From: an uncultured Marinosulfonomonas sp.
GTDB lineage: Bacteria; Pseudomonadota; Alphaproteobacteria; Rhodobacterales; Rhodobacteraceae
Length of the DNA stretch: 46,496 bases
Assembly: GCA_947311455.1 (NCBI GenBank)
Contig: CAMZKY010000123.1
Span: 1 to 46,496, forward strand
Direction: 5' to 3'
Under the pieces are notes generated by a model, which saw only the letters and a program-made list of their open reading frames with translations, did no database searches and was not told the DNA's origin. How positions within the stretch are numbered: the stretch's first letter is position 1; every line of letters begins with the position of its first letter. Below, piece by piece: positions 1-46,496 of the stretch. The position numbers and the translations under genes were made by a program.

Positions 1-103
1 CCATGCCGGACATCCCTGATTGAGTGTCAGCAACGGCTGCACTCGCAATAAGGGACCCCGAGCACAATATAGCTGTTAAAGCTGTTCTTACCGATTTCTT
101 CAT
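1..103 (-). CDS. N-terminal part of a secreted/periplasmic protein (truncated by window edge)
   Basis: Manual reverse-strand translation from ATG at 103: MKKSVRTALTAILCSGSLIASAAVADTQSGMSGM. Typical signal peptide, AAGGAG-type ribosome site just upstream, open to the window edge. Not in the ORF track. Confidence 0.6.
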   Translation of the reverse strand, partial: MKKSVRTALTAILCSGSLIASAAVADTQSGMSGM

Positions 104-209
104 GTGTTAGCTCCTTCTAATAGTTTGCATGCCAACGGCAGAATTGCCGTCAGACACGCCTTTCCCCGAGGTTCCCCGGAAACTGTTGGTGATTTGGGTA
201 TTGCGGGTT

Positions 210-581
210 TTATTCCCGATCGTGCCAACCGCGAATATCGTATGACCCCAGCATTCCGGGGTGGATAAACGGGTTGAACCACGCGCCTTGATCTTCCAAA
301 AATCTAAGGCTTGCAGGGTATGGCGGTGTAACGCCAGTCAGCGCCAAACCATACCATGCACCATCTTTTTTAAACTCAGAAATTACAGGCGCGTCAACTG
401 GGCGAACCGATGGCTCCACCCCTGCGATATGCTGGGAAAATGCTGGCGCCGTAACGCCGATCTGACCCACAACAAGCAGTGATACAAAAACGAAACGTCG
501 CAAAATTTTACCCCCATCTTTTTCGTCTACAGAGCACAGACAGTGTGGAACCCCACACCCGCCGAACTTGAATGTCGGCAC
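210..581 (-). CDS. Small hypothetical secreted protein (start uncertain, probably internal near the hydrophobic leader)
   Basis: 123-aa ORF; internal LRRFVFVSLLVVGQIGVTAPAFSQ resembles a signal peptide. Confidence 0.45.
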   Translation of the reverse strand: MPTFKFGGCGVPHCLCSVDEKDGGKILRRFVFVSLLVVGQIGVTAPAFSQHIAGVEPSVRPVDAPVISEFKKDGAWYGLALTGVTPPYPASLRFLEDQGAWFNPFIHPGMLGSYDIRGWHDRE

Positions 582-873
582 TATCTACATGCTCCATTAC
601 GACTCTTCTCTTATCATGGAAATTGGCGTAAAACATATTTTATTTAATGTTTATAATAAGTTAGGATGTTTTTAGAGGTTTGAATTTCTGACAAAATGTC
701 CGGTTTAAAAATCTATGTCTGGTTGTTCTTTGAAAATCAGGGGATTTCTGCATGACAATTTGGCGCAGGCTTGACACATTTGGTCAGTGTGGCAGATTGC
801 CGCACTTAAGCCGCGTCATTCCTGCGCTTGACCTTGGTTTCCAGAAGGAATTGATAGGTCTGGAAAACATAGG

Positions 874-1956
874 TTGAACATAAAAAGGAATATGAAAATG
901 GCAGTCACACAGGGCATGATCGAGAAACTTCTTGCCAGTATTTCCCACCCCCGCACCGGACAAGATCTAATAACCGCCGATGTCATTCGCACGCTTTCTG
1001 TGGATCAGGGGCATGTCAAAATGGTTTTGGATGTAGAGGAGCAAGACGCCCAAGCTATGATACCGATTTCCGAACAAATCCAAACGCTGATCAACGCTGT
1101 AGAGGGCGTCACAGAGGTTTCGGTTCTGCTCACCGCCGAGCGCAAAAGCGACGCGCCGCCTAATTTGAAACCCAATCAAGGATTCGCCCCGCCCGAACAC
1201 ATCGAAGGCGTGAAAACCATCGTCGCCGTGGCCTCGGGCAAAGGCGGCGTTGGCAAATCCACGGTGTCGGCTAATCTGGCGCTGGCGCTGGCAAAATCAG
1301 GTTTAAAGGTTGGACTGCTGGATGCCGATATTTATGGGCCGTCGCAGCCCAAATTAATGGGAAGCAATGGCCGCCCCGTAGCGTTCAATGATCAACTGAT
1401 CCCGATTGCCGCGCACGGGATCAAGGTGATGTCGGTGGGGTTCTTGATGGAAGAGAACCGTGCACTGGTTTGGCGCGGGCCAATCCTTGCCAACGCCATT
1501 CAACAGATGTTGCACGAGGTGGCGTGGGCACCGCTTGACGTTCTGGTGATTGACCTGCCGCCGGGCACAGGCGACGTGCAAATCACCCTAACGCAAAAAA
1601 CGCCTGTTACCGGCGCGATCATCGTCACCACCCCGCAAGACGTGGCACTAATTGATGCGCGCCGCGCCATGGATATGTTCGAACAAACCGGAACGCCGTT
1701 GCTGGGGCTGGTGGAAAATATGTCAACCCACATCTGCACCCATTGTGGCGAAGAAGACGATGTATTTGGCCACGGCGGCGGCGAGGCGGAGGCCAAAGCT
1801 CATGGTATTCCGTTTCTGGGGGCGCTTCCGTTAACGCGGGTTCTGCGCGAAACATCCGATCAAGGCACACCGATTGTGGTGGCCTTTCCCGAAAGTGCCG
1901 AGGCGATACGTTTTGTTGAAATCGCCGATAAGCTGGCAAAGGTTTTGAAGATATAA
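874..1956 (+). CDS. Mrp/NBP35/ApbC family Fe-S carrier ATPase
   Basis: Deviant Walker A VASGKGGVGKST, DADIYGPSQPKLMG, DLPPGTGDVQITL, and CxxC (CTHCGEEDDVFG). Real start may be the ATG at about 892 or 898. Confidence 0.93.
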   Translation: MNIKRNMKMAVTQGMIEKLLASISHPRTGQDLITADVIRTLSVDQGHVKMVLDVEEQDAQAMIPISEQIQTLINAVEGVTEVSVLLTAERKSDAPPNLKPNQGFAPPEHIEGVKTIVAVASGKGGVGKSTVSANLALALAKSGLKVGLLDADIYGPSQPKLMGSNGRPVAFNDQLIPIAAHGIKVMSVGFLMEENRALVWRGPILANAIQQMLHEVAWAPLDVLVIDLPPGTGDVQITLTQKTPVTGAIIVTTPQDVALIDARRAMDMFEQTGTPLLGLVENMSTHICTHCGEEDDVFGHGGGEAEAKAHGIPFLGALPLTRVLRETSDQGTPIVVAFPESAEAIRFVEIADKLAKVLKI

Positions 1957-2044
1957 CCGCCGCTAAATCGGGTTGGCAGGCTACTGGTATGCCTGCCGCA
2001 ACGATTCCACGATTCCGGAATTCTGGTTCTTTTATATCAATCTA

Positions 2045-2254
2045 TTAACCCGCGCATTTACCGCACCGTTCGCGCTGTTGGCCTGCCGAATCAAGGAAAT
2101 GTGCCATATGTTTGCAATACTCGGGAATTGGCGAGAACCAGTCAGGCGCATCCACATTAAACTGACAGCTCAGCGTATTACCCACCACAACCGAAGGCTT
2201 GCCGCGATACTTGCCAGGACGCCGTTTATAGACAATCTGGGCTTTGATATCCAA
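2045..2254 (-). CDS. Small Cys-containing hypothetical protein
   Basis: 69-aa ORF with TTG start, CKHMAHFLDSAGQQRERCGKCAG C-terminus; competes with an overlapping + ORF. Weak support. Confidence 0.3.
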   Translation of the reverse strand: MDIKAQIVYKRRPGKYRGKPSVVVGNTLSCQFNVDAPDWFSPIPEYCKHMAHFLDSAGQQRERCGKCAG

Positions 2255-2388
2255 GGTGGCCGAGATGTTTTGCGCAAGGCTATCTATTTACCAGCTGTGG
2301 TCGTCACACGATTTAATCCAGATATGAAAATGAAATATCAGGAATTGATTGCCAACGGGAAATGCGGGGAAAATGCGCGGTTAACAAA

Positions 2389-3918
2389 TTAAAATTCGCG
2401 CCCTACCCAATAGCCGATAATCATGAGGATAACCCCGAAAGAGGCTTTAATAACCGCGGCTTTACGGCTTGGTCGAGCACATTTTGGGGAGGTTGCGACA
2501 CGTTTCGTAAGTGCCACCTCCGCCATCGCGGGCAAATGCGGCCCAAACTTTGATAAAATCCGCATGGTTTTCACCAGATCTTTCATCATTGCCTTAGGGC
2601 CAAGGGCGTTTTTGATATAGTCGCCAACCACCGGATGCGCCACTTCCCAGATATTGATTTGCGGGTTTAATGACCGCGCCACGCCTTCAACAACCACCAT
2701 GGTGCGTTGCAACAGGATCAGCTCGGTTCTGGTTTCCATGCCGAATCTTTCCGTCACTTCAAACAGGTAGCTAAACAATTTCCCCATTGATATTTGCGAG
2801 GCGTCCATGCCGAAAATCGGCTCGCCCACTGCGCGTAATGCCTGCGCAAATTCTGCCACATCACGATCAGCCGGCACATATCCCGCCTCAAAATGCACAT
2901 CAGCCACGCGGCGGTAATCACGTTGGATAAAGCCGATCAGAATTTCGGCGTAAACGCGGCGAGTATATTCATCAATCCGCCCCATGATCCCAAAATCATA
3001 GGCAATGATATCGCCATTTGCGGCAACCTTCAGATTGCCTTGATGCATATCAGCGTGAAAATATCCGTCGCGCAAGGCGTGGCTAAGGAATAGTTGTAAA
3101 ACCCGCTCGCCCAAAATGGTGCGGTTATGCCCAGCTGCGTCCAGCGCGTCATTATCGCCGAGAGGTAGCCCGTCGGCCCAACCCATTGTCATCACACGTT
3201 TGGCCGAATATTCCCATTTGGCTTCGGGTACTTGAAAGCCTGCATCATCTTTGGTGGTTTGGCCAAATTCAGAACAGGCCGAAGCTTCGCTGCGCAGATC
3301 TAGTTCGTGCGCAACCACCCCGTCGAAATGTTCAATTACATCATACGGGCGCAAGCGGCGCGAGGCTGGTGAAAAGAATTCAATTACCCCCGCCGCAAAA
3401 TAAAAGGCGTCGATATCCTTGCGGAAATCCTTTTCGATCTCCGGGCGCAAGACCTTAACCGCAACTTCTTCGCCGGTATCGCGCAATACCGCATGGTGCA
3501 CCTGTGCAATAGACGCCGCCGCAACGGGTTCGCTGAATTCGCTAAAAATTTCCTCAATCGGTCTGTCCAGTTCCTCCTCAACACTGGCTTTGGCCAATTC
3601 GATCGAAAACGGCGGCAGTTTATCCTGCAAAACCCGTAGCTGCGCGGCCAGCTTATCGCCCACCATATCAGGACGGGTCGATAGCACCTGACCGAATTTG
3701 ATATAGGCAGGGCCAAGCGCCTGTAGGGCGCGGGTTTCAGGGGGCAACGCCGGATCACCCTTTAACCCCAGCCATTTAAACGGCCAACCCAGCACCCGTG
3801 CTGTAATGCGCAAAGGCAGCGGCGCATCCATCGCCTCAAGCACGAGTTTAAGCGCGCCGGTACGTTCAAACGTGGCCGCAGTGCGCACCAATCGCCAGAT
3901 ATTATGAGGGCCGCGCAT
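2389..3918 (-). CDS. ubiB: UbiB/AarF/ABC1-family atypical kinase (ubiquinone biosynthesis)
   Basis: 509 aa with ABC1 family motifs (GPAYIKFGQVLSTRPD, FHADMHQGNLKV, AYDFGIMGRID); C-terminal TM; adjacent to ubiE. Confidence 0.93.
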   Translation of the reverse strand: MRGPHNIWRLVRTAATFERTGALKLVLEAMDAPLPLRITARVLGWPFKWLGLKGDPALPPETRALQALGPAYIKFGQVLSTRPDMVGDKLAAQLRVLQDKLPPFSIELAKASVEEELDRPIEEIFSEFSEPVAAASIAQVHHAVLRDTGEEVAVKVLRPEIEKDFRKDIDAFYFAAGVIEFFSPASRRLRPYDVIEHFDGVVAHELDLRSEASACSEFGQTTKDDAGFQVPEAKWEYSAKRVMTMGWADGLPLGDNDALDAAGHNRTILGERVLQLFLSHALRDGYFHADMHQGNLKVAANGDIIAYDFGIMGRIDEYTRRVYAEILIGFIQRDYRRVADVHFEAGYVPADRDVAEFAQALRAVGEPIFGMDASQISMGKLFSYLFEVTERFGMETRTELILLQRTMVVVEGVARSLNPQINIWEVAHPVVGDYIKNALGPKAMMKDLVKTMRILSKFGPHLPAMAEVALTKRVATSPKCARPSRKAAVIKASFGVILMIIGYWVGREF

Positions 3919-3921
3919 CTG

Positions 3922-4674
3922 CTAAATTTTCCAACCAGAATGCAGGGCAGCAATGCCCATAGACAAGTTGCGATATTTTGCATTGGCAAACCCGGCATCA
4001 CAGATCATCTGCAAAAATGTTTCCTGATCCGGAAACTTGCGAATTGATTCCACAAGGTATTGATAAGAATCCGCGTCATTGGCGATCAGCTTGCCCAGTT
4101 TCGGGATCACATTAAACGAATACAAATCATAGGCTTTTTGCATCATATCATTGGGGATTTGGCTAAACTCAAGCACCATTAAACGCCCCCCCGGGCGCAG
4201 CACACGGTGGGCCTCGCTTAATGCGTCGGCAATGCGGGTCACGTTTCTAATGCCAAAGGAAATGGTGTAAACATCAAAGGTGTTGTCTTTGAACGGCAGC
4301 GCCATCGCATCCCCGACAACCCAATTCAGGCTTTCGGCCATTTTGCCAGCTTCGGCGCGTTTCGCCCCCTCGATCAACATCGGTTCGGTTAGATCCAGAA
4401 CCGTGGCATGCCCTGCGCCAGCACGTTTTAAAAACCGAAACGAAATATCACCCGTACCGCCAGCAACATCCAGCAGTTTTTGCCCCGCCCGCGGCGCAAG
4501 CCAATCCATCATCGCGTCTTTCCAAATCCGATGAATGCCCATCGACATGGCGTCATTCATCACGTCGTATTAGCTGGCCACATTGGAAAAAACCCCGTGA
4601 ACCATGCCCGCCTTGTCGTCTTCGGCGACGGTTTTAAAACCAAAATGGGTGGTGCGTTCTGATGTGTTGCTCAT
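3922..4674 (-). pseudogene. ubiE: ubiE (2-methoxy-6-polyprenyl-1,4-benzoquinol methylase) interrupted by an in-frame TAA at 4570-4572
   Basis: Same-frame N-part [34 protein letters not shown] (ATG at 4674), then TAA, then [44 protein letters not shown]. The rest to 3922 is an intact UbiE sequence. Confidence 0.85.
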
Positions 4675-4747
4675 TGGCTTGTCTTCCTTGATACTGACGC
4701 CTCTTATAAACGCCCTGTCGCGCGTTACAATGAAAGGTAGCACCATC

Positions 4748-5581
4748 ATGCCAGAATTACCCGAGGTCGAGACAGTCCGTCGCGGTTTGTTGCCCGTGAT
4801 GGAGGGAAAAATGATCGTTGCAGCTGACGTGCGCCGCCCAGATTTACGTTGGCCGTTTCCTGAAAACATGGCAGCACGCCTAACAGGGAAAACCATTACA
4901 CAACTGCGCAGGCGGTCAAAATACATATTGGCGGATTTATCGTCCGGTGAAACCTTGCTGATTCATCTGGGGATGTCGGGAAAAATGACGATTTCCTTAG
5001 GGCCGAATCACCCCGAAACTCTGAAACACGATCATGTTGTGTTTGACATGCAAGGCGGCGCGCGCGTGGCGTTTAACGATGCACGCCGTTTCGGGGCGAT
5101 GGATTTATGTGCAACCGATCAGATCAACGATCACAAGCTTATCGCCAGTATCGGGCCAGAACCTTTGGGAAATGTGTTTCATGACGAGTATCTGATTGCG
5201 CGGTTCAAAGGTAAAAAAATGCCGATCAAAACCGCGCTGTTGGATCAACGCATCGTGGCGGGGCTTGGTAATATTTATGTGTGCGAAGTGCTGCTGCGCA
5301 ACAAAACCAACCCCACGCAACCGACAGGCCAAATCAAACCCGCAAAGATTCGCCAAATGGTGCCAATTATCCGTGATGTTTTGAATGAGGCAATCGAGGC
5401 TGGCGGTTCATCGTTAAAAGATTATCGCCAAACCGACGGCGAACTGGGATATTTTCAACACAGTTTTAAGGCCTATGGGCGCGAGGGTGAACCGTGTTTA
5501 ACCGATGGATGTAAAGGGAAAATCACCCGAATCACCCAATCCGGAAGGTCAACTTTTTACTGCCCGCAATGCCAAAGATAG
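4748..5581 (+). CDS. mutM: Formamidopyrimidine-DNA glycosylase
   Basis: N-terminal [14 protein letters not shown] and C-terminal zinc finger [27 protein letters not shown]; start refined to ATG 4748. Confidence 0.96.
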
Positions 5582-5643
5582 CTTGAACACCCGCGAATAG
5601 ATGTTAAGGATTTTGGTCAACCGAAGCAACACGGCAAATACAC

Positions 5644-6420
5644 ATGGCTTACGAAACTATCATTGTTGATATCGACGACCACGTCGCACTTATCAAACTA
5701 AACCGCCCCGACGCTCTAAATGCGTTAAACAGCCAGATGCTGGTCGAGCTGGCAGACGCCTTAAAATCCATCGAAGCCAACAAAAAAGTGCGCTGCACAG
5801 TTTTGACCGGATCGGAAAAAGCATTTGCTGCTGGCGCGGATATCAAGGAAATGTCGGAAAAATCATTTGTCGATATGTTTATGACAGATTTCTTTGGCCC
5901 CGAAACCGAACAGCTTTTGAAAGCGCGCAAGCCTATCATTGCGGCAGTGTCAGGTTATGCCCTTGGTGGCGGCTGTGAATTGGCGATGATGTGCGATTTC
6001 ATCCTGTGTTCCGACACTGCAAAATTTGGCCAACCCGAAGTTAATCTTGGCGTAATCGCCGGCATCGGCGGAAGCCAGCGCCTAACGCGGTTTGTTGGAA
6101 AATCCAAAGCCATGGAAATGAACCTGACTGGCCGCTTTATGGATGCAGAAGAAGCCGAGCGCTCAGGATTGGTCAGCCGAATCATCCCCGCTAAAAAGCT
6201 GGTTGAGGAAGCATTGTGCACAGCAGGTAAAATTGCCGAGAAATCCATGCTGACAACAATGGCTGTCAAAGAGGCGGTGAATCGATCATATGAAACCACC
6301 CTGCGCGAGGGCTTGTTATTTGAACGCCGCCTATTCCATTCGCTGTTTGCAACCGAAGATCAATCTGAAGGCATGAACGCCTTTATGGAAAAACGCGAGG
6401 CACAGTTTCGCGGAAAATAA
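5644..6420 (+). CDS. Enoyl-CoA hydratase (crotonase family)
   Basis: 258 aa; [11 protein letters not shown] and [42 protein letters not shown] crotonase motifs. Confidence 0.94.
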
Positions 6421-6581
6421 TTCGCATCACTTTTGTCTTTCAATCCGGCTGATTCTACACTATAGGCCACCCTACATGCGTGTGAGGCCCGCTCTTTTGG
6501 CCGGACGACCGGTATATAAACCCGGACGGGGCTCTTTTGCGCAACAGAAATTGTAACTGACCCCTGAAAGGGAACCGCACC

Positions 6582-6845
6582 ATGGCAAATTCGCCCCAAG
6601 CAAAAAAACGCGCCCGTCAAAACGAGCGTCGCTTTCAAGTAAACAAAGCCCGCCGCTCACGCGTTCGCACTTATTTGCGTAAAGTAGAAGAAGCCATCGA
6701 ATCCGGCGACGCAGCTGCGTCCAAAGCCGCTCTTCAGGCGCTTCAGCCTGAACTGATGCGCGGTGTATCCCGCGGTATTTTTCACAAAAACACTGTGGCG
6801 CGTAAAATGTCACGTTTGTCCAAACGCGTTAAAGCACTGGGCTAA
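6582..6845 (+). CDS. rpsT: 30S ribosomal protein S20
   Basis: [39 protein letters not shown], typical bS20. Confidence 0.97.
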
Positions 6846-6854
6846 AACCTACAC

Positions 6855-7043
6855 GACTCATTCGAATTCAAAGGGCGCAAACGGTGGTTTGCGTCCTTTT
6901 GTCATTTTGCTATTTTTTTTGGGAATCTGATCAAAAAACCACAAAAATCTGATTCTCGTAGATTCGTTTTGACTAATTTAGAGTCAACAAAGAAGATCAG
7001 TTGCAAGGCCCGCGCAACGCTTGCTAACTTACCCAAGCGATTC
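6855..7043. promoter_or_regulatory. Cluster of six GANTC (CcrM-type) sites between rpsT and dnaA
   Basis: GACTC 6855, GAATC 6923, GATTC 6951, GATTC 6961, GAGTC 6981, GATTC 7039. Confidence 0.6.
6870..6904 (+). terminator. Rho-independent terminator downstream of rpsT
   Basis: AAAGGGCGCAAAC-GGTG-GTTTGCGTCCTTTT: 13-bp stem with one wobble pair, followed by a T tract. Confidence 0.85.
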
Positions 7044-7372
7044 ACATCGTTTGGGGGGACATACACCAAGCATGATCAAGAAAGACGCTTTTGAAACCGG
7101 CGGAATATTCATGATTATGCTAGGCTGATGTTCAGAATAATGGGGCCTGTATGCCCATGCTTCTGTTCAGAAGATGCGAAGCTGTTGGGACAGCTACAGC
7201 AGTGGAATGTCTTTAATCGTTTAATATCAAGAAAGCGGCAGTGTTGGCCGCTCATGGATGTTTTGCACCCAAATGAGGGCGGTGTGGGAATTATTAATGG
7301 ATTATATGGATTTGGTGTGGGGCACTATTTTCGTAATAATCAATGCGCGTAGCGCTGAAATGAGACACGAGA

Positions 7373-8722
7373 ATGACAAACGAGATTTGGGGACAAGTTC
7401 AAAAACAGATCGAAGAAACTGTTGGGAAGAACAATTACACAACTTGGATTGCGCCACTTACATTTTCTAAAATCGATGCGGGAATTGCCACATTCCACGT
7501 TCCGACACAGTTTTTTGGAAATTGGGTTCAGCGAAATTATGGTGAAACCATCCATGCGCGCCTATCCACAGTCGACCCGTCCATATCGAGAGTAGAGTTT
7601 GTTGTCGTAAAACCGACTGCGCCCGCCATGTCAGGCCGTGGTGCACAATCAAACCGAACCTCGGTGGTTAAGTCCAAAGAATTGCCCGGCGCCGCAATTG
7701 ATTCCAGATTTACCTTCGAAAGCTTTGTGGTTGGAAAGCCGAATGAACTGGCGCACGCTGCTGCAAAACGCGTAGGCGAAGGCGGGCCCGTAACATTTAA
7801 TCCGCTTTTCCTATATGGCGGTGTCGGCTTGGGCAAAACGCACCTGATGCACGCCATCGCGCACGAGCTGAAAAACAGCAGTCCCGATCTGAATGTAGTT
7901 TATCTGTCAGCCGAACAATTCATGTATCGTTTCGTGCAGGCCCTGCGCGAACGAAAAATGATGGATTTCAAAGAATTGTTCCGGTCTGTTGATGTACTAA
8001 TGGTGGATGACGTACAGTTTATCGCCGGCAAAGAAAGCACCCAGGAAGAATTTTTTCATACCTTCAACGCATTGGTAGATCAGGGTAAGCAAATCATTAT
8101 TTCCGGCGATACATCCCCCGGTGAAATCAAAGGGCTGGATGACAGGATCAAATCGCGCTTGCAGTGCGGGTTGGTCGTTGATCTTCACCCTACAGACTAC
8201 GAATTGCGACTTGGGATATTACAACAAAAAGTCGAACAATATCGCGGCGAATATGCCGCGTTGGTAATCGACGATGGCGTGCTTGAATTCCTTGCGCTGC
8301 GCATTTCGACAAATGTGCGCGTGTTGGAAGGTGCCTTAACCCGCCTATTTGCGTTTGCGTCCCTTGTCGGACGTGAAATCACAATGGAGTTGGCCAAGGA
8401 TTGCCTGGCCGATATTTTACGCGCATCGGATCGCAAAATCACCATCGAAGAAATTCAGCGCAAGGTCAGCGAGCATTACAATATTCGCTTTAGTGAAATG
8501 GTTGGCCCACGTCGCCACCGTACGATTGCGCGCCCGCGTCAGGTTGCTATGTACTTATCTAAACACATGACCTCTCGCTCTCTTCCAGAGATCGGGCGTC
8601 GGTTTGGTGGACGCGATCATACCACCGTCATGCACGGCGTTCGCAAAATCGAAGAGCTTAAAGCAATAGATAACCAGATTTTCGAAGATTTGGAGCTTTT
8701 ACGCCGTACACTTGAGGCATAA
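7373..8722 (+). CDS. dnaA: Chromosomal replication initiator DnaA
   Basis: LFLYGGVGLGKTHLMHAIAH, VLMVDDVQFIAGK, and signature GRRFGGRDHTTVMHGVRKIEE. Confidence 0.98.
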   Translation: MTNEIWGQVQKQIEETVGKNNYTTWIAPLTFSKIDAGIATFHVPTQFFGNWVQRNYGETIHARLSTVDPSISRVEFVVVKPTAPAMSGRGAQSNRTSVVKSKELPGAAIDSRFTFESFVVGKPNELAHAAAKRVGEGGPVTFNPLFLYGGVGLGKTHLMHAIAHELKNSSPDLNVVYLSAEQFMYRFVQALRERKMMDFKELFRSVDVLMVDDVQFIAGKESTQEEFFHTFNALVDQGKQIIISGDTSPGEIKGLDDRIKSRLQCGLVVDLHPTDYELRLGILQQKVEQYRGEYAALVIDDGVLEFLALRISTNVRVLEGALTRLFAFASLVGREITMELAKDCLADILRASDRKITIEEIQRKVSEHYNIRFSEMVGPRRHRTIARPRQVAMYLSKHMTSRSLPEIGRRFGGRDHTTVMHGVRKIEELKAIDNQIFEDLELLRRTLEA

Positions 8723-8835
8723 TTACCTCTAAACCCTTGACGACCACCTGATAACGTCGGACATTCCAAAAAAGACTTGAGCGGAACGTGAAATCGTATA
8801 ATTTCGACGCCCCGACACCTGTAGGAGCAATGGGT

Positions 8836-9954
8836 ATGAAAATCAGTATTGAACGCAGTGCGCTGCTAAAAGCAATGTCACAGGCGCAGTCTGTTGTTGA
8901 GCGCCGCAACACCATACCGATCTTGGCAAATGTGCTGATCGAAGCCGAGGGCGAAGCTGTAAGTTTTCGTGCAACAGATCTTGATATTGAAGTGATCGAC
9001 AAAACGTTAGCACAGGTCGAACGCGCTGGCGCAACCACTGTTTCCGCTGTTTTGCTCCATGAAATTGTGCGAAAACTCCCTGACGGCGCTTTGGTTCAGC
9101 TTGCCGATGACGGTGCATCTGGACGCCTAACAATTGAGGCTGGCCGCTCCAATTTTTCGCTTGCGACATTGCCAAAGGAAGATTTTCCAGTAATGGCCTC
9201 GTCTGAATACGCTGCCAATTTTTCTGCCAGAGCATCGGTCTTACGCCGCCTGTTTGATAAAACAAAATTTGCCATTTCAACCGAGGAAACCCGTTACTAT
9301 TTGAATGGCGTTTATATGCATGTTTCCGATGTAGATGGTGGAAAAGTTTTGCGTTGCGTTGCCACCGATGGCCACCGTTTGGCCCGCGTCGATTCTGAAT
9401 TGCCAGCAGGTGCCGAAGATATGGTCGGCGTGATTGTTCCACGTAAAACAGTGAATGAGCTTAACAAACTGCTTTCTGATGACGACGCACAAATCGCAGT
9501 ATCAGTTTCAGAAACCAAGATTCGTTTTGCTACGCCGGAAATCACCCTTACCTCCAAAGTTATTGATGGGACTTTCCCAGATTACACCCGCGTAATCCCA
9601 TCCGGAAATACTAAAAAACTGGAAGTGGATGCGGCCGAATTTGCCAAAGCGGTTGATCGTGTTGCAACAGTTTCATCAGAGCGTTCGCGCGCTGTGAAGC
9701 TTTCTCTTTCCGAAGACAAGCTTGTTCTGTCTGTTAACGCCCCTGACAGCGGTGCTGCCGAAGAAGAGCTTGTTGTGGCCTATGGCGACGAAGCGCTGGA
9801 AATTGGGTTTAACGCCAAGTATCTGCTGGAAATCGCATCACAAGTTGACCGTGAAAATGCTGTATTTATGTTTAACTCTTCCGGCGATCCTACGTTGATG
9901 CGTGAAGGGAATGACTCATCTGCAGTTTACGTCGTTATGCCGATGCGGGTTTAA
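8836..9954 (+). CDS. dnaN: DNA polymerase III beta sliding clamp
   Basis: MKISIERSALLKAMSQAQSVVERRNTIPILANV and C-terminal YVVMPMRV; start refined to ATG 8836. Confidence 0.97.
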   Translation: MKISIERSALLKAMSQAQSVVERRNTIPILANVLIEAEGEAVSFRATDLDIEVIDKTLAQVERAGATTVSAVLLHEIVRKLPDGALVQLADDGASGRLTIEAGRSNFSLATLPKEDFPVMASSEYAANFSARASVLRRLFDKTKFAISTEETRYYLNGVYMHVSDVDGGKVLRCVATDGHRLARVDSELPAGAEDMVGVIVPRKTVNELNKLLSDDDAQIAVSVSETKIRFATPEITLTSKVIDGTFPDYTRVIPSGNTKKLEVDAAEFAKAVDRVATVSSERSRAVKLSLSEDKLVLSVNAPDSGAAEEELVVAYGDEALEIGFNAKYLLEIASQVDRENAVFMFNSSGDPTLMREGNDSSAVYVVMPMRV

Positions 9955-9993
9955 AAGGCTGAATTCGGCACCGTATAATGATTGGGCACCCCT

Positions 9994-11070
9994 ATGACCA
10001 ATCGCTTAGCACTTACCAAAATCCAACTTTCACATTTTCGTTCGCATAAAGCGTTTATTTTGGAAACGGATGGGCGCCCTGTTGCCATTACGGGAGCCAA
10101 CGGGGCTGGAAAAACCAATATTCTTGAAGCAATTTCAATGTTGTCACCTGGGCGCGGCCTAAGGCGCGCTAAAGCCGAACACATTAGCCGAAAACCCGAA
10201 AACTTGGGATGGAAAATGTCGGCAATTCTTGAAAATTGTGATCGAACATATGAAATCGAAACTCGGTCTGATCATGGTGCTCCACGTCAAGTTCGGATAG
10301 ATGGGAAAATCATACCACAAATCGCACTGGGTAAAATTACGCGCATGTTGTGGTTGGTGCCATCAATGGATCGACTGTGGATCGAAGGTGCCGAAGGGCG
10401 GCGGCGTTTTCTGGATCGGATGACGTTCAGCTTTTCCCCCTCCCATGGCGAAACGGTATTGGCCTATGAAAAAGCAATGCGTCAACGCAACCGGCTGCTT
10501 AAGGATGGCCAATCTGATTCAGGCTGGTATGGGGCGCTAGAAATGCAAATGGCGCGTGCTGGTGTTGCAATCATACAAAATCGGCACGGTACGATTGCAC
10601 GGATAAAGCAAGCTCAGCACAAGGCCAAAACCACATTTCCCGCAGCAAATCTCTGGCTGTCTCACGCGGAAGGCACCCCCCAAGATCCTGACATTGACAC
10701 CCTGTCCGCAGCGTTTCGACACAGCCGCCCGCGCGATTTGTTGGCAGGGCGAACATTGGTTGGCCCACACCGCTCTGATTTATGTGCGGAATATTCCGAA
10801 AAGGATATGCCAGCGCAGGAATGTTCAACTGGCGAACAAAAGGCACTGCTTGTTTCGTTGATGTTGGCAAACTGTCGCGCACTGAAATCCGAAATCGGGG
10901 TGTCGCCGATCTTGCTGCTTGATGAAATCGCGGCCCATCTTGATGTGGACCGTCGCGCGGCACTGTATGATGAAATTTGCGATTTAGGGACACAAGCATG
11001 GATGACCGGCACCGAAAAATCGCTTTTTGATTCTCTGGGTGAAAGGGCGATGTATTTAGACATAACCTAA
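9994..11070 (+). CDS. recF: DNA replication/repair protein RecF
   Basis: LSHFRSHKAF, ITGANGAGKTNILEAISMLSPGRGLRRA, LLLDEIAAHLD; dnaA-dnaN-recF order; start refined to ATG 9994. Confidence 0.96.
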   Translation: MTNRLALTKIQLSHFRSHKAFILETDGRPVAITGANGAGKTNILEAISMLSPGRGLRRAKAEHISRKPENLGWKMSAILENCDRTYEIETRSDHGAPRQVRIDGKIIPQIALGKITRMLWLVPSMDRLWIEGAEGRRRFLDRMTFSFSPSHGETVLAYEKAMRQRNRLLKDGQSDSGWYGALEMQMARAGVAIIQNRHGTIARIKQAQHKAKTTFPAANLWLSHAEGTPQDPDIDTLSAAFRHSRPRDLLAGRTLVGPHRSDLCAEYSEKDMPAQECSTGEQKALLVSLMLANCRALKSEIGVSPILLLDEIAAHLDVDRRAALYDEICDLGTQAWMTGTEKSLFDSLGERAMYLDIT

Positions 11071-11420
11071 ATTTTCTGTTGCTGCGAAAGCTTTTGAATC
11101 ACCTGCTTCTTCCCAAAAGCTGCTTTTGCAATGTCTGTCTGAACGGCTTTTTTGACCCTCAAATTGGCAAGCTCCATATTGATTTTCGCGATCTGGCTTT
11201 GCTGCCAAAGTAGCCATTTCTGATCCGCCCCCGATACCAACGCAAAATCAGCGCTGCCCAGATGGGTTAGCGTATCAACACGCCGTTTCTTTTCCGTTCT
11301 TATCAATTCAATAGTGTTGGTTCGTTCGTCAATCTGATCCTGTATTGTGCGCAGCTTTGCCAACTCCACATCTAGCCCCATTTGCGTCACCGTTATCAGA
11401 TCATCTACGCGCTTATTCAT
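11067..11420 (-). CDS. Small coiled-coil protein at the edge of the flagellar cluster (FliJ-like?)
   Basis: 117-aa ORF rich in charged heptad-like sequence; start overlaps the flhB end (11413). Confidence 0.55.
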   Translation of the reverse strand: MNKRVDDLITVTQMGLDVELAKLRTIQDQIDERTNTIELIRTEKKRRVDTLTHLGSADFALVSGADQKWLLWQQSQIAKINMELANLRVKKAVQTDIAKAAFGKKQVIQKLSQQQKI

Positions 11421-12513
11421 TGTTTGACTGTATCACTGTTTTTGTTTTTTCGCGCAACGCCTCGGCAAACCGAATTGCCGCGGCGACGGCTTGGTAATGT
11501 TCACTTTGAATTTCTTGGCCCAACTCTACTGTTGCAAAAAGCGCCCGTGCCGTTGGTGGGTCGCGATGGATGGGAACCCCGGCTTCGGCGGCAACTTCGC
11601 GAATGCGCGCCGCAATTTCATCCACGCCTTTTGCGATACAGGCGGGTGCCCCGCCCACCGCACGATCCCATTTCAAAGCCACCGCATAATGTGTCGGGTT
11701 TACCACGATTACATCCGCAGTTGGCACTTCGGCAAGCATCTGGTTCATCGCAATTTCATAGCCCTTTTGGCGGCGCTGTTGTTTTGTGTGCGGATCACCT
11801 TCGCTTTGTTTGGATTCATCCGTCATCTCTTTGCGAGACATCATATTCTTTCGCTGATGTTCTTTTTGCTGCCACAAAAAATCAACGGCACCAATCGACA
11901 GCGCAATCAACAAAACAATCGACAAAAACTCGATGATCAAACTCAATAGAACAACCGACACCATCGGCCCGTTCAATTGAATGGTATTCAATATCTCTGG
12001 AATTTTGCCTTTTAGAAACACAGTTAGCGCGATCGAGTATATCAAAAGTTTGGCAAAGCTTTTTGCGAATTCAAACAAGCCTGCCCGGCCAAACTTATTT
12101 TTGGCGTTCGATAAGGGGGATATACGCGAAAGCTTGAAAGCAAGTTTTTCCGGCGCAACAACAAAACTGCGTTGGGCAATGATAGTCAGCAACACCAAAG
12201 CCGCAGGGATGGCAAACCATGGAGTAAGCCCTTGCAGCAAGTGTTGGCTAATATCACCACTTATTGGCTTAGCACTATCTTGGAAAAAACTGCGTGATAA
12301 GAAATCAGATTGTTCAACCATTCCCGCCAATGTTGCGCCAATTGACTTAAGCGAATCTGAACCCATTGTCATAGCAACCAGTAAGATTCCAAAGTATGAT
12401 GCGGCCGTATTTAGGTCAGTCGACTTTGCAATTTCTCCGCGCTTTCTAGCGTCGTCAAGCTTCTTTTGGGTTGCCTGAAATTGCTTTTCGCTATCATCGT
12501 CTGAACCGCTCAT
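11413..12513 (-). CDS. flhB: Flagellar export switch protein FlhB
   Basis: 366 aa; autocleavage motif NPTH (VIVVNPTHYAVALKWD). Confidence 0.95.
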   Translation of the reverse strand: MSGSDDDSEKQFQATQKKLDDARKRGEIAKSTDLNTAASYFGILLVAMTMGSDSLKSIGATLAGMVEQSDFLSRSFFQDSAKPISGDISQHLLQGLTPWFAIPAALVLLTIIAQRSFVVAPEKLAFKLSRISPLSNAKNKFGRAGLFEFAKSFAKLLIYSIALTVFLKGKIPEILNTIQLNGPMVSVVLLSLIIEFLSIVLLIALSIGAVDFLWQQKEHQRKNMMSRKEMTDESKQSEGDPHTKQQRRQKGYEIAMNQMLAEVPTADVIVVNPTHYAVALKWDRAVGGAPACIAKGVDEIAARIREVAAEAGVPIHRDPPTARALFATVELGQEIQSEHYQAVAAAIRFAEALREKTKTVIQSNNE

Positions 12514-13292
12514 TTTGCCGCTCCGAATGGATCAGACAGATAGACCAGTAGCTCCTGCGACCAAACATGCAAAAGAATAGGTACCACAAGAAACATCAGC
12601 ATTAGGCCACCCGCGGTAATCGCTGGCGCACCGATAAACGCTACCATTAGCTGCGGCATTGCACGATTGATAACGCCAAGCGCAACATTGTAAATCAGCG
12701 AGGCAATTACAAAAGGCGCTGCAAGCGTGAAGCCCATAGAAAAAGCCCGCGCAACTTGTGAAATGCCCCAATCTGTTAAAATGCGCGCTGCCGGAAATTC
12801 ACCCGCAGGCAGGATATCATAAGAATATATGATCACGCGCGCAATTTGGATATGCAACCCATTCATCACAGCAATGGCTAAGCCACCGAAAACCAAAAGA
12901 TGGCCAATTGCCGGCTGAGGGTCGACGGTTGAACCGCCCCCAAAAATCTGTGAAAGAGAGGTAGATTGCGCTGCAATAGAGCCTGCCGTTTGAAGAGCCA
13001 ACACGAACAACCGAAGCCCAACCCCCAACGCCAAACCCGCAATTACCTCGGTTGCCAAAAGCACCGCAGGGAATTGTTCTGCTTGTGCGAAGGGAACGAG
13101 CATATCAGAAACCACTGGCATAACGATAACTGTGAACATGATCGTAACCAGCAATCGCACGCGTTGAGGCACAGATCGTTCCCCAAAAGCCGGAAGCAAA
13201 GCTACAACTGCTCCAACGCGGAGGAAAACAATAAACCCCACCACCGCTTGATCTCGGCTTAATCCTGAAACCAATTGCAAAAGCTCAGTCAT
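12510..13292 (-). CDS. fliR: Flagellar export protein FliR
   Basis: 260-aa polytopic membrane protein located between flhA and flhB; LPAFGERSVPQRVRLL. Confidence 0.93.
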   Translation of the reverse strand: MTELLQLVSGLSRDQAVVGFIVFLRVGAVVALLPAFGERSVPQRVRLLVTIMFTVIVMPVVSDMLVPFAQAEQFPAVLLATEVIAGLALGVGLRLFVLALQTAGSIAAQSTSLSQIFGGGSTVDPQPAIGHLLVFGGLAIAVMNGLHIQIARVIIYSYDILPAGEFPAARILTDWGISQVARAFSMGFTLAAPFVIASLIYNVALGVINRAMPQLMVAFIGAPAITAGGLMLMFLVVPILLHVWSQELLVYLSDPFGAAK

Positions 13293-15385
13293 GTAGCCAC
13301 GAGGCCCACAAGAGAGGGACGAACATCTGCGCCGATTTCTTCAAATGAAAATACGGGATTTTGAATACCTTTTGCCGCGAGCACGGTTCGAATAAACCGC
13401 CGTCGCGTATGTGTTGTTGCAATGGCAGGGTAAACACCAGATTCGGAAGCAGATGCTATTTTTTCAGCAACATTATTTGCAAGCCTATTGAATTTTTCGG
13501 GCGGTAGGGCCACATCGATTTGCCCACGCTCGCCTTCTATTTGATATGTATTGAAAACCTCTTCCCAATCTGGCGCAAGCTGAATCAGTGGAACGGTGCC
13601 ATCCGCTCGTTTCACTTCGGCAATCAATTGAAACCCCAAGCGCCGGCGAACATGTTCACAAATCTGTTCCGGCGATTGGTAGATTTGCCGTGCCTCCGCG
13701 ATTGCTTCCAAAATAAGGGGTAAATTGCGAACAGAGACCCGCTCTTCCAACAATAAGCGCATGATGGTTACTAGCAATTCAACAGGCACCTTTTCAGGGA
13801 TCAGTTCTTCAAGCAAGTTTTGATTGGCTTGCGCCCGTGATTCATCCGACAGATTCACAAACTCATCCAGAAGCTTTCTAAGAACCCTTAGCGTTAACAG
13901 CCTTGGGAAATTTGCTTTAATGATCTCAAGAAGATGTGTCGCCAGCACTTCAGTGGAAGAAACGATCGTGACGCCCAAAAGCGCAGCCTCTTCTTGCTCG
14001 TTGTTAGATATCCAACGGGCAGGAGCTCCGTAAACTGGTTCACTCACGTCTTCCCCGGCGGGCAAAAGCCCTGGATCTTCCGGCAAAAGGGCCAGAGCAT
14101 TTTCCGGCCGCAAAACATCGCGGGCCTGCTCTACGCCCTGCACTTTGATCACATACGTGCCTGTTGGTAATGACGCATCATCCGTTAAGCGGATTTCTGG
14201 TAATATCAAACCAAATGACGACGCAACATGTGTTCTCATATTTGCAATTCGCGCATCCAGCCCCGTTGCTGGATCCAAAACCATACTTACCAAATCTGGC
14301 GCAAACTCCACATGGATATCATCCAGATCAAGCAGGTCACCCATAGGGGTGACAGATGGTTTCATACTATCCTCATCAATTTCAATTTGTGTTGCTTGAT
14401 CTTTTTCTTTGGTGGATTTTCTGACAAACCACGCGGCGAAGCCCAATGCGCCAGATCCGGCAATAAAGGGCGCAAACGGCAACCCGGGCACCACAGCAAA
14501 TATTGCCATCAACAATGAAACAGTCATCAGCGCAGGTGGATATTTCCCAAGTTGAGAAAACAGTTCCAAATCCGCTGTCCCTTTTAATCCGCCACGCGCC
14601 AGCAAAAGGGCCGATGCAATCGAAATAATCACAGCTGGAATTTGTGAAACCAAACCATCCCCGATCGTTAAAATCGCATAAGTGTGGAGTGCGTCTGAAA
14701 ATGTCATGCCATGCATAACGATACCCATGATTAAACCCATCACAAGGTTTAACAGGGTAATCAATAATCCAGCCACCGCATCACCTTTTACAAATTTGGA
14801 CGCCCCATCAAGAGAGCCGAAAAAGGTGGTTTCCGCTTGATCATTTTCGCGCCTAAATTTGGCTTCTGTGTGGTCAATAGCGCCTGCCGACATATCACTA
14901 TCAATCGCCAACTGTTTTCCCGGCATTCCGTCAAGCGCAAAGCGGGCACCGACTTCTGCCATACGTGCGGCACCTTTAGTGATGACGATAAAATTGACGA
15001 TGATCAAAACGCCAAATACCACCAACCCCATAAAAACGCTGCCACCCATCACAAAATTGGCAAAACCTTCGATGACATCACCCGCCGCGTTTGTTCCTGT
15101 ATGCCCTTGGCCAATAATCAGTTTGGTAGAGGAAACATTTAGCGACAATCGTAACATTAGAGACGCTAAAAGGATGGTTGGAAAAACTGAAAAATCCAAA
15201 GGGCGTTCTATAAATAATGTGATCGTAAACATCAAAATCGCTAGGGCGAATGAAACAGCCAACCCAATATCCAACACCCACGCAGGCATTGGTAAAATCA
15301 TCATCACAATTACAGCCAATAAGGCCAGTGCCAACAAAACTGTTGGTTGAAAAATTGCGATCAGAATGTTTTTTGACTTATCCAT
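13289..15385 (-). CDS. flhA: Flagellar export gate protein FlhA
   Basis: About 700 aa; FHIPEP-family motifs (GARFALDGMPGKQLAIDSDMSAGAID, LRVLRKLLDEFV). Start probably MDKSKN at 15385; the ORF track extends to 15397. Confidence 0.96.
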   Translation of the reverse strand: MDKSKNILIAIFQPTVLLALALLAVIVMMILPMPAWVLDIGLAVSFALAILMFTITLFIERPLDFSVFPTILLASLMLRLSLNVSSTKLIIGQGHTGTNAAGDVIEGFANFVMGGSVFMGLVVFGVLIIVNFIVITKGAARMAEVGARFALDGMPGKQLAIDSDMSAGAIDHTEAKFRRENDQAETTFFGSLDGASKFVKGDAVAGLLITLLNLVMGLIMGIVMHGMTFSDALHTYAILTIGDGLVSQIPAVIISIASALLLARGGLKGTADLELFSQLGKYPPALMTVSLLMAIFAVVPGLPFAPFIAGSGALGFAAWFVRKSTKEKDQATQIEIDEDSMKPSVTPMGDLLDLDDIHVEFAPDLVSMVLDPATGLDARIANMRTHVASSFGLILPEIRLTDDASLPTGTYVIKVQGVEQARDVLRPENALALLPEDPGLLPAGEDVSEPVYGAPARWISNNEQEEAALLGVTIVSSTEVLATHLLEIIKANFPRLLTLRVLRKLLDEFVNLSDESRAQANQNLLEELIPEKVPVELLVTIMRLLLEERVSVRNLPLILEAIAEARQIYQSPEQICEHVRRRLGFQLIAEVKRADGTVPLIQLAPDWEEVFNTYQIEGERGQIDVALPPEKFNRLANNVAEKIASASESGVYPAIATTHTRRRFIRTVLAAKGIQNPVFSFEEIGADVRPSLVGLVAT

Positions 15386-16133
15386 CAACAGCTCCAAACG
15401 GAATAAATCGACGCGCTGCTTGGGTTGTGTTCAACGGCACCAAAGATCCCAACATCGCCGGGCGATCACTGGCTCTAAGAAGTGGGAAATTATTTGTACG
15501 TGTCGGGGTTTGGTTTTGCAGAATTGGCGCGTTGCCGCCTTTGGCTGCGACTGCAATGCTTGCCTCAACCGGAGAATTCGTTAATTGCCGTCGCACCGAT
15601 ACAAACCGTTTTTCGTATTTTGAGGCATACTTTTCTGTCCTGGAATGGAACGCGCCCGCGGCTTTGCTCCAGCTTCCTTTTTCGTTAAACAGCGTTAGCA
15701 AAAACCGTGCTGCATAGAGCGCGTTTATAGTGGGATCAAACATGTCTTCGATCGAAGCGAATTCTTGACCATGCCATTTGTAATTGATTTGAAAACAGCC
15801 GATATCAAAGCTGCGTGCGCCACGCTTGTAGTTCTTATAGACAAAAGTACGGGCTTCATCCTCTGAATCAAACCAAAAACCTTTACCCTCCATATTTACC
15901 GTCCATGGCCACGGGTTAAGCGTACCACTGCGCTGCCGGCCCGTTTCAACCCGCGTGACCGCTTGCAGCACACCGATTGGAACACCTGTTTTTTGTGCTG
16001 CGATCGCCGCAGCAGTATCACAAATTTGCTTCGTTGGTGTGGCCGCTTGAATAAATTCAGTTCGAAAAACGATCAAGGTAACCACAATCAGAAATGTGCG
16101 CGTAATCGAACGGCAATATGATTTAGGTTTCAC
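15378..16133 (-). CDS. Transglycosylase SLT-domain protein, probably flagellum-associated
   Basis: GVLQAVTRVETGR...GCFQINYKWHGQEFASIEDMFDPTINALYAARFL lysozyme-like motifs; inside the flagellar cluster. Confidence 0.85.
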   Translation of the reverse strand: MKPKSYCRSITRTFLIVVTLIVFRTEFIQAATPTKQICDTAAAIAAQKTGVPIGVLQAVTRVETGRQRSGTLNPWPWTVNMEGKGFWFDSEDEARTFVYKNYKRGARSFDIGCFQINYKWHGQEFASIEDMFDPTINALYAARFLLTLFNEKGSWSKAAGAFHSRTEKYASKYEKRFVSVRRQLTNSPVEASIAVAAKGGNAPILQNQTPTRTNNFPLLRASDRPAMLGSLVPLNTTQAARRFIPFGAVDG

Positions 16134-16234
16134 TTATTATCTCGCAATTCTTGCAAACATTTAACTAATTAGTACGATGAATGAATTGATAAAAAGTTAT
16201 TGAATTAGCGTTTGGTGGAAGTTTATTGAAGTAA

Positions 16235-18466
16235 CTATTCCCTCACTAGCCCGTACTTTTCCATTAATTCGGTCATAGCAATCTGCGTCTTTTTGCTATT
16301 TTCCAGGCTTGCCTGCGCGCGCGCGATTAGTCCGTTGGGCATATCGTTTTGATCGCTAAGATCGGTTTGCATTAGTTGTGCGGCAACTTTTTCAATGCCC
16401 CCCCCAACGAGCGCTATTTTCTGCCAATCCCCTATTTCCCAAAGCAATTCATCTACTTTCCTCTGATCTAAAAGTTCTGAATATTCATCAATTGCTTTTT
16501 GAACTTGCCCCAACAATCGATACGCTTGGGCACGAAGGCGTATGGCAGGCTCTTTTTGTTGATTTTCGATTAGTAAAATTGCTTTTTCCGGATCGCCTTC
16601 CGCAATGGCTATCTCTGCAAGAATCAATGCTTCCTCTGCGCTTGGCTGGCCTTTCAGTTGAATCATCTCTTTTGCCAAACTCGGAATCCCTTCTGAAATA
16701 AGGCGCTTGGCGGCCAGCAGGCGCGTTTGTGAAGAGATTGGAAAATCAGACAACTGCTTTTGTGTAGCATAAACCAGCTGAATAAAATCATCCGCCGAAG
16801 CATATTCTGTCGCCTCTTGTAGCAAAGAGCCCCACATCTTGGCCTTTTGTGATAAAGTCGTATGCGAGGAAAGCTCCAGTTCATTTAGGGAATGGACTGC
16901 TTGGGGAAACATATTCTTTTGTCCTTGCGCGACAATTATAAGAGCCTGAAGAGCTGCACCTTGATCGGTTTCTCGTTGCTCAAATACCATGGCTTGTGCC
17001 GTTAAAAGAAGTTCTGAATCAATGTCTTGACGCCGGCGCGTTAAATCGTCCAGCCTCGCTATCAATGCCGTTATTGAAAATGTCCCATCTTCCGCAATAA
17101 CTTCTTCAAGTAGTGTTGTGGATTCTCTCTCCAAGCCACGCTCGTGGTTTAGTTGCGCCTCTAAAAGTTTCATTTCCGAGGTTGGTTCGCCATTGGTGCG
17201 AACAATCGCATTTCGCAGCGTTCGAGCAGTTCTGATATCTCCAATATCAACAAATTTTTTGGCCAACCTTGGGCCCAAAAGCTTGCGCAAATGTGAGGGT
17301 AACTCTGCAAAGCTTTGAATCACGGCGGGGCGGTTTATAAACGGCGCGGTTGCCAAAGTATTAATCGATAATGCGGCCCAAAGTGCAGAACGTCCATCAC
17401 AACCAATTTGATCATCAAATATTTTGTTTTCCGAATAGGTATTATCGTCCATAATTTCGGCCAAGCGGGCTAGAATTTTTGGAGTACTCGGAATTGCATC
17501 AAATGCTCTATATGCTGCAATTGCTTCGGCACCAAAACCTGCATACAGATTCGCTTGAATAAATCTGGTTAGTGCTTTCTGGTCGACTTGGTCAAATTCC
17601 AAAGTTATCTTTCCACGTTCCAACGCGATTCGATCAAAAATAGCATCCGAGTCTCCCCATGTTGAAATGTCTAGCACGTCGTCCCGCAAGCACGTTGCCC
17701 CTTGGTCGGTAAGGTTTTGGCTTACTGGTGTTTGTGATCGCTCCCGATCGACACTTGTTTCAACATGGATATTCACATGCGAAGACACATCTTCTACAGG
17801 CTCACTTTCCTCTACTTTTATGGGGGAGGTGCCTTGGATTTTCACAATTTCAGTACGTTCAGGGAGCATTTTTGTCTCTAACAAACCCTGAGAAGCCGCT
17901 TTGCTAAGTTGTCGCAAAACCTGTCCTCGAATATCCGAAATGCGTTTGTCTTGCTCACGGATTTGAGCGGCGGCTATCGGTTCTTTGGTTTCTGGTTGGT
18001 GGCTAGCGAATACGCCAACACGCGGCAGATCTTGTCTGGCAAAAGCATCGCCAAAAAATGGCATCGCAGGTGGTGATTGTTGCGGCAGGTTGTCACCAGC
18101 AATTTCAGCACCTTCACCAATGATTTTAACCGTCAAAAACCCAGGTCTGTATTCATAGGCCTGCGCCTCACATTCACAAGCAAGCTCAATTCTAATTCTT
18201 GAGCCATTATCCAAAGCTGAAACCGTTTGAATACGTCTTCGCGACATATTTTTAAATATCTCTGATACATCAATTTCATCATTCATTTTTGAAAATATGA
18301 TGTCATACCCATTGGCAGTTTTTTCTAGCTGCCATGGTGCTGGATTGGGGAGCACAAATGATAAGCGTGAAAAATCATTTTTATCTTCGGACTGTACAAC
18401 TACCGTTTCCGAACGTGAAGCGTTTGCCAATGCAAGCCAGAAAGCCAATATCCAAAATAGCTTCAC
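16235..18466 (-). CDS. Large exported protein of the flagellar cluster (repeat/TPR-like)
   Basis: 743 aa, signal peptide MKLFWILAFWLALANASRSE, alpha-helical repeat-like C-terminal half; start overlaps the motA stop by 4 bp. Confidence 0.65.
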   Translation of the reverse strand: MKLFWILAFWLALANASRSETVVVQSEDKNDFSRLSFVLPNPAPWQLEKTANGYDIIFSKMNDEIDVSEIFKNMSRRRIQTVSALDNGSRIRIELACECEAQAYEYRPGFLTVKIIGEGAEIAGDNLPQQSPPAMPFFGDAFARQDLPRVGVFASHQPETKEPIAAAQIREQDKRISDIRGQVLRQLSKAASQGLLETKMLPERTEIVKIQGTSPIKVEESEPVEDVSSHVNIHVETSVDRERSQTPVSQNLTDQGATCLRDDVLDISTWGDSDAIFDRIALERGKITLEFDQVDQKALTRFIQANLYAGFGAEAIAAYRAFDAIPSTPKILARLAEIMDDNTYSENKIFDDQIGCDGRSALWAALSINTLATAPFINRPAVIQSFAELPSHLRKLLGPRLAKKFVDIGDIRTARTLRNAIVRTNGEPTSEMKLLEAQLNHERGLERESTTLLEEVIAEDGTFSITALIARLDDLTRRRQDIDSELLLTAQAMVFEQRETDQGAALQALIIVAQGQKNMFPQAVHSLNELELSSHTTLSQKAKMWGSLLQEATEYASADDFIQLVYATQKQLSDFPISSQTRLLAAKRLISEGIPSLAKEMIQLKGQPSAEEALILAEIAIAEGDPEKAILLIENQQKEPAIRLRAQAYRLLGQVQKAIDEYSELLDQRKVDELLWEIGDWQKIALVGGGIEKVAAQLMQTDLSDQNDMPNGLIARAQASLENSKKTQIAMTELMEKYGLVRE

Positions 18467-19332
18467 GCTGCACCTTGCTTAACAAGCTTTAACGCTTCTT
18501 CAAGCTCCCCATAGCTTGGGCGACAATGACCGGGTGTATTTTGACGACCGACTTCGATGCATATATTTGTTGCGTGATTATATAGGTTAGCCACCAAAAC
18601 TTCCCGAATTAACTGATAGAAGTGGCCATCCTCTTTAATGACAGATTCAACTCTCGCAGCAAACGGCCCAACCAAACCATAGGCAACAAACACGCCCAGA
18701 AAGGTTCCAACAAGAGCGCCACCAATCAATTTACCAAGAATTTCGGGGGGCTGATCCAGCGACCCCATGGTTTTGATAATCCCTAGAACCGCCGCAACAA
18801 TTCCGAGCGCTGGTAAACCGTCTGCCATCCCTTGCAATGAGTGGCTTGAATGAAGCGCATGCTTCATATTTGCGTCCATTCGTTTTTCTAAAACTTCTTC
18901 AACCTGATGAGGGTCATCATAATTCATCGATGCAGAACGCAAAGTATCACAAATAAGATTGATCGCTTCTCTATCGGTTAAAATCTTGGGGTATTTCATA
19001 AAGATCGACGATTCGTCCGGCGCTTCGATATGCTCCTCAAGCCCAACAGGATTTTGACGTGCCAATCTGATCAACTCAAACAGAAGGCACAGAAGATCGC
19101 GATAATCTTCGTGGTGCCATTTCACTCCCTTAAAGACTTTTCCTGTATCTCTGGCGGTTTGTTTAATTCCCGCCATATCGTTGGAAATAACGAACGCCCC
19201 AACAGCAGCCCCCCCAATCATGGTAAATTCGAATGGTGCCGCCTTAAGGATAATCCCCATCTTGCCACCAGCCGCTATATAGCCACCAAAGACCATGACA
19301 AAAATCACAATGATTCCGACTATTCCAACCAT
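18463..19332 (-). CDS. motA: Flagellar motor stator protein MotA
   Basis: 289 aa; MVGIVGIIVIFVMVFGGYIAAGG..., LPALGIVAAVLGIIKTMGSLDQPPEILGKLIGGALVGTFLGVFVAYGLVGP. Confidence 0.95.
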   Translation of the reverse strand: MVGIVGIIVIFVMVFGGYIAAGGKMGIILKAAPFEFTMIGGAAVGAFVISNDMAGIKQTARDTGKVFKGVKWHHEDYRDLLCLLFELIRLARQNPVGLEEHIEAPDESSIFMKYPKILTDREAINLICDTLRSASMNYDDPHQVEEVLEKRMDANMKHALHSSHSLQGMADGLPALGIVAAVLGIIKTMGSLDQPPEILGKLIGGALVGTFLGVFVAYGLVGPFAARVESVIKEDGHFYQLIREVLVANLYNHATNICIEVGRQNTPGHCRPSYGELEEALKLVKQGAA

Positions 19333-19394
19333 TTGGCTTTCTCCAATAATACTGTTTGAACCATTATTTTCAGAATATCATTAAGAAACATTCT

Positions 19395-20012
19395 CTATTC
19401 CGTGGGAACGGCAGCATTTCTTCCAGCAAGGATGACACTTATCGAATACGCTGTGTTGGGTGTTAACCCGGCCATAACCGACGCCGCCGCCTCTGGACGC
19501 ATTCGCCCCAAAAAACCTGCGGAAAATTCTGGTGCCATTTCTTCAAACAAAGCGGCTGCGTCTTTGGGCTTCATGTTTTCATAGACCGATGTCAATCGCG
19601 CAAGATCGTCTTCGGCAGCTGTACTCGCGAGTGCCATCGTCGACCTTAATTTTACTTCCGCGTCCTGCAGTCTCTGGAGGTTTTGTGTAAATGTAACTTC
19701 GGCGACGTTCAAAGCTTGCATCCGGTTCTTGATTGCAATCTCTTTTTCTTCTACAGCTTTTTCACGATCTCGCAGGTCATGTATGAGCGCTTTTAATTGC
19801 TCCTGGCTATACTCTTGTGATGCCACCTGTGGTTCCGCTGCTGTTTGCGGTTCCTGATTCTGTGTCAGTGATTCTATTTCTTTTGCAAAAAGCTCCCCTC
19901 CACCATCCAGAATTCTGGTTACCGCAGATACAAAGAAAATCGACGCAATGACAAATAGCACACCACGCCCTTTTCGCGTTTTAGGACTTTTGACCTTTTT
20001 AATCTTTTTCAT
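19395..20012 (-). CDS. MotE-like protein (MgtE_N-like C-terminus)
   Basis: 205 aa, N-terminal TM, coiled coil, C-terminal MKPKDAAALFEEMAPEFSAGFLGRMRPEAAASVMAGLTP. Confidence 0.7.
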   Translation of the reverse strand: MKKIKKVKSPKTRKGRGVLFVIASIFFVSAVTRILDGGGELFAKEIESLTQNQEPQTAAEPQVASQEYSQEQLKALIHDLRDREKAVEEKEIAIKNRMQALNVAEVTFTQNLQRLQDAEVKLRSTMALASTAAEDDLARLTSVYENMKPKDAAALFEEMAPEFSAGFLGRMRPEAAASVMAGLTPNTAYSISVILAGRNAAVPTE

Positions 20013-20392
20013 TCGGCGGCTTCCAAAATTCTACTTCGGTGACGAAAGAATGAAGCGTCCATCACATCTTCTTGTGAGTTGGGATTGGTTGTTGGCTGCA
20101 GTGGTTGCTCTGGTAGGTCATGCATCGACGCCAAAAGAAGTTCCAGCCGTCCAGCAACATCTTCTGCCTGAGCGGTTAGTGTTTTAAGAGACGTCGTGGA
20201 ATCCCCTGCCGCATTTTGCGCCATCTCCAGTGTCTTTGTCATGTCGTCAACTTGAATTGCCAACACTGCAACAGCTCCCCCAACACCATTTTCCAGATCG
20301 TTAAATTTGGCCAAACGGCGCGAAAGAACCATACAATAAAACGCTGCCGCTACTGCACCAGCAATAAGTAATAAATCCGAAATAAACGCCAT
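20009..20392 (-). CDS. Membrane-anchored hypothetical protein of flagellar cluster (DUF6468-like, family recalled not searched)
   Basis: 127 aa, N-terminal TM plus coiled coil; overlaps the next ORF by 4 bp; between fliL and the MotE-like gene. Confidence 0.55.
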   Translation of the reverse strand: MAFISDLLLIAGAVAAAFYCMVLSRRLAKFNDLENGVGGAVAVLAIQVDDMTKTLEMAQNAAGDSTTSLKTLTAQAEDVAGRLELLLASMHDLPEQPLQPTTNPNSQEDVMDASFFRHRSRILEAAE

Positions 20393-20400
20393 ATTATCCT

Positions 20401-20886
20401 CTAATTGATTACAAATTCCATGACCAAAAGATCATGAACCCGTTCTTTACCTGTCACAATTTGAATGCGTCTCAGAAGCTGGGATCGCAATTTTACCAGC
20501 GCACTCGGAGCTTCAAGATCAGCAACAGAAACCGCGCGTAAATACCCGTTCATTACATCAACAATCCTTGGCATCAATGTAACCACTTCTTCCTCCTGAG
20601 GTCCGTCAACTTCCAATTGAACACGGAACCGCAAAAATCGATCCCTACCGCTCCCCCTTAAGTTCACAACAAGTGGATCAACCTCCACAAAGGTTATCCT
20701 GGGCAAGGCTGGCGCGTGCGGATCGCTCTCTTCACTATGCTCTTGGGATTGGGTGCCAAATATCATTCCGGATTGGACAGCAAAAAACCCACCACCGCCA
20801 CCAATCAGCGCGAGAACCAGCCCGATGATCAATGGTTTCTTTGATTTTTTCTTCGGGGCTTCGTCTTCAGTTTTTTCTTCGTCCAT
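20401..20886 (-). CDS. fliL: Flagellar basal body-associated protein FliL
   Basis: 161 aa; KKPLIIGLVLALIGGGGGFFAVQSG TM, FVEVDPLVVNLRGSGRDRFLRFRVQLEV. Confidence 0.92.
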   Translation of the reverse strand: MDEEKTEDEAPKKKSKKPLIIGLVLALIGGGGGFFAVQSGMIFGTQSQEHSEESDPHAPALPRITFVEVDPLVVNLRGSGRDRFLRFRVQLEVDGPQEEEVVTLMPRIVDVMNGYLRAVSVADLEAPSALVKLRSQLLRRIQIVTGKERVHDLLVMEFVIN

Positions 20887-20932
20887 TACAACACCAAAAT
20901 TCTTTCGATATCCAAGTAATACCCCCCAAGAG

Positions 20933-20947
20933 CTAACGGATTATTAA
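20933..20947. promoter_or_regulatory. CtrA-like site (one mismatch to TTAA-N7-TTAA)
   Basis: CTAA-CGGATTA-TTAA in the divergent fliL/fliF intergenic region. Confidence 0.4.
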
Positions 20948-21009
20948 TCCTGTTGGTTCAAAGTTCAGAAAATCAATAGAATGTTGATTGTGAGCAGGAG
21001 CATTGGATA

Positions 21010-22686
21010 GTGCAGCAGTTTTTGTCTCTTTGGAGCGCATTAGAACCCCGTAAGAGAATCATGATAGGAATAGCGACCATTGTCATGTTCGCGGCTGTGA
21101 TGTTTTTAGCGCAAGTTGGCGGGAAAAACAGCCGCGTCCTGTTATATTCCAATCTTGAAAGCAGTTCGGCAGGCGAAGTTATTGCAAAACTTGAGCAAAG
21201 CGGCATTGATTATGAAGTACGGGGGAATGCAATTTTTGTTGATCCGTTATTGCGCGATTCGCTGCGTATGACATTGGCCAGCGAAGGATTACCATCCGCG
21301 GCGGGTGCGGGGTATGAATTGCTCGATTCCTTATCTGGTTTTGGCACGACATCACAAATGTTTGACGCCGCTTACTGGCGCGCAAAAGAAGGGGAGCTTG
21401 CACGAACCATCGTCACAAACCCACAAATAAAAAATGCCCGTGTCCATATTTCAAATTCCACTTCAAGCCCGTTTCAGCGCAAGTTTTCCACAAAAGCTTC
21501 GGTTACCGTTTCTACGGGCGCAAACGCACTGTCGGCGTCAAAGATAAAAGCAATGAAATACCTGATCGCGTCAGCCGTGGCCGGCCTTGATATAAAGGAC
21601 GTAGCCATTATCGATACGCAACGAGGCCTGATCTCTTCGCATGATGAAACATTCACCAATTCAAATTCAGATCTGGTTTCGACGCTTCGCAAACGCGTCG
21701 AGCGGATACTAGAAGCACGCGTCGGCATGGGAAATGCGGTGGTTGAACTAAGTGTCGAAACCGTTACGGAAAGCGAATCCATGACGGAAAGAGTGTTTGA
21801 TCCAAGCACCCGTGTTATCATCAGCACTGACACCGAAGAACGCAGCACCCAATCAGACGATACGCGCGGCGTTGGCGGCGTGTCGGTTGCCAGCAACTTA
21901 CCCGAAGGCGATGCTGGCTCCGATTCTAAATCTTCTAGCCAAAACACCGAAACGCGCGAACGTGTAAACTACGAAGTTTCCGAAACCAAACGCGAAATTA
22001 TCAAGGTGCCCGGTGCAATCAAGCGTTTGACTGTTGCGGTGCTCGTAAACGGCTCAATGATTTCGCAAGCTGACGGGTCAAAGCAATATGAACCCAGAAG
22101 CGATGCTGAAATTTCCGAATTACGTGAACTAGTGGCCGCTGCTGTTGGCTTTCAAGAAGACCGCGGCGATCTAATCACCGTTAAGACCATGGAATTTGAA
22201 CCCCTTTCAGAGCTGGGAACCGAACCCGGCTCATTAGAATCTCTTTCACAGCCCCTTAACATTATGTCTCTTATTCAGCTGGGTGTTTTGGCCGGGGTGG
22301 TGATTGTGCTTGGTCTTTTTGTAGTGCGCCCCGTTCTAGCAGGCCGACCTTCCAATGTTATGGCGGAATTACCTGCGCCCGCGTCCACTTCAGACACAGC
22401 GACCGAATCAACAACCCCACTCCCTGACCTCCCTGATCTGACCGCAACCTCGTCGTTACCCTCACTAACCGGTGAAATAGACACTGGCGACTTCAATTCC
22501 CCTGATTTCGCCCTGCCCGAACTCGACACTCCATTCCCAGATTTTGCGGTCGCAAACAATATGGGTGGGTTTGAATCTTCCTCCGACTCACCCGTAGATC
22601 GATTAAAACAACTGATCGAAGACAGACAAGATGAAACTCTGGAAATATTACGGGGTTGGATGGAAGAAAAAGAAGAGAATGTATAA
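21010..22686 (+). CDS. fliF: Flagellar MS-ring protein FliF
   Basis: 558 aa; VLLYSNLESSSAGEVIAKLEQSGIDYEV, ARVHIS..., two TM regions. Confidence 0.95.
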   Translation: MQQFLSLWSALEPRKRIMIGIATIVMFAAVMFLAQVGGKNSRVLLYSNLESSSAGEVIAKLEQSGIDYEVRGNAIFVDPLLRDSLRMTLASEGLPSAAGAGYELLDSLSGFGTTSQMFDAAYWRAKEGELARTIVTNPQIKNARVHISNSTSSPFQRKFSTKASVTVSTGANALSASKIKAMKYLIASAVAGLDIKDVAIIDTQRGLISSHDETFTNSNSDLVSTLRKRVERILEARVGMGNAVVELSVETVTESESMTERVFDPSTRVIISTDTEERSTQSDDTRGVGGVSVASNLPEGDAGSDSKSSSQNTETRERVNYEVSETKREIIKVPGAIKRLTVAVLVNGSMISQADGSKQYEPRSDAEISELRELVAAAVGFQEDRGDLITVKTMEFEPLSELGTEPGSLESLSQPLNIMSLIQLGVLAGVVIVLGLFVVRPVLAGRPSNVMAELPAPASTSDTATESTTPLPDLPDLTATSSLPSLTGEIDTGDFNSPDFALPELDTPFPDFAVANNMGGFESSSDSPVDRLKQLIEDRQDETLEILRGWMEEKEENV

Positions 22687-23270
22687 TGGCTAATTTTCAG
22701 TTCGAAGATTTTTCCACGAAGGTTGTGTCAAACGACCCAACAGTTGCACCTTCAACCAGCCTAGAAGAGCATACACTCGAGTCTTTTGAACAAGGATATA
22801 AAGCGGGGTGGGATGATGCTGTTGAAGCCCAAAAAGATGATCAAAAAAGGATATCAGCGGATTTCTCCCGACACCTGCAAGAGCTTTCATTTACACTAAC
22901 CGAAGCGCGCACGCAGGTCATCCAATCTATCACCCCATTATTGCAGGAAATGGTGCATAAGGTTTTACCAAAAGTATCGATGGCCGGTTTATCGCAGGCT
23001 ATTTTGGAGCAGGTTGTGGAAATAGCTAAAACCCACGCAAACACACCAATTGAAATCATCGTAGCTCCTACAAACGAAACTGCGCTGCAGCATCTAATTG
23101 GCGATAACAGCACTTTGGATGTGACGGTTATTTCAGAGCCATCATTTGCCCAAGGGCTAGCCTCAATTCGATTTGCAGAATCTGAAGTTAAAATCGATCT
23201 GGATAGTGTGATCCAGAACTTTGAAGTTGCGCTATCCCAATTTCTTACAAAAAATAAGGAGGCCGTTTAA
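22686..23270 (+). CDS. FliH-like flagellar assembly protein
   Basis: About 194 aa from ATG 22686 (MANFQFEDFST...), overlapping the fliF stop; GYKAGWDDAVEAQ and a FliH/YscL-like C-terminus; position between fliF and fliN. Confidence 0.7.
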   Translation: MANFQFEDFSTKVVSNDPTVAPSTSLEEHTLESFEQGYKAGWDDAVEAQKDDQKRISADFSRHLQELSFTLTEARTQVIQSITPLLQEMVHKVLPKVSMAGLSQAILEQVVEIAKTHANTPIEIIVAPTNETALQHLIGDNSTLDVTVISEPSFAQGLASIRFAESEVKIDLDSVIQNFEVALSQFLTKNKEAV

Positions 23271-23561
23271 ATGGATAAACCCACAGAAGAATCGACCCAA
23301 ACTTGCGATAATAGCCCTTTTGCGCAAGTCCCTATCGAGATTACAATTTCAGTGGGAAAGGCATTTCCACGAATCAAAGATCTGATGGAAATGGGCCAGG
23401 ATGCAATCTTAAACTTGGATAAACGCATTGATGATCCCGTTGAACTATTTGTAGGGGATCGTTTGATCGCGCGGGGCGAATTACAAGAACTTGAAGGCGA
23501 AAATCAGGGCCGACTAGCTGTTCGCCTTACCGAGGTAATCAACTTGAAAAATGGTCTTTAG
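23271..23561 (+). CDS. fliN: Flagellar motor switch protein FliN
   Basis: 96 aa; VPIEITISVGKAFPRIKDLMEMGQDAILNLDKRIDDPVELFVGDRLIARGEL. Confidence 0.93.
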   Translation: MDKPTEESTQTCDNSPFAQVPIEITISVGKAFPRIKDLMEMGQDAILNLDKRIDDPVELFVGDRLIARGELQELEGENQGRLAVRLTEVINLKNGL

Positions 23562-23564
23562 AAT

Positions 23565-24305
23565 ATGTTACGGTCGCCAAACCTGATCATTTTATTGATT
23601 TCAATTTTTCTGATTACAATACCAATGCAAGCCGGCGCACAAGAAATCACGTTGTCGCTTACCGATGGAAATTCGATCACCACACGAAGTATACAACTGA
23701 TTGCGCTCGTGACGTTACTTAGTATCGTCCCAGGCCTCGCAATTATGATTACCTGCTTTCCGTTTATAGTTACCGTTTTATCTATCCTACGCCAAGCGAT
23801 CGGGTTGCAACAAGCACCACCAAATATGCTCATTATTAGCCTTGCAATGTTCCTGACATATTTCGTGATGGAGCCAGTCTTCCTGGAATCGTGGCGTACT
23901 GGAATTGAACCCCTCATAAACAATCAAATTGGCATCGAAAAATCGTTTGAGCTTGCGATCTCTCCGTTTCGCGGTTTCATGGCCAACCGCATTGATCCCG
24001 ATACGTTTGATACTTTGGCAGCCCTCCGGCCGGATGCGGTAATTGATGCGGATACAGCTGCGCAACCCTTGTCATTGTTGATGCCTTCGTTTTTGCTATC
24101 TGAAATCGAGCGCGCTTTTGAAATCGGGTTTCTGGTATTTCTACCGTTTCTAATTATTGATTTGGTTGTCGCGGCCGTACTGATGTCGATGGGGATGATG
24201 ATGGTTCCCCCCGCGATTGTATCGCTTCCGTTTAAGCTGGCGTTTTTTGTCGTTGCGGATGGGTGGAGTCTAATTTCAGGGGCTTTGATCAGAAGCTACT
24301 TTTAG
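23565..24305 (+). CDS. fliP: Flagellar export protein FliP
   Basis: 246 aa; RQAIGLQQAPPNMLIISLAMFLTYFVM and GFLVFLPFLIIDLVVAAVLMSMGMMMVPP. Confidence 0.96.
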   Translation: MLRSPNLIILLISIFLITIPMQAGAQEITLSLTDGNSITTRSIQLIALVTLLSIVPGLAIMITCFPFIVTVLSILRQAIGLQQAPPNMLIISLAMFLTYFVMEPVFLESWRTGIEPLINNQIGIEKSFELAISPFRGFMANRIDPDTFDTLAALRPDAVIDADTAAQPLSLLMPSFLLSEIERAFEIGFLVFLPFLIIDLVVAAVLMSMGMMMVPPAIVSLPFKLAFFVVADGWSLISGALIRSYF

Positions 24306-24309
24306 GCAC

Positions 24310-25416
24310 TTACCTGACAATAAATTCTGCATGTAGCGCGCCAGCGGCCTTGATGCTTTTTAAAATGTCTATCATATTTCGCGGGGAAACCCCCAAAGCA
24401 TTTAGACCAGCAATCACTTCTGACAGCGATGTCGTATCCGGCACCTCAACCAAACCAATTCCACCACTGTTTTGAATTGAAGCACTGGTGCGCGGCACAA
24501 CAACAGTTTGACCAGCCGCAAATGGATTCGGCTGCACAGCAATCGGTGTTTCTTCTACACGTAATGTTAGGCTACCTTGCGACACGGCCACACGAGAAAT
24601 CCGTACATCTTCACCCATCACAATCGTGCCAGAGCTCTGATCAACAATAACGCGCGCTTTTCGTTGTGGGCTAACCAGAATATTCTCAATACTTGAAATC
24701 GCATGTGCGGGGGTGGCTTTGCGCGTTTTGCCAATATCAATTTGCACTGTGCCCGCATCTAACATCAGCGCCACACGCCTGCCAAAATTCGTGTTGATTG
24801 CCGTTTCAATTCGTTCCGCCGTTGTAAAATCGGGGTCGCGCAAGGCAAGGCGTATTTGAGTTAGGCTCGCAAAATCAAATTCAACTTCACGCTCTACATA
24901 GGCCCCCGCAGGAATCGAGCCCGCTGTCGGAACCCCCTGCGTAACACTACCTGCATTGCCTTCGGCCGAAACACCGCCTGCGATGATTGTTCCTTGTGCC
25001 ACCGCATATATCTGGCCATCCGCTGCATTCAACGGGGTCATAATCAAGGTGCCCCCCAAAAGGCTTTTCGCGTCTCCTATTGCCGAAACCGTCACATCAA
25101 TGCGCCCGCCCGCCCGCGAAAACGCAGGTAAATTTGCGGTGACAAACACGGCTGCAACATTTTTTGGCCTAAATTGTTCGCCCGTAATATTAACGCCAAG
25201 CCGTTCAAGAATGTTTGACATGATGTCTTCTGTAAATGGTGCGTTTCTGATGCCGTCTCCGGTACCATTCAATCCAACAACCAGCCCGTACCCAACCAGA
25301 TTATTCCCACGTACGCCGTCAAATTCTACGAGGTCTTTGATCCGAATGGGGCTACTTATCCCTGATGTGGGTGCCAGCATTGAAAAAAGAACAAGTAGAA
25401 TTAGGCGTTTTATCAT
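24310..25416 (-). CDS. flgI: Flagellar P-ring protein FlgI
   Basis: 368 aa; IRIKDLVEFDGVRGNNLVGYGLVVGLNGTGD signature. Confidence 0.97.
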   Translation of the reverse strand: MIKRLILLVLFSMLAPTSGISSPIRIKDLVEFDGVRGNNLVGYGLVVGLNGTGDGIRNAPFTEDIMSNILERLGVNITGEQFRPKNVAAVFVTANLPAFSRAGGRIDVTVSAIGDAKSLLGGTLIMTPLNAADGQIYAVAQGTIIAGGVSAEGNAGSVTQGVPTAGSIPAGAYVEREVEFDFASLTQIRLALRDPDFTTAERIETAINTNFGRRVALMLDAGTVQIDIGKTRKATPAHAISSIENILVSPQRKARVIVDQSSGTIVMGEDVRISRVAVSQGSLTLRVEETPIAVQPNPFAAGQTVVVPRTSASIQNSGGIGLVEVPDTTSLSEVIAGLNALGVSPRNMIDILKSIKAAGALHAEFIVR

Positions 25417-26423
25417 CGTAAGAAATCCATCAAGCTAAGGCGCGACATGCGCGCGGTGAGGGTATACATCGTTTCAAGTTGAGTCTGAACGGCCTTCAAT
25501 TTGGTGGCCGCCTCATATGGATCCACTGACAAAATATCTGATCTAAACATCTCTAATGCGGATTTTTCTGCACTATTTTGAGTGCTAATTGTCTCGATAT
25601 AGGCTTCGGATTCCCCAATATCAGCCCTTAGTTGGGTTTGTTGCGCGTTTGCTGAAATCAGGCCTTCACCCGCCTTTCGCAATAGTGCGGATTGCTCTGC
25701 AGTGTTGCCATCAAGCGGCCCATCTGTTGCAAGCGCGGCCATAGCAAATGCTTTTAACGTGTTGCGAATAGCGGGATCGGCCGCGGTGATCGAAATATCT
25801 GCCTGCTCGCCTTCACCGATTCTTTGAGGGGCAAGAGGCGTATCTGATCCAATATAACCCGCTGTCTCAAACCCGCCTCCAGGAAGATTAAACCAATCAT
25901 CAATTGCAGCGGTAACGCCATCTGCGGTGGTTTCGCCTGCTATCGCAGCACCAAGATCATTCAACATGGTGTTGGCATCAATCACCGCAGGCATGTCCGT
26001 CTTGTCACCGGCAAAAACACTACGCCCACCCACCTGTGTGTTCAATGCCGATACCACCGACTTGAATTTTGCTTTTGCGTCTGTTGCCATGCTTTGAATT
26101 TGTGTCTGGCCATCAGAACCCGCCGAAATCAACAGATTTGAAGATGCCGAGGTTGTCCAGCCTTGTATTGCTTCAAGCGACGCTTGCATTGCCGAAGCAA
26201 AAAATGCTGCTTCGGTAGATGCTGTTCTGTAGGAATCCAGCGTTCTTAATGTGGTCTCGATTTCCGAAAGCTGCGAATAGTTTCCGCGCAGGCGTTTGGC
26301 CACATCAGCGGAACTACCGGTCACCAATTCCTTGGAATGAATATCGGTCAGGGCCTTAAGGCGGGCAAAATCGCGACGGGTTGAATACGCCTGTGCAAGA
26401 TCGCCGTAAGAAACATATGCCAT
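25413..26423 (-). CDS. flgL: Flagellar hook-filament junction protein FlgL-like
   Basis: 336 aa; flagellin-like helices, position between flgK and flgI. Confidence 0.8.
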   Translation of the reverse strand: MAYVSYGDLAQAYSTRRDFARLKALTDIHSKELVTGSSADVAKRLRGNYSQLSEIETTLRTLDSYRTASTEAAFFASAMQASLEAIQGWTTSASSNLLISAGSDGQTQIQSMATDAKAKFKSVVSALNTQVGGRSVFAGDKTDMPAVIDANTMLNDLGAAIAGETTADGVTAAIDDWFNLPGGGFETAGYIGSDTPLAPQRIGEGEQADISITAADPAIRNTLKAFAMAALATDGPLDGNTAEQSALLRKAGEGLISANAQQTQLRADIGESEAYIETISTQNSAEKSALEMFRSDILSVDPYEAATKLKAVQTQLETMYTLTARMSRLSLMDFLR

Positions 26424-26426
26424 CAG

Positions 26427-27881
26427 TTAAATCCTCAACAAAGTGTCCATTAGGGTTTCAAGTGTTTTGATTACGCGTGCATTTGCGGAATAGGATTGTT
26501 CAACCAATAGTAATTGCTGCATTTCGTAATCCGTATCCACACCCCCCTGCAACTCCTGCGCTTTCAGGGCGTCCACTTTTGCCGTAGAAAATGCGCGCGA
26601 CGCGTCAAACCCTTGGCGATCTGATGCGATCATCGACAAAAAATCGCCAGCAAGGCCAACCACGCTTCGTGCGGCGCCAATAAAAGAACCCGAGACCGGA
26701 ACACGGTTTTCCGTAAGGGTTGTAGAAAGGGTTTGAAGGAGAGATCCATTTCCAACATTGCCAGCAACAGCCGCCCCAATGCCATCCCGTAAACGCCAGA
26801 TTTTCCCTCCGCGTGTTGGATCAACACGCTCGTTAATTGTAATCCTGCCAGCCAAACCTTCTTCGTTGAATGGGTCGAAAAAAGAGTTATAGTCCGTAAA
26901 CAGACCCGCATCCAAAGGGCCAAGAGTGGCGTCAACTGCTGGATCTTGGAAGCGCTCAACAATATCGCGCGCAACTGCATCCAGATTTTCTTGAGCGGTA
27001 ATCGCAGCAGAATCGCGAATACTAAAGCTGGCAGCCAGAGAACCGCCAGACAGGATGCCATTTTCGTTAGACGTGATCGGAGTGTCATTGATTGTCAGTC
27101 CACTTAAAGAACCCGCATCCAATGTCATATCGGGGGTAATAATCCCAACCGAAGTAAATCCGATTGTTGATGCACGACCATCCAGCAATATTGCACCACC
27201 GGTTGTAATCAATGCCACTTGCCCACGCGCGCGCGGAACTTCTTTGAGAGGAACAATTTCGGCGATCCGATCAATTGCGACCTGCCGTTGATCCATTAGG
27301 CCTGACACCTCGCGCCCACCAGCATTTTGCGCTAAAATCTGGCTATTTAGTTTTTGAATTTTCTGAAGCGAATCATTTAGAAAACGAACCTGCTGATCAA
27401 TCGATTGGTCTGCCTGCATCCTTTGGTTCTGTATCTCGTTCGAGATGGTGTTCAGATGATCGGTTAATCCCTGTGCTGACCGCAAAACATTTTGCAAGCG
27501 CGGCTCCGAATCTGGCCGACTAGCGGCCTCAATAAGCGAGGCGTCTAAGCCAGCCAGCCGATCAGACAACGAACCAGGGTCTCCGGGTGCACCGATAACT
27601 GTTTCGATGCGTTTTAAAAAATCACCCATTGTCGTCGAGGCTGCCAAACCTGCATCCGCAACCCTGCGGTCATTAATAACCACCTGATCCACAATACGCG
27701 TGGTGCCATCAATGAACACACCAGAACCTGATCCGCCTAATACCCGCGAAGATGTATCCAAACGGCGGCGACCATATCCTTCGGTTTGGGCATTGGCAAT
27801 GTTGGAAGACACAATATCGGCAGCCCGCGACGCAGCGGTTAAGCCGGAAAGCGCGTTATTCAATGAACTGGATATACTCAT
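26427..27881 (-). CDS. flgK: Flagellar hook-associated protein FlgK
   Basis: 484 aa; N-terminal SSSLNNALSGLTAASRAADIVSSNIANAQTEGYGRR, C-terminal LLLVEQSYSANARVIKTLETLMDTLLRI. Confidence 0.95.
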   Translation of the reverse strand: MSISSSLNNALSGLTAASRAADIVSSNIANAQTEGYGRRRLDTSSRVLGGSGSGVFIDGTTRIVDQVVINDRRVADAGLAASTTMGDFLKRIETVIGAPGDPGSLSDRLAGLDASLIEAASRPDSEPRLQNVLRSAQGLTDHLNTISNEIQNQRMQADQSIDQQVRFLNDSLQKIQKLNSQILAQNAGGREVSGLMDQRQVAIDRIAEIVPLKEVPRARGQVALITTGGAILLDGRASTIGFTSVGIITPDMTLDAGSLSGLTINDTPITSNENGILSGGSLAASFSIRDSAAITAQENLDAVARDIVERFQDPAVDATLGPLDAGLFTDYNSFFDPFNEEGLAGRITINERVDPTRGGKIWRLRDGIGAAVAGNVGNGSLLQTLSTTLTENRVPVSGSFIGAARSVVGLAGDFLSMIASDRQGFDASRAFSTAKVDALKAQELQGGVDTDYEMQQLLLVEQSYSANARVIKTLETLMDTLLRI

Positions 27882-27910
27882 GACTAATCCTCTGCTATCT
27901 TGTCTATTCT

Positions 27911-29218
27911 TTACCGTTTAATGTTTGTGGTTTCTTGCAGCATTTCATCAACGGTTTGGATAACCTTTGCGTTTGAAGAATACGCACGCTGCGTTTGAAT
28001 TAGCGCCGTCAGTTCCGCCGCCACATCGGTGGTTGAGCTTTCAAGCGCATAGCCTTGGATTGATCCAGTCGGCCCATCACCGGCATCCCACATAAAGAAT
28101 GAACCAGAAACCGGCGACACCTGATACGCCTGATTACTAAGCGAGTTCAGACCATTAGGGTTGGGCACGTCAACCAGCGGAACTTGATAAATTGTTCGGA
28201 TAAATCCGGTATCATATGTGGCACTAATATATCCATTTTCATCGATATCTACCGATGTCAGATTCCCAACCGGAGAACCGTCTTTAATAATGGACGTGGG
28301 GGCGAAACTATCGGAGAGTTGGGTAAGCCCGTTCGGGTCACCAACTTTGCCGATGGTCACGGCCAAGGGGCCACCAGCCACAGTCAAGGCAAGCGTGCCG
28401 GTTGCGGCATCATATGCCCCGCCTGAAACAGGCGTAACCGATAACAAGGTGCCGCCATTGGCGCTCGTGTTATCAAAAACCAGTGTATATTCTCCGATCA
28501 CTGCACCAGCTTGGGCAGAATCTTTGACTTTCATCGTCCATGTGTTTGAAGCCCCTGTAGCTGGGACAGTTGGTGTAAACGAAATATCAAGAGTTTCCGA
28601 TGTGCCAAGGTTGCCGAAATATTCAACGGACAGTGGAAGAACATCACCAGATGCACCAGCAACTGTGCTTGTGGCAGGTAGATTAACACCCAAATTCATC
28701 CTTGTAGTGGGGTCGCTTGCAGTCTGATTGGCGTTGATTACAACCGGAACCAGGCCTGCAATCGTGTCTCGTGGAAATGTTGGAATACTGCCATCCGAAT
28801 TTGCAGGCCAACCCATTAGAACCAAGCCAGATTCTGTTTTTAGAACACCGTTTGAATCGGTGTGAAATGATCCTGTGGTCGTCATCAACAACCGATCCGG
28901 TGCACTTCCCGCACCTAAAGACACCGAAGATGTTACCGGAAGCATCCCGCGCCCGCCTACGGCAACATCCAATGCGTTGGATGTTGAAACAAGAGAGCCA
29001 CGTTCATCGATTTTTCGAAATGTTGAAGCGCGAACGCCACCAGCGGAATATCGGCCAGCTCCCGCGCTTTTGTTAATAACCAGAGATTCAAAATTTGTTT
29101 CGGCACGCTTGTATCCATAGGTGCTAGAATTTGCGATGTTGTCCGCAATTGTTGCCAAACGTGTAGCGTTCGAGGCAAGCCCCGAGACGCCAGCGTTTAG
29201 TGATGATGAAATCGACAT
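27911..29218 (-). CDS. flgE: Flagellar hook protein FlgE
   Basis: MSISSSLNAGVSGLASNATRLATIADNIANSSTYGYKRAETNFESLV and C-terminal LTALIQTQRAYSSNAKVIQTVDEMLQETTNIKR; start refined to ATG 29218. Confidence 0.95.
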   Translation of the reverse strand: MSISSSLNAGVSGLASNATRLATIADNIANSSTYGYKRAETNFESLVINKSAGAGRYSAGGVRASTFRKIDERGSLVSTSNALDVAVGGRGMLPVTSSVSLGAGSAPDRLLMTTTGSFHTDSNGVLKTESGLVLMGWPANSDGSIPTFPRDTIAGLVPVVINANQTASDPTTRMNLGVNLPATSTVAGASGDVLPLSVEYFGNLGTSETLDISFTPTVPATGASNTWTMKVKDSAQAGAVIGEYTLVFDNTSANGGTLLSVTPVSGGAYDAATGTLALTVAGGPLAVTIGKVGDPNGLTQLSDSFAPTSIIKDGSPVGNLTSVDIDENGYISATYDTGFIRTIYQVPLVDVPNPNGLNSLSNQAYQVSPVSGSFFMWDAGDGPTGSIQGYALESSTTDVAAELTALIQTQRAYSSNAKVIQTVDEMLQETTNIKR

Positions 29219-29278
29219 ATTGTGCCTTTCTGCTGCATAAACCAAATTGGTTTCTAAAACAGCTTTAGCCGCTGGCTA

Positions 29279-29293
29279 TTAACAGGCCCCTAA
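29279..29293. promoter_or_regulatory. CtrA-like site upstream of flgE (one mismatch to TTAA-N7-TTAA)
   Basis: TTAA-CAGGCCC-CTAA, overlapping an inverted repeat CTATTA-N9-TAATAG at 29276-29296, about 60 nt upstream of the flgE start. Confidence 0.45.
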
Positions 29294-29314
29294 TAGTTAA
29301 AATCCAAAATAGTT

Positions 29315-30166
29315 TTATAGGTCAGAGCGCAATAGGATAATTTCCAACCGATTATTTCGAACCGCCATCAGATTTCGCACTTTGGGTTTTCGATCAGCAA
29401 AACCCGTCACTCGTTGAATCCGTTTCGGTTCTAGCCCAACATGCTCCAGAAGCTTCCGCGTTTGATCTGCACGCGTGCTTGAAAGATCCCACGACGGATT
29501 ATTTTCCAGAACAATTGCACTTGATCGTGTATGCCCATTTATAGCCACCTCGTTAGTAACCAACTGGAAGACATCAACGAGCATTGTTGTAACGTTAATC
29601 ATAATTTCCGTTGGCTCAGATGTGTCTTTGATAAATAATGGATCATCAACTAGGTCAAAGATTTCGATAATCAAACCTTCGTCGGTTAGGCGCGTATCTA
29701 CATGGCGCAGCGCGTTGTCCAAAATCATGCTTTCGCCACCGCCACCTACTAACATGGATTCAATCTCGGCAAATTGGGCGTTTGTTTCAGAATCGGCACT
29801 GTCCTCGCCGTCGTCAACACCCGTGCTTCCCTGCGCCTGGTTTTCTTCTGTTGGCTTGCTATCAGAGGCCCCGGTTCCATTGCGTGCTAACGTTTCTTCT
29901 GAAAACATACTATCGCCACCAAAGGCACCATCACCACCGCCTGATACACGGCTAAGCGGAATTGTCGGACTAAAGTAATCCGCGATTCCTTTTCTTTGAC
30001 TTTCCGTCGTCGCATTTAACAGCCACATCAACATAAAAAAGGCCATCATGGCCGTTACAAAGTCAGCATAGGCAACTTTCCAAGCACCACCATGGTGCCC
30101 ACCGCCGTCGATAACTTTTTTACGTTTAATGATTATAACTGGAGCAACACTATTTTGCGCATCCAT
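29315..30166 (-). CDS. motB: Flagellar motor stator protein MotB
   Basis: VIIIKRKKVIDGGGHHGGAWKVAYADFVTAMMAFFMLMWLLNATTESQRKGIADYF and OmpA-like C-terminus; start refined to 30166. Confidence 0.93.
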   Translation of the reverse strand: MDAQNSVAPVIIIKRKKVIDGGGHHGGAWKVAYADFVTAMMAFFMLMWLLNATTESQRKGIADYFSPTIPLSRVSGGGDGAFGGDSMFSEETLARNGTGASDSKPTEENQAQGSTGVDDGEDSADSETNAQFAEIESMLVGGGGESMILDNALRHVDTRLTDEGLIIEIFDLVDDPLFIKDTSEPTEIMINVTTMLVDVFQLVTNEVAINGHTRSSAIVLENNPSWDLSSTRADQTRKLLEHVGLEPKRIQRVTGFADRKPKVRNLMAVRNNRLEIILLRSDL

Positions 30167-30246
30167 TCCACCACCTCGTATTTCACCCAACTCCAGATAT
30201 ATCCGGTAGGTATGAACACAGGTTTAACCTTTAAAATTGTGCCTAC

Positions 30247-31146
30247 TTATTCTTGCAGCATATCCCGCAAAGTGGCTTCAAGGCTGATTTTGGGGGCCCA
30301 TGATGTTTTAGCAGATATTTTGTCTATGTTTGCCACGCTGGCCAACACTTCGGTGCTGGCTTTGGCGGCTGTTATCACGGGTTTGGCACCTTGCGAACGA
30401 CATATCAATTCCAGTATTCGGCCTATAGGAACACCTACACCTTGTGCGACATTATAAATTCCGTTCGGCACATCACCTGTCAGAGCAATCAATGCGCTCG
30501 CAACATCGCGCACATCTACAAAATCCCGAACTATCGACAAATCACCTGTCGAAATAGCATCCGGGTTTTCGGCAAGCTGGTTTAAGAATGCAAGCGGGAC
30601 CATAGTAGGCGCTTGCCCCAGGCCGATAACATTAAACGGTACCGCTATTCGAACCGGAAGTGTGCCGCGCTGATTATACATACTTCCTAACATCACTGCC
30701 GCCGCCTTGCTAACGCCATAAAATCCGCTGGGTGCAAAAGAGTGGGTTTCCGGAATACTGATTTGGTTTTTCTCCATAGGCGCATAAATTGCAGCTGTCG
30801 AAACCAAAATCATCGCGGGTTTGGTTTCCAGGGATTGTGCGGCATCGAGCAATCGAGCTGTTGTAGTGTAATTGTCTCGCATAAGGGCACTCTGCCCCGT
30901 GATATCTTGCGGTTCGCGAATCCTGCCAGCACAATGAATAATTGCGTCAGGTTGGAATTTTTTCAGAATAGGAGCCACAGCATCACTTGCAAGATCGACA
31001 TGGGCTTGTTGATCAATATTAATTTTACATACCTTATTTCGAACCAGCCCCAGAACACAAACGCCCTGAGCGACAAGCTGTTTACAAACCTCGCCACCGA
31101 TAAATCCGCCCGCGCCAGTAACAACTATTTTTTTGCTATCCATCAC
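30247..31146 (-). CDS. NAD(P)-dependent epimerase/dehydratase (extended SDR)
   Basis: 299 aa; VTGAGGFIGGEVCKQL Rossmann motif, YGVSKAAA catalytic motif. Confidence 0.88.
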   Translation of the reverse strand: MMDSKKIVVTGAGGFIGGEVCKQLVAQGVCVLGLVRNKVCKINIDQQAHVDLASDAVAPILKKFQPDAIIHCAGRIREPQDITGQSALMRDNYTTTARLLDAAQSLETKPAMILVSTAAIYAPMEKNQISIPETHSFAPSGFYGVSKAAAVMLGSMYNQRGTLPVRIAVPFNVIGLGQAPTMVPLAFLNQLAENPDAISTGDLSIVRDFVDVRDVASALIALTGDVPNGIYNVAQGVGVPIGRILELICRSQGAKPVITAAKASTEVLASVANIDKISAKTSWAPKISLEATLRDMLQE

Positions 31147-31199
31147 GCCCTAAACCCAACTTTTAGAATTTCAATAAACGACTAAAAAACAATAACGGG

Positions 31200-31931
31200 C
31201 TAGGTTTTGGTTTTCTGAACAGGCACAACAAAACTGTAGCCGACGCCGTGGATGGTTTTGATATAAACTTTAATATTGGATCCACCCGTTTCCAGTTTTT
31301 TACGAAGCCGAACGATATGCACGTCAACCGAGCGATCGCCGGAAAAGCTTTCACGTCCGCGCGCAACATCTAGCAATTGGTTTCTGCTAAAAACCTGGCC
31401 TGGGTGCGCCAAAAAAGTATGTAAAATTTCGAATTCTGTGGTAGTAATTTCACAGCTTTGCTGGGTATTCGCGTTGGTTAACGAACGCTCACTCAAATTT
31501 ACAACCCATTCACCAAATTTATACGCAACTCCGGCGTCAGCCTGTTCTACGACATCGGTGCTACAGCGGCGCAAAATTGTTCGGATTCGCGCAAGAAGTT
31601 CACGCGGCTCATACGGCTTAACCATGTAATCATCCGCACCAAATTCAAGGCCGACAACACGATCAAATGCTTCGTCGCGGCCAGATAGAACAAGAATAGG
31701 GATGCTGGATTTTGATCGCAAGTCACGGGTTATTTCAAGGCCGCTTTTTCCAGGTAGCCCTATGTCCAGAATGCAAAGATCAACATTTTCATTGGCAAGA
31801 ACATTTTCCATTTCCCGCCAATCCGGCGCGCAAGCCACGCGGAATTCCTGCTTTTCAAGATACCGTTTCAGAAATGAAGTAATCTGCGGATCATCATCCA
31901 CCACGAGGATCAATGATTTTCGAAATGACAT
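31200..31931 (-). CDS. OmpR/PhoB-family response regulator
   Basis: 243 aa; receiver ILVVDDDPQI...CILDIGLPGKSG, winged helix ...RSVDVHIVRLRKKLE...IKTIHGVGYSFV. Confidence 0.93.
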   Translation of the reverse strand: MSFRKSLILVVDDDPQITSFLKRYLEKQEFRVACAPDWREMENVLANENVDLCILDIGLPGKSGLEITRDLRSKSSIPILVLSGRDEAFDRVVGLEFGADDYMVKPYEPRELLARIRTILRRCSTDVVEQADAGVAYKFGEWVVNLSERSLTNANTQQSCEITTTEFEILHTFLAHPGQVFSRNQLLDVARGRESFSGDRSVDVHIVRLRKKLETGGSNIKVYIKTIHGVGYSFVVPVQKTKT

Positions 31932-32086
31932 GTATCTATCCTTGAGTCGCGCATAAAATATACTAGCAAACCCTTAAAAAAAATGCACGCGGTATTTATA
32001 CTGCAATCACTTCGAAAGGCGTTTGTGCCATATGGTAGTTCATCGCACTTTAGGCTACACTGACAAGGTACAATAGTAGGCCTAGA

Positions 32087-34336
32087 ATGCCATTTCGATC
32101 TTTTTCCATTTCACACCCGCGCCGCAAGCGGCTATCTCGGATTGCTTTTGCCGGTGCTGTAACGCTTGCCCTCATTCTTGCTACGATCCTAACCATCAGC
32201 GTCGAAACCAGCACGCGCTTTAAAAATATCCGAAGCGGGTGGCAAGAATACTCTCAGGATGCCAATCCACGGGGTATTTGGATTTCGGAAATTCGCGGGT
32301 ATTTCGGCTATGGGGGAATGATCCACAATTTTAAAAACTTTGTTCTGCGCAAAGATCAGCGCTATGCACAACGGCTGAATTCCCAAACTACGTTTTTACT
32401 CGCAGCGATTGATTCATATCTACAATCCAACCCTGATCCGGTAGAACGCGACGCTCTGTTAGACATCCGCACGGTTGTTGAACAATACTCTGCTAATATT
32501 GAAATCATTACAAAATCCATACACATTGGTTTAAATGCTGAACAAATCGACGCAAAAGTGCGTGTGAATGACAGCAACGCATTGCACGCCCTTGAAATAT
32601 TAGAGCAGCACTGGCGCAAGCAGCGGCAACGCAGTTTGAACTCTATCGTTTCCGCCCTTTCGGATGGCGACGCATTGGTGCGATCTTTGGCTGGCCTAAT
32701 GGTGTTTCTAACATTCCTATTGGCTACGATCGCGGTGCTCATCTATATCCTAATTCGCAACGTTCTGCGCAGCAATGCCGCACAAATTACTGAATTACAG
32801 GCACGAAAAACTGCGCAAGAACAAGAACGCAAACTTGCGTGGGTTGTTCAACAAAGCCCAGCCTCTATTCTTATTACCGACACGGATGGGAAAATCGAAT
32901 TTGTTAATCATAAACTGTTGGAACTAACAGGATATCAAGAATCCGAACTGATTGGAAAATGGCCCAGCATCTTAAAATCCGGCCACACATCGAGCAGTGA
33001 TTATGATAGTATCTGGGCCAATCTACGCCAAGGGATCCCTTGGTTCGGCGTGTTTAAAAATCTGCGCAAAGACGGAAGCTATTACTGGGCCTCAACAAGC
33101 CTTTTGCCTCTATTGAACGAAGAAGGCCAAATAACAAATTACATCGGCGTAGGCGAAGATATCACAGAAAAACGCCGCGTGGACGAGCAAATTGCGCAAG
33201 TGCAGAAAATGGAGGCTGTCGGGATCCTGGCTGGTTCTGTTGCCCACGATTTCAACAATGTTTTGATGACGATCATCGGCAATACAGAATTGATCAAGCT
33301 GGAATTCGAAGACCAAGACACGCCCGAAGAAATTGATACGTCTCTCAGTCACATCAAAATTGCATCCAACCGCGCGCGCGCGCTCATTCAGCAGCTGCTT
33401 ACTTTTGCGCGCCATCAACCTGAACAAACCCAAAGGATCGAGGTAAACAGCGCCATAGAAGAAGCACTAGAACTGATCCGTGTTTCAACGCCGGCCACAA
33501 TAGATGTAACCTTTAACTCAGGCATAGATCAAATTGGCGTTGATATTGATCGCACCGCTTTCTTCCAGATCATCATGAATCTCTGCCACAATGCAGTGGA
33601 GGCGATCGGAGATCGTGGGGGTGCGATCACAATTAGTCTTGATCATATCCAGATTGAGGACAAAAATAACGGGCTGAGAATCCTACCAGACAACGCATTG
33701 GGCACCGTTAAAATCGAGATTATCGATGATGGCCCCGGTATTCCTCAGGATATTCAGGAAAGCATTTTTGAACCCTTCTTTTCAACCAAGCCGGTTGGCA
33801 AGGGTACGGGGCTTGGCCTGTCTATTGTGAAAAATTGGGTTGTCGAAGCGGGTGGTCAGGTGCACCTGAAAAGCTCACGGTACAAAGGCACACGTTTCAC
33901 CTTGCTATTTCCTGAGTTCGTCGCAAAAGAAGACGAAACCCAAGCAATGGCTCGCCCCCCAACCGGTGTTGAGCATATCTTGCTCGTCGATGACGAAGAA
34001 GAGCTGCTTTATGTTTTACGCCGGATGATGGCCCGCCTAGGATATCGTGTCGAAGCCTTTTCCAATCCTTCGCTTGCCCTTCATGCCTTTCGAACAAACC
34101 CTGATAGCTATGATGCGGTTGTAACAGATATGATGATGCCTGAAATGAATGGCACTGAACTAATCACAAACTTGCGTACAGTACGAGCCAATCTACCCGC
34201 AATGCTTATCAGTAGTTACTTAGGAAACAAGCCCGGATCAGACGATTTAAAAGGTGTTCTTAAGGTTAACAAACCCGTCAATATGCTAGGGCTGGCAATT
34301 GCCTTACGAAAAACACTAGACACCTCCGTTTCTTAA
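32087..34336 (+). CDS. Membrane PAS-domain hybrid histidine kinase with C-terminal receiver
   Basis: 749 aa; TM segments, PAS (ILITDTDGKIEFVNHKLLELTGYQESELIG), SVAHDFNNVLMTIIGN H-box, HATPase motifs, receiver HILLVDDEEE...VVTDMMMPEMNG. Confidence 0.93.
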   Translation: MPFRSFSISHPRRKRLSRIAFAGAVTLALILATILTISVETSTRFKNIRSGWQEYSQDANPRGIWISEIRGYFGYGGMIHNFKNFVLRKDQRYAQRLNSQTTFLLAAIDSYLQSNPDPVERDALLDIRTVVEQYSANIEIITKSIHIGLNAEQIDAKVRVNDSNALHALEILEQHWRKQRQRSLNSIVSALSDGDALVRSLAGLMVFLTFLLATIAVLIYILIRNVLRSNAAQITELQARKTAQEQERKLAWVVQQSPASILITDTDGKIEFVNHKLLELTGYQESELIGKWPSILKSGHTSSSDYDSIWANLRQGIPWFGVFKNLRKDGSYYWASTSLLPLLNEEGQITNYIGVGEDITEKRRVDEQIAQVQKMEAVGILAGSVAHDFNNVLMTIIGNTELIKLEFEDQDTPEEIDTSLSHIKIASNRARALIQQLLTFARHQPEQTQRIEVNSAIEEALELIRVSTPATIDVTFNSGIDQIGVDIDRTAFFQIIMNLCHNAVEAIGDRGGAITISLDHIQIEDKNNGLRILPDNALGTVKIEIIDDGPGIPQDIQESIFEPFFSTKPVGKGTGLGLSIVKNWVVEAGGQVHLKSSRYKGTRFTLLFPEFVAKEDETQAMARPPTGVEHILLVDDEEELLYVLRRMMARLGYRVEAFSNPSLALHAFRTNPDSYDAVVTDMMMPEMNGTELITNLRTVRANLPAMLISSYLGNKPGSDDLKGVLKVNKPVNMLGLAIALRKTLDTSVS

Positions 34337-34438
34337 CAATATTTAACAAAAATAAACTGTAAATTACTCACTTTTTGCGCGGATGAAACAATAAGGAATT
34401 ACTATTCAAACTGAATCAGTTGTCTAAGGAAAAGCATC

Positions 34439-35059
34439 ATGGGATTAGCATTCAAGCCTTATAAGGATTCGCCCGATTACAACGTAATTGATGTCATCCT
34501 TGATCGCCACTCGGTTTCACCAAAACGGCTTGATTTTCCGGGGCCGGATGAAATTCAAATTCACACAATGATCTCCGCTGCGGCGGCAGCACCTGATCAT
34601 GGAAAGCTGCGCCCTTGGCGTTTCATTCAGTTTCCAACGGAGCACCGCAAAGCGCTGGCTGATATATTCGAAGCCGCTCTTTTGGAGCGCTTGCCCGCCG
34701 CCGATCAAGATTCTTTAAACCGTGCACGCGAAAAAGCCAGCCGCGCACCGGTTTTATTGGGCTTGATCCTTAATTTGAATGCAGATGCAACAATCCCCCA
34801 TATTGATGATCAAATCGCATCTGGCGGTGCAGCATTACAGAATCTTTTATTGGCAACACACGCAATGGGCTTTGGTGCCCGCGCTCTGAGTGGGCAAGCC
34901 GTCAGAACCAATGTGTTTCGCAAAGCATTGGGGCTAAGCGACAGCGAAACTTTCCTGTGTTTCATCGCAATCGGAACCCCTACAGCCGCACCAAAGCGTA
35001 ATCAGAGGCCAGCGCCCGAAACAATTTTAAGCCAATGGAATGGCAAACCAAATACCTAA
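34439..35059 (+). CDS. Nitroreductase family protein
   Basis: 206 aa; AAAAAPDHGKLRPWRF and LLLATHAMGFGARALSG. Confidence 0.88.
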   Translation: MGLAFKPYKDSPDYNVIDVILDRHSVSPKRLDFPGPDEIQIHTMISAAAAAPDHGKLRPWRFIQFPTEHRKALADIFEAALLERLPAADQDSLNRAREKASRAPVLLGLILNLNADATIPHIDDQIASGGAALQNLLLATHAMGFGARALSGQAVRTNVFRKALGLSDSETFLCFIAIGTPTAAPKRNQRPAPETILSQWNGKPNT

Positions 35060-35069
35060 AGGCACCCTT

Positions 35070-36314
35070 ATGAATATCCAGCCTAACACCGCTTCATCCT
35101 GCTGTGATCGCCCCGAAATAACACTCATACCGCTTGATGTTGCTATCGCACGGGGTATTGCCCTAACCGAACCGGCCCAAGAATTGGAAACCATTCCGTT
35201 GGAAAAATCAATTGGTCGGGTTCTGGCAAATAAAGAAGTTTCCCCCATTCCGCTACCGCCTTTCAACAATTCCGCGATGGACGGATATTTGATATCGACC
35301 TCCAGCCTAAAAGGTAAAGGCCCGTGGTCTTTGGATGTAATAGGCCGGATCGCTGCCGGCGATGCTGGAAATGCCGCGCCCCAGCCCAATACTTGTTGGC
35401 GCATTTTTACCGGTGCACCAGTGCCGGACGGGTTTGACACCGTTATCATGCAAGAAGACGTTGATCGCATCGACGATACAATTCACTTTAGCCGTAAGCC
35501 TAAAACAGGGCAGCATATTCGCGCCAAAGGTGGTGATGCAGAACAAGGTCAAACCGTCGTGCCTGGCGGTGTGGAAATCGGCCCACGGCAGATCGGCGCT
35601 CTTGCGGCGATCGGTGCCGGAACGGTTACTGTCCGTCGCCGGATTCGAGTTGCCATTTTTTCGACAGGCAGCGAATTACGCCACCCCGGCGAGCCATTGG
35701 GTGCGGGGCAAATCTGGAACTCCAATCGTTTTACATTGCTTGCGCTGTTAAACAAAGGATGGGTCGAAATTGTTGATATGGGTGCAATAGCAGATAATCC
35801 CGAAGCCCTGAAAGTTGCGTTAAAAACGGCGTGTGAAACCTGTGATATCGTCGTAACAACAGGGGGTGTTTCCGTTGGCGACGAAGATCATATGCCGCGC
35901 CTTTTCACTGAATTGGGCGGCGAAACACATGTGATGAAAGTTGCGATTAAACCCGGTAAACCGATCACTTACGGTAAACTTGACAAAGCTGTATTCATCG
36001 GCCTGCCTGGTAATCCTGTTTCAGCATTCGTCACGTGGATGGTAATCGGTGCACGAATTTTGGAGCGTCGCGCAGGCATCGAAAACCACGCACTATCGCG
36101 CGTTCAAACGCGCATCTCAAGCGATATCCATCGCCATGCAGGGCGCGTTGAATTCCGGCCAGCAAAATCCATCAACGGGTCTGAAATCGAATTGCTAGAC
36201 GGCACTTTTTCGGCACGCGTGGCGATGCTCTCTCTTGCAGATGGTCTTGCGGTTATTCCAGCCGAAGCAACGCATATTTCCAAAGGCGACACACTGGATT
36301 TTATCCCGTTTTAG
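35070..36314 (+). CDS. moeA: Molybdopterin molybdenumtransferase MoeA
   Basis: PLPPFNNSAMDGYLI, IFTGAPVPDGFDTVIMQED, IFSTGSEL, TTGGVSVGDEDH, GKPITYGKLDKAVFIGLPGNPVSAFVTW; start refined to ATG 35070. Confidence 0.95.
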   Translation: MNIQPNTASSCCDRPEITLIPLDVAIARGIALTEPAQELETIPLEKSIGRVLANKEVSPIPLPPFNNSAMDGYLISTSSLKGKGPWSLDVIGRIAAGDAGNAAPQPNTCWRIFTGAPVPDGFDTVIMQEDVDRIDDTIHFSRKPKTGQHIRAKGGDAEQGQTVVPGGVEIGPRQIGALAAIGAGTVTVRRRIRVAIFSTGSELRHPGEPLGAGQIWNSNRFTLLALLNKGWVEIVDMGAIADNPEALKVALKTACETCDIVVTTGGVSVGDEDHMPRLFTELGGETHVMKVAIKPGKPITYGKLDKAVFIGLPGNPVSAFVTWMVIGARILERRAGIENHALSRVQTRISSDIHRHAGRVEFRPAKSINGSEIELLDGTFSARVAMLSLADGLAVIPAEATHISKGDTLDFIPF

Positions 36315-36399
36315 AAAAACTAGCCAAAAATTGGCCCGCTGTGTTTCTGCATGAACAGTCCTACTATCCTAGGGGTGTAGTACATTCCAGCCAACGCTA

Positions 36400-37773
36400 T
36401 TATCCGCTATTACTAGCCCGGCATTGTCTCGTTGGTTGTTCTAGATCATCAATGATCTTTCCAGCCACTTGCCCAGCCGTTTCCATACAATTCGAAACGG
36501 AAACACCGTTCAAGTAGTTCCCGGTTAGATGCAGCCCCTCAACCCTTTCAGAAGTTGAAGATAAAACCGTTTCACGAGCGCGGTGGCCGATCGTATATTG
36601 TGGCAATCCAAGCGCCCAGCGACGGGTGCGGTGGATCACCGGCGCACCTTTGATTTGCAGGGTGTCGGATAGTTCCGCGTGAATTTGCGCCACCAAATCA
36701 GATTCGGGCATTTGCGCCAATTCGGGATTGCGTGCGCCACCGGCATAGGCGGAAATGGCAACGTATCCATCAGGTGCGCGACCTTGATACATGGTGCTGG
36801 GGAACTGTACGCCCGAAATGATTTTGCCATTTTCCCGCGTGGTCAAAAATCCCAACCCATCCAGCGGATGCGCGACCTGTTCTTGTTTGTATCCCAGAAA
36901 CACCACATTAATCGGCGGAGCGATAATGTCGCCTGCCACGATGCTGGCGTCGGGATCAAGATTTTCCAACATGCCCGCCGCAACATGCGGCTGTACGGCC
37001 AGAACAACCGCCCGGGCCGCACGCGTTCCGGCGCTGGTTTTGATCTGAAACCCTGTGGAGGTTTTGCCGATGCTATTCACCGCCACGCCCGTATGAATAC
37101 GCGCGCCCAGCCTTTTGGCCAAAGCCGCTGGAATACTGGCAATCCCACCGCCCCACGAATACAAATGCCGCCCGGGTTCCGAACCGCGCTTAGCCGCCAA
37201 AATACCACGGGTGATCGAGCCGAACTTCTGCTCAAGCTCATGTAATTTTGTAAATGCCCCCGCGATAGAAAGCTGATGTGAATCGCCCATAAATATCCCT
37301 GCCGCCATCGGATCAATCACTTTGTCGGCAAATTCTCGGCCAAAACGGCGGGTGGCAAAGGCGTGGATTGTTTCCTCGGTTTTGTCCATTTTACGGCGTC
37401 TTAGGCCCTCAAACAGGATCGAAAACCGCGCTTGGGGTGATAGATAATTCGACATGAAAAACCCAAGCGGGTTTGTTGAAATGCCGGTTAGCTTACCCTG
37501 ATTCAGCAGGTAGCGTTTCTTAACCCCTTCGCCCAGATCATGCGCAGTCTTTAGCAAGCCCAACCGATCAATCTGTTTCAAAGCATCCGGCATTGAGGCA
37601 TTAAAGGTGGTCGGCCCTTGCTCCATCATAAAGCCGTTGAAACGGTCGGTGATGGCGTTGCCGCCCACGCGGACTTGGCGCTCCAACACTTGCACATCCA
37701 GCCCTGCCAACATCAAGGCGTGCGCGGTGGCAAGCCCGGAAATGCCGCCGCCGATGACAATCGCATCATGCAT
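36400..37773 (-). CDS. HemG/HemY-type protoporphyrinogen oxidase-like flavoprotein
   Basis: From ATG 37773 (MHDAIVIGGGISGLATAHALMLAGLDVQVLE): FAD GxGxxG motif; C-terminal GLHLTGNYLNGVSVSNCMETAGQVA. Overlaps the upstream gene end. Confidence 0.85.
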   Translation of the reverse strand: MHDAIVIGGGISGLATAHALMLAGLDVQVLERQVRVGGNAITDRFNGFMMEQGPTTFNASMPDALKQIDRLGLLKTAHDLGEGVKKRYLLNQGKLTGISTNPLGFFMSNYLSPQARFSILFEGLRRRKMDKTEETIHAFATRRFGREFADKVIDPMAAGIFMGDSHQLSIAGAFTKLHELEQKFGSITRGILAAKRGSEPGRHLYSWGGGIASIPAALAKRLGARIHTGVAVNSIGKTSTGFQIKTSAGTRAARAVVLAVQPHVAAGMLENLDPDASIVAGDIIAPPINVVFLGYKQEQVAHPLDGLGFLTTRENGKIISGVQFPSTMYQGRAPDGYVAISAYAGGARNPELAQMPESDLVAQIHAELSDTLQIKGAPVIHRTRRWALGLPQYTIGHRARETVLSSTSERVEGLHLTGNYLNGVSVSNCMETAGQVAGKIIDDLEQPTRQCRASNSG

Positions 37774-39043
37774 TTTTGTTGCCTCGCATCCGCCTGACAA
37801 ACGCCGGTGGCCCCGCGTCTCCAAAACGGCGTTTTGCCAGCAGGGTAAGATCATCTTTGGTGACCTCTGATCGCCCTTCACCGCGCACATAATCTTCGGC
37901 ACGGCGACGCACCATGCGGCGAACAAACCCGGGCACACGCGCAATATGGCTTTCCGCGTCGTCCGACCAGTGCATAGTGATGCTGGCAGGGATCATCGGC
38001 GTAATCACAGCGCCGCCTTTAGGTTGATAGGTGCAAAGCGTGTCTTCGCCCATCATATTGCCACCCAGCGCCAAAGGCCGCGCGCGGCAGCCGCCACACA
38101 GGATTTTAAATTCGCACGCGCCGCAGCGCCCTTCTAATTTCGGCGCACGCAGGGCATTCAACACCGGCGCGTCATGCCAGATTTCAGTAAAGGATTTTTC
38201 TTTAACCGATCCGGCAGAATTTTCCATGTATGGGCAGGGCGTTACATCACCCGTGGGCGTAATGCGCGCGTATCGCGTGGCAGCAATACACCCTCCGGCA
38301 TCATAGCCATGCGCGGCAGTAATGGGCCATTCTGGATCCATTTCAATGGCGATGCGTTTAAAATGTGGTGCGCATTTGGCCCGCACCATCAAGCGTTTTT
38401 CCCGTTTGGCAGCCTTGGCGACGCGTCGCAGAACGTGATCATATTTCTCCGGCGAAATACCTGAATATTTTTCGCCACGCCCCGTGCAAACCATGAAAAA
38501 CACATTCAGCACCATTGCGCCAGCATCGCGGGCAAAGGCAACCATATCGTCAATTTCGTCGGCGGTTTCATCAGTGGCTGAAAAATGGATTTGAAACGGC
38601 ATTCCGGCGTCTTTGCAGGCATCAATACCTTGCATCGTTTTGATCCACGCGCCTTTTTTGCCGCGAAAATTATCGTGCTGATCAGGGTTCAGGGAATCAA
38701 CTGAAATGCCCACACCTGCCACGCCGGCCTGTTGTAATTCCTTGATCCTGTCATGGCGCAGCAGCATGCCGTTTGTGCCCACCACCACCATCAAACCCAA
38801 ATCGCTGGCGTGGCGCGCCAGTTCGGGCAGATCACGGCGAAGCATGGGTTCGCCGCCCGTTAGTACAACCATGGCTTCGGGGCCGACCTCGGCAATTTCG
38901 CCTAGCACACGTTTTAGATCGGCGGTGTTCAATTCATCCACCGCGCCCTCTTTTAAAACTTTGGCGTCAAGGTAGCAGTGTTCGCAGGCAAGATTGCATC
39001 GTTCGGTCAGGTTCAAAGCAATCAGATAAGGAGCATCGGCCAT
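37766..39043 (-). CDS. NirJ/AhbD-like radical SAM protein with SPASM-like cysteines and PCP_red-like C-terminal domain
   Basis: 425 aa; LTERCNLACEHCYLDA (CX3CX2C), C-rich CPYMEN...RCGACEFKILCGGCRARPLA, tail WSDDAESHIARVPGFVRRMVRRRAEDYVRGEG. Confidence 0.85.
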   Translation of the reverse strand: MADAPYLIALNLTERCNLACEHCYLDAKVLKEGAVDELNTADLKRVLGEIAEVGPEAMVVLTGGEPMLRRDLPELARHASDLGLMVVVGTNGMLLRHDRIKELQQAGVAGVGISVDSLNPDQHDNFRGKKGAWIKTMQGIDACKDAGMPFQIHFSATDETADEIDDMVAFARDAGAMVLNVFFMVCTGRGEKYSGISPEKYDHVLRRVAKAAKREKRLMVRAKCAPHFKRIAIEMDPEWPITAAHGYDAGGCIAATRYARITPTGDVTPCPYMENSAGSVKEKSFTEIWHDAPVLNALRAPKLEGRCGACEFKILCGGCRARPLALGGNMMGEDTLCTYQPKGGAVITPMIPASITMHWSDDAESHIARVPGFVRRMVRRRAEDYVRGEGRSEVTKDDLTLLAKRRFGDAGPPAFVRRMRGNKNA

Positions 39044-39046
39044 GGT

Positions 39047-40702
39047 TTAGCCCCGATCCTCGGGGCACATGGCAAGGCGGGCATTAGCAAAGGCGTCGTC
39101 CTCGATTGCGGCATCAATCACCGTAAGTCCACGTTTCTTGGCAAAGTTTTCGATGCTGGTTTCCACCTGATCGCGGAAGGACTCGGGCACCCGTTGTAAC
39201 CGCGCCAAAGATGCTGCGCGCCATTCGATACCACCTCGCTCACGAATGCTAGGTTTTCGTGTCGATTCCGCCATAAACGGCTCAATATGTTCCACGGATA
39301 CCACATTAGCCGCATCGCGTCGCGCCGATTTTTCGGCCCGAAGCTCGATATTTTCGCGCACCTGTTTATCTGTGATTCCATCCAGCATGGTGCGGGCATC
39401 TTCGGCCCATTTCAGCCGTTCAAATTGTGCCTGCGGGGCATCTCGATCACCGCCACCACCGGGCATCATTTTCGACATCACCTGTTCAACAAATTTCGTG
39501 GTGATAAAGGTGTGGCCTTCTTTTTGCGCCTGCCGGATTACCCCCGTACGCGCCATGCCGCGCACAAATTCAGGAGCGCGGTTGATCATTTCGCTGGCCT
39601 CGTCCGACCACATGATGGTTTCCTCGGCAACCACATCCGAAGGCGGATAATATTCAACCATCCCAACCCAAACGTGACACGGCACCATGCGCAACAGGTT
39701 TTCCGTATTGCCGCCAATATCCAGCCCGTCATCGGCATGCACACCGGTTTTACCAACCACCAACAAAGACGCGCCATGTTTTTCAACGTATTTCTTGATC
39801 GCCTGATAGGGTTTCCCGGCCAACAGTTCAGTGACGATTTCAACGCTCGCATCCTGTGCCACGGTTTGGGCAACGTTCAGGTGTGCCTGATAAATTTTTG
39901 CAATGCCGTCATCAATCAGTTCTTCGTGCAGTTGTTCTTGTTCCTTGAAACGAAACACCTTGCCCGCCTCTTCATCCAGCACTGTCGAAATCTTGTTGAA
40001 CGCCACATAGTGATAGTAGGGATCATATGCCGCCACCACATGCACAGGCACCTCCAGACGTTTGCCAATATCCAGCGCCGTCATCAAAGCGCCGAATGAT
40101 TTTGGCGATCCGTCCATACCCACAACAATCGGGCCGTCGCCAATATTCATCCGGCGGTCTTTGGCGACAAATACGTCCATATTGGTGCGGCGAACCACGC
40201 GTTCGCAAACCGTGCCGATGGTCGATCCTGCAACAGCCCCAAGACCAAGTGCGCCGATGAACAGTGCATCATGTTCGTTCCGGTTCATCGCGCTTATCAG
40301 GCAGGTATAATTCTTGCCCTCGGGCGACAAGCGTTTAAACGGCACATTTGCCGCCTTTGAAACTGTTTCGGCTGCATCGTGATAGCTGTCGGAGATCAGA
40401 CCCAAACCCATGCCAATCAGATCTTCGTGGACTTCGCGCTGATGCTCCATCTCGCTTTCCCGTTGATAGCGTTCCGGCAACCCTCCTTCCATCTGTTTAA
40501 AACGCCGATCATGCAGGCGCGCGGCGTAGGCATGAATGCCTGTGATTGTATCCGTACAAAGGCGGGTTGCCTGTTTCATTGCGTTATTGGCGTAATCGGA
40601 TTGATCCAGCGCCACCATAATACGCGCCATAGATACTGGGGCATCACCTGCAGCGCCTTTGGTGCCTTCGGTGCCTTCGTCTATTGCCAGATTTACAACC
40701 AT
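39047..40702 (-). CDS. Tandem universal-stress-protein domains with C-terminal PCP_red-like repeats
   Basis: 551 aa; two USP-like segments (RIMVALDQSDYANNAMKQA and PIVVGMDGSPKSFGALMTALDIGKRL), then MWSDEASEMINRAPEFVRGMARTGV, LKWAEDARTMLDGI, IEWRAASLARLQRVPESFRDQVETSIENFAKKRG. Confidence 0.8.
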   Translation of the reverse strand: MVVNLAIDEGTEGTKGAAGDAPVSMARIMVALDQSDYANNAMKQATRLCTDTITGIHAYAARLHDRRFKQMEGGLPERYQRESEMEHQREVHEDLIGMGLGLISDSYHDAAETVSKAANVPFKRLSPEGKNYTCLISAMNRNEHDALFIGALGLGAVAGSTIGTVCERVVRRTNMDVFVAKDRRMNIGDGPIVVGMDGSPKSFGALMTALDIGKRLEVPVHVVAAYDPYYHYVAFNKISTVLDEEAGKVFRFKEQEQLHEELIDDGIAKIYQAHLNVAQTVAQDASVEIVTELLAGKPYQAIKKYVEKHGASLLVVGKTGVHADDGLDIGGNTENLLRMVPCHVWVGMVEYYPPSDVVAEETIMWSDEASEMINRAPEFVRGMARTGVIRQAQKEGHTFITTKFVEQVMSKMMPGGGGDRDAPQAQFERLKWAEDARTMLDGITDKQVRENIELRAEKSARRDAANVVSVEHIEPFMAESTRKPSIRERGGIEWRAASLARLQRVPESFRDQVETSIENFAKKRGLTVIDAAIEDDAFANARLAMCPEDRG

Positions 40703-40740
40703 ATCATTTCTCCAGTTTTTGACCCCTGTTCAGGTCCGTG

Positions 40741-41589
40741 TTAAATGTCTTTTGCGCAGCGGAATCCGACAAACTCGGCATATGAATTCGTGTAGTCCCA
40801 CAAGCGATTGCTTGCGACGGTCATGTGCGGCCTCCCGTTCCAATTGTTACCTTTGATATAAGCACAAGGTTCGCCCGGCACCGATTCATCCAATGCGTCA
40901 GGGGCCGCGCAAAGCGCGGGCAAAACCCCGCCATTATCGGCCTTTAACTGCGCCAAAAGTTCCAGCATCTCGGGCGTGGCATTTCGTGTATCAACCACGC
41001 TGTCGCGGCATTGGCCTGCGCGGGCTACGCGCGAATCGGCCACCCATTCCGAAACATTGCCCGCCAAGCCGCGCACGCCGTATGGGCTGATATCTTGCAC
41101 AAAACCATTGATTGAAACCGGGGCAATACCGCTGATATTAGCACGGGTCAGATCGGGATCATTGCCCCATGGATAAATTTGCCCATCCACCCCGCGTGCG
41201 GCCTTTTCCCATTCGATTTCGGTTGGCAGACGTTTACCTGCCCATGCGCAATAGGCGATCGCATCATCGTATAAAACGCCGGTCACTGGCTGATTCGGTT
41301 GATTAAAGTATTCGTCATCGTAGAACGCCGAAGGTTCATGGCCTGTTTCAGAGACAAATTCACCGTAATTCGCGTTTGTAACCTCGAATTTGTCAATCAA
41401 AAACGCGTCTACATTATAGGGCATCGGGCCATATAATCCTGTGTAATAGACATAACCCAACACCGCAGGGCCAGCAGGCACCACGACCATGCCTTTTTGA
41501 CCCATCAGGGCAAGTGCTGAGTAAGCCCCTGCCCCTAATGTTATCACTGCGATAGCAGCAATTATTTTGGATTTCAGTTGAATAACCAA
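40741..41589 (-). CDS. SUMF1/FGE-fold protein, N-terminally membrane-anchored (NirV-like)
   Basis: 282 aa; FEVTNANYGEFV, DAIAYCAWAGKRLPTEIEWEKAARG, GNVSEWVADS, FVGFRCAKD; TTG start, N-terminal TM. Confidence 0.85.
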   Translation of the reverse strand: MVIQLKSKIIAAIAVITLGAGAYSALALMGQKGMVVVPAGPAVLGYVYYTGLYGPMPYNVDAFLIDKFEVTNANYGEFVSETGHEPSAFYDDEYFNQPNQPVTGVLYDDAIAYCAWAGKRLPTEIEWEKAARGVDGQIYPWGNDPDLTRANISGIAPVSINGFVQDISPYGVRGLAGNVSEWVADSRVARAGQCRDSVVDTRNATPEMLELLAQLKADNGGVLPALCAAPDALDESVPGEPCAYIKGNNWNGRPHMTVASNRLWDYTNSYAEFVGFRCAKDI

Positions 41590-41684
41590 TACCCCAATAA
41601 CAACGTCACTACCGCCACATTCACCAAAGCGCCCGCCAGAACAAACACATCAAACGTGTTGATTTTTTTCCATTTATTCATCAT
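41574..41684 (-). CDS. 36-aa single-TM microprotein (absent from ORF track)
   Basis: Manual translation MMNKWKKINTFDVFVLAGALVNVAVVTLLLGYWLFN; ribosome-site-like CGGAG upstream; overlaps the SUMF1-like start by 16 nt. Confidence 0.6.
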   Translation of the reverse strand: MMNKWKKINTFDVFVLAGALVNVAVVTLLLGYWLFN

Positions 41685-41708
41685 CGCGCGCTCCGGTTGT
41701 TTTTGGAT

Positions 41709-42449
41709 TTAGTAGGACAGTTCCATCGTTGCTTCGCCACCCGCATTAACAGTGACGGTTCCAACCTTTTTCTCGCCCAAGAAGCCGTGCCACATCATCA
41801 CATTATATTCGCCGGCGGGAATATCAGTGATCGAAAATGCACCGTTTTCATCAACAACAGAAAAATAAGGTGTTTTGGCAACGTAAACAAAGCTGTGCAT
41901 GAAATCATGCGCGTCGCATTCTACTTTCATACCGTTGCCGCGGCGCAGTTTAACCAGTTTAGTAACTGTATCGCCTGCGTTTGGTTGAGATACGTTCATC
42001 ACGGTGCGACGGGATTTGCCGATTTGTTCGTAGGTGTGGATGTTGTGCAGCGTGTGATCCGAATTCACCGCGGTAAGTTCACCTTTGTTGGCCATAACAC
42101 CCAAAGCCGGGGAAAATTCGCAGGCTTCTTGAGTCAAGGTCAGCGACATCAGTTCTTCGGGCATGGCTTTGCCTTCTTCGATGTCGGCAAGGAATACAAC
42201 CGCGTTCTTAAGTGTTCCGTTTTCATTGATTTGCACAAATGGCACTTCGCGTGATCCTTCGCCGCAAATTTCGGGATCTTTTGAAATGGTGTAGGTGCGC
42301 GTATCGGCCGTGGCGTCGCCTGCAGCGACGGTGCCAACAAAGCTGCCACCATTTGCAACATCAACCACTTTGTATCCTTTGGCGTTGGCGGTTGTGGCCA
42401 TACCCAGCATTGTCAACGCAATCGCGGTTTTGGTGATTAGGTTTTTCAT
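41709..42449 (-). CDS. Exported protein with possible cupredoxin-like domain and a C-terminal carboxypeptidase-regulatory-like domain
   Basis: Signal peptide MKNLITKTAIALTMLGMATTANA; HTLHNIHTY ... VECDAHDFMH possible type-1 Cu ligands; ISVVDENGAFSITDIPAGEYNVMMWH-type tail (FSVVDENGAFSITDIPAGEYNVMMWH). Confidence 0.7.
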   Translation of the reverse strand: MKNLITKTAIALTMLGMATTANAKGYKVVDVANGGSFVGTVAAGDATADTRTYTISKDPEICGEGSREVPFVQINENGTLKNAVVFLADIEEGKAMPEELMSLTLTQEACEFSPALGVMANKGELTAVNSDHTLHNIHTYEQIGKSRRTVMNVSQPNAGDTVTKLVKLRRGNGMKVECDAHDFMHSFVYVAKTPYFSVVDENGAFSITDIPAGEYNVMMWHGFLGEKKVGTVTVNAGGEATMELSY

Positions 42450-42478
42450 ATTTGTTTCCTTTGTTAATTAATCGTAGA

Positions 42479-44677
42479 TCAGGCTACATTTTGCAGCGCT
42501 GGTTCATTTTCAACGGTTTGAACCAGCTCGGACAAGGCATCGATTGCCACCAGCCAGCGGGTTTTTTGCGTCTCGTCCCCCAGCATCTTCAGCAAGCGTT
42601 TGTATCCGGCAACGGGGGCGTATTGCCCCAACAACTTGCCAATATCGCGCCGATAGGTGCCGTCATTTTCACTGGCAAACACCACCAGCGCATCGACAGC
42701 TGTGTCTCCGTACTGACGCGCCAGCGCGCGGGCAGCGGCAATGCCGACGCCCATGTAAGAATCGTTCAGGGCACCGATGATAGGATCGGAAACCTCGTTA
42801 CGTTGAGCGATGGCTTGAACGGCCTCAACGCGAACCAAGGGATCATCGTGGCTTAACAATTCAAGCAACTTTTCAGTCACATAATCGTCACTAATCTTGC
42901 CCAAAACACGCACGGCCAATACCCGTGTTTGGGAATCTTCGTCTCCAAAAAACCCTTTCAGATTTTCAAGGATATCAGATGAAAGCGTGTTTGTGGTTTC
43001 GCCGTGTTTGGCGAGCGAAAATAGAACCGCTTGGCGTGCTTCCTCATCAATATCAGCATTCATTGCCTCGACCAGCGCGGCAGTGACATCGGGTTTAACG
43101 ATGCTACCCAATAGGCGCGCTGCGAACCGCTGCACATCCAAATGCGGCGCGGCGGCCGTTTCCCATGATACTTTGCGCTTGGCAAATTTATGCACTTTAG
43201 TGCGTTCCAGCGCGGCTTGATCCTGTTCCGACAGAATAATTTCTTCTGGCTCGGCCACAGGTTCGGCAGGTTCATTCGCCATGATTGCATCAAGGGTTGA
43301 TTGCGGCTTGACGGGTTGTTTTTTCAAAGGCAGATCGGCGTCAATTTCCTCGTAGATCTCTTCCAGCTCGGCCGCCGATGGCTCCGGCGCCTCCTCAACG
43401 ATTTCAGGTTCAACTTCTTCCTCTTCGGGTGGAAGAACCAATTCACCTTTTAACGCTGACAACAGCGCATCGCTTGCAACGTTAGGCCATTCCGGATCGT
43501 TCGCAGCGATCTGCGCAAGGGATGTCATGCTGGACAGGCGTAATTCGCGGTCTTCGTCGCCTGCGGCCTCCATCAAAGCAGGCACACCCAGTGTTCCAGC
43601 GCGCTCAAATGCCTCGATCACGCCAACGCGAAAATCGCGAGGAATATCGGCATTGCCGATCACGTGGGTTAAGCCTTTGACGGCTTTAGGGCCTTTTAGC
43701 GCAATCACCGCCATTGCGGCCTCTTTGGCGGCTTTGGGCTCGCCTTTGATCGCCTTTTGAACGGCATCAATCAAATCTTTATCGTCAAATATTTCGGGCT
43801 TAGCCGAGATCACTTTGAAAACCTCGGCTCGCACGGCGTCGGATTGATCGCGGATCATATCCCACAGCAATGTCGGATTTTGCGCGCCAGCGTGTTTCAC
43901 CACGGCGGCGCGAACCGCTGCATCATCATCGCCAAACAGAGGAATCAGGTTTTCATCGGATGGATCAAGATTCAAAATCGCCAAAGCGCGGATCTCGGCA
44001 TTTTTATCGCCAATCAATCCCGCGCGCAACGCAGCCAGATCGGGATTGCCCGATTCGCCAACCGCCCGCACAATGCGACGGCACATGCGATCGTCGCCTT
44101 GACCATACAGTTCAATCACCGCCATCGCCCCGTCTGGCCCCATGTTGCACAAGGCGCGCAGGCCAGCTTCGGTTAGATCCTGATTTTCAGGGTCGGCCAT
44201 TGCGGTTACGATTTCAGGCACCGCATCAACATGCGCGAAAACCGCCAGCCCTTCCAGGGCCAGCATTTGCACGTCAACCCAATCATCCCAACCGGAGTTA
44301 AAGAATTCGTCTTCGTCCCATGCAATTTTATCTTCAGCACGAGAAATGACCAAGGCGCGCAGATACGGCACTACGGGATCAAATTTCATTGCAACCAACG
44401 CCTTGATCGCGGCCTTTTTTACGTCGGCATCTGGATCGCCCAGCAGGTTGTCCATCAGTTTTTGCGCGGTAGCAGGATCGTTGATTTGCAACAACGCATT
44501 CGCCGCATCGACGCGCACGTCAGGATCATCATCCAGCAACGCAGCAACCAGTGCTTCGGTCACATTTGGAAGGTTGAAATTACCCAAGGCCTGAGCGGCA
44601 GCACACCGGTGAACATCGGCGCCGTCTTTCAGCAGGGATACAAGTTTGTCACTAATTTCGGTTTTCATCGATTTCAC
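42479..44677 (-). CDS. HEAT-repeat protein, probably cytoplasmic, two repeat blocks separated by an acidic linker
   Basis: 732 aa; repeated (D)(A/V)R(V/A)xAAxAL patterns such as DDDPDVRVDAANALLQI and DPDADVKKAAIKALVAM; linker PPEEEEVEPEIVEEAPEPSAAELEEIYEEI; no signal peptide. Confidence 0.88.
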   Translation of the reverse strand: MKSMKTEISDKLVSLLKDGADVHRCAAAQALGNFNLPNVTEALVAALLDDDPDVRVDAANALLQINDPATAQKLMDNLLGDPDADVKKAAIKALVAMKFDPVVPYLRALVISRAEDKIAWDEDEFFNSGWDDWVDVQMLALEGLAVFAHVDAVPEIVTAMADPENQDLTEAGLRALCNMGPDGAMAVIELYGQGDDRMCRRIVRAVGESGNPDLAALRAGLIGDKNAEIRALAILNLDPSDENLIPLFGDDDAAVRAAVVKHAGAQNPTLLWDMIRDQSDAVRAEVFKVISAKPEIFDDKDLIDAVQKAIKGEPKAAKEAAMAVIALKGPKAVKGLTHVIGNADIPRDFRVGVIEAFERAGTLGVPALMEAAGDEDRELRLSSMTSLAQIAANDPEWPNVASDALLSALKGELVLPPEEEEVEPEIVEEAPEPSAAELEEIYEEIDADLPLKKQPVKPQSTLDAIMANEPAEPVAEPEEIILSEQDQAALERTKVHKFAKRKVSWETAAAPHLDVQRFAARLLGSIVKPDVTAALVEAMNADIDEEARQAVLFSLAKHGETTNTLSSDILENLKGFFGDEDSQTRVLAVRVLGKISDDYVTEKLLELLSHDDPLVRVEAVQAIAQRNEVSDPIIGALNDSYMGVGIAAARALARQYGDTAVDALVVFASENDGTYRRDIGKLLGQYAPVAGYKRLLKMLGDETQKTRWLVAIDALSELVQTVENEPALQNVA

Positions 44678-44728
44678 GCTCCTCGAAAACTCTTCAGGAT
44701 AGCGTAGGTCGATTCCGAAATTCGATCA

Positions 44729-44742
44729 TTGACGCACGTCAA
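44729..44742. promoter_or_regulatory. CRP/FNR-superfamily-like dyad TTGAC-GCAC-GTCAA
   Basis: Perfect inverted repeat TTGACgcacGTCAA; centre about 59 nt upstream of the HEAT-repeat ORF start. Confidence 0.5.
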
Positions 44743-44750
44743 CAATAGGT

Positions 44751-44782
44751 TTGACGGCCCGCGCAATCGCATGGGCCGTCAA
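44751..44782. repeat. Perfect 10-bp stem hairpin TTGACGGCCC / GGGCCGTCAA
   Basis: Arms 44751-44760 and 44773-44782, 12-nt loop. Confidence 0.7.
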
Positions 44783-44795
44783 TTTGTCACAGGAG

Positions 44796-44824
44796 GTCAG
44801 GGCAGCCCTAAAGGTTGCCCTGAC
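44796..44824 (-). terminator. Hairpin just 3' of the molybdoenzyme gene (possible terminator or mRNA 3'-end stabiliser)
   Basis: Arms GTCAGGGCA 44796-44804 and TGCCCTGAC 44816-44824, perfect 9-bp stem; no clear T tract on the minus strand. Confidence 0.45.
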
Positions 44825-44831
44825 TATTTTG

Positions 44832-46496
44832 CTAAACTTCGATGTCGCGCGGTGCGAACGACATTGAGCGGAAGCTGTGTTTATAGGGCGATTCACCAAT
44901 TTTAGTGATTTTCGCTACACCCATTTTGTAGTTGTAGTTCCCGCTGATCCAGTCAACCACACGCCCAGCCAATGCGTTAGCAGGTTGGCTATAGTGCAAG
45001 AAGTCCATATACATGACGCCTTTTTTGGTTGCCCGGGTCACTATCGCAACGGCCGTGATCGAGGCTTCCGAGAACTCGACGTTGCCATTGGCCAATTGAC
45101 CGGTGAAGGAATAATCAGAGCCTTCTACACCCAAAACGGTGTCTTTCAGGGATGGCACGCGGTCATTCGACAACAGAACCATATCGCCACTTTCGATACC
45201 GCGTGCTGCGGCATCTTCGGTGTTGATTTCAACCCAGTTATCAGGCCAACGCTGAACGATGTAAGGACGACGTGTATCATCGAAACCCGACTGCCAACGC
45301 TCGTTCGCACGACCAGATGTGCACCACAGCTCATCACCTTTTGGTTTCATCCATTCCCAATAATCCGAGAACAATGACCAAGGCGATTTCTGGATGTTGC
45401 ATTTGCCCGTTTGTGAATTGAAATGTGTCAATTTCTTGTTGAACATATTCATTGCAGTTGGGCCATCTTTAGGCAACACGCGGGTTGTGTCATGCAAGCG
45501 CACGGTTCCCACCAACGAACCATCGTCGTTCATGTAAACAGGGGCTTGAATGCCATTGGTTCCCATTTCACGGAACTTCGCATGCAGTGTTTTGCCTTCA
45601 CGATGTGCAGCAACTTTGACCATATTAAAGTCTTTGCGGCTACCACGGGTGAATTTAGCTGCTTCTTCGGCAACATCATTGGAATCTTTCCAATCAAAGC
45701 CTTCAAAGCCCATTTTCTTGGCAAGTTGCGAGATGATCCACCAATCAGGTTTCGCTTCGCCCGGTGCATCGTAGAATTTTTGATACAAACGAACGCGGCG
45801 TTCACCATTTGCACGCAAGAAATCTTCTTCGCCCCACGTTGCGGCAGGGAAGATAATATCGGCAAATTGGTTTCCAATCGGATCAACCAGATAGATGTCC
45901 TGATTCACAACAACCATACCGCCGCTATCCACCCGCGCTTTCAGGGTTTCAAGAATTTTTTCGCGGTTGATTGATTGAATTTGGTGCGGGTTACCGCGTG
46001 TCAATTCATGGAATCGTTGTGACAACTGTTGCGAGCCAAGCATGGATTGAATCCATGTCGTGCCGATAACGTGGGCCATACGGGTGTGACCCGCCATTGT
46101 CCAGGTATCAGTATCTAGCGCACGACGGCGACGACCAGGCAGTTTCATTGGTGATTTATTGCGAGGATACCCGCCACCACCGACACCACCACGTTGGTGA
46201 CCACCGGCACGCCCGATCATTTGACCCGGACGTCCACCAGCACCAACAGTAATACCCAATGCGGAAATCGCTTGTGTATTGCCAGTGTTGTTTGACCAAT
46301 AGAAGCCTTTTTCGATCATGATCGATGTTTTGACCCGCGATCCGTCTTCTTTTGGTTTTGCCATCATTTCAGCAGCCAGCTGAATTTTCGCAGCGTCGAC
46401 GCCGGAAACTTCAGCTGCGGCGTCTAGTGCAAACTCGTCTTGTGACAACAGCCATTTTGACCAATCGTCAAAGCCTTTTGTCTGGAATTTGCCCCA
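44832..46496 (-). CDS. Molybdopterin oxidoreductase large subunit, arsenite-oxidase-like (AioA/IdrA branch of the DMSO reductase family); N-terminus beyond the window
   Basis: Frame is open to the window edge (...WGKFQTKGFDDWSKWLLSQDEFALDAAAEVSGVDAAKIQ). IGRAGGHQRG, GRANERWQSGFDDTRRPYIVQRWPDNWVEINTEDAAARGIESGDMV, ANALAGRVVDWISGNYNYKMGVAKITKIGESPYKHSFRSMSFAPRDIEV. Confidence 0.85.
   Translation of the reverse strand, partial: WGKFQTKGFDDWSKWLLSQDEFALDAAAEVSGVDAAKIQLAAEMMAKPKEDGSRVKTSIMIEKGFYWSNNTGNTQAISALGITVGAGGRPGQMIGRAGGHQRGGVGGGGYPRNKSPMKLPGRRRRALDTDTWTMAGHTRMAHVIGTTWIQSMLGSQQLSQRFHELTRGNPHQIQSINREKILETLKARVDSGGMVVVNQDIYLVDPIGNQFADIIFPAATWGEEDFLRANGERRVRLYQKFYDAPGEAKPDWWIISQLAKKMGFEGFDWKDSNDVAEEAAKFTRGSRKDFNMVKVAAHREGKTLHAKFREMGTNGIQAPVYMNDDGSLVGTVRLHDTTRVLPKDGPTAMNMFNKKLTHFNSQTGKCNIQKSPWSLFSDYWEWMKPKGDELWCTSGRANERWQSGFDDTRRPYIVQRWPDNWVEINTEDAAARGIESGDMVLLSNDRVPSLKDTVLGVEGSDYSFTGQLANGNVEFSEASITAVAIVTRATKKGVMYMDFLHYSQPANALAGRVVDWISGNYNYKMGVAKITKIGESPYKHSFRSMSFAPRDIEV

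Follow-up and report, generated by a model that had tools for sequence, protein, structure and literature searches.

The published hallmark of iodate reductase (idr) clusters is the gene order P2-P1-B-A with two di-haem peroxidases (PMC8692401, PMC10989891). Three idr-carrying marine aerobes reduce iodate when oxygen is low, and Roseovarius azorensis is among the carriers of Idr homologues (PMC11445184). In nitrite oxidisers, the OR-N bd-like proteins were proposed as cytochrome c-driven O2 reductases (PMC12342949, PMC10839748). No publication describing the whole gene set reported here was found, in agreement with the earlier note on this DNA, which had called it a candidate undescribed system; the literature searched held no account of its USP/PCP_red module.

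The stretch analysed (the window; 46,496 nucleotides) corresponds to contig C123 in a MAG of 2.64 Mb. Close relatives of the source carry the name Marinosulfonomonas. On the minus strand, positions 36400-46496 held seven long ORFs and one 36-aa transmembrane (TM) ORF, head to tail with short gaps or overlaps (ORF list), and Pfam and NCBIfam profiles assigned their families. The tightly spaced, co-oriented cluster described in the earlier note was confirmed, as was its unlisted microprotein; its count of eight further ORFs did not hold, its own list giving seven plus the microprotein. The features of the window and its flank were as follows, in the order of transcription of the cluster.

44832..46496, minus strand: idrA-type molybdopterin oxidoreductase, C-terminal 554 of 892 aa (profiles, join, tree)
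42479..44677, minus strand: HEAT-repeat protein, 732 aa (HEAT profiles)
41709..42449, minus strand: exported cupredoxin-fold protein with a C-terminal carboxypeptidase-regulatory-like (CarboxypepD_reg-like) domain (profile and structure model)
41574..41684, minus strand: conserved 36-aa single-TM microprotein; its stop and the TTG start of the SUMF1-like gene that follows overlap
40741..41589, minus strand: N-terminally anchored SUMF1/FGE-like protein (FGE-sulfatase-like profile)
39047..40702, minus strand: tandem universal-stress-protein (USP) fold with three C-terminal PCP_red-like helical repeats (Usp and PCP_red profiles, model)
37766..39043, minus strand: radical SAM/SPASM protein nearest NirJ2/AhbD, with a PCP_red tail (Radical_SAM, SPASM and PCP_red profiles)
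36400..37773, minus strand: HemG/HemY-type protoporphyrinogen-oxidase-like flavoprotein (PPO; amine-oxidase family; profiles)
35040..36314, plus strand: moeA (profile)
34439..35059, plus strand: nitroreductase-family protein
32087..34336, plus strand: PAS histidine kinase with receiver domain (neighbourhood comparison)

The window ended within the large-subunit gene. The terminal 141 bp of contig C170 of the same MAG were identical to the window end, which allowed an overlap join and gave a large subunit of 892 aa, the part beyond the window lying on C170 (L004:11509-12663). Co-directionally and in order, C170 added a CydA-like protein (588 aa), a tri-haem cytochrome c (375 aa), a tri-haem cytochrome c of 755 aa that includes an EB_dh domain, a pair of di-haem CCP_MauG proteins, a Rieske IdrB/AioB-like protein bearing a Tat motif, and the N-terminal portion of the large subunit; upstream of this run lay a ferrochelatase gene and a divergently oriented gene for an Fnr-type regulator. 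The Rieske subunit, c-type cytochromes and di-haem peroxidases that the earlier note had proposed to look for past 46496 were all on C170, and the whole thirteen-gene set was contiguous in a complete chromosome (G001). The observed order was cydA-like, tri-haem cytochrome c, tri-haem cytochrome c/EB_dh, idrP2, idrP1, idrB, idrA, HEAT, cupredoxin, microprotein, SUMF1-like, USP-PCP_red, radical SAM-PCP_red and PPO, and the window is the downstream half of this thirteen-gene operon (plus the microprotein). Gene order was kept in other genera and other families, so the arrangement is not due to chance; the co-occurrence beyond the source that the earlier note had asked about was likewise found.

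The HEAT-repeat gene lay downstream of idrA also in clusters without the bd-like module, and a search of its 732-aa product for a signal or TM segment found none. The model of the exported protein (pLDDT 86) matched cupredoxins and laccase domains, and its motif H135/H138/C178/H181/M184 was invariant; the earlier note had suspected a possible Cu motif in this protein. About 37 loci matched the microprotein at E < 1e-7, with weaker relatives in long-form clusters; its likeness to CydX is one of size only. The SUMF1-like gene occurred in compact clusters only; the family first named for it stood, but no FGE catalytic Cys pair was found within the C-terminal 80 residues. The USP protein was modelled as a tandem USP with three helical repeats (pLDDT 76). 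The PPO gene started at 37773 and shared 8 bases with the radical SAM gene. The adjacent moeA, already recognised in the earlier note, adjoined several related clusters, the nitroreductase gene was kept beside the cluster in close relatives only, and relatives of the PAS kinase also lay beside idr clusters of the groups with 74% and 52% IdrA identity.

The large subunit is assigned, by kinship and synteny, to the idrABP1P2 (iodate reductase) type and not to AioA. The joined cluster and G001 both showed the order idrP2-P1-B-A with two di-haem peroxidases; IdrB had a Tat signal and IdrA had none, and 3Fe-4S cysteines and Rieske motifs were present. In a tree of 55 sequences, which did not include the biochemically tested ones of Pseudomonas SCT, Denitromonas IR-12 and R. 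azorensis, 51 IdrA-type sequences, with that of the window among them, were split from four AioA with full support. An AioA/IdrA-like molybdoenzyme, as first proposed, was borne out, and AioA membership was ruled out by the tree, the replacement of Glu by Ser and the linked peroxidases. The window IdrA grouped with those of the remaining compact clusters (80-94% identity), with long-form clusters (78-80%), clusters of idr and HEAT only (73-75%) and a copy on a Vibrio plasmid (66%) as neighbours. Identity was 50-52% for Azonexus, Thiothrix and a Rhodobacteraceae group, and the window IdrA fell in a subclade apart from the Azonexus-type sequences. Molecular weight faintly suggests that the IdrA of R. 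azorensis is nearer the 52% than the 74% group.

Arsenite, iodate and another oxyanion had all been left open as substrates. Kinship and synteny with idrABP1P2 (PMC8692401) narrow the choice towards iodate, and the predicted substrate is probably an oxyanion, most likely iodate, though the active site of this subclade differs. Of the AioA active-site residues, both His and the Arg were kept; the position of the Glu was occupied by Ser (or Ala) here and by Asp in the Azonexus group, and the substrate may therefore be another one. No published iodate work on Azonexus was found in the literature searched.

Carriers were mostly MAGs, and the naming of relatives covered 80 of 198. Bacteria with the module came from seawater low in oxygen, from sponges and from sites rich in iron; some of them had the iodate-type enzyme and others did not. 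The compact form ran cydA-cytC3-EBdh-P2-P1-B-A-HEAT-cupredoxin-mini-SUMF-USP-RSAM-PPO, and the long form P2-P1-B-A-HEAT-cupredoxin-cydA2-cyt-cyt-EBdhB-cyt-cyt-cydA1-cyt-cyt-EBdhA-USP-RSAM-PPO. Other forms were idr with HEAT only, idr only and, in Gallionella and Ferrigenium, the module with no Idr. Alphaproteobacterial context II loci without Idr were rejected as a form of their own, since idrA came into view further upstream in long-form clusters once longer stretches were taken. NirS was rejected as the context II partner, the 591-aa protein concerned being a cytochrome c/EB_dh protein, and a NosZ-like protein was rejected as a module member, being essentially limited to Gallionellales with one more copy in a distant MAG.

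The CydA-like protein scored over the PF01654 cut-off. Aligned to Geobacillus CydA, it had His63 and Glu150 invariant, and Tyr143 in place of the second Glu; the quinol-site GRQPW motif was found in 0 of 50 CydA-like sequences. With that motif missing and Tyr replacing one Glu, quinol oxidation is unlikely and cytochrome c is a plausible donor, in line with the proposal for OR-N proteins. In the CydA tree, the Gallionellaceae sequences nested with marine Rhodospirillaceae. Together with the tetrapyrrole-type genes, the CydA-like/EB_dh proteins are best read as a hitherto undescribed respiratory module of cytochrome-bd-like kind that brings along genes for its own heme, the heme role being predicted.

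The reading preferred for the operon as a whole (probability roughly 0.55) is an IdrAB oxyanion reductase with a c-type chain to a bd-family complex, which would hold a special heme from the USP, radical SAM and PPO proteins. IdrAB, exported by Tat through IdrB, would act in the periplasm as a reductase of an oxyanion, most likely iodate, and IdrP1/P2 would clear peroxide-type by-products. A dedicated c-type electron chain would consist of the cytochromes, the cupredoxin and the CydA-like/EB_dh complex in the membrane; this complex is probably a cytochrome-c-linked bd-family oxygen reductase, used at low oxygen alongside or instead of IdrAB. The predicted direction of electron flow could also be the reverse, IdrAB oxidising iodide or another reduced donor, with electrons reaching the bd-like complex and O2 through the cytochromes and the cupredoxin, like nitrite oxidoreductase with OR-N CydAA' in Nitrospira. 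AioA, which is the closest relative with a solved structure, is an oxidase, the EB_dh domains resemble heme b subunits of type II molybdoenzymes, OR-N bd-like proteins have the c-driven role proposed above, and an oxygen-reductase-like gene within the operon is hard to fit to a purely anaerobic reductase. This reversal is nevertheless unlikely: iodate is reduced at low oxygen by Idr homologues, among them that of R. azorensis (PMC11445184), related clusters commonly lacked any bd-like gene, and the named carriers included oxygen-minimum-zone MAGs, where iodate reduction is expected.

In the preferred reading of a reductase with a bd-family partner, USP-PCP_red, radical SAM-PCP_red and PPO (with a linked second ferrochelatase in some genomes) would make a special tetrapyrrole and deliver it to the CydA-like/EB_dh complex. 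The observed co-occurrence showed that the tetrapyrrole genes track this module and not the molybdoenzyme. Of 386 alphaproteobacterial genomes in one sample, 10 had USP-PCP_red (about 3% carrying the tetrapyrrole set), 11 had CydA-type and 12 had IdrA; the USP-PCP_red genomes were CydA-like positive in 10/10 cases and IdrA positive in 7/10, and 5 IdrA genomes lacked both USP and CydA. With the source's own genome left out, Fisher p was ~2e-17 for USP-CydA and 9e-9 for USP-IdrA, both inflated by shared ancestry. Wherever flanks were long enough (38 loci), a CydA-type or IdrA gene was in view of each USP gene, and no IdrA-type match was found for the Gallionella, Ferrigenium, Thiothrix and Beggiatoa relatives. 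Since USP followed CydA-like and not IdrA in this sample, and Gallionella and Ferrigenium had the module without IdrA, the tetrapyrrole genes are not those of IdrAB; the earlier idea of a dedicated set held, its tie to the molybdoenzyme did not, and its partner lies outside the window. One CydA-like relative without a detected USP gene (G452) counts against the preferred reading, as do the altered active-site position of IdrA and the low family scores of the radical SAM protein given below. Service to IdrP1/P2 or to the c-type cytochromes would accord with the operon shared with P1/P2 in many genomes, but is improbable, as Idr clusters with P1/P2 and without the module (G558, G584, G592, G741) had no USP gene genome-wide and Gallionellaceae carried the module without IdrA.

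The best family matches of the radical SAM protein, NirJ2 and AhbD (309 and 296 bits), were both below the equivalog cut-off of 500, and its tail matched PDB 2ynm chain D, the B subunit (BchB/ChlB) of light-independent protochlorophyllide reductase. PPO scored 251.6 vs a TIGR00562 cut-off of 97.85 bits. Genomes with the cluster had one TIGR00562 protein over the cut-off, the one in the cluster, and encoded HemJ elsewhere (HemJ was not found in the window MAG, which is incomplete); two Idr-only genomes had HemJ and no TIGR00562 protein over the cut-off. A second, cluster-linked ferrochelatase occurred in G000, G001, G007 and G433, and two other genomes with Idr and the module had one copy only. 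PPO and radical SAM families also work in ordinary heme synthesis, but a housekeeping or stress-related heme pathway linked by chance is very improbable given HemJ and another ferrochelatase elsewhere and the rarity of a set that follows the CydA-like gene. More tentatively, and with doubt prevailing, USP-PCP_red, radical SAM-PCP_red and PPO-like proteins (with the second ferrochelatase in some genomes) may constitute an undescribed pathway to a new or modified heme for the CydA-like/EB_dh complex, which may have passed between iron-oxidising Gallionellaceae and low-oxygen marine bacteria with their iodate-type reductase operons.

Where seawater is low in oxygen, iodate reduction shapes the iodine cycle of the sea, and the operon would offer this process a dedicated electron chain and a bd-family partner. 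The tie between the heme-type genes and the CydA-like protein gives a handle on the heme of bd-like complexes and its maker, in iron oxidisers and marine bacteria alike. Compared with known systems, the locus resembles the idrABP1P2 island of Pseudomonas SCT and Denitromonas IR-12 (PMC8692401) in its P2-P1-B-A order, Tat-signal Rieske subunit, two di-haem peroxidases and signal-less large subunit; unlike published idr islands, it is joined to bd-like, EB_dh and tetrapyrrole genes, a linkage without mention in the literature compared. It differs from the Azonexus-type Idr in identity (~50%) and in Ser for Asp at the active-site position. With AioAB (NT-26, PDB 4aay) it shares the fold, the 3Fe-4S cysteines, the Rieske partner and the active-site His/Arg/His, but identity was ~30%, Glu was replaced, the clade was separate and the operon has peroxidases. 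The radical SAM protein recalls NirJ/AhbD and, by its tail, BchB/ChlB, but scored below family cut-offs, and PCP_red is fused here to radical SAM and to tandem USP. With OR-N CydAA' of Nitrospira and Nitrospinota (compared by motif) it shares a CydA family without GRQPW and, in the long-form cluster, two CydA paralogues; unlike OR-N CydAA', the CydA-like protein here is linked to EB_dh/tri-haem proteins and to a heme-type gene set.

In Vibrio sp. THAF190c, an idrP2-P1-B-A cluster without annotation was present on the 1.7 Mb plasmid (L023:10269-15680), the IdrA of which was 66% identical to the IdrA of the window. Elsewhere in the genome of the window, a further molybdopterin oxidoreductase was encoded (27% identity; L003, G000:C28:18874-19569).

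A second ferrochelatase gene adjoined the operon (L004:399-1397, on contig C170), and the housekeeping ferrochelatase copy was located on contig C24. A PAS histidine kinase with a receiver domain (window 32087-34336), with relatives adjoining idr clusters of several types, may be a sensor for the operon.

Genes for CydA-like, cytochrome c and EB_dh proteins were present in genome G452 (L216:11008-16245), with neither USP nor IdrA detected alongside them, and this set represents a more remote variant of the module. Two radical SAM proteins of Gallionellaceae (L100:11701-13839; L099:11665-13752) had three PCP_red repeats, compared with one in the window protein. Between EBdhA and USP, the Gallionellales locus L100 encoded a protein that matched nos_propeller, beta-propeller and cupredoxin (L100:6809-8644) and that had a 73% relative in G427 (the genome of locus L054) and was far from ordinary NosZ.
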